Assembly: GCA_003250355.1 (NCBI GenBank) | Contig: QKGS01000077.1 | Coordinates: forward strand, 1 to 64,000 | Direction: 5' to 3' | Length of the DNA: 64,000 bases | DNA from: Bacteroidota bacterium | GTDB taxonomy: Bacteria > Bacteroidota > Bacteroidia > Bacteroidales > SZUA-534 | Shown: positions 1-64,000 of the stretch, in pieces | Numbering within the stretch: position 1 is the stretch's first letter | Layout: the number at the start of each line of letters is the position of its first letter | Translations under genes and position numbers: made by a program | The notes under the pieces: generated by a model | Told to the model about the DNA's origin: nothing | Databases searched by the model: none | The model's input: the letters and a program-made list of their open reading frames with translations, nothing else

Positions 1-785
1 TCTAAAACGGTACGCAGCGGCCTTTGTCCAAATGGGGTATTGATCAAATCAACAATCGTATTGGCTATTTCTACGGGATTAGGAGCAATGCCTTGTTCAA
101 TTTGCATGAGGCGGTTGGCTTCAAAATCCTGTAACATACCTATCACCATACTGTATTGACTCATAATGGCATCATTAGTAACAGCCGGAGAAAACTCCTT
201 TGTGCGGTTAAAGATATTGGTGGTAGGGTATAATCCAGGTTCAATAATGACCGAGTCAATTCCAACCCCGTTCAGCTCGTATCGCCAGCATTCTGCCATG
301 GCTTCCAGTGCAGCTTTTGAGGCAGAATAAGTACTCCATGCCGGAAAATACAGGCGACCAAGTATACTGGAAACATTGATGATTAACCCCGATTTTTGAT
401 TGCGCATAACCGGAATTACTTTGTTGGTAAGATTGTAAACGCCAAAAACATTTACTTCGAACATACGTTCCATTTCTCCATTGGTGTGCAGTTCGCTCAG
501 TCCGATGCCCGCCGAACCCGCATTGTTAATCAGTACATCAATGTGGCCTTCTTTGGCTACTATTTTATCTACTGTACTATCGAGTGATATAACGTTGGTT
601 ACATCGAGGTCGCACACGGTAATGTTTTCAATGGCGGAAAGCTCTTCGCACCGGTCTTTGTTACTTTCTTTGGTATTACGCATGCCGGCATAAACCTTAT
701 TCCCTTTGGCGGCAAGCTCCCTGGCTGTTAAATACCCAAAGCCGTTGCTTGTACCCGTTATCAATACTACTTGTTGCTTGTTCAT
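1..785 (-). CDS. SDR family NAD(P)-dependent oxidoreductase (3' end lies outside the window)
   Basis: Manual minus-strand translation from ATG at 785: MNKQQVVLITGTSNGFGYLTARELAAKGNKVYAG...DVLINNAG...YSASKAALEAMAE; Rossmann TGxxxGxG, NNAG and YxxxK motifs of classical SDRs. Absent from the ORF track because it runs off the edge. Confidence 0.9.
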   Translation of the reverse strand, partial: MNKQQVVLITGTSNGFGYLTARELAAKGNKVYAGMRNTKESNKDRCEELSAIENITVCDLDVTNVISLDSTVDKIVAKEGHIDVLINNAGSAGIGLSELHTNGEMERMFEVNVFGVYNLTNKVIPVMRNQKSGLIINVSSILGRLYFPAWSTYSASKAALEAMAECWRYELNGVGIDSVIIEPGLYPTTNIFNRTKEFSPAVTNDAIMSQYSMVIGMLQDFEANRLMQIEQGIAPNPVEIANTIVDLINTPFGQRPLRTVL

Positions 786-791
786 TTTTTA

Positions 792-1328
792 TTAAGCTGT
801 TTTAGAATAAGTATTTGCTTTTAATTTCTTGCACACATCATTTGCCAGCATCATTGCTGTTTTGTCTGTTATTTTTAGATTATCAATTTCGCTCTTCTTT
901 ACTTTGATGTCATTTGAGAACAGATCTTTCAAGAATAATTTTACCACGGCTTCGGGAGCTTTACCTGCCCGTCTTTCCAATTCTTCTTCAATTTTAGGAT
1001 TATCGTCGTGTGTACCTGCACATAAGGTTACAAATGAATAGGGACCAATAACTGAATGATAGCTTTTAAAGACGGCTCTGAAAGGCGATGCAATTTTACC
1101 TATCCATACAGGACCAATCAATACAACGTGGTCGTATTTACCGACAAAAAAATCAAAATCCTGTATTTGCGGAGTGCTGTTAAACAAGACATCAAAAATG
1201 ATGGTTCCGATATTGCGTTTTTTTATCTCCCTGATGGGGAAAAAATCGGCTTCCAGCTGATTGGTAATGCATTTTGCCAGTTTTGCATTATTTCCTGTGT
1301 GTGAATAAGATAATACCAGTGTCTTCAT
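792..1328 (-). CDS. Flavodoxin-like protein
   Basis: MKTLVLSYSHTGNNAKLAKCI...DHVVLIGPVWIGKIASPFRAVF; flavodoxin fold FMN-binding motif. Internal Met of ORF 792..1391 chosen as the likely start. Confidence 0.75.
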   Translation of the reverse strand: MKTLVLSYSHTGNNAKLAKCITNQLEADFFPIREIKKRNIGTIIFDVLFNSTPQIQDFDFFVGKYDHVVLIGPVWIGKIASPFRAVFKSYHSVIGPYSFVTLCAGTHDDNPKIEEELERRAGKAPEAVVKLFLKDLFSNDIKVKKSEIDNLKITDKTAMMLANDVCKKLKANTYSKTA

Positions 1329-1565
1329 AATTCTAGTTTTATTTGACAAAACTAGTATGAAGAACCAATTGGGTATTTTGACAAAAGTCAAAAAATGGAT
1401 TTAATAAACAATAAATTATACAATCAGAAGAATGGATGGCAAAAACAATATTCCTCTACTTTATATTCAAAGTCTTCACCATTACCAAAATTAGGGTACA
1501 CATAAATAAAGTCGTTTTACATAGCTTCATTTATTTTACTATTTTTATGTTACAAAAAAGTAAAT

Positions 1566-4500
1566 ATGCGATTAATACTATTTATACTTCTTGCAACATT
1601 TCACCTCATTTCTATTTCACAGGAATATACCTTTGAACGTATAAATTCAAGTCACGGCTTATCGCAAAATAATGTCGTTGATATATTTCAAGACAGCAAA
1701 GGGTTTTTATGGATAGCTACACATGAAGGGATGAACCGTTACGATGGTCTCGAATTTAAAGTTTACTCCATTTCCGAAACCGACACCAACTCTATTAGTA
1801 GTAATTTAACAAGCAAATTTACTGAAGATACCAACGGAAATATATGGGTATCAACCCTCGACAATGGAATATGCCGGTTCAATCCCGAAACCGAAAAGTT
1901 TACACGGTTCTACAACACCGCACAAAACCCTGATTTACTTAGAACCAACCACACACGAAATATATTTTGCGATTCACTCAACCGAGTATTCGTTGCAACA
2001 CAAACAGGAGTTGACTGTATTATTAACGATAATACCGGCAATTCAAACATTGTACATATCCAAAACCTTTCTGACAGCTTATTACACGGCTCTCTTGCAC
2101 TAGTTACCCGATTTTACCAAAGCCGTTCAGGTAAAATATTGGTTTGTATGTGGGATAAAATATCGTACATTGACTATCCGCAAAACAACTCATATACACC
2201 ACAACTCAAACTGTTTTATAAAAACAAAAATATTCAAAGCATTAATTATATAGCCGATTTTGATAAAGGGTATCTGATAGGACACAATAATGGATTAAGC
2301 TATATAATAGATGACTCTGCATTCTCCGACAAATCAATAATTTCAACTATAAATATAGGCAGAGTAAACAGATTTACAATACTTAACGATGGCAGTATAT
2401 GGGCCGGTAGCGACCAGGGGCTGTTTCGGATTGAATTTAACAACCACAAATTGCATACAACACACCATTTTACAGCCGGCGACAATGAATACAGCATACC
2501 CAACAACAATGTAATATGTGTGGTAAAAGATAACAGCGAAAACTTATGGATAGGTACTAATGGTGGCGGAATATGTAAATTAAGCGCACTTAACCGACAA
2601 TTTAAAACTTATAAATCAACATTAACCCCGGGTAGTTTGAATTGTAATAAAATACTCTCAATGTATGAAGACACTGAAAAAAACCTATGGATAGGAACCG
2701 AAGGTGGCGGGGTAAACTTCTTACCAGCCAATAATAATCCAAATTACAGTTCCGGTTTTAAATACCTCTATAACAATATTGCCAACGAACAACACATTGT
2801 TTACGACTTTTATTCAACCAAACAAAATAACTATGAAATATGGATGGGTACAGCTTATCACTCAAAAATAGCCCGCTTATTTAAAACTAACTCCGATTGG
2901 AAGGTCTCAACAAACTTTTTACCCGAACCCAAAGGGATGGTTTTAGCAATACACATTGATAAAAACAACGCAATATGGTTGGGTACATACTTGTTCGGAT
3001 TACAAAAAATTGTATACAGCAACGGCTCGTACAAGTCGTATTACTACACTACCCACAACAGTAATTTATGCTCAAATACCATCAGAAGTTTTTGCGAAGA
3101 TACCAAAGGACGACTTTGGATAGCCACTTCAAACGGTATTGCTGTTCTCGACAGTATTGAAATGAAAAAAGCAAACCCAGAGTTTCATATTTTCAAAAAT
3201 ATATTTAATGATTTTACATCGGTAAGTTACAACTATATTTTTCGAATAGTTGAAGCCGGCAACAGCAATATATGGTTTGGTACTATGGGAGGCGGACTCA
3301 ACAAATACGTTGAAGGGTCAGAATTATTAAACGGTACATTTATACACTTTACAACCAAAAACGGACTGGCAAATAATTCGGTAAAAGAAATTATTATTGA
3401 CAATGATGAAAATTTATGGTTAGGTACAAACAAAGGATTAACACGCTTCAACCCTGATACATACAAAATTCGAAACTTTAACCATAAAGACGGTTTACAA
3501 AGCCTCGAATTTGTTGAACTTGCCGGTTGCAAAAGAGCCGATGGCGAAATACTAATGGGTGGAGTTAATGGGTTTAATGCATTTTACCCAAATGAAATTG
3601 AAGAAGATACAACACCTCCAATTGTATTTTTTACTAAACTTGAAATAGCCAATAAAGAGATTAAATACAATGAACCTGTAAATAACGATATTATCCTTAC
3701 AAAGCCTCTCAATATTACCAATGAAATTGTACTCCGCCATACCGATAATAACTTTACTATTCACTTTGTGGCATTACACCTGGCGAACCCCGAATACAAC
3801 CAATATAAATATATGCTCGAAGGTTACGATAAGGAGTGGATTACAACATCGGCAAAAACCCGATTTGCCAAATATACCAACCTCAAACAGGGAGAATACA
3901 TATTTAAAGTAACTGCTGCAAACAGCGACGGATACTGGATGCATACACCTCGATTTGTGAAAATAATTATAAAACCACCTCTCTATAAAACCACTCTTTT
4001 CAAAATATTGACAATTGTTTCACTAATGATTGTAGTTACTTCTTTGCTACTACTCAGACTATATATAACCAGAAAACAAAAAAAAGAACTTGAAAGTATT
4101 GTTACCGAAAGAACTACCGAATTAATGGAGCAAAACATTAGGTTAGAAGAGAGTAAAGAAGAGATAATGGTACAAAAAGAAGAACTTGAATTTCATAAAT
4201 ACAATCTGGAAACCATTGTTAACAAAAGAACCGATGCTCTGAAAAAGGCACTTGAATCGGCAAAGCTTGCCGATGAACTAAAATCGGCATTTTTAGCAAA
4301 TATGTCGCATGAAATTCGTACACCCATGAATGCCATTATAGGGTTCTCAGGTTTGTTAGATAACAAAGAATTTTCAAAAACAGAGAAGAGCAATTTCATA
4401 AACCTTATACAATCAAATGCCCAAAAACTACTTATGCTTATTGATGATATTCTTTCAATAAGCCTTATAGAATCGAATCAGTTGAAAGTGAATATGTCGG

Positions 4501-4976
4501 AGTTCAATATAATTACGCTGCTGCAAAACAGCCTTGAAACCGCAAAAATTAACTTAAACGGAAAAGGACTTACTTTGATTTTCGATAACAATACCCATAC
4601 CGATAATATTATTATAAAAACCGATGAATTACGTATAAATCAAATTGTTACCAACCTGCTAGACAATGCAATAAAATTTACCGCTCATGGCAATATTACC
4701 CTAAAGGCTAGGTTCAATAACCATAATAACTTAATTATTTCGGTTGCCGATACCGGCATAGGAATTGCTCCCCACGATATTGAAAAAATATTTGAACGTT
4801 TCAATAAACTCGATAATAGCGGTTCTCCTTCCAATTCGGGCGTAGGATTAGGCCTGTCAATATCACACAAACTTGCTCAAAAACTCGATTTGAAATTATC
4901 GGTTGCATCGGAATTAAATAAAGGGTCAGAATTTTTATTGGAAATACCTGCCCAAAAGGTTATTATACAACAATAA
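1566..4976 (+). CDS. Membrane sensor histidine kinase with Reg_prop beta-propeller, Y_Y_Y domain, HisKA and HATPase_c (no receiver or HTH)
   Basis: Repeated 'LWIGTxxGG' Reg_prop units, Y_Y_Y region ([15 protein letters not shown]..), TM helix, H-box '[23 protein letters not shown]', N-box '[12 protein letters not shown]', G-boxes '[14 protein letters not shown]'. Confidence 0.92.
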
Positions 4977-5444
4977 TTAAATATTTATCTAAAATATATC
5001 ATCATCAAACCATAAATTATCATCATCATCGAAGTAACTTTCGTCAATAAAAGTTAACAACGATTTATTTGCTTAGTTAAATCATCAACCTGTTGTGTAT
5101 TTCTGTTAAATGCCTTTTGTTGCGATGTTAATTTTTTTACCTCACTATTTTTACCAATCACTAGCTCTTGCTTAACACCTGTGCTATTACCATTAAAACC
5201 AAAATCCTTATTTCTCATTATATATTTAAATTACATAAGTAAAAGTGTTTTTTTTTACAAAAACAATATGCATTAAACAATAAAAAACCAACTAAATTGT
5301 AAGTTTCAAAAAAATCTTCAATAACATCTGATTAAAAAACAAAAACTATTCATATCTATTATAAATTACCATCTATGTTAAACAAAATTAAATCCCATTT
5401 GTGATAATAACTGATTTAATAATTTTGCCTACATTAGTAATTAT

Positions 5445-5669
5445 ATGAGTAAACAAAATATATTCCGTAGAGTTTTAGATTTCTACATTACCGGATTTAA
5501 AACCATGACCTGGGGTAAACAGCTCTGGGTTATTATTTTAGTAAAGCTTTTTATTATGTTTGCAGTATTAAAAGCATTCTTTTTTCCTAATTTTCTTAAC
5601 ACCAATTTCGAAACCGATACAGAAAAAAGCAATCATGTAATAGAACAATTAACAAATCCAAATAAATAA
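5445..5669 (+). CDS. DUF4492 small membrane protein upstream of cytochrome bd genes
   Basis: 74 aa, FxYxGFKxMTWGKxLWxIIxxKLFIMF pattern typical of DUF4492, directly 5' of cydA. Confidence 0.75.
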   Translation: MSKQNIFRRVLDFYITGFKTMTWGKQLWVIILVKLFIMFAVLKAFFFPNFLNTNFETDTEKSNHVIEQLTNPNK

Positions 5670-5672
5670 AAT

Positions 5673-7253
5673 ATGTTAGAAGGAATAGACTTATCGCTGG
5701 TTAACTGGTCGAGAGCACAATTTGCACTTACCGCAATGTATCACTGGCTTTTTGTGCCACTTACTCTGGGGCTGGGTTTTATTATTGCCATTATGGAAAC
5801 CATATACGTACGTACAGGTATACCCGAATGGAAAAAGACCACCAAATTCTGGATGAAACTCTTTGGTATTAACTTCGCCATAGGGGTATCAACAGGTATA
5901 ATACTTGAATTTGAATTTGGAACTAACTGGAGCAACTACTCGTGGTTTGTAGGCGACATATTTGGTGCTCCCCTTGCTATTGAAGGTATTATGGCCTTTT
6001 TTATGGAGAGTACTTTTATAGCCATTATGTTTTTTGGATGGAACAAAGTAAGCAAAAAGTTTCACCTTGCAAGTACATGGCTTACAGCAATAGGTGCTAA
6101 CCTGTCTGCACTATGGATACTTGTTGCCAACAGTTGGATGCAATCGCCCGTAGGTATGCACTTTAACCCCGATACTGCCCGCAACGAAATGGGCAACTTT
6201 TGGGAAGTACTACTGTCGCCCGTAGCCATCAATAAGTTTCTGCATACTGTAACATCGGCTTTTGTGCTGGCTGCTATTTTTGTAATAGGTATTAGTGCCT
6301 GGTTTCTATTACGCAACCGCCATGTGGTATTTAGCAAAAAAAGCATAAAAATAGCTTCCATATTCGGTTTGGCTGCAAGTATATTTTTAGCATGGACAGG
6401 CGATGGCTCGGCATACCAAGTTGCTCAAAAACAACCTATGAAACTAGCTGCCATGGAAGGATTATACCATGGTAAAGAGGGTGCCGGTATTGTTGTAGTT
6501 GGAGCCCTGAACCCAAATAAAGAATACAACAACTCCGATGATGCAATGATTTTTAAAGTTGAAGTGCCCAAAGCATTATCGTTCCTCGGATATCGCAATG
6601 CCGATGCTTTTGTGCCGGGTATTGCCGATATTATAAACGGTGGATATACATACACCGACAAAGAAGGTAACCTGCAAACTGCACTCTCATTCGACGAGAA
6701 AGTAAAACGTGGCAAAATTGCTATTCAGGCTTTAGCCGATTATAAAAAAGCCAAAGATGCCAATAACGATTCTGCTGCTGTTGCAAATAAACGATTACTC
6801 GACAATAACTTTGCATACTTTGGTTACGGATACTTGAACAAACCTGAAAGTATTATCCCTAATGTGCCTCTTACATTCTACAGCTTTCACATAATGGTTG
6901 CCCTTGCCGGTTGGTTTATGGTAATTTTTGCAGGAGCATTATTCTTTTTATGGAAAAACAAACTCGAAAAACAGCGTTTATTCTTACGCCTGTCGTTCCT
7001 GAGCATTCCGCTTGCCTATGTAGCTTCGCAGTGCGGGTGGATAGTTGCCGAAGTAGGACGTCAGCCTTGGGTTATTCAAGACATTATGCCTACCGCCGCA
7101 GCTATTTCACGTATCGATACCACTGCCGTTAAAATAACATTCTTCCTGTTCCTTATTGTTTTTACGGCTCTTATGTTTGCCGAAATAGGAATTTTGCGTA
7201 AGCAAATACGTAAAGGTCCCGATTTAGAAGATGAACCGGAGAAAGCAGTATAA
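5673..7253 (+). CDS. cydA: Cytochrome bd ubiquinol oxidase subunit I
   Basis: SRAQFALTAMYHWLFVPLTLGLGFIIAIMET..., GWIVAEVGRQPWVI motif; followed by cydB. Confidence 0.97.
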   Translation: MLEGIDLSLVNWSRAQFALTAMYHWLFVPLTLGLGFIIAIMETIYVRTGIPEWKKTTKFWMKLFGINFAIGVSTGIILEFEFGTNWSNYSWFVGDIFGAPLAIEGIMAFFMESTFIAIMFFGWNKVSKKFHLASTWLTAIGANLSALWILVANSWMQSPVGMHFNPDTARNEMGNFWEVLLSPVAINKFLHTVTSAFVLAAIFVIGISAWFLLRNRHVVFSKKSIKIASIFGLAASIFLAWTGDGSAYQVAQKQPMKLAAMEGLYHGKEGAGIVVVGALNPNKEYNNSDDAMIFKVEVPKALSFLGYRNADAFVPGIADIINGGYTYTDKEGNLQTALSFDEKVKRGKIAIQALADYKKAKDANNDSAAVANKRLLDNNFAYFGYGYLNKPESIIPNVPLTFYSFHIMVALAGWFMVIFAGALFFLWKNKLEKQRLFLRLSFLSIPLAYVASQCGWIVAEVGRQPWVIQDIMPTAAAISRIDTTAVKITFFLFLIVFTALMFAEIGILRKQIRKGPDLEDEPEKAV

Positions 7254-7341
7254 AAAAACGAATACAGAAGACCGGAGACCGGAGACTAAGTATAGGAGAA
7301 TATATATACAAATAAAAAACTAAACGTAAAAACGAATTATT

Positions 7342-8502
7342 ATGGACACTACATACATACTTTTACAACAATACTGGTGGGTACTGGTTTCGCTGCTAGG
7401 CTCAGTACTGGTATTCCTTATGTTTGTTCAAGGCGGACAATCGCTCATATATACCTTAGGCAAAAATGAAGAACAACGAACCTTACTGGTAAATTCACTT
7501 GGTCGTAAATGGGAATTAACATTTACCACACTTGTAACATTCGGCGGGGCATTTTTTGCGTCGTTCCCTCTATTCTACTCTACCAGCTTTGGCGGAGCAT
7601 ACTGGGTGTGGATGGCTATACTGTTCTGCTTTGTACTGCAAGCGGTATCGTACGAGTACCGTACTAAACCAGGCAATGCACTAGGCAAAAAAACTTTCGA
7701 GATATTCCTTTTTACAAACGGCCTTTTGGGAACAATACTGATAGGTACTGCTGTGGGAACATTCTTTAACGGAGCAATGTTTACGGTAAATAAAATGAAC
7801 ATTACCAACCCTGAAAATCCGGTAATATCGCAATGGGCAACACCTTGGCACGGGCTTGAAGCTGTACTCACTTTTCACAACGTGGCTTTAGGGCTGGCTG
7901 TTTTTTTCCTGTCGCGAGTATTGGCTAACCTCTATTTTCTTAACTCTATCGACAATGAGAAACTAACCCAATCGGCAATAAAATCGCTTAAAATAAACAC
8001 CCCGCTATTCCTTTTATTCTTTGTATTCTTTATTATTCGACTGATTACTAAAGATGGTTTTGCACTAACCCCCCAAACAGGCGAAGTATTTATTGAAAAA
8101 TATAAATACCTGCATAACTTTATACAAATGCCCATAGTGCTTATAATGTTTTTAGCGGGGCTTGTTAGTGTTATATGGGGTATTTACGTAAGTGTTTTAT
8201 ATAAAAAATACAATAATCGCGGTATATGGTATTCTGGAATTGGTACTATACTTGCTGTACTCTCTTTATTTCTATTAGCAGGGTTCAATAATACTGCTTA
8301 CTACCCTTCGTTAGTCGATTTACAAAGCTCACTTACTATTTACAACAGTTCATCGAGCAAGTTTACCCTTTCGGTAATGTCAGTGGTTTCTATTCTACTA
8401 CCATTTGTAATAGCATATATAATTATTGCATGGCGGGCTATTAACCGTCGCAAACTAACTACCAATGAGCTGATTGAAGATGACAGCTTACATGTGTATT
8501 AA
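7342..8502 (+). CDS. cydB: Cytochrome bd ubiquinol oxidase subunit II
   Basis: Multi-TM protein with QGGQSLIYTLGKNEEQRTLLVNSLGRKWELTFTTLVTFGGAFFASFPLFYSTSFGGAYWVWM; adjacent to cydA. Confidence 0.95.
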   Translation: MDTTYILLQQYWWVLVSLLGSVLVFLMFVQGGQSLIYTLGKNEEQRTLLVNSLGRKWELTFTTLVTFGGAFFASFPLFYSTSFGGAYWVWMAILFCFVLQAVSYEYRTKPGNALGKKTFEIFLFTNGLLGTILIGTAVGTFFNGAMFTVNKMNITNPENPVISQWATPWHGLEAVLTFHNVALGLAVFFLSRVLANLYFLNSIDNEKLTQSAIKSLKINTPLFLLFFVFFIIRLITKDGFALTPQTGEVFIEKYKYLHNFIQMPIVLIMFLAGLVSVIWGIYVSVLYKKYNNRGIWYSGIGTILAVLSLFLLAGFNNTAYYPSLVDLQSSLTIYNSSSSKFTLSVMSVVSILLPFVIAYIIIAWRAINRRKLTTNELIEDDSLHVY

Positions 8503-8520
8503 TAAACTCACTTAACAGAA

Positions 8521-8556
8521 AAAGGGTGTCCGATATTTTAGGACACCTTTTTTTAT
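8521..8556 (+). terminator. Intrinsic terminator of the cyd operon
   Basis: aaagGGTGTCCgatattttaGGACACCttttttt hairpin plus T tract just after the cydB stop. Confidence 0.85.
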
Positions 8557-8669
8557 GATAAACACCCTACAACAAAAAAACATATCCAACTTATATTCAG
8601 CAATATAACAGTAAGGAGAGTAATAATTAATTAATGCTATATTTTTCTGTTATCTTTATTCAAAAATTA

Positions 8670-8677
8670 TATATTTG
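8670..8677 (+). promoter_or_regulatory. Putative Bacteroidota -7 box (TATATTTG)
   Basis: TAnnTTTG match about 95 nt upstream of the polyamine operon; no clear -33 TTTG at ideal spacing. Confidence 0.4.
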
Positions 8678-8770
8678 CCACAGTATATATCCACTGTTGA
8701 GCCGGCAATATAACGCCCTCAAACCGAGATACATACAAATTATTAACGTTTTAAATTTTTTAGAAAAAAA

Positions 8771-9973
8771 ATGAACAAAGTCCTGATTATCGGAGCCGGA
8801 GGTGTAAGCAACGTAGTAGTGCACAAGTGTGCATCCCTTCCGGAAGTATTTGGTGAGATAGTTTTAGCCTCTCGTACCAAAAGCAAGTGCGATACCATTG
8901 CACAAGGTGTAAAACAACGTTTGAACCGTGACATTATTACCGAGGCACTCAATGCCGATAATGTACAGGAAACGGTTGCCCTTATTAAAAAGCATCAGCC
9001 CAAACTGGTTATTAATGTTGCTCTTCCGTATCAAGATTTAGCCATAATGGATGCCTGTCTTGAAACAGGTGTCGATTATCTCGATACTGCTAACTATGAA
9101 CCAAAAGACGAAGCTAAATTTGAATACAAATGGCAATGGGCTTACCAAGATAAATTTAAAAATGCCGGATTAATGGCACTTCTTGGGTCAGGTTTCGACC
9201 CGGGAGTAACAAACATATTCTGTGCCTATGCCCAGAAACACTTATTCGACGAAATTCACTACGTTGATATTGTTGACTGTAATGGCGGCGACCATGGAAA
9301 AGCATTTGCCACAAACTTTAACCCCGAAATTAACATTCGTGAAATAACTGCTCGCGGACGTTACTGGGAAAATGGCAACTGGGAAAGCACCGACCCCCTT
9401 TCTGTTAATCAGGATTTCGATTTTCCGGGAGTTGGAACACGCAAAATGTATCTAATGTACCACGAAGAACTTGAGTCGCTTTGCCAAAACTTAAAAGGTT
9501 TGAAACGTATCCGTTTTTGGATGACATTCGGTCAAGAATATCTTACTCACTTACGTGTAATGCAAAACATTGGTATTACTCGTATCGATGAGGTAGAATA
9601 CAAAGGACAAAAAATTGTCCCTATTGAGTTCCTTAAAGCACTCCTACCCGACCCCGGTTCATTAGCCGAAAACTATACCGGTAAAACATCAATAGGTTGT
9701 GTTATTGAAGGATTAAAAGACGGCAAAAAAGTTCGTAAATTCATATACAACATTTGCGACCATGCCGAAACATACAAAGAGGTTGGCTCACAAGCTATAT
9801 CGTACACTACCGGTGTTCCGGCTATGATAGGTGCAAAAATGATACTTACAGGCAAATGGAAACAAGCCGGAGTATACAATATAGAGCAACTCGACCCCGA
9901 TCCATTCATGGACGATTTAAATAAGTACGGATTACCTTGGCATATTGAAGAATGGAGCAGTTCGGTAAAATAA
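8771..9973 (+). CDS. Saccharopine dehydrogenase-family protein, probable carboxy(nor)spermidine dehydrogenase
   Basis: LIIGAGGVSNVVVHKCA Rossmann motif, GFDPGVTNIFCAYAQKH; overlaps nspC. Confidence 0.88.
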   Translation: MNKVLIIGAGGVSNVVVHKCASLPEVFGEIVLASRTKSKCDTIAQGVKQRLNRDIITEALNADNVQETVALIKKHQPKLVINVALPYQDLAIMDACLETGVDYLDTANYEPKDEAKFEYKWQWAYQDKFKNAGLMALLGSGFDPGVTNIFCAYAQKHLFDEIHYVDIVDCNGGDHGKAFATNFNPEINIREITARGRYWENGNWESTDPLSVNQDFDFPGVGTRKMYLMYHEELESLCQNLKGLKRIRFWMTFGQEYLTHLRVMQNIGITRIDEVEYKGQKIVPIEFLKALLPDPGSLAENYTGKTSIGCVIEGLKDGKKVRKFIYNICDHAETYKEVGSQAISYTTGVPAMIGAKMILTGKWKQAGVYNIEQLDPDPFMDDLNKYGLPWHIEEWSSSVK

Positions 9974-11121
9974 AGCTTAACGAAAAACAGTTAAAAAGCC
10001 TAAAAACACCTTGCTATATTGTAAATGAAACTAAGCTTGAGGAAAACCTCAGGCTTCTTAAATATGTTCAAGATAAAACAGGCTGTAAAATACTTTTAGC
10101 ATTTAAAGGTTTTGCCATGTGGAGCATGGCAAAACTTGTTCGCAAATATCTGCCCGGCACATCGGCAAGTTCTGTTAGTGAAGCCCGTTTAGGTCGTCAC
10201 GAATTTGGTGGTATGCTACACTGCTATGCGCCTGCATATTCGCAAGCCGATATTGACGAACATGTAAAACTAGCCGACCATATTGTATTCAATTCACCCG
10301 GTCAGTGGAACAATTTTAAAGAACAACTAAAAAAATACCCGCAAATTAAATGCGGCTTGCGTATTAATCCGGAACATTCCGAAACCGATACTGCTATTTA
10401 CGACCCCAGCGGTCCAAACAGCCGATTAGGTACCACTCTTAAAAATTTTGAAGCAAATATTCAAAACCTCGAAGGTATATCGGGTTTACACTTTCATAAT
10501 TTATGTGAACTAAATTCCGATGCTTTGGAACGTACACTTGCTGTTGTTGAAGAAAAATTCGGATTCTATTTTAACAAAATATCATGGATAAACTTTGGCG
10601 GCGGACACCATATTACCCGCCCCGATTATGATATTGAAAAGCTTGTAAACATTATTAACAACTTTAAAAGTAAATACAAGCTCGATGTATATTTAGAACC
10701 CGGCGAAGCTATTGCTCTAAATACCGGAGTACTGGTTTCTACTGTTTTAGATGTATTCAATAACGGTATGGACTTGGCTATTCTTGACACTTCGGCAACA
10801 GCACATATGCCCGATGTACTTGAAATGCCTTACCGCCCATATATTGAAAATGCCGGTGAACCCGAAAAACTTGCTCATACATTCCGCCTTGGTGGTGTTA
10901 CCTGCCTTGCAGGCGATGTTATTGGCGACTACAGCTTCAATGAACCTGTTAAAATAGGCGACAAACTTGTTTTCGGCGATATGGCACACTATACCATGGT
11001 TAAAAACACTACTTTTAACGGGGTTCGTTTACCTAATATTTATAAGTTCAATTCTCAAACTAAAGAATTAACACTTATTAAAGAATTCGGTTACAATGAC
11101 TATAAATCGAGATTAAGTTAA
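9952..11121 (+). CDS. nspC: Carboxynorspermidine/carboxyspermidine decarboxylase
   Basis: PLP fold III decarboxylase; 'TPCYIVNETKLEENLRLL', 'LLAFKGFAMWSM', 'LHFHNLCE', 'WINFGGGHHITRPDYD'; 22 bp overlap with upstream dehydrogenase. Confidence 0.92.
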   Translation: MEQFGKIKLNEKQLKSLKTPCYIVNETKLEENLRLLKYVQDKTGCKILLAFKGFAMWSMAKLVRKYLPGTSASSVSEARLGRHEFGGMLHCYAPAYSQADIDEHVKLADHIVFNSPGQWNNFKEQLKKYPQIKCGLRINPEHSETDTAIYDPSGPNSRLGTTLKNFEANIQNLEGISGLHFHNLCELNSDALERTLAVVEEKFGFYFNKISWINFGGGHHITRPDYDIEKLVNIINNFKSKYKLDVYLEPGEAIALNTGVLVSTVLDVFNNGMDLAILDTSATAHMPDVLEMPYRPYIENAGEPEKLAHTFRLGGVTCLAGDVIGDYSFNEPVKIGDKLVFGDMAHYTMVKNTTFNGVRLPNIYKFNSQTKELTLIKEFGYNDYKSRLS

Positions 11122-11158
11122 ATTATAATTTTTAAGCACCATTCATAAGCATACATAA

Positions 11159-13054
11159 ATGAGAAAATGGACAATTGAAGACTCAGTTGAACTATACAAC
11201 ATAAAAGGTTGGGGAGTAAACTATTTTTCAATCAACGATAAAGGAAATGTAACAGTTACACCCAATAAAAACGGTGTTAGTATTGACCTAAAAGAAGTAA
11301 TTGACGAACTTTTGGTTCGCGACATTACTACTCCTGTCCTATTACGTTTCCCCGATATTCTTGACAACAGAATTATAAAAATGAACAACTGCTTTAAAAA
11401 GGCTGCTACTGAATATGACTTTAAAGGTGAAAGCTTTGTTGTTTATCCTATTAAAGTTAATCAAACACAACCTGTTGTTGAAGAAATAGTTAGCTATGGC
11501 AAAAAATTCAACATTGGTCTTGAAGCAGGTTCAAAACCCGAACTTCATGCAGTTATAGCATCGAGTACCGATAACGATTCACTAATTGTATGCAATGGCT
11601 ACAAAGACGAAGACTATATTGAACTTGCTCTACTTGCCCAAAAAATGGGTCGTAGAATATACCTTGTAGTTGAAAAACTCAATGAGCTTAAAATGATAAC
11701 CACCATTGCCGAGCGTTTGGAAATAATACCAAACATAGGCATAAGAGTAAAACTTGCAAGCTCTGGCAGCGGAAAGTGGGAAAGCTCCGGTGGCGATGTT
11801 AGCAAATTCGGACTTACTTCGAGCGACCTTTGCGAAGCAATGGAGTATCTGGAATCAATAAATATGAAGGAAAGTGTGAAACTAATTCACTTTCATATAG
11901 GTAGCCAGGTTACAAAAATTCGTTTAATAAAGATAGCATTACGCGAAGCTGCTCAGTTTTATGTACAATTCCGCAAAGAAGGTTACAATGTAGAATTTGT
12001 TGATATAGGCGGCGGACTTGGAGTCGATTACGATGGTACAAAATCGGCAAACAGCGAAAGCAGTGTTAATTACAGTATCCAGGAATATGTTAACGATGCT
12101 ATTTCGTGCATGGTCGATGCTTCTGATAAAAATGGTATCCCACACCCAAATATAATAACAGAATCGGGGCGTTCGCTTACAGCTCACCATTCGGTACTAG
12201 TATTTGAAGTTCTTGAAAAATCATCGCTACCCGAATGGAAAGATGATGTTGAAATAAGCGAAAACGACCACGACCTTGTTAAGGAGCTTTACGAAGCACG
12301 TGAATGCCTAAACCAATCGCGAATGCTCGAATTATGGCACGACGCACAAATAATTCGCGAAGAAGCTCTTGACCGATTTAGTTTGGGTATGTTAAACATA
12401 AAAACACGTGCTCAAATAGAACGCTTATTTTGGAGTATTGCCAAAGATATTTACAAAATGACAGCTAACCTTAAACACGTACCCGATGAGTTTAATACTT
12501 TATCGAAGCTGTTGTCTGAAAAATACTTCTGTAATTTCTCACTATTTCAGTCATTGCCCGACTCTTGGGCTATTGATCAGATATTCCCTATAATACCATT
12601 ACACCGTCATAATGAACGCCCTGAAGTACAAGCAACATTTCAAGACATTACTTGTGATTCTGATGGCAAAATCGAAAACTTTATTGCAACAAAAAATGTT
12701 TCATACAATTTGCCTGTTCATAAACTCAATGACGATGATTCATATTATATAGGTGTATTTTTGGTTGGAGCATATCAGGAAATTTTGGGTGACCTTCACA
12801 ACTTATTCGGCGATACTAATGCTGTACATATATCAACAAAAAATGGAACATACAGCATAGACCAAATAATTGATGGTGAAACCGTTGCCGATGTTTTAGA
12901 ATATGTTCAGTATAACCCTAAGAAACTTGTACGAACAGTAGAAACATGGGTAACATCGTCGGTAAAAGCAGGTAAAATTTCACCTAAAGAAGGGAAAGAG
13001 TTTTTATCGAACTACCGTTCCGGTCTTTATGGATATACTTACTTAGAAAAATAA
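11159..13054 (+). CDS. speA: Biosynthetic arginine decarboxylase
   Basis: 631 aa; 'VYPIKVNQTQPVVEEIV', 'GLEAGSKPEL', 'LIHFHIGSQV', 'VDIGGGLGVDYDG' and SpeA-type C-terminal region. Confidence 0.95.
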   Translation: MRKWTIEDSVELYNIKGWGVNYFSINDKGNVTVTPNKNGVSIDLKEVIDELLVRDITTPVLLRFPDILDNRIIKMNNCFKKAATEYDFKGESFVVYPIKVNQTQPVVEEIVSYGKKFNIGLEAGSKPELHAVIASSTDNDSLIVCNGYKDEDYIELALLAQKMGRRIYLVVEKLNELKMITTIAERLEIIPNIGIRVKLASSGSGKWESSGGDVSKFGLTSSDLCEAMEYLESINMKESVKLIHFHIGSQVTKIRLIKIALREAAQFYVQFRKEGYNVEFVDIGGGLGVDYDGTKSANSESSVNYSIQEYVNDAISCMVDASDKNGIPHPNIITESGRSLTAHHSVLVFEVLEKSSLPEWKDDVEISENDHDLVKELYEARECLNQSRMLELWHDAQIIREEALDRFSLGMLNIKTRAQIERLFWSIAKDIYKMTANLKHVPDEFNTLSKLLSEKYFCNFSLFQSLPDSWAIDQIFPIIPLHRHNERPEVQATFQDITCDSDGKIENFIATKNVSYNLPVHKLNDDDSYYIGVFLVGAYQEILGDLHNLFGDTNAVHISTKNGTYSIDQIIDGETVADVLEYVQYNPKKLVRTVETWVTSSVKAGKISPKEGKEFLSNYRSGLYGYTYLEK

Positions 13055-13067
13055 AATTGAACAAAAA

Positions 13068-13197
13068 AGGGGGGGTGTCCAAAAAGTCACGGGGTGAATA
13101 GATTTGTTAGAATTCTCAAATGACAAATTACTGTATTGCAAATAATTAGCAATTCACCCCGTGACTAATCTGAAGTTTTTGGACAGCCCCTTTTTTT
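13068..13197. repeat. Large imperfect inverted repeat (MITE-like element and/or strong terminator downstream of speA)
   Basis: Arms GGGGTGTCCAAAAA-GTCACGGGGTGAAT (13072-13099) and ATTCACCCCGTGACtaatctgaagTTTTTGGACAGCCCC (13152-13190), followed by a T tract. Confidence 0.8.
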
Positions 13198-13358
13198 ATC
13201 CGCATATTTGACAAATTTCACAGATTTGATTTTTGGTTTATGCATTTAAAGCAAATAAATGCAAGCAGAAAGCTATCGCATTAGAAGGGCTGTTTAAAGC
13301 CTATATTATTGCAAACCAACGAGCTTTTAGGTGCTCATTTTTGAAATATTATGAGCTA

Positions 13359-13652
13359 TTACACAACCATAGCAAAAATTTTCTTAATCTCACATTTCAA
13401 GCACTTGCTTCTAAACCGGAAGATTGTATTATGATCAGGTCTTTGCATCCCGCTCAACCACATATAATAAATGTTCAATTTAAGTTGTTCTTCTATCCCT
13501 CGTGAGGAGTAAACGTTGATCAGATAGGCAAAAATGTTACAAATTCTTATGGATTCAAGGGAGTATTTTGACTTTTTTTCTCCTGATTTACAAACAGTTA
13601 CTATTGATAACTCAAAAATAGAATTCGTGCTAATTCGTGAAATTCGTGGCAA
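13359..13652 (-). pseudogene. IS1182-type (DUF772) transposase remnant
   Basis: 'LINVYSSRGIEEQLKLNIYYMWLSGMQRPDHNTIFRFRSKCLKCEIKKIFAMVV' resembles the N-terminal region of IS1182-family transposases; stops follow immediately and the catalytic core is missing. Confidence 0.8.
13621..13650. repeat. Three tandem about 10 bp CACGAATT units
   Basis: Minus strand: GCCACGAATTTCACGAATTAGCACGAATTC. Confidence 0.8.
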
Positions 13653-13686
13653 AAAAAAGAGGCTATCCCTTTTGAGACAGCCTCTA
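13650..13686 (-). terminator. Hairpin/T-tract terminator of the MCP gene, containing an IS-end-like sequence
   Basis: Minus strand: GAGGCTGTCTCAAAAGGGATAGCCTCtttttttt; GAGGCTGTCTCAAAAG resembles IS terminal inverted repeats. Confidence 0.7.
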
Positions 13687-13719
13687 AAACTTCACTTCTA
13701 TTTTTATTTTCGAGAAACT

Positions 13720-15003
13720 TTAAAAACTTTCAAATTCATCGTCGCTATGTTTGCTTAAATCTATTCGCACATTTGGTGATGATATATTCGATTTAGATTG
13801 AGGCTTTGGATATGCTTTGGTTCTTGACTCTTCTTTTTTAGCCTTATTGACACTTGCCCCACGACTTTTCCCTTTATATACATTTTGAGCCGACTGTTTT
13901 ATCTTAAAGAAAGCAATAAGGTCTTTCAATACATCGGCTTGCCCTGATAATTCTTCTGAGTTTGCAGCTAACTCCTCACTCGACGATGCATTTTGCTGAA
14001 CCACTAGATTCATTTGCTGTATTGCAGTATTTACTTGATTTGCACCGTTATTTTGTTCTGCACTTGCTGCTGCAATTTCCTGTACAAGCTGTGTTGTTTT
14101 CTCTATTTTGGGCATTGTTTCCATCATTACCATACCTGCACCCGTTGATAATTGAAGACTCTTTTCTGCTAATGCTACAATTTCCTCAGCTGCTTTTTTA
14201 CTACTTTCGGCCAGTTTTCTTACCTCTGCAGCAACTACTGCAAACCCTTTTCCCTGTTCACCTGCACGAGCAGCTTCAACAGCAGCATTTAGTGCCAATA
14301 TATTTGTTTGAAAGGCTATATCATTTATTATCGTAATTTTATCAACTATCTCTTTATTTGCAATATTTGCTTGTTTTGCTCTTTCTGCAACATCAATAAC
14401 TCCTTTATAAGCCTCTTCCGATATTTTCTCTGTATGCCTTGCATTATCAGTATTTTGCTGAATATTTGAAGTTATTTGTTCCATTGTTGAAGAAACCTCC
14501 TCTATTGACGAAGCCTGCTCATTGGCTCCCTGCGAAAGCTGCTGACTTGAACTACTCAACTGCTGACTCGATGCAGCCAAATTATCTGAGTTTGAATCAA
14601 TCTCACCTATTACAGTATTGAGTTTCTTTACCAATTCAAGTAACGAATTGTTGAGTATTCCCAATTCATTGGTACTTTCACTCTTTTGTATCTCTATTTG
14701 TAAATTCCCTTCAGCTACTTCCTTAACCTGCCCTATTGCATTATTTAACGGAATACGCAAAAGTTTATTGATATATATAAATATTACTGTACCTACAGCA
14801 AAGTTAACCGGGGTTGCCCACCATGTTTCCAAAACACCATTCATGCCGGCAACAAACTGCGTCATACTTATAAAATAAAGAAGTACAACTGTCCATACAC
14901 TTATGGTAAACATAATCGACTTCTTAAATATGAGCCGCATAATCCATATAGCTAAAGGAAATGAAGCTACCAACACTATAATTTGTAATTTAAGCTGATT
15001 CAT
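13720..15003 (-). CDS. Methyl-accepting chemotaxis protein with compact membrane N-terminus
   Basis: TM segments then HAMP-like region, MCP hairpin core '[41 protein letters not shown]'. Confidence 0.93.
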
Positions 15004-15172
15004 AGATATAACTATTTTTTAGTTTATAATTATTCTAAATATAATAAAAACAGCAATTCATAACAACCCTGTTTTTTATGTTTTACATTGTGAATTACTA
15101 TTTAATAACTTTATATAGTATAATAGTGTAAATGCCATATCAATTATAATATTTGCATAAAAAACATTAACA

Positions 15173-16357
15173 ATGAATGTAAAAATTGGGACACCACTTA
15201 CCGGCTCGGCAACAAAAGTTATGATGCTGGGTTCCGGAGAGTTAGGCAAAGAAGTTGTAATAGAATTTCAGCGTTACGGGGTTGAAGTTATAGCTGTTGA
15301 CAGTTATGAAAATGCTCCGGCTATGCAGGTTGCTCACCGTTCGCACGTTATATCAATGCTCGATGGTAATGCTTTACGCAAAATAATAGAACAAGAGAAA
15401 CCTCACTACATAGTTCCCGAAGTTGAAGCTATAGCTACCGAAACACTTATTGCTCTCGAAAAAGAGGGATATAATATTATACCTACTGCCAATGCTACAT
15501 ACCTTACCATGAACCGCGAAGGCATTAGAACTCTTGCTGCTGTTGAACTGGGGCTAAATACATCGCCGTTTGTATTTGCCGGCACTAAAGATGAATTTGT
15601 AAAAGGAATAAAAAAAATTGGCACTCCATGTGTGGTAAAACCTATTATGAGTTCGTCGGGTAAAGGACAAAGTGTTGTTAAAACAGATGCCGATATTGAC
15701 TATGCTTGGAATTATGCAATGGAAGGAAGCCGAGGTAAAAGCAACCGTGTAATAATAGAAGGCTTTGTCGATTTCGATTATGAAATAACCCTGCTAACTG
15801 TGGCACATAAAAATGGTGTTTCGTTCTGTGCTCCTATCGGCCACCGTCAGGAAAACGGCGATTATCAGGAATCATGGCAACCGCAACCAATGTCTGAAAC
15901 AGCTCTGAAAAAATCGGAAGAAATAGCCGAAAAAGTAGTAAAAGCCCTTGGCGGACGAGGAATATTCGGAGTAGAATTTTTCATTAAAGGCGATATAGTA
16001 TATTTCAGCGAACTTTCGCCACGCCCACACGATACAGGCATGGTTACTATGATATCACAAGATATATCGGAATTTGCTCTACATACGCGAGCAATACTAG
16101 GCTTACCTATTCCTAATATTGTACAACACGGACCATCTGCAAGTTCTGTTATTTTAGTTAAAGGCAAATCGGAAAATATAGTATACTGCGGTTTGGAAGA
16201 AGCTCTTTCTAAACCCGATACGCAAATACGACTATTCGGCAAACCTAAAGTTGACGGCGAACGTCGTATGGGTGTTTGTTTATCGCGCGGAACATCAATT
16301 GATGAAGCCAGACAGAAGGCTAATAGTGCGGCAAAAGCGGTAAAATACAGTCTATAA
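15173..16357 (+). CDS. purT: Formate-dependent phosphoribosylglycinamide formyltransferase 2
   Basis: ATP-grasp; '[29 protein letters not shown]', '[12 protein letters not shown]', '[14 protein letters not shown]'. Confidence 0.96.
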
Positions 16358-16586
16358 TTAACATAATCAGCCGACAGTTGATATTATTATAATCTTAATA
16401 AATACTGCCTGCTAAAAACTAAAGAGTGCCTATAAAAAGGTAGGGTTTTAAAACTCATTCTTGTTCTGTATCCGTAGACAATTACATTTTGTCACAAGCA
16501 TTATATTTATTTAATTACAGGGCGTTGGGAATTGTCGGTTTTTTGCTTTTCTTTACGACGCCAAAACAGAAAACAATATACAAATT

Positions 16587-17411
16587 ATGGATAATATCAC
16601 TGTTAGAGGACAACAGTTTGGAAAAGATAAGTTCTTTTTAATTAGCGGACCTTGCGTTATTGAAGATGAAAAAATAATGATGCAAACCGCAGAAAGTCTG
16701 AAAAAACTTACCGATAAACTTAATCTTCCTTTCATATTCAAATCATCGTTTATGAAAGATAACCGCAGCTCGGTAGAATACTACATGGGTCCCGGATTAG
16801 ACGAAGGTTTAAAAATGTTGCAAAAAGTAAAGGATACTTTCGATGTTCCTGTTTTAACCGACATTCACTACCCCGACCAACTAAAAGCTGCAGCCGAGGT
16901 TATTGATGTTCTTCAAATACCTGCTTACCTATGTATGCAAACTACCCTGGTGGTTGAAGCTGCAAAAACAGGTTTGCCTATTAATATTAAACACGGACAG
17001 TTTCTTGCACCTGAAAACATGATAAAACCGGTTCAAAAAATTGAATCAACAGGTAACAAAAATATTATTGTAACTGAACGCGGTTTTACTTTCGGGTATA
17101 ACGATATGGTTGTTGACCCTCGTAGTTTCTACGAATTACGACAAACAGGTTATCCTGTAGTATTCGATATTACACACAGTATACGCCGCTATGGCATTCC
17201 TAGTGCCGACCCAACGGGTGGTATGCGTCAGTATTTAAAAACAATAGGCCGTGCAGGTATTGCTGCCGGTGTCGATGGCGTTTTCATTGAAGCGCACCCT
17301 TGCCCTTCAGAAGCTCTTTGCGATGCGGCAAGCCAACTCAATGTTACTGAAATGGAAGAGTTCATAAAACCATTGATTGAGATACACAACATTGAAAAAT
17401 CATACAGATAG
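16587..17411 (+). CDS. kdsA: 3-deoxy-8-phosphooctulonate synthase (KdsA-like, somewhat divergent)
   Basis: 'FLISGPCVIEDE', 'FIFKSSFMKDNRSS', 'VLQIPAYLCMQTTLVV', 'GQFLAPENM', 'VFDITHS', 'GVDGVFIEAHPCP'. Canonical SFDKANRSS and HSVQQP motifs are altered. Confidence 0.88.
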   Translation: MDNITVRGQQFGKDKFFLISGPCVIEDEKIMMQTAESLKKLTDKLNLPFIFKSSFMKDNRSSVEYYMGPGLDEGLKMLQKVKDTFDVPVLTDIHYPDQLKAAAEVIDVLQIPAYLCMQTTLVVEAAKTGLPINIKHGQFLAPENMIKPVQKIESTGNKNIIVTERGFTFGYNDMVVDPRSFYELRQTGYPVVFDITHSIRRYGIPSADPTGGMRQYLKTIGRAGIAAGVDGVFIEAHPCPSEALCDAASQLNVTEMEEFIKPLIEIHNIEKSYR

Positions 17412-17458
17412 TAATTACACATTTTTAAAGAAAATTATAATACACTAAAATATTAACT

Positions 17459-18466
17459 ATGGAATTGTATTTAGATTCAGTTAAGTTTGACGAAATAGAA
17501 CAGGCTAATAACCTTGGGTTTATAACAGGACTTACAACAACACCAACATTTATGCACCGTGAAGGTATTAAAGATGTTGATGCAGCCATATTGAAACTTT
17601 CAAAAATGGTTTCGGTTCTTCAAATTGAAGCTCTTGGCGACAACGCAGAGCAAATAGTTGCAGAAGCTAAACGTTTACTTACACTAGGTTTAGATAAAAA
17701 CAAAACTGTTTTCAAAATCCCTATCTCTTTAGAAGGTGCTAAAGCTTGTAAAATGCTTACTTCTGAAGGATTTATGGTTAACATACACCTTGTATACACT
17801 ATACAACAAGCTTATCTTGCAATGTGTGCAGGTGCTACTTATGTGTGTGTGCTTATTGGACGCGGTCAGGATCAGGGAGTAGATACCCTTACTTTAGCTG
17901 CCGAATGTGTTCAAATGGCCGAAGAGTATGGTTTTGATTCAAAAATTATGTTCTCGTCGGTTCGTAACCTTGAACATATACGCAATGCTATTGATATAGG
18001 CTGCCACACTATTACCGTTCCTTGGTCTATAATGAAAAATATGTGTAACAACAACCTTACAGACATAGGTACAAAACAGTTTGAAGACCACACTAACCTT
18101 ACTATGACTAAGGCTAAAGAAGTGGTAACAACTGAAAATATTACTATAAGCAAAGACAAAACAATTGGCGATGCGTTAATACAAATGACTAAAAACAAGC
18201 TTGGTGCTGTTATAGTTGTTGATGGTAATAACCAAATATACCGCATATTTACCGATGGTGACTTACGCCGTATGCTTAGCGAAGACAATGGCTCTCTTCT
18301 TACTAAAAAATTTACCGATGTAGAACCAAACACCCCGGTAACTGTCGACGCCGATGCTACACTGATGGAAGTTTCTGATATTTTGCACCAAAAGAAAATT
18401 GACAATATTATTGTTACTAACACCGATGGTATTGTAGGTTTAATTGATATTCAGGATATCGTTTAA
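17459..18466 (+). CDS. Transaldolase/fructose-6-phosphate aldolase-like domain fused to tandem KdsD-like CBS domains
   Basis: N-terminus 'LYLDSVKFDEIEQANNLGFITGLTTTPTF', 'TVFKIPIS', 'AYLAMCAGATYVCVLIGRGQDQGVD' (TalC/FSA pattern with candidate Schiff-base Lys). C-terminus 'GALIQMTKNKLGAVIVVDGNNQIYRIFTDGDLRRML...VGLIDIQDIV' (CBS pair with the FTDGDLRR motif of KdsD/KpsF); the first residues of that quote read 'DALIQ' in the ORF track. Confidence 0.88.
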   Translation: MELYLDSVKFDEIEQANNLGFITGLTTTPTFMHREGIKDVDAAILKLSKMVSVLQIEALGDNAEQIVAEAKRLLTLGLDKNKTVFKIPISLEGAKACKMLTSEGFMVNIHLVYTIQQAYLAMCAGATYVCVLIGRGQDQGVDTLTLAAECVQMAEEYGFDSKIMFSSVRNLEHIRNAIDIGCHTITVPWSIMKNMCNNNLTDIGTKQFEDHTNLTMTKAKEVVTTENITISKDKTIGDALIQMTKNKLGAVIVVDGNNQIYRIFTDGDLRRMLSEDNGSLLTKKFTDVEPNTPVTVDADATLMEVSDILHQKKIDNIIVTNTDGIVGLIDIQDIV

Positions 18467-18488
18467 GAAATATCAAATTCAATATATA

Positions 18489-18520
18489 ATGCAAGTTACT
18501 TTCGTAGCTTGCATTTTTTT
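18489..18520 (+). terminator. Hairpin plus T tract between aldolase-CBS and HAD gene
   Basis: ATGCAAGttactttcgtagCTTGCATttttttt. Confidence 0.75.
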
Positions 18521-18536
18521 ATAAATAACATTGCTT

Positions 18537-19247
18537 ATGACTGATATTAAAACAATTGAAAAACTATTTACAGATATAGGAGGATCATTTATAACTCCAG
18601 TTAACGAAATACAGGAAAAGCTTAAAAATGTAAAAGCATTCATCTTCGACTGGGACGGAGTATTTAATAATGGAATGAAAACAGGCGAGCAAGGTAGTTT
18701 ATTCTCCGATGTTGACGCAATGGGTACTAATATGCTTCGCTTTAACTATTACCTTAACAACAATAAAACTATACCGTTAAGTTTTATTATAACAGGTTCC
18801 AACAATCAGTCTGCTATTAAACTTGCTAACCGCGAAAAATTCAATGGCTGCTATTATCAGGCTAAATTCAAAAAAGAGGCTATTGATATGCTTTGCGAAA
18901 AACATAATCTGAACTACGAAAACTTCGCCTTTGTTTTCGATGATATTCTTGACATTGAACTTACTAAAATATGCGGATTATCATTTCAGGTAAAAAGAGA
19001 TTCAAACCCACTTTTTAACCAATTTACCATAGGTAATAAATACTGCAATTATGCTACTGCAAATGCCGGTCATGAACATGGACTACGAGAAATATGCGAA
19101 CTAATTATTGGGTTAACCGGCGATTATTCAGCTACTGTAAACAAACGTGTAGCTTTCCGTGGCGACTATGAAGAGTACCTTGCTCTACGTCAGCAAACTA
19201 CTACTGAAGTTATGAATTTACAACCCGATGTATTAAAAAACGAATAA
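18537..19247 (+). CDS. HAD-family KdsC-like phosphatase (3-deoxy-octulosonate 8-phosphate phosphatase-like)
   Basis: 'AFIFDWDGVFNNG', 'SFIITGSNNQSAIKLA', 'FVFDDILDIEL', 'HGLREICELIIGL'; follows kdsA and aldolase-CBS. Confidence 0.75.
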   Translation: MTDIKTIEKLFTDIGGSFITPVNEIQEKLKNVKAFIFDWDGVFNNGMKTGEQGSLFSDVDAMGTNMLRFNYYLNNNKTIPLSFIITGSNNQSAIKLANREKFNGCYYQAKFKKEAIDMLCEKHNLNYENFAFVFDDILDIELTKICGLSFQVKRDSNPLFNQFTIGNKYCNYATANAGHEHGLREICELIIGLTGDYSATVNKRVAFRGDYEEYLALRQQTTTEVMNLQPDVLKNE

Positions 19248-19371
19248 GTTTATAAGTTGCAGGTTATAAGTTTTAAGTTGTTGATTAAAAAACACATATA
19301 TTAGATATTGAAGTATTTTAGCTCACAACACTTATAATAATACGATACAAATACTATTTTATTTCATACAA

Positions 19372-19407
19372 AAATGCCGGTGATTAATAAAAACACCGGC
19401 ATTTCTT
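19372..19407. terminator. Bidirectional terminator
   Basis: aaaATGCCGGTGattaataaaaaCACCGGCATttctttt between convergent genes. Confidence 0.85.
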
Positions 19408-19456
19408 TTATTTATACACAAAATACTCGTAAAACTGTAACTTATAACCTAAAACT

Positions 19457-20737
19457 CTACTTAACCTGTCGTAGCAACATTCCAGGTTCTACCTTTGCTC
19501 CTTTAAATTGGGTTGCACTAATTTCAGGATTTTCAATATCGCCCTCGCCCATATTATAACGGTTATCCCATATATTTTTCTTATCAACCTTAACCTGACC
19601 TACTTTTTTGTATATCGTTGTCTGTGTATGTTTGTCCCACACTTGCTCTAATACGTCAAATTTTTCGCCTCCTTCAAGACCTTCTTTCATTCCAATTTTG
19701 GCCTCTATCGGATCGTTATTAATAATTGGTGTTTTAGTTTTAAATACATCGTATTCTTTTTGAAGCTTGGTATAACCTTTGTCGATATTACGAATAGTTG
19801 CCAACTGAATAATATCGTTAAACTCTTTTCCTGCACTTATAAGTACAACCGATTTTGCTTTTTGGTATCCAACATAGTTTAGTTTAAAAATGGTTGTAGT
19901 ATCAAAAGCCGCAACACGAGTGCTATCAATATTATCGCTATATACCCAATAATTCATATAAAAATCGTTAGCTACTTCTTCATTCCAATCGAGTTGAAAT
20001 AAGTACGAAGTTGTAAATACCGAATAACCATCTTTTGTAGCATTGTAAGTAACATTAGCTGCTGCTTTGGCTGCTGCGCGTGCCAGTTCATTACTTATAT
20101 GGTCGGCAGCAGCAAGGGCAACATCTCTTACAGCTCGTGCATACGGTTCATTTTCAATAAAATTCATACCATTTACTACTATAAAAGTATTTTTCAATAA
20201 CTCTTCACCGGCATCTTTCAACGAAGCCAAACCTCTGATAGAACCCTTTGCTATTTCAGCTTCCATTGCCGAAGCATCGTACGAACCGCGCTCGTGAATA
20301 AGACTCATGTCGAAAGTACCATCGGGCTGACGGTTAAACCATTTGGCAACCATTTGATTGGCTGCTTTTGTTTGGTTGAAATAATTTGCAATAATATAAG
20401 GTAGCTCTGCTTCTACTTTTTTTACCTTCTCTTTTGCATCGCTTAAGTTTGTAGTATCTCCTGCCGATTTCATAAGCTCTATTGCCTCTTTCGATAAAGC
20501 ATAGTCCATCGGATTAAATATTTTTGCCTCAAGCGAATGGTCGTTATACTTATCGGGGAAAGGTGCCTGATTATAAAAACCTATTACCAAATCTTTATGC
20601 ATAAATGTTCCAAAATCCATAAGCATGGTATGCAATGAACTTCTGCGGTATGCTACATCATCAAGCTCTACTTTACGCTGAGCATTTACATTAGTAATAA
20701 GAGTAAATACAAATAATAAAAGGATTATTCTTTTCAT
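19457..20737 (-). CDS. Hypothetical secreted protein (426 aa)
   Basis: Signal peptide MKRIILLLFVFTLITNVNA; no family recognised. Confidence 0.8.
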   Translation of the reverse strand: MKRIILLLFVFTLITNVNAQRKVELDDVAYRRSSLHTMLMDFGTFMHKDLVIGFYNQAPFPDKYNDHSLEAKIFNPMDYALSKEAIELMKSAGDTTNLSDAKEKVKKVEAELPYIIANYFNQTKAANQMVAKWFNRQPDGTFDMSLIHERGSYDASAMEAEIAKGSIRGLASLKDAGEELLKNTFIVVNGMNFIENEPYARAVRDVALAAADHISNELARAAAKAAANVTYNATKDGYSVFTTSYLFQLDWNEEVANDFYMNYWVYSDNIDSTRVAAFDTTTIFKLNYVGYQKAKSVVLISAGKEFNDIIQLATIRNIDKGYTKLQKEYDVFKTKTPIINNDPIEAKIGMKEGLEGGEKFDVLEQVWDKHTQTTIYKKVGQVKVDKKNIWDNRYNMGEGDIENPEISATQFKGAKVEPGMLLRQVK

Positions 20738-20836
20738 AGTTTCATTTTAAATGGTTAATAATTTTTTTTAAAATAATGAGGCAATGTAGTATTTATTTAT
20801 AACATACAAACTACCATTTTGATCAAAAATGTACAT

Positions 20837-20876
20837 AAAAAAAGCCTTGCTTTTTTATCAACAAGGCTTTGAAATT
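20837..20876 (-). terminator. Terminator of the SulP gene
   Basis: aaaaAAAGCCTTGcttttttatcaaCAAGGCTTTgaaattt; T tract on minus strand. Confidence 0.7.
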
Positions 20877-20887
20877 TTATTCATAAC

Positions 20888-22438
20888 CTATGCAAGTTTA
20901 TTTGAGGCAACTTTATATTTGGGATCTTCTAAATAATTTACCTCAATTATAGCCGATGCATTATCGAGTAATTCTCTGCTATCGCTCGACAAATGTCGTA
21001 GCAAAACCTTTTTACCATCGGAAGCATACTTTTCGGTAAGTTTATTTAATGCCTCTATTGCCGAATGGTCAAGTACTCTCGATTTCATAAAATCAATTAT
21101 TACAATCTCGGGGTCGTTTTTTACATCGAACCTGTCGTTAAAAGCCGAAACCGATGCAAAGAATAATGGCCCATCTACTTCATATACTTTATTTCCATCC
21201 TTATCAATACTTGGACGTGCGTGAATATTGGTTGCATGCTGCCATGCAAATACAAGTGCCGATATTATTATTCCTATAAATACAGCTACTGCTAAATTAT
21301 GGAAAAATACCGTTACCAATGCCACGGTAAGCATAACTATAACATCGGAAAGTGGCATATTGCGAAACATTTTTAAACTAGCCCATTCAAAAGTACCTAC
21401 CGAAACCATAAACATAACTCCAACAAGTGCTGCCATTGGTACCCGCTCTATTAGCGACGACCCAAACAAAATAAACATAAGCAATGTAACCGGAGCTACA
21501 ATAGTAGATAGCTTTTTTCGTGCACCTGAACTAACGTTTATAATACTTTGCCCAATCATAGCACAACCACCCATACCGCTAAAGAAACCACACACAAGGT
21601 TTGCTAACCCCTGGGCTACGCTCTCCTTATTACCGCGTCCGCGTGTTTCTGTCATTTCATCAATTACTGTAAGGGTTAATAGGCTCTCTATTAAACCAAC
21701 CATTGCCATTATCAACGAGTATGGAAATACTATTTTTAGTGTCTCAAAACTTAGTGGCACTTTGGGTAAATGGAATTTTGGTAAACCTCCTTTTATTGAT
21801 GCAATATCGCCAACTGTTTTGGTTTCTATACCAAAAGCAATAATTATAGCCGATACTACTAATATTGCTGTTAAAGGTGCCGGTATTGCCTTGGTTATTT
21901 TTGGCAACAAATAAATAATAGCCATAGTTAGTATAACAAAACCAACCATTACTACCATCGGAACACCTGTTAACCACGATTCTGCACCATTTACAGAAGT
22001 ATTTTTAAAATGAGTTAGCTGAGCCATAAATATTACTATTGCCAAGCCATTTACAAAACCAAACATAACAGAGTGAGGCACCATACGTATAAATTTCCCA
22101 AGCTTTAATACTCCTACCAGTATTTGTATTAACCCCATTACCACAACTGCTGCAAACAAATACTCAACTCCGTGAGTTGCCACAAGGCTTACTACTACTA
22201 CTGCAATAGCTCCGGTTGCTCCAGATATCATTCCCGGACGACCTCCCAATAACGCTGTGATTATTCCTATAAAAAAAGCTGAATATAATCCTATCAAAGG
22301 GCTAACGCCCGCTATAAGCGAAAAGGCAACTGCTTCAGGAACCAGTGCAAGAGCAACTGTTAACCCCGATAATACTTCATTTTTTACATTACTCTCCTTC
22401 TCTTTTACTCGGTCTATTAATCCTGAAATCACACCCAT
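20888..22438 (-). CDS. SulP-family anion (sulfate) transporter with STAS domain
   Basis: '[60 protein letters not shown]' plus C-terminal STAS '[19 protein letters not shown]'. Confidence 0.94.
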
Positions 22439-22516
22439 TTATTACTTTTTTTAAAATATTAGTTTATGTATGTGCAAAAATAGTTATTCAAAATACAATA
22501 CAATAAAAAGGAGGTA

Positions 22517-24055
22517 CTAATTACCCATTGTTTCCATTTTCTTTTTGAACCACTCTATCTGTTTCTCCTTTTCTTTCAACTCCTGCTCTACCTTTCTCTG
22601 ACCTGTAAAATCGTACGATACTCCCAAAATATTTGAGTTTCCGGTAACATTATTATCAAATGGTACTTTAATTGTTTGGAGTATTCTTTTTGTTCCATCG
22701 GGCAATGATATTGATTGCTCTGGAAGCTTAACTGTTTCATTTTCAAGCAACACTCGCTGATCACTCTTAAATATTTCGTTTAACTCATCACGGTTACTTA
22801 TCAGGTCGTTATCGGCACAGCCCAATAGTGCATCGGCGGTAGTGTTAAAAAGCTTTGCCTGTGCTTTATTTGCTACTATATACCTGCGCTTATCGTTCTT
22901 TATAAATATTGGGAAAGGTATCATATCTATAATCTTACGCATAAGATTTTCGCTCTCTTCCAACTCTTTTTGCTTTATCTGCATCTCCTCTTTCTGTATA
23001 TGCATTTCCTGCATATTTAGCTTAAGTTCCTCTTCCTGCCTCGATAAATTTTCGGCCTGCTCCTGCGACTGCTTCAATAACTCCGAAGTAGTTTCATTTA
23101 ATCTGTTTGCCGATACTGTTGCTGCAAAATTCTCGGCTATTTTTTCTATAAACTCACGCTCATACTCTTTCATCTCAGTAAACGATGCAAGCTCAATAGC
23201 TCCTATTACCTGGTTATCGGTAATAAGAGGAACTAAAAACAAACATCGTGGCCCGGCATTACCAAGTCCCGAACTTATATTCATGTAATTGGCAGGTAAA
23301 TCATTCATATAAATACTCTGTTTTTCAAAGCACACTGCCGATAGCAACCCCTCATCGGAACTTATATTTATATTTGTAGCCTTTTCTCTGTCGTATGCAT
23401 ATGCTGCCACCATTTCAAGCTTATTATTGTTTCCATCACTATTAGAAAGCAAAAATACACCACCCTGATTATACCCTAAATACTTAACCAACTCTGTTAA
23501 AAGCCGTTGCGATATATAATTAGTTCCCCGGTTACTTCGCAACAAATCAGAAAACAATGCTATCCCTTGATTAGTCCAGTTTCTAATATTCTCTTTTGCT
23601 TTCCACTCCTCTTCCTCGGTTTTTAACTTATGTAAATACTCATTGATGAGGGTAACCGATTTATAAACTAAATCATTGGTATTTCTATTAACTGCAACAT
23701 TAGATATTTTACCCAACGATAATGATTCTGAATGTAACAATAAATCAGAATAACGTCTTCCTACTCTGTAAATACCCCTGAATATTTTTGATTGTTGAAT
23801 TATTTGAGGTGTTATTTGTACCGACTTGCCTTCAGCTATTAAACCAACATACTCATATACCTTTTGTAAATACTTAAAGTACAATATTGTTATACATACC
23901 AACACCAACAATAAACTCAAAATAGTACTTGCAAAAAATAATTCCCGCACTAAACTCTCAATATGTACGCTATACATTACTATTACTAATAATATAGCCA
24001 ATACTGTACCTGCGAACATTAATACAAATGCACGCTTAAATACATCTTTAAACAT
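22517..24055 (-). CDS. Membrane protein with GAF and PAS domains, no recognisable output domain
   Basis: Two N-terminal TMs, GAF ('LGYNQGGVFLLSNSDG...FLVPLITDNQVIGAIELAS'), coiled coil, PAS ('MRKIIDMIPFPIFIKNDKRRYIVANKAQAKLF'). Confidence 0.85.
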   Translation of the reverse strand: MFKDVFKRAFVLMFAGTVLAILLVIVMYSVHIESLVRELFFASTILSLLLVLVCITILYFKYLQKVYEYVGLIAEGKSVQITPQIIQQSKIFRGIYRVGRRYSDLLLHSESLSLGKISNVAVNRNTNDLVYKSVTLINEYLHKLKTEEEEWKAKENIRNWTNQGIALFSDLLRSNRGTNYISQRLLTELVKYLGYNQGGVFLLSNSDGNNNKLEMVAAYAYDREKATNINISSDEGLLSAVCFEKQSIYMNDLPANYMNISSGLGNAGPRCLFLVPLITDNQVIGAIELASFTEMKEYEREFIEKIAENFAATVSANRLNETTSELLKQSQEQAENLSRQEEELKLNMQEMHIQKEEMQIKQKELEESENLMRKIIDMIPFPIFIKNDKRRYIVANKAQAKLFNTTADALLGCADNDLISNRDELNEIFKSDQRVLLENETVKLPEQSISLPDGTKRILQTIKVPFDNNVTGNSNILGVSYDFTGQRKVEQELKEKEKQIEWFKKKMETMGN

Positions 24056-24493
24056 GATAATAAACTTAAATAAAATGAAAAATGAATAAATAAATTGCTC
24101 AGTTATTGAGAATAATTATCCGGAATGTTTAAAAATGTGTTTTTTTACTTTTGTCATGATTTCGGTGTGTTTTTGTGTGGGGCAAAAATAATAATATTTA
24201 TTATTTTTTTCAATACCACCCCAAAATAAACCAGCACCTTGTTTGAAATTTATATATTTTCAAACACAATACCCCAATTTATATCATCGAAATTTCAAAT
24301 AACTCATAAAACAATTACAATACATAAAATCCAAAACAAACACATTTTAATATTAAGCACAGTGCAATACTCTATCAAATATTTAAACTACTCCAAATTA
24401 AATCATTGTTAATTCGTCAAAAAAGACCTACTTAACTTACTTAACACTTAACCGTAATACTATATTTGTCGCTTAATTACAAATATTAACAAC

Positions 24494-25036
24494 ATGAAAA
24501 AGCTACTATTACTTTTTGCTTTTGCAACTACGTTAGTTGCGGCACACAGTCAAATTCTGAACACCGGGCAAACCCTTAAAAAAGGAAAATTCTCAATGGG
24601 TGTAGCACCAGGTATTATTGCAAACGGCAATACCGACTTTATACTTTGGGGACATGCAGGCATTGGCCTTACCAACGGCATAGACCTAGGAACACGAATT
24701 GGAGTTCTTGGCTCAGGTGATATTTACTTTGGTGCCGATGTTGAATTTGCAATTCAAAAATACCTTTCGTTTGCTGCAGGTGCACATACATGGGGCAACT
24801 TTGGTCTTGATGCAACTCTTCTTGGTACAATCGACATAAAAAAAGGTGTATACCTGTATGGTGGTGCCGACCTCGATGTAGCCTTTGGCAACAACGATGT
24901 ATTCTTCCCTTTATGGCTTCCTGTAGGAATTGAAGTAATGATAAAAAATAAAATGAGCTTCCTGTTCGAAGCATGTATTGGTGTTACCGACCCTGCTCCG
25001 CATTTAATTAACGGTGGATTAAATTTTTATTTTTAA
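24494..25036 (+). CDS. Secreted/outer-membrane small beta-barrel-like protein
   Basis: Signal peptide MKKLLLLFAFATTLVAAHSQ, Gly/aromatic alternating strands, C-terminal GGLNFYF. Confidence 0.7.
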   Translation: MKKLLLLFAFATTLVAAHSQILNTGQTLKKGKFSMGVAPGIIANGNTDFILWGHAGIGLTNGIDLGTRIGVLGSGDIYFGADVEFAIQKYLSFAAGAHTWGNFGLDATLLGTIDIKKGVYLYGGADLDVAFGNNDVFFPLWLPVGIEVMIKNKMSFLFEACIGVTDPAPHLINGGLNFYF

Positions 25037-25824
25037 ATAAAAATTTCCCCTTTTAAATAAACCTTGGCTTTACCGGCAATTTTTACCCTATCGCCACAAA
25101 TAACGCAATGAACAGTACCGCGGCGTTCTGAAAGTTGGCGGGCAGTGAATTCGATTTTGCCGGTTCTGCTTTTCCAATAAGGAATTAACGTAGTAAACGA
25201 CGAACCTGTTACATGATCTTCGGGTATACCCGATTGTGGTGCAAAAAAGCGCGACACAAAATCAACTTCCTCGCCCGGAGCTGTTACTATAACCCCGCGG
25301 TAGTTTGCATCTGCCATAGCCGAAAAATTTGGTTTTATGGCTCTAATATCTTTTTCGGTTTCATATACAAGCATACAATCGGAACGACCAAAATAACACT
25401 CTTTAGGCTTTTTACCTATTTCGGTATACAAATCAGCCATTTCATCTAATGGAAACTCATGAAGCTCATCGGCCGGAAAATCGAGTTCAAGAAAAGCTCC
25501 TTTGTTTTCAACACTCAAATCGCCACTAGTACGTGAATAAAAGGTTACTTTATCTTTATTGGGTTCAAGAAATTGCAATACAACCAAACCGGCTGCTAGT
25601 GTCGCATGACCACACAAGTCAACTTCGGTAGTGGGTGTAAACCAACGTATCTCGTATTTATTATGAATTTTTACAATAAATGCAGTTTCCGACAAATTAT
25701 TCTCAGCTGCTATCTTCAGCATTAAATTACTGTCTATCCAGTCTTTTAAAACTACTACTGCGGCAGGATTGCCGGTAAAAACATCTTCGGCAAAAGCATC
25801 GATCTGGAATATTTGAAACTTCAT
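25033..25824 (-). CDS. PhzF-family isomerase
   Basis: 'FQIDAFAEDVFTGNPAAVVVL', 'NNLSETAFIV', 'EVDLCGHATLAA', 'EDHVTGSSFTTLIPYW'. Confidence 0.93.
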   Translation of the reverse strand: MKFQIFQIDAFAEDVFTGNPAAVVVLKDWIDSNLMLKIAAENNLSETAFIVKIHNKYEIRWFTPTTEVDLCGHATLAAGLVVLQFLEPNKDKVTFYSRTSGDLSVENKGAFLELDFPADELHEFPLDEMADLYTEIGKKPKECYFGRSDCMLVYETEKDIRAIKPNFSAMADANYRGVIVTAPGEEVDFVSRFFAPQSGIPEDHVTGSSFTTLIPYWKSRTGKIEFTARQLSERRGTVHCVICGDRVKIAGKAKVYLKGEIFI

Positions 25825-25917
25825 AGTTGAGTAATTAATTTAACTCAAAAAATATACTAATTATTCCCGAATTATCATAACATACTAATCATATAAAAAA
25901 TAGTACTCTATCAACAA

Positions 25918-26955
25918 TCAATTGATATAAACCGACTTAACCCTAAGCATTTCATTTAAAAATTTTTCAGGTTCTTCGGTAAGTGGCCTATGTGCCGATT
26001 CATTAAACCAAACTATCTCCTTGGTATTTTGTGTATTTAAGAAATTGAAATACTTTTCGGCCAATTTCGATGACACCAAATTATCATATTTACCCAAAAA
26101 GAAATACACCGGCACCTTAACCTCAGGAACCTGTTTAAAAAGGTTTATTGCCATCATATCGTCCCACAAAGTTCTACCCGAATACTTTGAATGAATAAGC
26201 AACCTAAATTTGTCAGCAAGAGAATATTCCGGAGTTCGGAACACATCTTTAACTATATCGAAGTTTACATATGGTTTCTCTGTATTTACATTATGTACTA
26301 TTCCACCATATGTGTATACCCATTTTCTAACTTTCAAAGCATCATCAAGCGAATAGTGAGCTGTATCAATATTACTGAGTTCTTCTAACGCTTGCGTGTT
26401 ATTATTAGCTTTCGATTCTTTTGTTGCATAAGAAAGACACAGCCGTTCATTTGTATACAAATCAACCGACTGCCCCGAACCAACGTAAGCAATAACATTT
26501 TCAGGGTGTTGTGCCACATAAAGCATTCCTAGATTTGTTCCCCATGAGTGCCCCCAAAGAAATACTTTTTCTTTGTTCATTATTCTCTTTGAATATTCTA
26601 TAACCTCATGCAAATCATGCAAAAGTGTATCGGTAGTCATTGACTCTTCTTTTACTTTTCGGCTAAGCGATTTTGCTGTACCTCGCTGTTCCCAATACAC
26701 TATGGTAAAATGTTTTTCTAAATTTGAAAAATTATTGATATACGGAAATAAAGGATATCCTGGCCCTCCGTGTACATGAACCAATACCGGATTCGATATA
26801 TTTTTACCCCGAATTACAATACCTTGCTCTACTCCTCCTATCACTACTTTATCACTTAACAGTACCGAATCGGCATTGTTATATACCAAATGCGATACCG
26901 AACATGAAATACATAACAGCAGAAATATTGCAAAATATAAAATCCTTCTTATCAT
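25918..26955 (-). CDS. Alpha/beta hydrolase (prolyl aminopeptidase-like), exported
   Basis: 'VLVHVHGGPGYPLFPY', 'VYWEQRGTAKSL', nucleophile elbow 'LWGHSWGTNLGM'; lipobox-like 'LLCISCSVS'. Confidence 0.88.
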   Translation of the reverse strand: MIRRILYFAIFLLLCISCSVSHLVYNNADSVLLSDKVVIGGVEQGIVIRGKNISNPVLVHVHGGPGYPLFPYINNFSNLEKHFTIVYWEQRGTAKSLSRKVKEESMTTDTLLHDLHEVIEYSKRIMNKEKVFLWGHSWGTNLGMLYVAQHPENVIAYVGSGQSVDLYTNERLCLSYATKESKANNNTQALEELSNIDTAHYSLDDALKVRKWVYTYGGIVHNVNTEKPYVNFDIVKDVFRTPEYSLADKFRLLIHSKYSGRTLWDDMMAINLFKQVPEVKVPVYFFLGKYDNLVSSKLAEKYFNFLNTQNTKEIVWFNESAHRPLTEEPEKFLNEMLRVKSVYIN

Positions 26956-26973
26956 GATACTAACATCAAAAAA

Positions 26974-28053
26974 TCAGCTTGCTGCCAACTTCTCACTACT
27001 TATTTGTAATTGAGATATTTCCGACTGCTCACTTATACGATAATTTGTAATAGATGATACAATCTCTTTAACTAAACGAATACTTTTTATCCCCTCAATA
27101 CTGTAACCTGCCACCCATACATTTTTATACGATGCTTTAAAAGCAGAACGCTCTATAACTTTCATTGCACGCATTACAGTTATTGTTTTTACTATTTTCT
27201 TTAAAAATTTCACCCTGTTTATAACAAATTCCAGCCAATTAGCCTTTAATCCTATTTCCTGAACATAAGGTGTATTTATTACTGTAAGCGGTGAACCCGA
27301 CATTTTATTAGTTATTACTATATCGTTGGCTCCATAGTCAATTAAAGCCTGCTTGTATTGTTGTGACACACTACACTCTTCTGAAGCTATAAAAGCCGTT
27401 CCTACCGATACTCCTGCTACTCCTAGCTCCATAGTTTCTTTATAACTTTTATTATCGAAAATTCCTCCGGCAGCTATTACAGGAATATTACAGTTTGCCT
27501 GAATTTCTTCAACAAGCTCTTTTTTGCCCATTTTTCCCAAATGACCACCGGTACGGTTACATACAGCTATAACGGCATCGGCTCCAAGTTGTTCAACTTT
27601 TTGTGCCTGTTTTAAATTAACAACATCACAAAATACCTTAATACCTAAAGGCTTACATTCATCTATTACTTTTTTAGGATTACCCAGCGAAGTGATTATA
27701 TAATCAACCCTTGTTTCAAGTAATACCTTTAACTGCTGCTTAACCTTCGGATTCGACCTGTTTACAATAAGATTTACTCCAAATGGTTTATCGCTAGCCT
27801 CTCTAATAGTTAATATTGCTTTGCGCAAATCATCGCTTTTTCTGTAGTTCAATGCCGGAATTGCACCTGTTATTCCTGCTTCAAGCCCCGCTATTATCAT
27901 TTTGGTATTCGATACCAAAAACATAGGAGCCATAATTATAGGATACTCAATATTGAGTATCGCTGTTAGCCCGTTTTTCAAAAACCCTCCTGCCTTTATT
28001 AGTCTGTTTAGTTTAACGTATTTTTGTGATAAAAGGTTCAAAAATACGCTCAA
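26974..28053 (-). CDS. Nitronate monooxygenase-family FMN protein
   Basis: 'YPIIMAPMFLVSNTKMIIAGLEAGITGAIPALNYR', 'CNRTGGHLG', 'PVIAAGGIFDN', 'GVAGVSVGTAFIASEE'. Confidence 0.88.
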   Translation of the reverse strand: MSVFLNLLSQKYVKLNRLIKAGGFLKNGLTAILNIEYPIIMAPMFLVSNTKMIIAGLEAGITGAIPALNYRKSDDLRKAILTIREASDKPFGVNLIVNRSNPKVKQQLKVLLETRVDYIITSLGNPKKVIDECKPLGIKVFCDVVNLKQAQKVEQLGADAVIAVCNRTGGHLGKMGKKELVEEIQANCNIPVIAAGGIFDNKSYKETMELGVAGVSVGTAFIASEECSVSQQYKQALIDYGANDIVITNKMSGSPLTVINTPYVQEIGLKANWLEFVINRVKFLKKIVKTITVMRAMKVIERSAFKASYKNVWVAGYSIEGIKSIRLVKEIVSSITNYRISEQSEISQLQISSEKLAAS

Positions 28054-28086
28054 AGCTAAACAAAATAGAGAGAATATGAAAAATGA

Positions 28087-29175
28087 CTATATTTTAATCC
28101 CTATTCCCCACTCAACATACTGAGCTTTAAACGCATGAGCCTTAATTGAAATATTGGCAAATACGTTATCGATAAAGTAATATCGGAATGCTACCCGCTC
28201 ATAAAACGGCAGTTCATACATTTTGGGTAACCATGCATAAAAACCAAGTTGGACAGCCATTCTGAATTTATCGGCTATAAGTTCTGTCGATAAAAAACCG
28301 GCGTAACTCAGCTGTTGGTTAACCGATGCTCGGGGACCAAATTCTGAAGTATCGGAAAGAAAACTATTATAAAACACATCCATACCTAACCCCAGAGTCC
28401 GTTTCCGATTCATACGCTTATGTCCGGCAACCGATACTACTGAGCTGTAATACAAATTGGGTTTATCTTGCCCTATTGCACTATAACCGCCTGCATACAT
28501 GGCTGTAAATTCATAGTTCTTAAAATCAAATGGAGCCGCTTTTTTAAACCTTACAGGTTCTTTAGAAAGTAAATACGAAGCCGAAACAAATGCACTTGCC
28601 ATATTTAATCCCAGATTAGGGTGTTTCATAGAACCATTGCTAAAGTGCTGAAACTTAACACCTGCACCTAACTCTACATTTGGTGTAAGCCTGTATTTCC
28701 ACGATGTTAAAAAATCGACATATACATTGTTCTCTGTTCCTATTGCAACATTTTCGGGGTTCGATATTGAATCGTATTCATTCAAATTAAAGCTTAATCC
28801 GAAGCCCCAGCTTGTACTCCAGTAAAACTTTTCGCTACGCACAAATGGAAATTCCATAAAGCCAAATACCGCAAGTGGATTACCTATTATTGGATTATTA
28901 AAATATCCGGAGTAAAAACCGACACCATAAGTAGGATATTTGAATAATTCGTGCCAGTGCTTACTACCTGTAGTTTGTACCCCAAGCCGTAATTCATGAC
29001 CTAAATATGGCTTATTGGCTTTCATGTCGGACATAGCTTTCCGATGAATAAGTAACTGCCCGGCATAGCCCTGATACTCTATTTTTGGATATACTTTTGT
29101 ACTATCTGTACTTTGTCCAATTGCAGCAAATGGAATTAATAAAAATATTAAAAAAGAATAAATAACTGTTTTCAT
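28087..29175 (-). CDS. Acyloxyacyl hydrolase / PagL-like lipid A deacylase family outer-membrane protein
   Basis: Signal peptide; 'VKFQHFSNGSMKHPNLGLN' matches the PagL-type His-Ser active-site region. Confidence 0.82.
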   Translation of the reverse strand: MKTVIYSFLIFLLIPFAAIGQSTDSTKVYPKIEYQGYAGQLLIHRKAMSDMKANKPYLGHELRLGVQTTGSKHWHELFKYPTYGVGFYSGYFNNPIIGNPLAVFGFMEFPFVRSEKFYWSTSWGFGLSFNLNEYDSISNPENVAIGTENNVYVDFLTSWKYRLTPNVELGAGVKFQHFSNGSMKHPNLGLNMASAFVSASYLLSKEPVRFKKAAPFDFKNYEFTAMYAGGYSAIGQDKPNLYYSSVVSVAGHKRMNRKRTLGLGMDVFYNSFLSDTSEFGPRASVNQQLSYAGFLSTELIADKFRMAVQLGFYAWLPKMYELPFYERVAFRYYFIDNVFANISIKAHAFKAQYVEWGIGIKI

Positions 29176-29287
29176 GAAATTCTAATGAAAAATTTTATTG
29201 ATGGCGAAAGTAATTTTTTTATTTTTAAATAAACTAAGAGCCGTTAGTAATTTTATTATTTTGGTTTAGTCGTTAATTGTTATATAA

Positions 29288-32200
29288 ATGGGTAAACGCA
29301 TATTTCAAATAGTATTTATTATTGTAGTAGTAGCTGCATTTGCTAAAGCTATTAACGAATATTTGTCGAAAATTGTATCAGACCCTGCCGATTATGAGTT
29401 CTTTATCGACGAGTTTCCACAAGGTACTGTTTCGCGTATCTCAACACTTAAATTTACGTTTGCCAAAGACTTCGATTTAGTTAATTACCCAATAAATAAA
29501 CCTGTTCAAAACGATATTATACACTTTGTACCGTCTATTAAGGGGGTTCTTTACTGGACCGACAAACGTACAATTGAATTTTGGCCAAGCGAACCTTTAC
29601 CTGAAGGTACTCAATACTATTATCGGATAAATATTGATAAAATATATAAAGAAACTAATGATAAAAAAGTTTTTCGAAATAAATTCAACACCCCAAAAAT
29701 TGAGTACAATATTAACACCTACGGGCTCGACTATTATACCGATAGCTTGTTCACAGCACATGGTGAAATAAGCTTTACCGATTATGTCGATTTTAAAACT
29801 ATACACAAAAATGTATTAGTTTTGCAAAATAAAAAACAACTGCCAATATACTTCACTCCTACTGATTTACCTTTAAAGTTTAATTTTACTGTTGATTCAG
29901 TTGAACGCTCAAATAATCAGGATACTCTAAATATTTTTTGGAAAAAAAATAAAAAAGATACCCATTATAAAATATCGGGCATTACTATACCTAAACTAAA
30001 TGAATTTACTCTGTTAAATGAAGAGATAAATTATATACCTCACCCTGAAATTACTCTTACATTTTCAGATATATTGGATTTTATTAACCAAAATGACAGT
30101 ACCAAAAGCATAAATATTTTTGGATCACACAACTATACAATTAATGATTCGGCAAATAAGCTAATAATAAGTTTATTCGACAGCATACCTCCCGATTTTA
30201 TTGGCATTCAACTATCCGAAAATCTAAAATCGAATAATGGAAAAATATTAAAAGAACCTATTTATAAAAAAGTATTCATTAATAACCAGTTACCTGAAAT
30301 CAAAAACTTTTTCAACTTTGAAATAGCAAACATTTTTTCAGACAATATATCTTTTCCTTTAGCTGCAAAAAACCTTAATAAGGTTGATATTACTATTTAT
30401 GAAATAATGCCTCATAATATTCTTCAATATCTTCAAAATACAGGCTATAAGAATACTAATGAACTAGAAAGAGTTGGAAGAAAAATTATAGAAAAGAATA
30501 TTAACCTTTCAACTATTTCAAACTACAACCCCAACAAACTTGAAACATACAACATTAATTTTCAAAACATTGCAATTAATCACAGTTCGGCATATCATTT
30601 CATTGTTAAATACCACAACAATTACATAACCTCTACCTTACCCGATTCACTACTTCCAAGTAGCGATAGTATATCGCAATTATGTATGTACTCAAGCATA
30701 GATGCTATGGTAAAAAAACTACCTTCCGATACTCTTTCTATATTTGTATTTAACAAAAGTAACGGTTATCCTATAAGAAATGCCGACATAAAACTATACG
30801 ACTATCAACAGCATGAACTGGTTAACGGACAAACAGACAAATTTGGAAACCTCAACATTCACATTAAAAGAAATGCTATTTTCTTAAAGGTTAATTATCT
30901 CGAAAACAACCTTTATATAAGAATAGGAAACTATAACGAAACTCCTGACCTAAGCTATTTAAACCCGTTTTTTTTTTCAAAAAACTCAACATTTAGCAGC
31001 AACGATTCTTTAGATTTTTCTTTCTTTTTCAATAACCCAATTACCAAATACTTAACCACTACCCCATTCAAGTATGAATTTATTGCTCCAAATGGCAATG
31101 TTATATATTCAACAATTATTCCGGTTAACTATTCCGGCATAAATCGCATAAAACATAAAATACAAGCTAATGCAACAGAAGGAAAGTACACCATAAAACT
31201 CAAAGAAAGCGACAAAGTTTGGTATAAAAAAGTGTGCATTAACAACAAATATCATATAAATGACTCTAGCTGTACATTTGAAACATTTGCTCCCGAATCT
31301 GAACTTATAAAAAAAAAAGAAGGCGATACTATACGTATAAAATACACAGTTCCTGATAATTGTTATACACTTATAAGCCTCGACAATAACTCATCGATAC
31401 TAAGCAACCAATGGAATACCAAACCGGGAAATTATATTTTCAAACACAGTATTACTGCCGATATGTGGCCGGCAATTAATGTTACTATTACAACTTACTA
31501 TAAATCAGGAAAACAAGAAACCACTACTAAATCATATGCCATTATTTCTCCGCAGAAAAAACTAATACCTAAAATAATTGCTCCTTTCGATGTAGAGTCT
31601 GGTAAAAACTTAAATATACGAATTGAAGAATCGAATAAGCAACCAATGGAATATCTTATACGATTAAACTTCGACGACTCTTTACCTCACAACCAGAACC
31701 CATTCTATTTCTATTCCAATACTTTTAAAAATCATATTAAAACATACTATCCTACAAATGAAAATAGATCAAACACTAGTGCAAAATACATTTATCCTAC
31801 GGCAGGCTCCGATAAAAATATTGTATGGGGTCCTTATAAACTATCGGAAGGGAGTATAAACAATCATAAACTAGATATTCCCGACATAATATCAAATGCT
31901 TATATTGAAATAATTGCTGCAAATGCTGACCAAAGAAAATACGGATATGCTTCAAAAAAAATATGGATAAATACGCCTGTTATGGTTTTATGTGATATAC
32001 CAAACTCAATTCAACCCGATGAACAATTATTAATTAATGCATCTGCTATTGTTACCAAGCCTGAATCTGATAGCGTTACTATTGAAATAAGCTCGCCCGA
32101 GAACTGCACCTTACTTGAAACTTCAAAATACACCTTCAATCAGGATAGTATAACAAATACCCACTATTTCAATATTAATATTAAAGCAAAACCTGTTACT

Positions 32201-33736
32201 GAAAATGCATCGGTACTTATTAATGTTTCAGGCAATGATTTTTACTTTACTAAAAAACTAACTATTCCGGTTCAAAGCCAAAACCCGAAAACAATTAGCA
32301 ATAACATAAAAACAATAGAACCGCAAAGCAAATGGCAAACAAGAATTACACCAACCGGTTTTAAAGGCAATAATAACTGTAATATTGAATTTACTGTTGG
32401 CGAACAAATGCCTGTTGATTATTACCTGACAAAAATAAACCAAATAGACAATTACGATATTCTTTCAAAACTATCTGTTACTCTCCCTTTTTTATTTCAC
32501 AATGAAATATACTCTGAAAGTAAAAACATAAACGACTCTGTCGACAACATCATACAACAAACTATTGATGAACTGTTTACATTCCAAACACAACAAGGCG
32601 ACTTTAACAATAGCATATACAGCATAAAGCAAAATGAACTATTTAACTGCTTTGCCGGATACTTTCTTATTGAATGTTCAAAAAAAGGCTATTATATAAA
32701 TAACAGAAAATACAATAATTGGATAAGAAACATTGAACTAAATATTAGATTTTCCAATTTCGAAAACTCAACTATTGAACAACACAGCCTACCATTCAAA
32801 CTATATCTTACCTCATTGGTTAAAGTACCCGACATAAGTATAATACACTCAATACTTACAAACAATAATATTTCCCGTATGTCAAAGCTCTATTTATCAC
32901 TAGCTTTAATTGAATCGGGTAAGAATAAAAATGGAAAAACCATATATGAAAACATAACAAAAGCAAATAGTAATTATTCATTTGCTGAAAATACATTGCG
33001 CTTAGAAATTACCCGACTACTTAAACAGAATGCAGAAAATGAAAACTTAAGAAAGCTTTTACTTAATGAATTAGACAGCAATAAACTCATTTTAGTAAAT
33101 GATGTTGGTATGGGACTTTACTTTATGGAAAAGAGTATTTTAAGTATTAAAAACCCGCATAAATTCAATATTCAATATAGAATAAATAAAGGTAAAGAAA
33201 CCAACATCACCGGCAACTCATTATATTCCATTAAAAACCTTCCTTTCGACTATACTTTACCAAAAACAGTTGACATTACTAATACAGGTAAGCAGCTAAT
33301 TCAAACAAGTATTACAATGAGTTCTATAATACAAAAACCTGAAAGTATATACTCATTAAACGGTTTAAGTATGAAAATAACATATTCTGACTCAACCGGT
33401 CAAAAAATTGACATAACAAATCTAAAAAGGGACAATATTATAACAGCAACCATCGAGTTATCGAACAATAGCAAAGAACAATTTGGTAATTTATTACTAA
33501 TATTTCCGGTTATAAGCGGATGGAAAATAATTACTGAAGCAAACCATAACTATCTGAATGAAAATAACAACCTGATATATAAAGTATCGCTTAACTCAAA
33601 TGAAAATATTATAATAAACACTTCATTTAAAGCTGCATTTGCCGGTAATTTTTATCACTCACCTTGTCGACTTATTAACTTAAACACTGGAAATACTCTT
33701 ATACAGTTTCCCGTAAAAGAGATTACTATTAAATAA
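29288..33736 (+). CDS. Alpha-2-macroglobulin-like protein (no thioester motif seen)
   Basis: N-terminal anchor, many beta domains; 'SIQPDEQLLINASAIVTKPESDSVTIEISSPENCTLL'; helical C-terminal domain 'IQQTIDELFTFQTQQGDFNNSIYSIKQNELFNCFAGYFLIECSKKGYYIN'. No CxEQ found by eye. Confidence 0.7.
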   Translation: MGKRIFQIVFIIVVVAAFAKAINEYLSKIVSDPADYEFFIDEFPQGTVSRISTLKFTFAKDFDLVNYPINKPVQNDIIHFVPSIKGVLYWTDKRTIEFWPSEPLPEGTQYYYRINIDKIYKETNDKKVFRNKFNTPKIEYNINTYGLDYYTDSLFTAHGEISFTDYVDFKTIHKNVLVLQNKKQLPIYFTPTDLPLKFNFTVDSVERSNNQDTLNIFWKKNKKDTHYKISGITIPKLNEFTLLNEEINYIPHPEITLTFSDILDFINQNDSTKSINIFGSHNYTINDSANKLIISLFDSIPPDFIGIQLSENLKSNNGKILKEPIYKKVFINNQLPEIKNFFNFEIANIFSDNISFPLAAKNLNKVDITIYEIMPHNILQYLQNTGYKNTNELERVGRKIIEKNINLSTISNYNPNKLETYNINFQNIAINHSSAYHFIVKYHNNYITSTLPDSLLPSSDSISQLCMYSSIDAMVKKLPSDTLSIFVFNKSNGYPIRNADIKLYDYQQHELVNGQTDKFGNLNIHIKRNAIFLKVNYLENNLYIRIGNYNETPDLSYLNPFFFSKNSTFSSNDSLDFSFFFNNPITKYLTTTPFKYEFIAPNGNVIYSTIIPVNYSGINRIKHKIQANATEGKYTIKLKESDKVWYKKVCINNKYHINDSSCTFETFAPESELIKKKEGDTIRIKYTVPDNCYTLISLDNNSSILSNQWNTKPGNYIFKHSITADMWPAINVTITTYYKSGKQETTTKSYAIISPQKKLIPKIIAPFDVESGKNLNIRIEESNKQPMEYLIRLNFDDSLPHNQNPFYFYSNTFKNHIKTYYPTNENRSNTSAKYIYPTAGSDKNIVWGPYKLSEGSINNHKLDIPDIISNAYIEIIAANADQRKYGYASKKIWINTPVMVLCDIPNSIQPDEQLLINASAIVTKPESDSVTIEISSPENCTLLETSKYTFNQDSITNTHYFNINIKAKPVTENASVLINVSGNDFYFTKKLTIPVQSQNPKTISNNIKTIEPQSKWQTRITPTGFKGNNNCNIEFTVGEQMPVDYYLTKINQIDNYDILSKLSVTLPFLFHNEIYSESKNINDSVDNIIQQTIDELFTFQTQQGDFNNSIYSIKQNELFNCFAGYFLIECSKKGYYINNRKYNNWIRNIELNIRFSNFENSTIEQHSLPFKLYLTSLVKVPDISIIHSILTNNNISRMSKLYLSLALIESGKNKNGKTIYENITKANSNYSFAENTLRLEITRLLKQNAENENLRKLLLNELDSNKLILVNDVGMGLYFMEKSILSIKNPHKFNIQYRINKGKETNITGNSLYSIKNLPFDYTLPKTVDITNTGKQLIQTSITMSSIIQKPESIYSLNGLSMKITYSDSTGQKIDITNLKRDNIITATIELSNNSKEQFGNLLLIFPVISGWKIITEANHNYLNENNNLIYKVSLNSNENIIINTSFKAAFAGNFYHSPCRLINLNTGNTLIQFPVKEITIK

Positions 33737-33738
33737 TA

Positions 33739-33775
33739 AAAATCCTGCAGCCAATTACCACAGGATTTCATATTT
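33739..33775. terminator. Hairpin between convergent genes
   Basis: aaaaATCCTGcagccaattaccaCAGGATttcatattt. Confidence 0.6.
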
Positions 33776-33791
33776 ATTCATTATCTCATCT

Positions 33792-34295
33792 CTATTTTGG
33801 CGATATATCTATCAGCAACTGGTCTTTCAGAACTGTGTCTGATTGGCTTACCATTAATCGGCTAACTTTTCCGCTAATTGGACTAACTATTTCATTTTGC
33901 ATTTTCATAGCTTCCAATATCATTAAGGCTTCACCTTTTGCAACCTTATCGCCTTCCTTAACCATAGTTTCCAATATAGTACCGGGGAGCGGTGCAGTTA
34001 TTTTCACATTTGAGCTTACCCCTTTCTTTGCAAGTTTCTTCTGACGCTTTAGCGACTTCTCTGTTTCTATCGAAAATTTATAGGTATTCCCATTTACATT
34101 AACTGTACATACATTTTGCTTTAAGCTAACTATTTCACCAAAGTGCTCCTTACCCTTAATTTTAATGGTAAACTCATTTGAAGATACTTCAGTTATCTCC
34201 GGAACTATTTCATCTCTGCCAGCTTGCAACTTATCGCTTTTAAGCGTTAATACAGGCTTTGTCCCTTCTACAACAATAAACTTATCACTTCTCAT
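33792..34295 (-). CDS. Biotin carboxyl carrier protein subunit of acyl-CoA carboxylase
   Basis: Biotinylation motif 'GEALMILEAMKMQNEIVSPISGKV'. Confidence 0.92.
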   Translation of the reverse strand: MRSDKFIVVEGTKPVLTLKSDKLQAGRDEIVPEITEVSSNEFTIKIKGKEHFGEIVSLKQNVCTVNVNGNTYKFSIETEKSLKRQKKLAKKGVSSNVKITAPLPGTILETMVKEGDKVAKGEALMILEAMKMQNEIVSPISGKVSRLMVSQSDTVLKDQLLIDISPK

Positions 34296-34298
34296 AAT

Positions 34299-35783
34299 TT
34301 AACCTTTAATTATACTTTTCATTACCCAAGGGCGTACTTCTTCACGTGCGGCATCTGCTCCTATTTCATCTATTTCATCGAAATATGCTTTCAATGCCAA
34401 ACAGGCAGCTGCAACTTGCTCATCTTCCTCCTGATGATACAATTGCTCTATATCTTGCTGAATAAAGTTTGTATAATATTCACCCGATACAAATGAACCT
34501 GTTTCAAGCACTTTTTTAAAGAAAGGTATTGTAGTTTTAATTCCTCCGGTTCTAATTTCTCGAAGTATTACACTTGCATTCTTTATAGCTTCTTTACGTG
34601 TTTTTCCGGTTACTATAGCCTTAGCTACTAATGAATCGTAACAAGCCGGAACAATTTTACCTGCTACATATCCGGTATCGAATCGTAGATTCTTACGTTT
34701 AGGTACATCAAGTTCTTCAATAATACCCGACGATGGTGCAAAATCGGCTTGAACATCCTCAGCATTTATACGAAATTCAAAAGCACAGCCGTCAATTTTA
34801 ATATCTTCCTGCTTTAATTGTAATGCTTCACCGTTTGCTATACGTATTTGCTGTTCAACTATATCAACACCTGTTATAGCCTCTGTAACAGGATGCTCTA
34901 CCTGTATACGGGTATTCATTTCCATAAAGTAATGGTTATTTTGCTCATCGAGCAAAAACTCCACAGTACCTGCACTATAATATCCGGTGGCTTTACACAG
35001 CTTTAGTGCATCGGCTCCAATTTTTTCACGAAGCTCTTGTGTCAATGCCGGCGAAGGAGCCTCTTCCATTAGCTTTTGATGCTTGCGCTGAATACTGCAC
35101 TCGCGCTCATACAAGTGTATTACGTTCCCTTTTTGGTCGCCAAGTACTTGTACCTCAACGTGGCGAGGCTTCATTATATATTTTTCAATAAATACTGTTC
35201 CGTTTCCGAAAATAGTTTGTGCTTCGTTTATTGCTGCTTTAAACTGCTTTGGCATATCTTCTTTATTGGCAGCTACACGCATACCTTTACCTCCGCCTCC
35301 GGCTACTGCTTTTATTATTACCGGATATCCTATTTCGGCAGCTATTTTCTCACCTTCGCCAAGCGACGATATTATACCCTTACTCCCTTCCAGTACCGGA
35401 ACACCACATTCTACAGCAATTTTACGAGCTACACCTTTATTTCCCATTTTCTCAATATGGTCGTGCGATGGCCCTATAAATATTACCCCTTTTGCTTCAC
35501 ACTCTTTCGGTAAAAACGGATTCTCCGATAAGAAACCATATCCGGGGTGTATTGCATCAATATTATGATTTACTGCATGCTGAACTATTTTTTCAACATT
35601 CATATAAATATTGGTGAATGTATCTTCCGAAACATCGATTACTTCATCGGCAAAGCCCAAATTATACGCATTAGGCTCCTGATGTGTAAGGAACATATAT
35701 GTTTTTATACCCATCTTTTTTGCAGTAGCTGCAATACGGATAGATATTTCACTTCTATTGGCTATTAGTATTGATTTAATCAT
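34299..35783 (-). CDS. Biotin carboxylase subunit (AccC/PccA-type)
   Basis: ATP-grasp 'IIKAVAGGGGKGMRVAANKEDM', 'FIEKYIMKPRHVEVQVLGD', 'YFMEMNTRIQVEHPVTEAITGVDIV'. Confidence 0.95.
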   Translation of the reverse strand: MIKSILIANRSEISIRIAATAKKMGIKTYMFLTHQEPNAYNLGFADEVIDVSEDTFTNIYMNVEKIVQHAVNHNIDAIHPGYGFLSENPFLPKECEAKGVIFIGPSHDHIEKMGNKGVARKIAVECGVPVLEGSKGIISSLGEGEKIAAEIGYPVIIKAVAGGGGKGMRVAANKEDMPKQFKAAINEAQTIFGNGTVFIEKYIMKPRHVEVQVLGDQKGNVIHLYERECSIQRKHQKLMEEAPSPALTQELREKIGADALKLCKATGYYSAGTVEFLLDEQNNHYFMEMNTRIQVEHPVTEAITGVDIVEQQIRIANGEALQLKQEDIKIDGCAFEFRINAEDVQADFAPSSGIIEELDVPKRKNLRFDTGYVAGKIVPACYDSLVAKAIVTGKTRKEAIKNASVILREIRTGGIKTTIPFFKKVLETGSFVSGEYYTNFIQQDIEQLYHQEEDEQVAAACLALKAYFDEIDEIGADAAREEVRPWVMKSIIKG

Positions 35784-35795
35784 ATAAAGTCTGTT

Positions 35796-37334
35796 TTACA
35801 TTGGAATATTACCGTGCTTACGCGGCGATGGCTGCTCTACTTTATTTTTAAGCAATGTAAATGCCGATATTAAAACCTCGCGGGTTTTCGACGGTTCTAT
35901 TACCTCGTCGATATAACCTTTTTCCTCGGCTATAAACGGATTGGCAATATTATCTTTATAATCGGACACTAGTTGTATTTTTAGTGCTTCAGGATCTTCT
36001 GCCTCGGCTAACTCTTTACTGTTAAGAATTTTTATGGCTCCTTCGGGACCCATTACCGCAACCTCGGCAGTAGGCCATGCAAAGTTAAAATCGCCTCCCA
36101 TACCCTTACTGTTCATAACTATATATGCACCTCCATATGCCTTACGTATTATAACAGTAATTTTTGGCACTGTTGCTTCCGCAAATGCATATAAAAGTTT
36201 TGCGCCATGCATAATTATACCATTATGTTCCTGATTAGTTCCGGGCATAAATCCGGGTACATCTTCAAGTACTAATATTGGAATATTAAATGAATCGCAA
36301 AAACGAACAAAACGAGCCGCTTTACGCGATGCATTTATATCGAGAGTACCTGCCATTACTTTGGGCTGGTTTGCAATTATACCAATTGAATTACCATCTA
36401 AACGGGCAAAACCGGTTACAATATTTTGCGCATGATTCTCTGCATTTTCAAAGAAACTACCTGAATCAACTATTCTTTCTATTACATCTACTATATCGTA
36501 AGGTTTACCTGCATCTTCGGGCAATACAAACGATATATTCTCCGGATTCTTTGGCTCTACAACATTCTTACTCTTTGGTGCTACTCTTTCTAAATTATTT
36601 GATGGCAAATAAGAAAGTAACTTCTTAACCCCTAACAAACAATGCTCTTCATCGTTGTACACAAAATCGGCTACTCCCGATACCGATGCATGCACATCGG
36701 CACCACCCAAATCTTCGAATGTTACATCTTCATTAAGTACCTCTTTTACTACCTGAGGTCCGGTAACAAACATATGCGATGTGTTTTTAACCATAAAACG
36801 AAAATCGGTAAGAGCAGGTGAGTAAACTGCGCCTCCGGCTGCAGGTCCAAGTATTACCGATATTTGAGGTATAACCCCCGACGATTTTACGTTATTACTA
36901 AAAATACCTGCATATCCGGCCAAACTCGCTACACCTTCCTGAATACGCGCACCGCCCGAATCAATAAGCCCAATTATAGGGTGCCCCATTTTCAGTGCAA
37001 GCTCCTGTACTTTTTGTATTTTCTTTGCATGTACAAACCCTAACGAGCCGCCCATTATACTAAAGTCCTGTGCAAATGCCATAACCTGACGGCCATTTAT
37101 GGTTCCAAAACCACAAATTACACCATCGCCATATAAATTTTTCTTCTGATTTGCTGGTTTTACAAAAGCATCTATTTCATGAAAACTGCCTTTGTCAAAT
37201 AGAATATCAATACGTTCACGTGCTGTAAGCTTGCCCTTTTCGTGCTGCTTTTGTTCATAATCGCCCGAATACTGACGTTCTAGTTTTTCCTTTCTCGCCT
37301 GAAAAGCTTTGTAAGGTTTTCTGTTTTCTACCAT
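35796..37334 (-). CDS. Acyl-CoA (propionyl/methylmalonyl-CoA) carboxyltransferase subunit
   Basis: 'GKLTARERIDILFDKGSFHEIDAFV', 'GGARIQEGVASLAGYAGIF', 'GAAGGAVYSPALTDF', 'DVPGFMPGTNQEHNGIIMHGAKLLYAFAEATVPKITVI'. Confidence 0.95.
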   Translation of the reverse strand: MVENRKPYKAFQARKEKLERQYSGDYEQKQHEKGKLTARERIDILFDKGSFHEIDAFVKPANQKKNLYGDGVICGFGTINGRQVMAFAQDFSIMGGSLGFVHAKKIQKVQELALKMGHPIIGLIDSGGARIQEGVASLAGYAGIFSNNVKSSGVIPQISVILGPAAGGAVYSPALTDFRFMVKNTSHMFVTGPQVVKEVLNEDVTFEDLGGADVHASVSGVADFVYNDEEHCLLGVKKLLSYLPSNNLERVAPKSKNVVEPKNPENISFVLPEDAGKPYDIVDVIERIVDSGSFFENAENHAQNIVTGFARLDGNSIGIIANQPKVMAGTLDINASRKAARFVRFCDSFNIPILVLEDVPGFMPGTNQEHNGIIMHGAKLLYAFAEATVPKITVIIRKAYGGAYIVMNSKGMGGDFNFAWPTAEVAVMGPEGAIKILNSKELAEAEDPEALKIQLVSDYKDNIANPFIAEEKGYIDEVIEPSKTREVLISAFTLLKNKVEQPSPRKHGNIPM

Positions 37335-37572
37335 ATTATTTGTTTAAACAATCTTACTTTCCCCTTTAAAAATGCGGGTCAAAATTAAAGCTATTTTTTA
37401 ATAATCATGAACAAGAGGTAACAAAAATCATTTTTTTATATTCAAAATTTTATATATATTACAACCCGCCCACAATAATGCAATTACCTAAAATACAGCA
37501 ACATAACACATTGAACTACTTTTGCATTCAACTTTATTCTCATAAAATATGAATGTAAAAACAATCTACCTG

Positions 37573-39021
37573 TTAAAATCGAATACCTGCTGTAAGTAAA
37601 AATGTCCCCTGAGTATTTTTTATATCTACTGTTGTATTTGGCATATCGTACAAATAATGCTTTTCATTCTTAGTTCGGTACAAATAAGCGATATCGAAAT
37701 ATACTCTTTCTGTTTTCATACCTGCTCCACCCGATATTTGGTATGTATGCGCATAACTATTTTCATATTCCGGCTTATACGGACTTTGATAAAATGCAAA
37801 CCCTCCGCGCAAAGTTAGCAACCCTGCTCTTACCTCTGCCCCTGTTCGTAAATTATACGTACGCTCAAATGTTTCCTTTATAACACGGTTTTCCGATTTA
37901 AAGTCATAATCATCTGACGAAAGATTCATTTTACCATAGTCTAAAACATCTATCTCAGCCGATACTGTTCCGTACTTTCCAATTACAACAGCTCCACTTC
38001 CGGTAAATACAAATGGCTTTACTGCCATCCACGACGATTCATACTCAGGGCTCAAATATTCAGGATAATAAATGTCGGGGGTAGCTATTGCTGCTGTTAA
38101 TTCTTCATAATACAAATCGGTCAAATGATATATAGTAGGCGTACGTAACGAAGCTCCAATTCTTAACTGCTGAATAGGTTTGTATATTAAACCCAGCTTT
38201 AAGTTTGCTCCACTCCCTTTTGTGTAAAAATGCTCTTTGTAGCTAAAATTAACCAAAGCTATATTCGGTACTCCAGCCGTAGGATATTCTGAATATATTG
38301 ATGTTTGCCGATAATTAATACTCTCTACTCCTACTGACGCCCCTATAAATAATATGTCGTTATAATTGGCACTAATATTAAAATTCCACTCACCTATTCG
38401 CCCCCTCTCCTGTATCGATTTTGTAATATTGGCACCATATAAGCCACTTCTGTTATAATCATTATAAAAACTTATCTCACCATTTACTGTATCGAGAAAT
38501 ATTACCGTAGAATTAAAAAAAGGGCTTTCGTCGGGTTTCACATATCCTTCATTCAATTCATAAGTTTCTATATCTAAATATGAATTATCGCCGTTATATC
38601 CTTCCATATCTACCATACGGTCAAAATTAGCAAGCTGGTTATACGATATTCCTATATTTACAAATTTCCACTCCGAATCATCTCTCAATGGATTTGCCAC
38701 AACAAAACCAATATTCGATAAATGCATATTCATATTATCGGCTTCTATTACCGTTCCATTATAGGTTGACTCAACATTAGTACTCGTCCAACCCAAAGTT
38801 AAACCTATATCACTTCTGCGATATATTCCTGTACCTGCCGGGTTATATGCCATTACCGACATATCGCCACCTAAAGCAGAGAATGCTCCACCCATTGAAG
38901 TAAAACGGGCTGTACCCAATGGCATTGCATTTGAATACCTGAGTATATCTCTGTAATCTTGCCCGCTAACTATTAAGGCAAATACTGATAAAAAGCTTAT
39001 TAATAGTGCTTTTTTAATCAT
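37573..39021 (-). CDS. OmpP1/FadL-family outer membrane protein
   Basis: Signal peptide; 'LGTARFTSMGGAFSALGGDMSVMAYNPAGTGIYRRSDIGLTLG'; beta-barrel ending GIRF. Confidence 0.85.
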   Translation of the reverse strand: MIKKALLISFLSVFALIVSGQDYRDILRYSNAMPLGTARFTSMGGAFSALGGDMSVMAYNPAGTGIYRRSDIGLTLGWTSTNVESTYNGTVIEADNMNMHLSNIGFVVANPLRDDSEWKFVNIGISYNQLANFDRMVDMEGYNGDNSYLDIETYELNEGYVKPDESPFFNSTVIFLDTVNGEISFYNDYNRSGLYGANITKSIQERGRIGEWNFNISANYNDILFIGASVGVESINYRQTSIYSEYPTAGVPNIALVNFSYKEHFYTKGSGANLKLGLIYKPIQQLRIGASLRTPTIYHLTDLYYEELTAAIATPDIYYPEYLSPEYESSWMAVKPFVFTGSGAVVIGKYGTVSAEIDVLDYGKMNLSSDDYDFKSENRVIKETFERTYNLRTGAEVRAGLLTLRGGFAFYQSPYKPEYENSYAHTYQISGGAGMKTERVYFDIAYLYRTKNEKHYLYDMPNTTVDIKNTQGTFLLTAGIRF

Positions 39022-39040
39022 AACTGAATATTTTTAAAGG

Positions 39041-40180
39041 TTAACGTCTACGGCTTCCTCCGCTATTACCTCCCGAAGGTGCGGAATAACCCGACGACGA
39101 TCTGCTTGGCGATGAATAACTACTACGCGGTGCACTACTTGCAGGAGTTGAATAAGAACTCCTTCCAACTTTGTAATTACTATTTGAGTTTGAATTATAC
39201 GACTTATTTGTATCTCCCGACTTCTGATTTGTTACAGGTGCATTATTATAATTTTGCGACCTGTTGTAAGTAGTAGTTGAAGCCCCCGACGAACGTCTGT
39301 AACTTGGAGTATATCCTGAACGGGAATTTGTACCTGTACTTGGTGTTACACTAGTACTTTTATAAGTATTCCTTCCCGATTCGCTATTTGCATTAGCCTG
39401 ACGGGTATATACCGTACGACCTAACTGGGGAACTTTTACTTCCGGCACATTGTTAACTGTTCCACTTTTAGTAGTAGAACCTCCACCAATACTATTTCTA
39501 TATGTGGAAACTGCTTTATACTCAGGCGACACACCTGTATTGTTTACCCCACGACTGTGCCCGCCGGTAGTTCTGTGCCCCTTTTGTACTGTTGATACTG
39601 TATAAACCGGATAATGAACCGGATACGAATACCATGGATACCAGGAATAATGATGATAATAATGCGGATAATGCCAGTTGTAAGAGTACCATGAATCGTA
39701 ATACGGATATCCCCACCCGGAATAATAACCTAATCCCCAATACGATCCATAACCTGAATAACCATAATTAAAACGCCAGTTATAATCCCAATGCCTGTCT
39801 CTGTAACCTTCATAATACCCTTCGTTATATGCCTCTTCCACCTCTTCATCGGTAAAATATGTTCCCGAATAGTCATCAGAATGAAAACGACGTAATCTGT
39901 CGGCATATTCATAAGTATCATAATCAGTATTTTCTCCCTTTATACTGTCTGAAATATGCTTTAGCTCCTTATTAATATAAATAACCTCATCGTTCCTATC
40001 AGGAACCAACATGGGGCTCTCTCGCTTTTGTTCTTTCGAAACATTTACAACCTTTACCGGATTATCAGTTTCCGGATTATAATATATATCATCGGTATAA
40101 GCATACTCAAGTGTTCCACACGAATATCCCCACACCAAAACCGATGCTACTAATACCGATATTAAAAACCTTTGCTCCAT
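39041..40180 (-). CDS. Putative lipoprotein with Tyr/Trp/His/Gly-rich tract and Ser/Thr-rich C-terminus
   Basis: Lipobox-like VWGYSC; 'GYSGYGSYWGLGYYSGWGYPYYDSWYSYNWHYPHYYHHYSWYPWYSYPVHYPVY'; C-terminus 'SAPSGGNSGGSRRR'. Confidence 0.8.
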   Translation of the reverse strand: MEQRFLISVLVASVLVWGYSCGTLEYAYTDDIYYNPETDNPVKVVNVSKEQKRESPMLVPDRNDEVIYINKELKHISDSIKGENTDYDTYEYADRLRRFHSDDYSGTYFTDEEVEEAYNEGYYEGYRDRHWDYNWRFNYGYSGYGSYWGLGYYSGWGYPYYDSWYSYNWHYPHYYHHYSWYPWYSYPVHYPVYTVSTVQKGHRTTGGHSRGVNNTGVSPEYKAVSTYRNSIGGGSTTKSGTVNNVPEVKVPQLGRTVYTRQANANSESGRNTYKSTSVTPSTGTNSRSGYTPSYRRSSGASTTTYNRSQNYNNAPVTNQKSGDTNKSYNSNSNSNYKVGRSSYSTPASSAPRSSYSSPSRSSSGYSAPSGGNSGGSRRR

Positions 40181-40382
40181 AATTTAAAAAATAAAAAATG
40201 AGATTAAATAAAGCCTCACTCATATAACTATACAAGCCGCAACTTAAATACCCCCTTTTTATGGTTTCTTAAATGAAATATATTGCTTTTATTTGCAAAA
40301 CTTTAAAAGCTGGTATGCATTTTCATGCAAATGAACCTTCTAACAGAGTAATAACAACAAATTTTATACCACAATATAAGAA

Positions 40383-41852
40383 ATGGGAAAATTTTTAACA
40401 AAAAGAGAAGAAGATTATTCGCAATGGTACAATGAGTTGGTTATAAAAGCCGACTTAGCTGAAAACTCTGCGGTTCGCGGATGTATGGTAATTAAACCTT
40501 ATGGTTATGCCATATGGGAAAAAATGCGCGATGCACTTGACAAAATGTTCAAAGACACTGGTCACGTAAATGCTTATTTTCCGTTATTTATCCCAAAATC
40601 GTTCTTTAGCAAGGAGGCCGACCACGTAGAAGGATTTGCAAAAGAGTGTGCTGTAGTAACCCATTACCGTTTAAAAAACGGCGAAAACGGCGGTATTGAA
40701 GTTGACCCCGATGCAAAACTCGAAGAAGAACTTATAGTACGCCCTACCTCTGAAACTATAATATGGAACACATACAAAAACTGGATACAATCATATCGCG
40801 ACCTTCCTATACTATGTAACCAATGGGCTAACGTAGTTCGATGGGAAATGCGCACTCGCCTGTTTTTACGTACTGCCGAATTCCTGTGGCAGGAAGGTCA
40901 TACTGCGCACGCTACTAAAGAAGAAGCTATTGCCGAAACCCGACAAATGATAAACGTATATGCCGATTTTGCGGAAAACTTCATGGCTATGCCTGTTATA
41001 AAAGGGCATAAAACAGCCAACGAACGTTTTGCAGGAGCATTAGACACTTTAACAATAGAAGCTCTAATGCAAGATGGCAAAGCCCTGCAATCGGGAACTT
41101 CTCACTTCTTAGGACAAAATTTTGCTAAAGCCTTCGATGTGAAATTTGCAACTAAAGAAGGAACTGAAGAATATGTGTGGGCTTCATCGTGGGGAGTTTC
41201 TACCCGTTTAATGGGAGCTTTGGTAATGGCTCACTCCGACGATAACGGACTTGTACTACCTCCAAAACTAGCACCTATCCAGGTTGTGATAGTTCCAATA
41301 TATAAAGGCGACGAGCAACTTGCTCTGGTTCGTGAAGCAGGTAACGCTATAATGGACGAATTGAAAGCTGCCGGAATATCTGTAAAGTTTGACGACCGCG
41401 ACACTCACAAACCGGGTTGGAAATTTGCCGAATACGAACTAAAAGGAGTACCTGTACGTATTGCTCTAGGTGCACGCGACCTGGAAAACGGCACTATGGA
41501 AATTGCCCGACGCGATACTCTTGAAAAGAATACTTATAAAAGAGAAGGTGTTACCGAAATAATTAAAAACTTACTAAACGATATTCAGAATAACATTTTC
41601 CAAAAAGCTTTAAAATATCGTAAAGAGCATACTTTTACAGCAAATAATATGGATGAATTTAAAGAACATATTGAAAAAGGCGGATTTGTTAATGCTCACT
41701 GGGACGGAACAACCGAAACCGAACTAAAAATAAAGGAAATGACCAAAGCTACCATTCGCTGTATACCTATTGGAAATACTCAAGAGAATGGAAAATGTAT
41801 ATTAACAGGAAAACCATCGAAAGAACGTGTACTATTTGCTAAGGCATATTAA
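40383..41852 (+). CDS. proS: Proline--tRNA ligase (archaeal/eukaryotic-type)
   Basis: '[37 protein letters not shown]', 'RPTSETIIW', '[15 protein letters not shown]'. Confidence 0.96.
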
Positions 41853-41864
41853 AAAACAAATTAA

Positions 41865-42779
41865 ATGCTAAAAAACAAAATACTCAGCAAGGAGTCAGGT
41901 ATTATTTTGTATGGCCTTACGCCACCTAAAATAAATAACGACGAAGAAAAGATTCAATCTATTGCCGATAAACAAATAGAACGAATCGAAGATATTGGTA
42001 TCGACGGATTAGTACTATACGATATTCAGGATGAATCGTCGAGAAATAATACGCCAAGACCATTCCCTTATATGCAAACCCTTGCTCCCGATGAGTATAG
42101 CAATAGATACCTTACAAAACTAAACGTTCCAAAAATTATTTACAAAAGTGTAGGAAAACACAGCTCTTCGGAGTTCAAAACATGGTTAAACCAAAATTCA
42201 AGAACAATTGATTGCTCTGTGTTTGTAGGTTCTCCTTCGAAAAACCAAATACCTGCACTTTCACTTGCCGATGCTTACTCTGTTTATCAGGAAAGCAAAT
42301 CGGACATAATTCTTGGCGGTGTTACAATACCTGAACGACACTATAAAAAAGAAGATGAACACACCCGCTTATTCAATAAAATTGATAAAGGGTGTAACTT
42401 CTTTATTTCACAATGTGTGTATAACATTAACCATACAAAAGACTTTCTTTCCGACTATTACTATGGCTCTTTGAACAGAAACAGAGAGATGAAACCTGTT
42501 ATTTTTACACTTACCCCTTGCGGTTCGGTAAAAACAATGCAATTTATGGAATGGTTGGGCATAGATATTCCAAAATGGCTTAAAAACGACCTGAAACACT
42601 CTCATGACATTCTTACCAAATCAATTGACATATGTACGCTCATAGCTACTGAAATAGTTGATTACTGCAAAGAAAAAAATATTCCGTACGGATTCAATAT
42701 TGAAAGTGTAGCTATAAGAAAAGAAGAAATAAAGGCATCAATTGAGCTTGTAACAACAGTTAAAACAATAATGCAGTAA
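41865..42779 (+). CDS. Methylenetetrahydrofolate reductase-like (MetF-like) protein
   Basis: 'IILYGLTPPK', 'DGLVLYDIQDESSR', 'ILGGVTIPERH', 'FFISQCVYN', 'GFNIESVAI'; TIM-barrel-like pattern. Confidence 0.6.
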   Translation: MLKNKILSKESGIILYGLTPPKINNDEEKIQSIADKQIERIEDIGIDGLVLYDIQDESSRNNTPRPFPYMQTLAPDEYSNRYLTKLNVPKIIYKSVGKHSSSEFKTWLNQNSRTIDCSVFVGSPSKNQIPALSLADAYSVYQESKSDIILGGVTIPERHYKKEDEHTRLFNKIDKGCNFFISQCVYNINHTKDFLSDYYYGSLNRNREMKPVIFTLTPCGSVKTMQFMEWLGIDIPKWLKNDLKHSHDILTKSIDICTLIATEIVDYCKEKNIPYGFNIESVAIRKEEIKASIELVTTVKTIMQ

Positions 42780-42863
42780 ATAACTCATTACAAAATATTT
42801 GAAATAATATTTCCTGAATAAGTATTTTTATTTGTACTTTGTGGTGTTATAAAACAACACAAT

Positions 42864-43496
42864 ATGAAGACAAGAAAAGTTCTATTTCTACTAATACTAC
42901 CTTTTGTTGCAGAATTCATTATTGCCTGCTGCAATTGCAATCTCGATACACAATACGGCTATTTCTCAAACTGTAATATTAACATTAGCGAACTCGACAA
43001 TAGTGGAGAAAAAGCAGTAGTAACAACTTCAAATACTATACCAAAAGAAGCTTTTGGTATACGTATTTCAATAGACAGGGTTGATAATACTTGTTATTTT
43101 AATAGTACACCTTCCTTTTTATACTCGGCTTTTGCCACTTCGTGCGACTGCCCTCCAGAATTTGAATATTTAGCTAAAGACAGCATTGTTGATATTGAAA
43201 TAATAACTACAAACAGCTACAATACTATTGTAAATGGTGTGAGTACAAGCCACAATGCCGGCTCTGATATCTCAAAATTCTTTTATGCTTACAGCAATTA
43301 CGAATATATTGAAATAAGCAAGTATATAAAAAACATGAACTATGGAATTAAAAACAATATTATAGAACAATATACCTTCGACCTGCTTCTAATGTCGCCA
43401 CCTGAAGTTACCTCACAACACCAATTTATTGTTAATATTGAATTATCTGACGGCAGAGTTTTAAGCGAACAAACAAACTTAATTACACTACAATAA
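42864..43496 (+). CDS. Exported Cys-containing protein, possibly DUF5034-like
   Basis: Signal/lipoprotein-like N-terminus; 'IACCNCN', 'TSCDCPPEF'; ends at TAATG overlap with next ORF. Confidence 0.6.
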   Translation: MKTRKVLFLLILPFVAEFIIACCNCNLDTQYGYFSNCNINISELDNSGEKAVVTTSNTIPKEAFGIRISIDRVDNTCYFNSTPSFLYSAFATSCDCPPEFEYLAKDSIVDIEIITTNSYNTIVNGVSTSHNAGSDISKFFYAYSNYEYIEISKYIKNMNYGIKNNIIEQYTFDLLLMSPPEVTSQHQFIVNIELSDGRVLSEQTNLITLQ

Positions 43497-44290
43497 TGAA
43501 GAAGTTTTTAATAATAATAGCAATATTAATATTGTATTCGGCTTCTTTTGCACAAGAGAACCAACGAACTTATTCTGAATGGTATTACAAACCATCGGTA
43601 GGTATTAATATTCCTGCATCAAATATGCTATCAGGAGAAATAACCGACAACTTAATTGGTTACGACGATAACTCTGTTTACTGGCAGTTTATTTCAGCCA
43701 ATTATTTCTTTTCACCCAAATGGGGTATTGAATTTGCATTTCAGGCAAACACATCATCACGGTTTTCAAAAAAAATAGATCAGCTAAATAATGAATTAAA
43801 CAATGAATTTGGCAACAAAAATTACATCAACACCAATACAGGCACAAGATACGACCGATTTAATATTATAGGTGGTAATATTGAAAAAGGTTTTCTAGGA
43901 GTTGTTTATCGTTATGAAACACCAAAAATTGTGATTCTTCCTAAAATGTTAATTGGAGTAACCTCATTCCATTCAACATACGGAATTATATATTTGAAAG
44001 AGAAGAATACTAACAACATATCGCAACTGTCGTACGACCCCAAAACATATACCAACAATTACTTTACATTAGCCCCCTCACTAACATTCGGATACAGATT
44101 GTCGGAGAGAATACTGGCTAATATTGATTTTACCTATTCATTCTATCAAACCAATATTGAATACACAAAAGAACACACCAACCTGTTTACACAAAATAAA
44201 ACAACTGAAAATATAAGCTACAAAAAAGGCATTAGTACAATATCGGTAGGTGCAGGAATAATTATTGAGCTTAGAAAAGTTTATTATTAA
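43496..44290 (+). CDS. Outer-membrane beta-barrel-like protein
   Basis: Signal peptide MKKFLIIIAILILYSASFAQ; alternating strands; translationally coupled to upstream ORF. Confidence 0.65.
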   Translation: MKKFLIIIAILILYSASFAQENQRTYSEWYYKPSVGINIPASNMLSGEITDNLIGYDDNSVYWQFISANYFFSPKWGIEFAFQANTSSRFSKKIDQLNNELNNEFGNKNYINTNTGTRYDRFNIIGGNIEKGFLGVVYRYETPKIVILPKMLIGVTSFHSTYGIIYLKEKNTNNISQLSYDPKTYTNNYFTLAPSLTFGYRLSERILANIDFTYSFYQTNIEYTKEHTNLFTQNKTTENISYKKGISTISVGAGIIIELRKVYY

Positions 44291-44455
44291 CGTGAGTTCG
44301 ATTTAAATAATTGCTCAATGTATTGATATTCTAACCTTTGTAATTATCACTTTTAGTATCAAGCCTGCCTGACGGCTAGGTAGTTACATTGTATCAAGTA
44401 TCAATACTTATGTAGTTTTTTTCTTAAATATACTTTTGAATAAAAGAGTCAAATT

Positions 44456-45085
44456 ATGAAACATGAATGGAAAAAAAGCGAAAAGCAATTCTATCTACCT
44501 AAAAATAAGCCTGAATTGATAAATGTTCCGAAATTTAAGTTTTACACAATTGAGGGAAAAGGAAATCCGAATAATGACTCTTTCGCTGAATATATTGGCG
44601 TTTTATATTCTTTATCCTATGGCATAAAAATGAGTCCCAAAAAAGGAATTGAACCAAAAGGGTATTTTGATTATACTGTTTATCCTCTTGAAGGAATATG
44701 GGATATAAGTGAAAAGGCTAAGAAATCATACAATGGAACAATCAATAAAGACGACCTCATATTCAAGTTAATGATACGCCAACCTGATTTTGTAGAGAAT
44801 GATTTTGCATTGCAAATACTTGAACATACAAAAAAGAAAAAACCACATGATTTATTAGATAAAGTTAATTTTGAAGAAATTATAGAAGGAGATTGTGTTC
44901 AGATGTTGCATTTAGGAAGTTATGACAATGAACCTGAGAGCTTTAAACTTATGGATAAATTCGCAGATAACTATAATTACAAACGAAAAACAATGACACA
45001 TAAAGAAATCTACCTTAGTGATGCAAGAAAAGTATCGCCCGACAAATTAAAAACTGTTTTAAGATTTAATATAGAGGAAAAATAA
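44456..45085 (+). CDS. GyrI-like small-molecule-binding domain protein
   Basis: 'KHEWKKSEKQFYLPKNKPELINVPKFKFYTIEGKGNPN...YTVYPLEGIWDI...QMLHLGSYDNEPESF'. Confidence 0.82.
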   Translation: MKHEWKKSEKQFYLPKNKPELINVPKFKFYTIEGKGNPNNDSFAEYIGVLYSLSYGIKMSPKKGIEPKGYFDYTVYPLEGIWDISEKAKKSYNGTINKDDLIFKLMIRQPDFVENDFALQILEHTKKKKPHDLLDKVNFEEIIEGDCVQMLHLGSYDNEPESFKLMDKFADNYNYKRKTMTHKEIYLSDARKVSPDKLKTVLRFNIEEK

Positions 45086-45148
45086 GCTTAAAAGAATATT
45101 TGAGGTTTATGAGTCAATATTGTTGTGAAATTACAAACACTATATTCT

Positions 45149-45871
45149 TCATATCCAACCTTTCAGCTTATAATAAGCTAAAGCAATATACTCGCGACAC
45201 ACAATTATTTGATACTTCATATGATTCCAAAATTGATACCTTAAATTCAAATTTTCCCCTACATTGGGAATTGCTTTATTCCCACCTACATCACTGCTTT
45301 TAAATTCAAGTTCTGATTCCAAAGCTTTTTCAAATGCAGCACTACCATATATTTTCGTATAACCAACCTTTGCAAAGGTTTTTACAGCACGCTTTGTATG
45401 CTCAGGCGACGTAATAATATATACCGATGAATAACCTGTAATTTTTTTAATATTTATAGCCTGCATTCTTGTATTTGTCCCTTCGGGCTCTAATATTATC
45501 CTTGTTGAATCAATACCCCTCCACACAAGTTCATACTTCATTAAATTAACCGAACTTAATGAATCATAAATATTTCCCGGTAAGGCAATAATAACTTTAG
45601 AACTATCGAACTTCACTGCCTCCTGATAAGCTCTGTACGTTCGCATTAAACCCGACTCGCTAGGAATACCGCCACCGCCAAGTACTATAATATAATCGGG
45701 TTTACCACTCCATCCGGTTGTAACATTACCTAAATTGTAATACATCCAAAATGGTGCAGCAGTAAAGCTCAGAATTACAAACAAAGTAAAAAGAACTCCT
45801 AAAAAAGCAAATACAGGTATTAGCACTTTCTGCAAAATCGTTTTAAATACAGCAATTATATTTATTCTCAT
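45149..45871 (-). CDS. YdcF/ElyC-family (DUF218) membrane protein
   Basis: 'DYIIVLGGGGIPSESGLMRTYRAYQEAV', 'EPEGTNTRMQAINIKK', 'YIITSPEHTKRA'. Confidence 0.88.
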   Translation of the reverse strand: MRINIIAVFKTILQKVLIPVFAFLGVLFTLFVILSFTAAPFWMYYNLGNVTTGWSGKPDYIIVLGGGGIPSESGLMRTYRAYQEAVKFDSSKVIIALPGNIYDSLSSVNLMKYELVWRGIDSTRIILEPEGTNTRMQAINIKKITGYSSVYIITSPEHTKRAVKTFAKVGYTKIYGSAAFEKALESELEFKSSDVGGNKAIPNVGENLNLRYQFWNHMKYQIIVCREYIALAYYKLKGWI

Positions 45872-45917
45872 ATGTAAAAATCTGTTTTATCTTTGCAGTC
45901 AAATTTAACAGAAAGAA

Positions 45918-46703
45918 ATGGGAAACAAAAGAATTGCCGTAATTGGCACCGGAAATTTAGGACTAAGCATAGTAAAAGGTCTGTTAACAAAAATTGATGG
46001 TCGATTTATAACTGCTACCGACAAAGACACTTCACGAATTGCATACCTTAAAGAACAAGGTGTAAATATAACATCAAACAATGAAGAGGCTATAAATAAC
46101 AGTGATATAATCCTTTTTGCTGTAAAACCATGGATAATATTGCCTTTACTTGAATCGCTAAAAAATAGCTTTACACATAATCATGTTATTGCATCGCTTG
46201 CAGCTAGTGTGCCCTTAGATGAACTTGAAAAAAGCGTTGCGCCGTTTACAAATATTGTACGAGTAATGCCCAATGTTGCTGCCGCAGTTGCGGAATCGGC
46301 ATCATGCATTAGTAAAAACAATGCTTCTGAAGAATCATTACAAGCAGTTGTTTCTGTATTCAATTTGGTTGGAACATCTTATGTAATTGAAGAAAAGCTT
46401 ATGGGAGCAGCAACAGTAGTAGGAGGCTGTGGAACTGCTTTTGTTCTCCGTTTTATTAGGGCTATGGCTCAGGCCGGTGTTCAAATAGGGTTCGATGCAC
46501 AAACTGCAACCAATATAGCCACACAAACAGTAAAAGGGGCTGCAAATATGCTTTCAGAAGCAGGAATACACCCCGAAGCTATGGTAGATACTGTTACTAC
46601 TCCGGGTGGAATTACCATTACGGCATTAAACGAAATGGAGAATAATGGGTTTAGTTCTGCAATTATTCAAGGAATGCTTAAGGCAAACGACAAAATTAAA
46701 TAA
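45918..46703 (+). CDS. proC: Pyrroline-5-carboxylate reductase
   Basis: 'IAVIGTGNLGLSIVKGLL', 'VRVMPNVAAAVAES', 'EAMVDTVTTPGGITITALNEME'. Confidence 0.95.
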   Translation: MGNKRIAVIGTGNLGLSIVKGLLTKIDGRFITATDKDTSRIAYLKEQGVNITSNNEEAINNSDIILFAVKPWIILPLLESLKNSFTHNHVIASLAASVPLDELEKSVAPFTNIVRVMPNVAAAVAESASCISKNNASEESLQAVVSVFNLVGTSYVIEEKLMGAATVVGGCGTAFVLRFIRAMAQAGVQIGFDAQTATNIATQTVKGAANMLSEAGIHPEAMVDTVTTPGGITITALNEMENNGFSSAIIQGMLKANDKIK

Positions 46704-46774
46704 CAACTAACCTTATAGTTACTAAGCTATTACAAATAGACTACAAAACTTATTTCAAAAAAAGGCTTTTTAGG

Positions 46775-46805
46775 TTTGGAATTTTAATTTAAGTCCGTAT
46801 ATTTG
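46775..46805 (+). promoter_or_regulatory. Bacteroidota housekeeping-type promoter upstream of tRNA-Lys pair
   Basis: TTTG (46775-46778) - 19 nt - TATATTTG (46798-46805), exact fit to TTTG-N19-TAnnTTTG. Confidence 0.75.
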
Positions 46806-46811
46806 CAACGC

Positions 46812-46888
46812 TTTTTCAGGGAGGCATTAATACAAAAAACTAGCTGTTATAGTTTATCGTTAGCCTAGCAACAATAAGCCCTGAAAAA
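46812..46888 (+). ncRNA. Candidate structured leader/ncRNA
   Basis: Perfect 10 bp closing stem TTTTTCAGGG/CCCTGAAAAA starting about 7 nt after the promoter -7 box; nested AGGC/GCCT and AACTA/TAGTT pairings. Confidence 0.45.
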
Positions 46889-46970
46889 ACAAAGTTCTTT
46901 ATTTGAAATATTTATTTCACTAAATATTCCAGCAGTTCGTTCCGGTTATTTCGGATTTTGAACATAAAAT

Positions 46971-47043
46971 GATTCAGTAGCTCAGCTGGTAGAGCACATC
47001 CCTTTTAAGGATGGGGTCCTGGGTTCGAGCCCCAGCTGAATCA
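46971..47043 (+). tRNA. tRNA-Lys (anticodon TTT)
   Basis: Cloverleaf: GATTCAG...CTGAATC acceptor, loop CTTTTAA, GGTTCGAGCC T-arm. Confidence 0.96.
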
Positions 47044-47081
47044 CACGTTCTCAAAATATTTGATTTTAAACAAAAATCAAC

Positions 47082-47154
47082 GATTCAGTAGCTCAGCTGG
47101 TAGAGCACATCCCTTTTAAGGATGGGGTCCTGGGTTCGAGCCCCAGCTGAATCA
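47082..47154 (+). tRNA. tRNA-Lys (anticodon TTT), identical second copy
   Basis: Same 73 nt sequence as 46971-47043. Confidence 0.96.
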
Positions 47155-47155
47155 C

Positions 47156-47187
47156 AAAAGCTATCTCTTATTGAGGTAGCTTTTTTC
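47156..47187 (+). terminator. Terminator of tRNA-Lys operon
   Basis: AAAGCTATCTCttattGAGGTAGCTTtttt. Confidence 0.85.
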
Positions 47188-47224
47188 GTTTATACATATC
47201 TGATATTGACTAAAACTACACTAA

Positions 47225-47866
47225 CTAATTTACAGTACTTATAGTTGTAACACTATTATTATGAATTATATGCAGCAACTGATCGTCGAGATACTGGTTT
47301 TCAAAATCGCTCAACATATCGCGCAGCATAAAAAGTGTAAAACCTTTGGTAAATAAAACCATCTGCCCTAACCTTTTTCCTCCTATCATAACCGGAATAA
47401 CAAATGCTTTGCGCCTTTCTGGCAAATCTATTATTTGAATATCGTAATATTCTTTCTTAACTATTGAGTCAATATCAAAATCGATATTCATATATAACGG
47501 CTCTGCCCCACTGAATTTAAAATATCCCCCTCTAATATCGAGTGCCGGAAATTTAAAGAAATCAATAAGTAAGTATGCTACATCGTCCTGAAAAGCTTCA
47601 ACACTTTGATATTCACGCAAAGCTACCTTATTTTTTATTGTATCGAACCTATATGTTAATTCAAAAGGGATGCGCAACAATATCCACACATATCCTCCGG
47701 TTAACACCCCACATATAATGCCTAAAAATAAAAAAGGTACTTTCCACGAGAAACTCTCAATGAAGCTAAACCCAACATACCACCATACCGATAGTTCAAG
47801 TAATCCGGCTAAAAAGGCTGCACCAGCAAGAATTATTTTATATATTGAATTATATGTTGAAACCAT
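47225..47866 (-). CDS. Hypothetical membrane protein (213 aa)
   Basis: Two N-terminal TM helices and a soluble domain; no family recognised. Confidence 0.7.
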   Translation of the reverse strand: MVSTYNSIYKIILAGAAFLAGLLELSVWWYVGFSFIESFSWKVPFLFLGIICGVLTGGYVWILLRIPFELTYRFDTIKNKVALREYQSVEAFQDDVAYLLIDFFKFPALDIRGGYFKFSGAEPLYMNIDFDIDSIVKKEYYDIQIIDLPERRKAFVIPVMIGGKRLGQMVLFTKGFTLFMLRDMLSDFENQYLDDQLLHIIHNNSVTTISTVN

Positions 47867-47944
47867 AATATATTTTTATAAGAAGTAGCAAATCAGTATT
47901 TACATAAAGTTAAGAATTAACCTACTTATTTCCGAACAACGAGT

Positions 47945-47988
47945 ATGAAAAAAGGGATGAAAACTTTCGTTATCACCCCTTAAAGTCA
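47945..47988 (-). terminator. Hairpin terminator downstream of cobalamin riboswitch
   Basis: Minus strand: AAGGGGTGATAACGAAAGTTTTCATCCCTTTTTT. Confidence 0.7.
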
Positions 47989-48138
47989 CCGTCAAAAAAC
48001 AAAAATATCATTAAACTACTTCTTCATAATTGAAGTATAAGTCATTTTAAAAATATGTCGGGAAACTTTAAGTGATGGATTCTGCCAATAATGCATAACC
48101 TGTCGCTTCTATCCCGAAAGCATAGCTTATAACACTTT

Positions 48139-48325
48139 GGCAGGTCTTCTGACTTACCCGGTTCTCAACTCCTTCCCGCCAACAAGTGTCGGCAGTGGTT
48201 TTTTTATTGAAAACACAATACTTTTTATCAGTATCGGGATTACAGCAGCGGGAACTGTTGCCGATTCTCACGGCATTCCCTCTTAGTCCTTTCCGCAAAA
48301 ACGGACTGGAAACCAAATGCAATTC
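48139..48325 (-). promoter_or_regulatory. Cobalamin (B12) riboswitch
   Basis: Minus strand: AAGAGGGAATGCCGTGAGAATCGGCAACAGTTCCCGCTGCTGTAATCCC...CCACTG...GGCGGGAAGGAGTTGAGAACCGGGTAAGTCAGAAGACCTGCC; conserved core elements in canonical order. Confidence 0.93.
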
Positions 48326-48392
48326 AAATGTATATCTATTTACATATATAACAAAACTAAGTTATTAACACTTTTATAACAAATAATCATAA

Positions 48393-50702
48393 CTACATCT
48401 TAACTGTCAAAAAACCTTTAGCTTCAACTATTTCCGATTTTCCAAAAATAATCACAGGTAGTTCTACATTAGTTTTGTTCATAATAGTTACGTTTTGTTT
48501 CGAGGCCGTTACTTTTAAAACACTTCCTCTAAAACGAATTGTAAACGAATAACTCTTCCACATATCGGGCAGTTTTGGCGACAAATACAATTTATTATCA
48601 ATAACCCGCATACCGCCAAATCCCTGAACTACCGACATCCAGGTTCCGGCCATTGATGTAATATGAAGTCCTTCGGCTACTTCATTATTATAGTCGTCAA
48701 TATCGAGGCGCGATGTTCTCAAATACAAATCATATGCCTTTTGCATATCGTCAATTTTTGCAGCCAATACCACATGAACGCATGGCGATAATGATGATTC
48801 ATGAACTGTGCGTGATTCATAAAACTCAAAATTGCGACGTATAGTATCTATGTCATATTTATGTTCAAACAGATATATTCCTTGTAAAGTATCGGCCTGT
48901 TTTATAAAGCAAGAGCGCAATATTCTATCCCATGACCAATGCTGATTAATTGGTCTCTGCGATTGAGGCAAATCTTTAACTAAAATTTGCTCTTTATTCA
49001 TATAATTATCTTGCTGTAAAAATATTCCAAGCTCCTTATTTTCAGGAAAATGCATATTTTCAACTATCCCTCTCCAACGAGCCTGTTCTTCACTTTCGTT
49101 AAATGAAATTTTGCCGGAAAGAACATCATACTTTCCCGGCTCTTTAGTTTTAACATATTCTATTGCCTCCATTGTATATTCCATACACCAGCAGGCAATT
49201 GTATTTGTATACCAATTATTGTCAATATTATTCTCGTATTCATTAGGCCCGGTAACGCCAAGCATTACATACTTATCTATTTGTTGTGAATAAGTTATAC
49301 GTTGACTCCAAAATCGGCTAATGGCTATTAATAGTTCCAAACCATAATCGACCAAATACTCTTTATCACCGGTATGACGAATGTAATTATATACTGCAAA
49401 TGCAATAGCTCCGTTACGGTGTATTTCTTCAAATGTTATTTCCCACTCATTGTGACACTCCTCACCATTGGCCGTTACCATTGGAAATAACGCAGCACCG
49501 TTGCTAAAACCTAATTTAGTGGCATTTTCAATTGCTTTATCCAATTGTTTATATCTGTATATTAACAATTGCTTTGAAACTTTTGGTTCTGCTGTTGCTA
49601 AAAAAAATGGCAAACAATAAGCTTCTGTATCCCAATATGTTGTACCTCCGTACTTCTCGCCTGTAAAACCTTTTGGCCCAATATTTAAACGCTCATCTTC
49701 GCCGGTATAAGTCTGATTCAATTGAAAAATATTAAATCTGATACCCTGCTGAGCAGCTACATCGCCTTCTATTGTTATATCACTCTCCTCCCATTTTTTT
49801 GCCCACGCTTGCGAATGTTCATCAAACATTTTATTATAGTGCTTACTCTGTGCTTTGTCAAGTTCTGCTTTTGTTACATTTACTAAATCAGACTCCGAAT
49901 GATTAAATGAAGATATATTTGCAGCAAATTTATAAATAACAATCTCATCGCCAGGCAATACCGCTACCAAAGTCTTATTCTCTGCATATTTTTCCTTAAT
50001 CGATGAATCAAAATTAAGTGTAAGCTTTTCTCCATTCTTCCATACCTCAACTCTTGCTCCCGTAGTAACAACAAACCCTGTTTTTTTTGTTCTAACAGTA
50101 ACAATCGATTCATTTTCTAATGCCGATTCTGATACTTTATCCCAAAATTTTTCATTATAGTTTGAATCTTCATTTTTTACATCACCATCAACATACGATG
50201 CAATTGAAATATTTCCTGTATAATCAACCGACTTAATAGAATATTTTATTACTCCAATATTATCGTCAACAATACTTAGAAAACGTTCTGTTTCAACACT
50301 TACACTTGAACCGCTTTGCAGCTCTGCTGTAAATGAACGCAATAGTAAACCGGTATACATATTTAGTTCCCGTCTGAAATCAGATACTATTACATTATTT
50401 AAGTCAAGAATCTCTCCATTAAAAACTAACCGTAATCCTATCCAATTGGTTGCATTAAGTACTTTTGCAAAGTATTCAGGATAACCGTTCTTCCACCATC
50501 CTACCCTTGTTTTATCGGGATAATAAACGCCGGCTATATAACTTCCCTGAAGTGTTTCTCCGGTATAGTCTTCCTCAAAATTGGCTCGTTGGCCCATCCG
50601 TCCGTTTCCAATACTGAATATACTCTCCGAAGAGGTTACATTTTCTTTATTGAATCCTTCTTCTATTATTTTCCAATGGTCTGTTTTTAGATATTTATTC
50701 AT
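48393..50702 (-). CDS. Glycoside hydrolase family 65 (maltose/trehalose/kojibiose phosphorylase-type)
   Basis: 'SIGNGRMGQRANFEEDYTGETLQGSYIAGVY', 'GTTYWDTEAYCLPFFL', 'GVTGPNEYENNIDNNWYTN', 'YESRTVHESSLSPCVH'. Confidence 0.93.
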   Translation of the reverse strand: MNKYLKTDHWKIIEEGFNKENVTSSESIFSIGNGRMGQRANFEEDYTGETLQGSYIAGVYYPDKTRVGWWKNGYPEYFAKVLNATNWIGLRLVFNGEILDLNNVIVSDFRRELNMYTGLLLRSFTAELQSGSSVSVETERFLSIVDDNIGVIKYSIKSVDYTGNISIASYVDGDVKNEDSNYNEKFWDKVSESALENESIVTVRTKKTGFVVTTGARVEVWKNGEKLTLNFDSSIKEKYAENKTLVAVLPGDEIVIYKFAANISSFNHSESDLVNVTKAELDKAQSKHYNKMFDEHSQAWAKKWEESDITIEGDVAAQQGIRFNIFQLNQTYTGEDERLNIGPKGFTGEKYGGTTYWDTEAYCLPFFLATAEPKVSKQLLIYRYKQLDKAIENATKLGFSNGAALFPMVTANGEECHNEWEITFEEIHRNGAIAFAVYNYIRHTGDKEYLVDYGLELLIAISRFWSQRITYSQQIDKYVMLGVTGPNEYENNIDNNWYTNTIACWCMEYTMEAIEYVKTKEPGKYDVLSGKISFNESEEQARWRGIVENMHFPENKELGIFLQQDNYMNKEQILVKDLPQSQRPINQHWSWDRILRSCFIKQADTLQGIYLFEHKYDIDTIRRNFEFYESRTVHESSLSPCVHVVLAAKIDDMQKAYDLYLRTSRLDIDDYNNEVAEGLHITSMAGTWMSVVQGFGGMRVIDNKLYLSPKLPDMWKSYSFTIRFRGSVLKVTASKQNVTIMNKTNVELPVIIFGKSEIVEAKGFLTVKM

Positions 50703-50741
50703 GGCTTAGTCATATTAGGCTTTGGGTTTATACTTTCAAAG

Positions 50742-51401
50742 TTACTTCTTATTACTTAATTCTTTTAATCTTCCATATTTCATCTGATGTAATCCGGCAA
50801 TTACTATATCAGCTCTATTTAATATATCAGGTTCTCCAATCCCAACACATAGCATTCCACCTGCTTTAGCTGCTTCTACACCTGCTATTGCATCTTCAAA
50901 CACTACACATTCACTTGCATTTACTCCAAGAGCCTCTGCTCCCATTAAGAATACCTGAGGATCGGGCTTTGCTTTTGTAGTTTTTGTTCCGTCAATTATT
51001 ACATCGAAAAAGTTAGCTATATTCAACTTATTTAAAATAGAAACAGCATTTTTACTGGCAGAACCAAGAGCAATTAAGATTCTTTCGTTTCGTATCTCCG
51101 TCAAAAAATCAATTACGCCGGGAAGTATCTCATCTGCCGACATTTTATCAACCATCTCTTTATACCAATCGTTCTTTAATGCCGCATACTTTTCTTTGTC
51201 ATTGTTACTAAGCTTTACTTTTCCCAGCTCCAATAATATTTCAAGTGAATCCATTCTGCTAACACCCTTTAGCCTTTCATTTTGCTTTTCGGTAAAGTCA
51301 AAACCTAATTCATTACACAATCTTTTCCATGCCAAATAATGGTATTTAGCAGTATCAACTATAACACCGTCAAGGTCAAATATGCAAGCTTTAATATTCA
51401 T
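50742..51401 (-). CDS. pgmB: Beta-phosphoglucomutase
   Basis: 'KACIFDLDGVIVDTAKYHYLAWKRL', 'GVSRMDSLEILL', 'ALGSASKNA', 'KPDPQVFLMGAEALGV', 'VVFEDAIAGVEAAKAGGM'; adjacent to GH65. Confidence 0.93.
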   Translation of the reverse strand: MNIKACIFDLDGVIVDTAKYHYLAWKRLCNELGFDFTEKQNERLKGVSRMDSLEILLELGKVKLSNNDKEKYAALKNDWYKEMVDKMSADEILPGVIDFLTEIRNERILIALGSASKNAVSILNKLNIANFFDVIIDGTKTTKAKPDPQVFLMGAEALGVNASECVVFEDAIAGVEAAKAGGMLCVGIGEPDILNRADIVIAGLHQMKYGRLKELSNKK

Positions 51402-51511
51402 AGTATTCCGATTATTTATAATTCTCAATTTTCACTAAAGATACTTCTTCATAATTATCAAAATATTAACTTAACCAAAAAAAGAATTAATTTTGTTCAA
51501 AAACAGTAAAT

Positions 51512-51790
51512 ATGATAGCACTTGTAGCAAAATGCTTTGTAAAGGATGGAAAAACCAATGACTTTATGGCTTTAGCCAAAAGTATGGTAACGGAAACTCA
51601 GAAAGAAAATGGTTGTATATTCTACAACATTTTTAAGAACAATGAAACAGACAATGAATTTGCCTTTATTGAACAATGGGAGTCGGAAGAATCGCTAGAA
51701 GCACATAAAGTATCAAGACATTTTAAAAATTTAGTTCCCGAAATTGCTAAAATTGCTGACTTTGAGCTTAATTCATATTCTATATGTTAG
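51512..51790 (+). CDS. Antibiotic biosynthesis monooxygenase (ABM)-domain protein
   Basis: 92 aa; 'TETQKENGCIFYNIFKNNETDNEFAFIEQWESEESLEAHKVSRHFKNLVPEI'. Confidence 0.88.
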   Translation: MIALVAKCFVKDGKTNDFMALAKSMVTETQKENGCIFYNIFKNNETDNEFAFIEQWESEESLEAHKVSRHFKNLVPEIAKIADFELNSYSIC

Positions 51791-51835
51791 GTATCAAATA
51801 TAATAGAAGGTTGTTTAAATAAAAAGGTTGTTCCC

Positions 51836-52870
51836 TTATCTATATATTCGGTTTTTATTCAATGCTCGCTGATACTGTCTTGCATTTTCATTATGCTGAA
51901 CTAATGTTTTTGCAAAAGCATGATAACCTGAAAAATCGGGCTTTGCACAAAAATATAAATACGAATGTTTTTCGTATTCCAGAACTGCATCAATAGTTTT
52001 AAGCGATGGTAGACAAATTGGCCCCGGAGGCAAACCATTTACACGATAAGTATTATATGGGCTTTCAATATCCAAATGCTTTGTTAGTATTCGTTTCACC
52101 TCAAAATCGGCCAATGCAAATCGCACTGTCGGGTCTGCCTGCAAACGCATTCCTTTATTGAGCCTGTTCATATATACTCCGGCAACTTTTGAAAGCTCAT
52201 CTTGCTTTATAGTTTCCTCTTCTACAATTGAAGCCAACACATATACCTGTTCGGAAGTAAGACCTAATTTCCTTGCTTTATTTAACCGTTTTTCGTTCCA
52301 AAAACGCTCACTTTCCTTATTCATCCGATCTATAAACTTTTCTTCACCGGTATTCCAGTACAACTCATATGTATTTGGTATAAACATAGTTAAAGCTGTA
52401 TGTAAATCTTTATTATATTTTAAGAGAAAATCACTGTCATTTAACATATTAAGTAGCTTAACAGAATCTACTTCTAATTGCTGCGAAATTACTCCAACAA
52501 ATGCCTCCTTGGTTCTTACCTTATTGAACACAACCTTTACAGGGGTTTGCTTTCCACTACGCAACAAATTCACTAATGAGTTATTACTCATTCCATGTTT
52601 CACCTTATATTTTCCTGGCTTTATTGCATTTTTATAATTCTTTTTTTCTACAACCCATTCAAACGAATTTACATTTATTAAATAAGGGGTGAGAATATCT
52701 TTTACTTCATCATATTTACTTCCTGTTGGTATATATATAAATATACTATCAGCACTACCTAAATCAACATTCGGCTTTTTAACATTCATATAAAAGCTAA
52801 AACCTATAATTCCGGTTATTATAACTACTATTACCAAAATTATAACTACTATTTTGTTTTTATTTATCAT
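51836..52870 (-). CDS. mltG: Endolytic transglycosylase
   Basis: 'TYELYWNTGEEKFIDRM', 'LASIVEEET', 'GVYMNRLNKGMRLQADPTVRFA', 'SPYNTYRVNGLPPGPICLPS'. Confidence 0.93.
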   Translation of the reverse strand: MINKNKIVVIILVIVVIITGIIGFSFYMNVKKPNVDLGSADSIFIYIPTGSKYDEVKDILTPYLINVNSFEWVVEKKNYKNAIKPGKYKVKHGMSNNSLVNLLRSGKQTPVKVVFNKVRTKEAFVGVISQQLEVDSVKLLNMLNDSDFLLKYNKDLHTALTMFIPNTYELYWNTGEEKFIDRMNKESERFWNEKRLNKARKLGLTSEQVYVLASIVEEETIKQDELSKVAGVYMNRLNKGMRLQADPTVRFALADFEVKRILTKHLDIESPYNTYRVNGLPPGPICLPSLKTIDAVLEYEKHSYLYFCAKPDFSGYHAFAKTLVQHNENARQYQRALNKNRIYR

Positions 52871-52918
52871 AAAAATTAATATCCTATTCTTAGATTATTA
52901 TTAAAATTATAAATATAC

Positions 52919-52955
52919 AAAAATGCCTGCCGTATATTGGGCAGGCATTTTTGTA
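52919..52955. terminator. Strong hairpin terminator
   Basis: aaaAATGCCTGCCgtatattgGGCAGGCATTttt between purA and mltG. Confidence 0.85.
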
Positions 52956-52969
52956 TTATATGGTAGTTT

Positions 52970-54238
52970 TTACCTAACAACAGTAGCTTCTCTATCTGCT
53001 CCAACCGATACTATTTTAATAGGAACACCTGTTTCTTTTTCTATAAAAGCAATATAATCAGACAATTCCACAGGAAAATCATTCTCTGATCGTATTTTAG
53101 ATATATCTGTTTTCCAACCTTTAAACTCTTTATAAACCGGCTCAATATTCTGCTCTATATCATATGGAAAAGCATCAGTTTCAATTCCATTAACCTTATA
53201 CTTAACTGCTATTTTAATAGTATCAAAATCGTCGAGTACATCGGCCTTAGTCATTATTAATTCTGTTACTCCATTAAGCATTACTGCATACTTTAGTGCA
53301 ACTAAATCCATCCATCCACATCTACGCGGGCGACCAGTTGTACTGCCATACTCATGACCTATATCACGTAGTTTTTGCCCATCGGTATCAAATAACTCTG
53401 TTGGGAATGGTCCAGAACCTACACGAGTGCAATATGCTTTAAATATACCTTTCACCTCTCCTATTGCCGATGGCGCAATACCCATTCCTGTACAAGCTCC
53501 TGCACAAATAGTATTTGATGAAGTAACAAAAGGATACGAACCATAATCTACATCGAGCAATGACCCCTGAGCTCCCTCAGCAAGTATACTTACATTGTCT
53601 TTTTTTATATAATCATTTACAATATGCTCTGCTTCTATAATCTCAAACTGCTTTAAAGCCTCAACCCCGGCAAACCACTCAGCTTCCATCTCTTCAACAT
53701 TATAATCATAATCGTATAACGAAAGAGTTCTAAGGTGCGACTGTTTCAATTTTTCATACTTATCTCTAAAATCGGGCAGTAGAATATCTCCAACTCTAAG
53801 ACCGCAACGACTTGTTTTATCGGTATATGCCGGCCCTATACCTTTTAGTGTTGAACCTATCTTTTTATCACCTTTTGAAGCTTCCATTGCTCCATCAAGT
53901 ATACGATGTGTAGGTAAAATCAAGGTTGCTTTTTTTGCCACCTGTATTCTTTCATTTGCAATAATTCCAAATTTTTCTTTTAAACTATCGCACTCTTTCT
54001 TGAAGATAGCCGGGTCAAGAACTACACAATTTCCTATAATATTTACAATACCATCATGAAATATTCCCGATGGTATCAAGTGTAATATATGCTTCTGATT
54101 ATTGAACTCAAGACTATGTCCGGCATTTGCCCCTCCTTGAAATCGTGTAATTACATTGTAGTCAGGAGTAAGAACATCTACAACCTTTCCTTTTCCTTCG
54201 TCACCCCACTGCAATCCTAGTAATACGTCTACCTTCAT
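52970..54238 (-). CDS. purA: Adenylosuccinate synthetase
   Basis: 'VDVLLGLQWGDEGKGKVVDVL', 'QGGANAGHSL', 'GTTGRPRRCGWMDLVAL' (with STTGRPRRCG as read in the ORF). Confidence 0.97.
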   Translation of the reverse strand: MKVDVLLGLQWGDEGKGKVVDVLTPDYNVITRFQGGANAGHSLEFNNQKHILHLIPSGIFHDGIVNIIGNCVVLDPAIFKKECDSLKEKFGIIANERIQVAKKATLILPTHRILDGAMEASKGDKKIGSTLKGIGPAYTDKTSRCGLRVGDILLPDFRDKYEKLKQSHLRTLSLYDYDYNVEEMEAEWFAGVEALKQFEIIEAEHIVNDYIKKDNVSILAEGAQGSLLDVDYGSYPFVTSSNTICAGACTGMGIAPSAIGEVKGIFKAYCTRVGSGPFPTELFDTDGQKLRDIGHEYGSTTGRPRRCGWMDLVALKYAVMLNGVTELIMTKADVLDDFDTIKIAVKYKVNGIETDAFPYDIEQNIEPVYKEFKGWKTDISKIRSENDFPVELSDYIAFIEKETGVPIKIVSVGADREATVVR

Positions 54239-54387
54239 TTATATATGATTTTTAACTCTCTGATTTATCATTATTTACACCACGCAAATATTATAAAACA
54301 GTCCTTTTCAAAACGACCCCGAAATTAGTAATTATTTTAATTAAACTAGAGCATTTTTTATTAATTGTTAATAAAAAATAAGAAACA

Positions 54388-55839
54388 CTATACTCTCTTT
54401 AATATTTCCAGCAAAAACTCCCAACACTTTAGTACCGATTCTATATTTAATCGTTCATCAGGGCTATGAACCCCTTTTATAGTAGGTCCTATTGAAATCA
54501 TATCCATATCAGGGTATTTCTCCAAAAATAAGCCACACTCCAAACCTGCATGAATTGCTTTAACTTTTGGTTTTACTCCATACAAATTCTCATAGCACCT
54601 TTCACCCAACTTCAATAATTCCGAATCAGTATTAGGCTTCCACCCCGGATAACCATCAGTATGGTTAACATTTGCTCCATTTTGGCTAAATACATTAAAT
54701 ACCACATTACAAATGCCTTCCTTTTCACTTTCAACCGAACTGCGCTGACTTGTAACTATTTCTATAATATTATCTGCATTAAATTTTATTGAAGCGAGGT
54801 TAGTACTTGTCTCAACAAGCTCTGGTATTTCTTCACTCATTTTAATCACTCCATTCGGACAGCTATTGATAGAATTGAGTAATTTTTGTTGAGAGTTTTT
54901 TTCCATTCTAAATTCCGGAAGCTTTGTTTCTGTAATGCTAATTGAAACATTTGGTTCTCTATTGCCTAATTTGTCCCTTATTGTTTTTTGATATTCTGAA
55001 ACAATTTTATAAAACTGTTCTTTATCACATTCTTGAATTGTAACTATTGCATTAGCCTCACGTGGTATTGCATTTCTAAGATTCCCACCATTAAACACAG
55101 ATATTTGCAGGCTTATTTTTCTTAATACATCCAACAAAAAGCTATTTAGTATTTTTATTGAGTTTCCTCTCCCTTTATTTATATCATCGCCCGAATGACC
55201 TCCTTTTAGCCCACGTACATTTACATTAAATGATATTGAATTTTTATCGCATACCTCTTTATCATAAAACATTGTAATAACTGTGTCTTTCCCACCGGCA
55301 CAACCTATATATACTTCTCCCTCATCCTCCGAATCGAGATTTATAAGCTTTCGCCCCGACAATAACTTAGTCGATAAGCCAAAAGCTCCTGTTAAACCAG
55401 TTTCCTCATCAACTGTAAACAAACATTCCAATGGCGGATGCTCAATATTATCAGAAGCCAGAATTGCAAGTTGCATAGCCATTCCTATTCCATCATCAGC
55501 TCCTAAAGTTGTACCTTGTGCCATTACCCAACCATCTTTTACTATTGGTAATATGGAATCATTATAAAAATCATGAACTGAATCGGAATTTTTTTCACAA
55601 ACCATATCCATATGACTTTGTAATACAATTGCATTTTTTCGATTATTATTTCCTACCCCTTGCTTTTTTATGACAACGTTTCCACAATTATCTTTTTCAA
55701 ATTCAAGTTTATGTTTTTCAGCAAATTCTTTCAAATATTTAGTAATCTTTTCTTCTCTTTTCGATGGTCTTGGAATACTTAAAATTTCATTGAAATACTT
55801 CCAAACCAATATCGGCTCAAGCCCATTAAATACTGACAT
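54388..55839 (-). CDS. pepD: Aminoacyl-histidine dipeptidase (M20)
   Basis: 'IVLQSHMDMVCEKN', 'GTTLGADDGIGMAM', 'LFTVDEETGLTGAFGL', 'NLDSEDEGEVYIGCAGG', 'AIHAGLECGLF'. Confidence 0.94.
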   Translation of the reverse strand: MSVFNGLEPILVWKYFNEILSIPRPSKREEKITKYLKEFAEKHKLEFEKDNCGNVVIKKQGVGNNNRKNAIVLQSHMDMVCEKNSDSVHDFYNDSILPIVKDGWVMAQGTTLGADDGIGMAMQLAILASDNIEHPPLECLFTVDEETGLTGAFGLSTKLLSGRKLINLDSEDEGEVYIGCAGGKDTVITMFYDKEVCDKNSISFNVNVRGLKGGHSGDDINKGRGNSIKILNSFLLDVLRKISLQISVFNGGNLRNAIPREANAIVTIQECDKEQFYKIVSEYQKTIRDKLGNREPNVSISITETKLPEFRMEKNSQQKLLNSINSCPNGVIKMSEEIPELVETSTNLASIKFNADNIIEIVTSQRSSVESEKEGICNVVFNVFSQNGANVNHTDGYPGWKPNTDSELLKLGERCYENLYGVKPKVKAIHAGLECGLFLEKYPDMDMISIGPTIKGVHSPDERLNIESVLKCWEFLLEILKRV

Positions 55840-56115
55840 AAACAAAATATAAATTCATAAATAACACACTTACTATAAAAGTGTTCGTAACATAAAACAA
55901 TTAAAATTACTTACATTAAAATAAATGTTATTTTTTTCATTTATTTTTCAACAAGTTTCTTAATTTAGCTAAATAATAAATATATACTTAACGAAAAAAA
56001 CATACTCTCTGTGTAGTTGATATAAAAAAAACAAGTATGTTTGGATTGTGATTATTTATTGCCCAAAAACCAAAAAGTTCTTAACTGTTAAACCAAATAA
56101 AAATCGATCAATCAC

Positions 56116-58053
56116 ATGGAATACCTATCTCTTGACAAAACCAAACTGGTTAATCTTGAATATTCGCTTCAAAGAGAACTAATACGAACAAACCGTGCAG
56201 GTTCTTATAGCAGCTCAACACTAATAGGCTGTAATACAAGAAAATACCACGGTCTACTCGTAAGCCCCCTCGATGAGTTCGATGGTACCAGGCATGTTCT
56301 TTTGTCAACTCTCGATGCAACTGTAATTCAACATGATCAGAGCTTCAATTTGGGACTACACAAATATGAGGGCGATAACTATGAACCCAAAGGTCATAAA
56401 TATTTAAGAGACTATATCAGCGACCCTATTCCCAAATTACAATACAGAGTTGGAGGAGTTATTCTTTCAAAAGAAATGATTTTTATAAAAAACGAACATC
56501 GTATTCTTATTAAATATACTTTAGAAGAGGCCAACAGCCCAACAAAACTCCAATTCAGGCCATTCCTTGCTTTTAGAAACATTCACTCGTTAAGCAAAGC
56601 AAATATGGATATTAACAGAAACTTTTCAGATATACAAAACGGTAATTCGTTCTGTTTATATAATGGCTATCCAAACCTATATCTACAGTTTTCTGTAAAA
56701 CCTGAATTTGTTACAGCTCCCGATTGGTATTACAACGTAGAATATATTGAAGAACAAAAAAGAGGCTACGACTTTAAAGAAGACCTTTATATGCCCGGTT
56801 ATTATGAATTACCCATAAAAAAAGGTGAAAGCATAATATTTAGTGCCGGTTTAGATGAAATATCGCCACGTTCATTAAAAACAAAATTTACCAATGAACT
56901 GAAACTACGAACTCCGCGTGATTGTTATTCTAACTGCCTGTCAAATGCGGCTTCACAATTTTTTATTACAAACACCAAAGGAACATTTATATATGCCGGT
57001 TATCCATGGTTAGACATTCGAAACAGAGATATGATTATGTCTTTACCCGGCTTTACTCTTCCAAATGGAGATTATGAAATGTTTCATAGAGTAATGAAAA
57101 ATATTGCTTCTTCAATGAACGGACATTTAATAAGCGAAATACCTTTCAGTACAAATGGCGGACAATACTACCCCAGCGATATACCTTTATGGTTTATCCA
57201 TTCACTTCAAAGGTTAAAGTATGCCAATGACAATGAAGATATTTGGGATACATATAAAAAACCACTAAAAACAATTTTTGAAGGATATCTTAAAGAAGAA
57301 AATCTTTTCAAAATACACGATAACGGTCTCATATTCAATCATGAAAATACCAAGCCTCATTCATGGATGAATGGAATGCTTGACAACTCACCTGTTGTTA
57401 ACAGAACCGGATATCTTATAGAAACCAATGCTCTGTGGTATAACGCATTATGCTTTATAAATGAAATTACTTCAGAGAACAGCATAAAAAATAAAACTAT
57501 TAAGCTTATTGAAACTATCAATGAGCACTTTGAAAACATATTTTGGAATAACGATGTAGGTTTCTTTGCTGACTTTGTTAACGGAAACTATCAAAATTTA
57601 CAAATGAGACCTAATCAGGTTTTTACCTATGCCCTTCCTTATTCGGCTATATCTAAAGATAAAGCTGTTATAATGCTCGATAAAATTAAACATCAATTAG
57701 TAACAAACAGAGGATTACGAACACTATCACCTGCCGACTCAAACTACAAACCATATTACGAAGGAGATCATTACCAAAGAGAATATGCTGCATATAACGG
57801 CAGCGTATGGACATGGCTATATACATATTACATACAAGCACTACATAAAACAAGACCAAAAAACACAACAAAAATTGCAAAACAATTCATTAAAAATTTT
57901 GAATTAGAACTTCAATCGAGAGGAATTTGTTCTGTTTCCGAAATATATAACGGGGATGCATCAGCTGAGGGAAACGGTTCAATATCTTTTGCACTCAATA
58001 CAGCCGAGTTACAATACCTTACCTGGTTTATTGAAAATGAAGAACTTAAATAA
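56116..58053 (+). CDS. Glycogen debranching enzyme / amylo-alpha-1,6-glucosidase
   Basis: 'REWIRTNRxG'-like N-terminus 'RELIRTNRAGSYSSSTLIGCNTRKYHGLLV', 'AGYPWLDIRNRDMIMSLPG', 'GMLDNSPVVNRTGYLIETNALWYNAL'. Confidence 0.92.
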   Translation: MEYLSLDKTKLVNLEYSLQRELIRTNRAGSYSSSTLIGCNTRKYHGLLVSPLDEFDGTRHVLLSTLDATVIQHDQSFNLGLHKYEGDNYEPKGHKYLRDYISDPIPKLQYRVGGVILSKEMIFIKNEHRILIKYTLEEANSPTKLQFRPFLAFRNIHSLSKANMDINRNFSDIQNGNSFCLYNGYPNLYLQFSVKPEFVTAPDWYYNVEYIEEQKRGYDFKEDLYMPGYYELPIKKGESIIFSAGLDEISPRSLKTKFTNELKLRTPRDCYSNCLSNAASQFFITNTKGTFIYAGYPWLDIRNRDMIMSLPGFTLPNGDYEMFHRVMKNIASSMNGHLISEIPFSTNGGQYYPSDIPLWFIHSLQRLKYANDNEDIWDTYKKPLKTIFEGYLKEENLFKIHDNGLIFNHENTKPHSWMNGMLDNSPVVNRTGYLIETNALWYNALCFINEITSENSIKNKTIKLIETINEHFENIFWNNDVGFFADFVNGNYQNLQMRPNQVFTYALPYSAISKDKAVIMLDKIKHQLVTNRGLRTLSPADSNYKPYYEGDHYQREYAAYNGSVWTWLYTYYIQALHKTRPKNTTKIAKQFIKNFELELQSRGICSVSEIYNGDASAEGNGSISFALNTAELQYLTWFIENEELK

Positions 58054-58177
58054 AACATTTTAATCTTAATTATATAATCAAATTTATTAACAGCTCAATT
58101 ATTAACTCAAATTCAGCCCGGGTAATTTTACTTATTGCAGCAATTAAAATTACCTTTTGAATAAAAAAATCTTTTAT

Positions 58178-59467
58178 ATGAAGGTATTGATGTTTGGATG
58201 GGAATTCCCCCCCCACATTTCCGGCGGGTTAGGTACAGCCTGCTACGGACTTACAAAAGGTATGTCAAAGATCGACAATTTAGAGATCTTATTTGTTGTT
58301 CCCAAAGCGTATGGTGATGAAGAAAAACAAACTATTGAACTAATTGGAGCCGGTAACATTCCAATAAAAGTTACTAAGCTCGGAATAAATGCTCCATGGG
58401 TAAAAAAACTGGAGTATATTGAAGCCAATGCAACACTTATTCCTTATGCTACTCCTGAAGAATACTTTAAGCTTACCCGCGAAAAAACTGAGGGTCGACA
58501 CCAGTTTATTCATCAAGATGAGGAAGGGTATATTCAATTCTCAGGTAAATATGGAAAAGACTTATTCTCTGAAATTTATAACTACAGCATTGTTGCTGCC
58601 AAAATTGCAGAGCAGTACGATTTTGACATTATCCATGCTCACGATTGGCTAACGTATCCGGCTGGAATGGCCGCAAAATATGTTTCAGGTAAGCCCTTGG
58701 TTGTTCACGTACACGCAACCGATTTTGACCGAAGTGGCGGCAATGTTAACCCCGACGTATATCGAATTGAACGCGAAGGACTAGCTGCTGCAGATCATGC
58801 TATTGCTGTTAGTAACCTTACCAGAAATACAGTTATAAACAACTATGGAGTTCACCCCGACAAAGTTACTACCGTATATAATGCTGTAGAACCTTCAAAA
58901 GTAAAAAATAACGGTACACGTGATTCTAATATGGACGAAAAAGTAGTTACTTTCCTTGGTCGTATTACAATGCAAAAAGGTCCTGAATTCTTTTTAGAAG
59001 CTGCAAAAAAAGTAATAAACAGGATGGATAATGTACGTTTTGTTATGGCCGGCAATGGTGATATGATGCAACGTATGGTTGAAAGAGCTGCTAGTATGAA
59101 TATAATGCACAAATTTCACTTTACAGGATTTTTAAAAGGCGACGATGTTTTTAAAATGTTCCATCATAGCGATCTTTATATAATGCCTTCAGTATCGGAA
59201 CCTTTTGGAATATCACCACTAGAAGCCATGCAATCGGGGGTTCCTGTAATTATATCAAAACAATCGGGTGTAAGTGAAATACTCAAACATGCAATAAAAA
59301 TTGATTTTTGGGATATTGATAAAATGGCAAATGCAATTTATGCAATGCTTAACTACCCTTCGCTTTCTGACACAATACGTACTAAAGGTCAAAAAGAAGC
59401 CAATAACCTTAGGTGGGAAGAATCGGCCAAACACGTGTATAATATATATAAACAATTTGTAAACTAA
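58178..59467 (+). CDS. Glycosyltransferase family 4 (glycogen synthase-like)
   Basis: 'MKVLMFGWEFPPHISGGLGTACYGLTKGM', 'DIIHAHDWLTYPAGM', 'DLYIMPSVSEPFGISPLEAMQSGVPVI'. Confidence 0.9.
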   Translation: MKVLMFGWEFPPHISGGLGTACYGLTKGMSKIDNLEILFVVPKAYGDEEKQTIELIGAGNIPIKVTKLGINAPWVKKLEYIEANATLIPYATPEEYFKLTREKTEGRHQFIHQDEEGYIQFSGKYGKDLFSEIYNYSIVAAKIAEQYDFDIIHAHDWLTYPAGMAAKYVSGKPLVVHVHATDFDRSGGNVNPDVYRIEREGLAAADHAIAVSNLTRNTVINNYGVHPDKVTTVYNAVEPSKVKNNGTRDSNMDEKVVTFLGRITMQKGPEFFLEAAKKVINRMDNVRFVMAGNGDMMQRMVERAASMNIMHKFHFTGFLKGDDVFKMFHHSDLYIMPSVSEPFGISPLEAMQSGVPVIISKQSGVSEILKHAIKIDFWDIDKMANAIYAMLNYPSLSDTIRTKGQKEANNLRWEESAKHVYNIYKQFVN

Positions 59468-59483
59468 TAAACCCTATTTAGCA

Positions 59484-60857
59484 ATGAAACATATTTGTCT
59501 TTATTTCCAAGTACATCAACCTTTCAGGTTAAGAAACTATTCATTTTTTGAAATTGGTAACGACAGTTATTATTACAATGATTTTTTGAATGAGTCAATA
59601 CTACAAAAAGTAGCAAAAAAGTGTTACTTGCCTGCTAACGAAGTTATCTATGATCTTATCAAAAAACACGGCAATAAGTTCAAGGTTACTTTTTCCATTA
59701 CAGGTTCAGCATTAGATCAATTTGAACTATATGCCCCTGAAGTATTGGAAAGCTTTCAAAAATTAGCCGCAACAGGAAATGTTGAATTTTTAGCAGAAAC
59801 AAATGGACATACACTTGCATCACAAGTATCGCCTGAACTATTCAAATCACAAATTAAAGAACACTCAGAAAGAATTAAAGAGTATTTTAATCAGGAGCCT
59901 AAAGTTTTTCGCAATACCGAACTTATATATTCTGACGAAATAGGCAGAGAAATATACAATATGGGATACAAAGGCATGATTACCGAAGGTGCTAAACATA
60001 TTTTAGGATGGAAGTCGCCAAACTATCTATATTACAATACATTAGAACCTCGATTAAAGTTGCTTTTGAAAAATTATAAACTTAGTGACGATATCGCTTT
60101 CCGTTTTAGTGATCATGGTTGGGAACACCACCCTTTAACTGCCGATAAATATGCAAATTGGCTAAGCAATCTTGATGAAAAAGAAGAGATTGTCAACTTA
60201 TTTATGGACTATGAAACTTTTGGAGAACACCAATGGGCTGATACCGGTATTTTCAATTTTTTAAAAGAGTTTCCTCAAGCTGTAATGAATCATTCTGATT
60301 TTACGTTTGAAACCCCTTCAAATATTATTGAAAAACACCAACCTGTTGCAGGCATTAGTGTACCTTACCCAATTTCATGGGCCGATGAAGAACGAGATAT
60401 TACTGCTTGGCTAGGAAACGATATGCAAAATGAAGCTTTCAATAAGCTTTACGAATTAGCTCCAAAAATAGCACATATAACTGATGATGATATTCTTCAA
60501 GATTGGGACTATCTACAAGCATCTGACCATTTTTACTATATGTCGACCAAATGGTTCTCCGATGGTGAAGTTCATGCTTACTTTAACCCTTATGTTGATC
60601 CTTATGAAGCATTTATTAACTACATGAATGTTTTAAGTGATTTTACTATCAGGGTGAAACAAAATGTGCCTGACAATACCGACAACAAGCAGATTGAGGC
60701 TCTTAACGATCTGATGATTAAAAAAGAAACTGAAATTAATGAGCTGAAGGTTAAAATTAAAAAACTTCAAGAGCAAAATAGAAAATTAAAAGAAAAAGAG
60801 AATTTAATGAACTCTTCAAACTCCAAAAATAATGCAGGCAACAAAGTACTTAACTAA
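59484..60857 (+). CDS. Glycoside hydrolase family 57 alpha-amylase with C-terminal coiled coil
   Basis: 'CLYFQVHQPFRLRNY', 'EFLAETNGHTLAS', 'FRNTELIYSDEIG', 'LFMDYETFGEHQW'; C-terminal K/E/L-rich helix. Confidence 0.93.
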   Translation: MKHICLYFQVHQPFRLRNYSFFEIGNDSYYYNDFLNESILQKVAKKCYLPANEVIYDLIKKHGNKFKVTFSITGSALDQFELYAPEVLESFQKLAATGNVEFLAETNGHTLASQVSPELFKSQIKEHSERIKEYFNQEPKVFRNTELIYSDEIGREIYNMGYKGMITEGAKHILGWKSPNYLYYNTLEPRLKLLLKNYKLSDDIAFRFSDHGWEHHPLTADKYANWLSNLDEKEEIVNLFMDYETFGEHQWADTGIFNFLKEFPQAVMNHSDFTFETPSNIIEKHQPVAGISVPYPISWADEERDITAWLGNDMQNEAFNKLYELAPKIAHITDDDILQDWDYLQASDHFYYMSTKWFSDGEVHAYFNPYVDPYEAFINYMNVLSDFTIRVKQNVPDNTDNKQIEALNDLMIKKETEINELKVKIKKLQEQNRKLKEKENLMNSSNSKNNAGNKVLN

Positions 60858-60906
60858 ATAATAGTTTAAAATATTATATTTAACGTGAAATTATAACAAA
60901 AAGGAT

Positions 60907-63900
60907 ATGTCATACAAACCGGATTTTCTATTTGAAACCAGTTGGGAAGTATGTAATAAAGTTGGAGGAATTCATACAGTAATTACATCAAAGCTTCCGG
61001 AACTCTATAAAGAACTGGGTGATAATATAGCTTTTATTGGTCCCGACTTAGTAAAAGAAGATAAAGAACACCCTGAATTTAAAGAAGATAAAGACCTGTA
61101 TTCCGACTGGCTAAAACAAGCTAACTGTATGGGTGTAAGGGTAAGAGTAGGACGATGGCAAACCATTCATAATCCGGTTGCTATACTAGTTGACTTTTCA
61201 CCATTGATACAACAGAAAGACCAAATATTTGGAAAGCTTTGGGAAATTGGTCGTGTAGATTCCCTAAGTGGCTCTTGGGATTATGCTGAAGCTGCTTTAT
61301 TTGGATATGCGGTTGGTATGGTAATAGAGAGTTTTACAGCATATTATTATGCAGGCAAAAATGTTGTAGCTCAGTTTCACGAGTGGATGACAGCAGCCGG
61401 AGTTCTTTATTTAGAAAATAAAGCACCATATATAGGTACAGTATTTACTACACACGCTACAGTGCTTGGTCGCTCGTTAGCCGGAAATGGATATCCATTA
61501 TATAATATGCTTGGAACTTTCAACCCGGATCAAAAAGCGAAAGAGTTAAATGTTTCATCAAAGCATTCTCTTGAAAAAGCTGGAGCCGACATTGCCGACT
61601 CATTTACAACTGTTAGTGAAGTAACAGCAAAAGAATGTAATTACCTTCTGAATACAGAACCAGATTTTATTACACCAAACGGTTTTTCATTAGATCACAT
61701 TGCTCCTATTACTGATGAAATACGAGCAAAAGCCCGAGAAACACTTTGTAAGGTAACAAAAGCACTTACCAATACCGATTGTGATGAAAACACAGTATTC
61801 ATGGCAATAAGTGGAAGGTATGAGTTTAAAAATAAAGGTATTGACATATTTATAGATACGTTAAATAAAATAAATCAAAGAGCTGACCAAAAGCAAAATG
61901 TAATAGGTTTTATTTTGGTTCCAACCTTAAACTATGGACCAAGAAAGGATTTGTTAGATAATATTAATAATGGAAAGTTCAAATCGCTGGAAGAGCCTGT
62001 TTATACCCATACATTAAATAAAAATAATTTTGACCCAATAATTGATAAGTGCAAAAAACTAAATCTGCTTAATTATCAGGGGCAAAAAGCTAAGTTAATT
62101 TTTGTTCCTGTATATTTAAATGGTGATGATGGTATATTTAATATGCACTACTACAACCTGTTAAGTGGTTTTGATTTAACTGCATTTCCATCGTATTATG
62201 AACCATGGGGATATACCCCGCTTGAAAGTGTTGCTGTTGGTGTTCCTACATTTACAACTACACTTGCCGGATTCGGTCAATGGATGAAAGGTATGACCTC
62301 TGGTATTCTTGACGGTCTTGAAGTACTTGAGCGTAAGGAAAACAACTACAACGAAGTTGTAGACAAACTAATAGAAGCTATTGACCAAATATGTAAAGCC
62401 TCGAAAGACGATAAAGCTTTAATAAGAAAAAGAGCAACAGAGCTGGCAAAAGAGACTGTATGGGATAAATTCAAAACACACTATTTGAATGCATACGACA
62501 AATCAATAATAATATCATTAACTAAAGAAAAAACAGCTAACACTAATTTAAGTGCGCGTACTATGGACACAAAACATCAAACTAACGAACCAAACTGGCG
62601 CAAGATGAAGATAAACTCCAACTTGCCTGAAAGATTAAAAGCCCTTGAAGAATTATCAATGAACCTATGGTGGTGTTGGAATTACGAAGCTATTGAACTA
62701 TTTGAAGAGATATCGCCAAGTTTATGGTTAAAAAGAGAAAAGAATCCTATTTCTTTACTTAATATAGTAACATCTACTCGTCTTGAAGAACTGGCTAAAG
62801 ATAAAAAATACCTGGAAAGACTTGACAAGGTATATAAAAAATTTAGCGACTACATGAATGAACCTGCCAGAACCGATATGCCAAATATTGCATATTTTAG
62901 TATGGAATATGGTTTAACCGATAATTTAAAAATATTCTCGGGAGGTTTAGGTATTCTTGCCGGTGACTACATAAAAGAAGCGAGTGATTGCAACATACCA
63001 ATGAATGCTTTCGGATTTCTTTATAAATACGGATACTTTACACAAGAACTAACAATTTCCGGGGCACAACAAGCAAATCTTGTAGCTCAGAAATTTTCAT
63101 CGTTGCCTCTTAATCCTGTATACGATGAAATTAGAAGACCACTAACAATAGAATTAAACTTACCCGGACGTATAGTTAAAGCAAAAGTATGGCGAGTTGA
63201 TGTAGGTAGAGTTAAACTATACCTTTTAGATACTGACCATGGCGATAATTCTCCTGAAGATAAAGCTATTACTCACCAGCTTTACGGTGGCGACTGGGAA
63301 AACCGTTTAAAACAAGAAATGTTCCTTGGTCTTGGAGGTATAAGAGCAATAAATAAAATGGGGCTTAAGCCTGATATATACCACTGTAATGAAGGACATG
63401 CGGCGTTAATTAATGTTGAGCGATTAACAGACCTTGTTCAACATGAAAACCTTACATACGATGAAGCTCTTGAAGTTGTTAAAGGTTCTTCATTGTTCAC
63501 AACACATACACCTGTTCCTGCAGGTCACGATGCTTTTACCGAAGATCTTATTAGAACTTACTTGCGTCATGTTCCTGAACGCTTAAAAGTTGACTGGAAT
63601 ACCTTCCTTAACTTAGGTAGAGGAAATAAAGATAACCCTGAAGAAAAATTCTCAATGAGCGTGCTTGCAGCAAGAACTTCGCAGGAAATGAACGGTGTAA
63701 GTAAACTTCATGGCGATGTAAGTAAAGATATGTTCCAGTACTTATGGAAAGGTTACACTCCCGACGAATTACACATAGACTATGTAACCAACGGTGTACA
63801 TTATTATACCTGGACTGCAAAAGTATGGCAACAACTATACGAAAAAGAATTTGGCAACGGATTCTTACAAGATATGTCAAATAAGAAATACTGGACTAAA

Positions 63901-64000
63901 ATATTTGATGTTGCCGATAGTAAAATATGGGAGATAAGAAACGAACTACGTGCCAACCTAATTGATTATATTAAAGATCGTTTCGAAGAGACATATATTC
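60907..64000 (+). CDS. Glycogen synthase (GT3-like) fused to alpha-glucan phosphorylase (GT35-like); 3' end outside window
   Basis: Manual translation: MSYKPDFLFETSWEVCNKVGGIHTVITSKLPEL...FPSYYEPWGYTPLESVAVGVPTF (synthase), then LPERLKALEELSMNLWWCWN...PNIAYFSMEYGLTDNLKIFSGGLGILAGDYIKEASD...YHCNEGHAAL (phosphorylase). Open to window end. Confidence 0.9.
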   Translation, partial: MSYKPDFLFETSWEVCNKVGGIHTVITSKLPELYKELGDNIAFIGPDLVKEDKEHPEFKEDKDLYSDWLKQANCMGVRVRVGRWQTIHNPVAILVDFSPLIQQKDQIFGKLWEIGRVDSLSGSWDYAEAALFGYAVGMVIESFTAYYYAGKNVVAQFHEWMTAAGVLYLENKAPYIGTVFTTHATVLGRSLAGNGYPLYNMLGTFNPDQKAKELNVSSKHSLEKAGADIADSFTTVSEVTAKECNYLLNTEPDFITPNGFSLDHIAPITDEIRAKARETLCKVTKALTNTDCDENTVFMAISGRYEFKNKGIDIFIDTLNKINQRADQKQNVIGFILVPTLNYGPRKDLLDNINNGKFKSLEEPVYTHTLNKNNFDPIIDKCKKLNLLNYQGQKAKLIFVPVYLNGDDGIFNMHYYNLLSGFDLTAFPSYYEPWGYTPLESVAVGVPTFTTTLAGFGQWMKGMTSGILDGLEVLERKENNYNEVVDKLIEAIDQICKASKDDKALIRKRATELAKETVWDKFKTHYLNAYDKSIIISLTKEKTANTNLSARTMDTKHQTNEPNWRKMKINSNLPERLKALEELSMNLWWCWNYEAIELFEEISPSLWLKREKNPISLLNIVTSTRLEELAKDKKYLERLDKVYKKFSDYMNEPARTDMPNIAYFSMEYGLTDNLKIFSGGLGILAGDYIKEASDCNIPMNAFGFLYKYGYFTQELTISGAQQANLVAQKFSSLPLNPVYDEIRRPLTIELNLPGRIVKAKVWRVDVGRVKLYLLDTDHGDNSPEDKAITHQLYGGDWENRLKQEMFLGLGGIRAINKMGLKPDIYHCNEGHAALINVERLTDLVQHENLTYDEALEVVKGSSLFTTHTPVPAGHDAFTEDLIRTYLRHVPERLKVDWNTFLNLGRGNKDNPEEKFSMSVLAARTSQEMNGVSKLHGDVSKDMFQYLWKGYTPDELHIDYVTNGVHYYTWTAKVWQQLYEKEFGNGFLQDMSNKKYWTKIFDVADSKIWEIRNELRANLIDYIKDRFEETYI

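Follow-up and report, generated by a model that had tools for sequence, protein, structure and literature searches.

A transaldolase-CBS fusion appears to take the place of KdsD in a variant Kdo module of Bacteroidota

Results

A Kdo-type locus with an aldolase-fold enzyme in the KdsD position

We analyzed a window of 64,000 nucleotides (positions 1 to 64,000 of contig QKGS01000077.1, Bacteroidota bacterium assembly GCA_003250355.1). Within it, three co-directional genes with intergenic gaps of 47 and 64 bp encode a KdsA-like synthase, a transaldolase/FSA (TAL/FSA) domain fused to a CBS pair (TAL-CBS), and a HAD phosphatase. A preliminary description had placed these genes at 16587-19247, and all three open reading frames were confirmed there:

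16587..17411, + strand: kdsA-like gene for a Kdo8P synthase of a variant clade (TIGR01362, 335 bits, above cut-off; signature and tree)
17459..18466, + strand: TAL-CBS fusion, proposed A5P-supplying enzyme replacing KdsD (Pfam, NCBIfam and PDB matches; AlphaFold and Foldseek; anticorrelation with KdsD)
17459..18091, + strand: transaldolase/FSA-fold barrel of TAL-CBS, residues 1-211 (TIGR00875, E 5.3e-45, below cut-off; Foldseek TMt 0.95 to 3r8r)
17714..17716, + strand: K86 codon of TAL-CBS, the Schiff-base lysine position (FsaA K85, TalB K132), invariant (alignment)
17786..17788, + strand: H110 codon of TAL-CBS, a His specific to the family where FsaA has Thr109 and TalB has Thr156, invariant in 85 fusions (alignment)
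18104..18463, + strand: KdsD-type CBS pair of TAL-CBS, residues 216-335, proposed feedback sensor (TIGR00393 positions 154-267; PDB 4o9k, 3fna, 3k2v)
18531..19247, + strand: divergent HAD phosphatase, proposed Kdo8P phosphatase (weak KdsC matches below cut-off; HAD motifs)

The trio recurs across distant lineages, and we therefore rejected a chance arrangement or annotation artefact. Upstream in the window, saccharopine-dehydrogenase-like, carboxynorspermidine-decarboxylase-like and arginine decarboxylase genes stand in a row as an ordinary alternative spermidine operon (8771-13054), and an insertion-sequence transposase remnant (DUF772; 13233-13652) lies between the arginine decarboxylase and methyl-accepting chemotaxis genes.

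Residues 3-221 of TAL-CBS match TAL_FSA (Pfam PF00923, E 1.5e-34) and are followed by two CBS domains. Pfam and NCBIfam profile searches found no SIS domain in the protein; the KdsD model TIGR00393 matched only at positions 154-267, its CBS part (E 2.5e-18), and KdsD is the closest relative of the CBS pair. The whole protein also matched PDB 4o9k, an "arabinose 5-phosphate isomerase" that we take to have been solved with CMP-Kdo, at E 2.4e-13, and the CBS part alone did so at E 3.5e-14; 3fna and 3k2v were further matches of the pair. The motif FTDGDLRR, present in the window's protein, is nearly invariant (81 of 85 family members). Against TIGR00875, TAL-CBS scored 153.4 bits and did not reach the curated cut-off of 245.95. 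An AlphaFold model built from 37 homologues (pLDDT 92.6) matched solved transaldolases over residues 1-214 by Foldseek, in line with the TIM-barrel fold of that family, and among TAL/FSA proteins the fusions form a separate clade on a long stem. These profile, PDB and structural matches bear out the earlier claim that the middle gene joins a KdsD-type CBS pair to an aldolase rather than a SIS catalytic domain.

The phosphate side of the active site is kept and the donor side is changed

Active-site residues were read from an alignment of 85 fusions with FsaA and TalB of E. coli. The fusions retain Asp6, Thr26, Glu at 59, Lys85, Arg134, Ser166 and Arg at 168 (FsaA numbering), and the Schiff-base lysine, K86 in the window's protein, is invariant. 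In all 85, Asn28 is replaced by Thr, Thr109 by His and Tyr131/Phe178 by Leu, and Ala129/Ser176 is replaced by Cys in 99%. It has been reported that in FSA Lys85 is the covalent catalyst and Tyr131 the proton shuttle, with a water site at Gln59-Thr109-Tyr131 and donor binding by Asn28/Ala129 (PMC13259622). Genuine canonical Bacteroidota TAL/FSA homologues retain the usual donor-site residues, and those of TAL-CBS are unlike every FSA compared. His at 109 appeared in one "canonical" sequence, L039, which proved to be a mis-called ORF and was rejected. Judged from the alignment, the phosphate side of TAL-CBS is conserved and the donor side remade, which points to a donor other than dihydroxyacetone. 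The window's genome encodes no TAL/FSA-family protein besides TAL-CBS, unlike the five further fusion genomes of our panel, each of which also has a canonical one.

The synthase and the phosphatase are both non-canonical

The KdsA-like assignment stood at the level of the family, with 335.2 bits against TIGR01362 (curated cut-off 314), but the substrate pocket is not that of ordinary KdsA. The window's protein has a KDNRSS motif, Y117/M120/H139/R205 (E. coli numbering), and the Cys of the metal-dependent type within SGPCVIE. Cassette KdsA proteins form a separate clade (56 of 56) with a long stem and node support of only 0.46. A61D, F117Y, R120M, K139H, Q205R and an altered loop L7 are fixed in the 56 cassette copies, one of which is incomplete at some positions, and are absent from 27 KdsA of KdsD genomes. 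The KANRS motif reads KDNRS in the cassette copies, with N62 and R63 retained together with the other catalytic and phosphate residues K55, K60, K138, R168 and H202; metal and PEP residues are also conserved. Aquifex KdsA entries (1t8x and others) have Gly at the Arg120 equivalent, and are presumably R106G mutants. The F117 equivalent and loop L7 lie in the A5P pocket of KdsA (PMC6650799; residue numbers converted by a fixed shift of 5).

The third gene had been called a KdsC-like phosphatase. Its HAD motifs, DWDG/K/DD, are present (D40xD42, K114 and D137D138 are shared by 95% or more of 64 homologues), but the likeness to KdsC is weak, at 46.6 bits against TIGR01670 (cut-off 106.95), and Pfam gave no match. 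The gene start was called as TTG; ATG at 18537 is also possible. The protein is the only KdsC-like one of the window's genome. Canonical KdsC was not found in the window's genome, G120 or G322, that is, in three of the six fusion genomes; in G175, G219 and G415 it is encoded away from the cassette, in two of them near a weak cytidylyltransferase match, a setting consistent with another sugar acid. The preliminary description had overlooked both the separate KdsA clade with its fixed pocket changes and the absence of canonical KdsC from the window's genome.

The fusion travels with Kdo genes

We compared 85 fusion loci, comprising the window, five further genomes and 79 GTDB contigs. The fusion is flanked by kdsA in 56 and by the HAD gene in 64, many of the loci without a partner gene stopping at a contig edge; kdsB, kdnA and kdnB are the next most frequent neighbours. 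When all neighbours were clustered, the families commonest beside the fusion were Kdo genes, and no glycolaldehyde-forming gene was found among the conserved neighbours at the 85 loci. Across genomes, the survey thus revealed strong co-occurrence of TAL-CBS with kdsA, kdsC-like and kdsB genes. G219 carries the fusion, the KdsA variant and the HAD gene on three separate contigs, and all are of the cassette type. At the Labilibacter marinus locus (L118), a second TAL-CBS-like BLAST match (26% identical) lies at about 7156, 2.8 kb upstream of the fusion at 10001. Cultured bacteria that carry TAL-CBS occur in Raineya, Thermonema and Saccharicrinis.

The linked KdnB matches the solved Kdo 8-oxidase 5k8c (E 8e-122) and the linked KdnA the solved 8-amino-Kdo transaminase 5k8b (E 6e-126); since both are Kdo enzymes, the pathway would pass through Kdo itself. 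A search of the window's genome for kdsB found it (above cut-off) together with kdnB and kdnA on another contig. On that contig (C70), between kdnB and kdnA, lie adjacent heptamer arrays, AGTAGTG x38 and CTCATAT x27 (L175:11439-11901); similar short repeats, read as an ORF, directly follow the HAD gene at L057 10902-12020. Genomes with TAL-CBS carry kdnB in 32 of 47 cases, compared to 1 of 28 KdsD genomes. 8-amino-Kdo is a frequent though not a necessary feature of fusion genomes, and we rejected a cassette solely for 8-amino-Kdo because 15 of the 47 TAL-CBS genomes are without kdnB.

In a Desulfobacterales-labelled MAG (L113:510-12555), a WaaA-family gene and kdsB precede the trio, with LPS glycosyltransferases and a heptosyltransferase downstream. 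The kdsB there is about 40% like Bacteroidota kdsB, and KdsA and TAL-CBS share about 70% identity with the Bacteroidota copies; no SIS-KdsD match was found in this genome. The gene order suggests that the three genes entered the LPS locus together, as a functional unit. Horizontal transfer out of Bacteroidota is possible, and the presence of the cassette in this MAG may also reflect mis-binning.

TAL-CBS and SIS-type KdsD are almost never found together

No SIS-type A5P isomerase was found in the window's genome, where the SIS search gave only GlmS (two domains) and GmhA (192 aa, above the GmhA cut-off, encoded beside heptose genes). The canonical KdsD that might have been encoded elsewhere in this genome was thus not found, and with so clean a search we rejected an assembly gap. 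Our panel held 42 genomes, 34 with KdsA and 8 without. Each of the 34 has exactly one of the two enzymes, the fusion (6) or SIS-KdsD (28), so that KdsD occurs in 0 of 6 fusion genomes versus 28 of 28 KdsA-positive genomes without the fusion; the 8 KdsA-negative genomes have neither. The SIS-KdsD proteins of the panel comprise 22 full and 6 single-domain forms (single-SIS matches around 1e-45). A single-domain SIS isomerase of the latter kind was rejected for the TAL-CBS genomes, where none occurs save a 55-residue fragment in G432.

A draw of 218 Bacteroidota genomes gave the same picture: 161 have KdsA, 157 have SIS-KdsD and 155 have both, and among KdsA-positive genomes KdsD is present in 0 of 4 with the fusion versus 155 of 157 without it; the genomes are related, so p-values for the exclusion are descriptive only. 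The six with KdsA and no KdsD are the window's genome, G120, G175 and G219, which have the fusion, and G052 and G229 (a fragmented assembly), which have neither enzyme and whose KdsA is of the canonical type. Furthermore, 40 of 42 further fusion genomes are without KdsD. An assembly gap was rejected for the group as well, KdsD being missing from these 40 of 42 and from five further genomes, all 99-100% complete. The two fusion genomes that also carry kdsD have it beside recQ, as in KdsD-only relatives, and away from the cassette; it looks like a retained ancestral copy. Taken together, the genomic distribution strongly supports, and makes highly probable, the replacement of KdsD by TAL-CBS.

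A proposed module and its alternatives

We consider it probable that the locus is a non-orthologous Kdo module, for which we infer product, feedstock and feedback. TAL-CBS would be the source of D-arabinose 5-phosphate (A5P), and the KdsA variant encoded next to it would convert A5P and PEP to Kdo8P; the HAD protein would take the phosphate off Kdo8P, and KdsB, encoded in the window's genome beside kdnA/kdnB, would activate either Kdo or 8-amino-Kdo. Feedback would run through the KdsD-type CBS pair as sensor of the end product, likely CMP-Kdo. With similar confidence, we propose A5P as the product of TAL-CBS, formed by lysine-imine chemistry. A5P is fructose 6-phosphate minus C1, and ribose 5-phosphate is the C2 epimer of A5P. 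An A5P imine on C1 would span a lysine-to-phosphate distance equal to that of fructose 6-phosphate, with four bonds from the carbonyl to the phosphate-bearing carbon, as from C2 to C6 in the latter. K86 would form the imine with the C1 carbonyl of a C5 sugar, and the conserved Arg/Ser/Arg site would hold the 5-phosphate.

As to the reaction, two routes are tentative proposals of nearly equal standing: aldol addition of glycolaldehyde to glyceraldehyde 3-phosphate, slightly favoured, and C2 epimerisation of ribose 5-phosphate through an aldimine or a retro-aldol step, which is chemically conceivable. E. coli FsaA is in use as an A5P aldolase that makes A5P from glycolaldehyde and glyceraldehyde 3-phosphate (PMC9947464), and this use, with the retained Schiff-base lysine and phosphate site, renders aldol chemistry plausible. 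Against it, the FSA proton shuttle Tyr131 is Leu in TAL-CBS, and glycolaldehyde supply is a weak point, no gene forming it being linked. The earlier suggestion of A5P supply by aldol chemistry therefore fares well as to the replacement of KdsD and is only plausible as to the aldol step, given the different donor-site residues and the lack of a linked glycolaldehyde source. The module as a whole also has to accommodate the KdsA pocket changes, unexpected with unchanged substrates, as well as the two genomes with both TAL-CBS and KdsD and the two KdsA-positive genomes with neither.

It is improbable, in our judgment, that another aldose phosphate is formed by the cassette, leading to some other 3-deoxy-ulosonic acid or phosphorylated intermediate, and that its three enzymes changed together since the intermediate changed. 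All three are indeed non-canonical and travel together, and half of the six fusion genomes lack canonical KdsC; the main reason to keep this idea, already raised in the preliminary description, is that the KdsA clade changed at A5P-pocket and loop L7 positions (pocket residues in PMC6650799). However, the linked genes acting downstream are specific to Kdo (KdsB, which scores above cut-off, KdnB/KdnA, and WaaA once, in L113), which makes a different ulosonic acid less likely, and KdsA retains the seven catalytic and phosphate residues listed above.

Quite improbable is an aldose-ketose isomerase on a transaldolase scaffold, which would turn ribulose 5-phosphate into A5P with His110 and Asp6 as acid/base and no imine, as a true functional analogue of KdsD. 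Such an enzyme would use KdsD's own, readily available substrate, and would fit the new invariant His in Thr109's place, the retained phosphate-binding residues and the KdsD-type CBS pair. Yet the Schiff-base lysine is invariant although an imine is no help to aldose-ketose isomerisation, and the carbonyl-phosphate spacing of ribulose 5-phosphate is one bond shorter than the fructose 6-phosphate geometry of the site.

Finally, an ordinary transaldolase/F6P aldolase of central metabolism under Kdo feedback, with A5P coming from an unrecognised or promiscuous isomerase, is very unlikely: TAL-CBS, the sole TAL/FSA protein in the window's genome, could serve the pentose phosphate pathway there and GmhA, a SIS protein, isomerises a related sugar phosphate, but each of the five further fusion genomes encodes a canonical TAL/FSA as well, donor-site residues kept in all genuine canonical homologues are replaced in TAL-CBS, and the near-perfect exclusion with KdsD would be left without explanation.

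Discussion

Kdo is the sugar that anchors outer-membrane lipopolysaccharide. Most Gram-negative bacteria cannot do without its synthesis, an antibiotic target generally presented as a single conserved chain of enzymes. In the open-licence PMC papers searched we found no description of a TAL-CBS fusion or of a non-SIS A5P source. Many Bacteroidota appear to make Kdo with TAL-CBS in place of KdsD, a modified KdsA and a phosphatase of a new kind. With somewhat more confidence than doubt, we regard TAL-CBS as a new natural lysine-imine A5P-forming enzyme, either the first physiological A5P aldolase or a ribose-5-phosphate 2-epimerase, accompanied by a KdsA clade that evolved with it and by a new phosphatase. 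If so, a widespread alternative first step would explain Kdo synthesis without KdsD in many Bacteroidota, Kdo would have a second, separately evolved route, and the fusion would be a testable new sugar-phosphate enzyme. It would also counsel caution in annotating the trio simply as a transaldolase, a KdsA and a hypothetical protein.

Compared to known systems, TAL-CBS shares with KdsD/GutQ/KpsF (TIGR00393) its pathway position, its occurrence in Kdo-making genomes and a C-terminal CBS pair of KdsD type with the DGDLRR motif, but has a TAL/FSA barrel of unrelated fold instead of the SIS domain. With FsaA/TalC (TIGR00875; PDB 1vpx, 3r8r) it has in common the fold, the Schiff-base Lys, Asp6 and the phosphate-site Arg/Ser/Arg, and it departs from them in the fixed N28T, T109H, A129C and Y131L, the fused CBS pair and the score below cut-off. 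The cassette KdsA resembles metal-dependent KdsA such as that of Aquifex aeolicus (1fwn) in its metal-binding Cys and catalytic residues, is 40% identical to E. coli KdsA, and differs from KdsA (TIGR01362) in KDNRS, F117Y, R120M, K139H, Q205R and the changed loop L7. The HAD protein is like KdsC/YrbI (TIGR01670) in its motifs, weak sequence similarity and operon position, and unlike it in scoring far below cut-off and in its 220-240 aa with extensions. The KdnA/KdnB 8-amino-Kdo pathway, although often in one cluster with TAL-CBS, is a Kdo-consuming add-on, missing in 15 TAL-CBS genomes, and so is not the function of the cassette.
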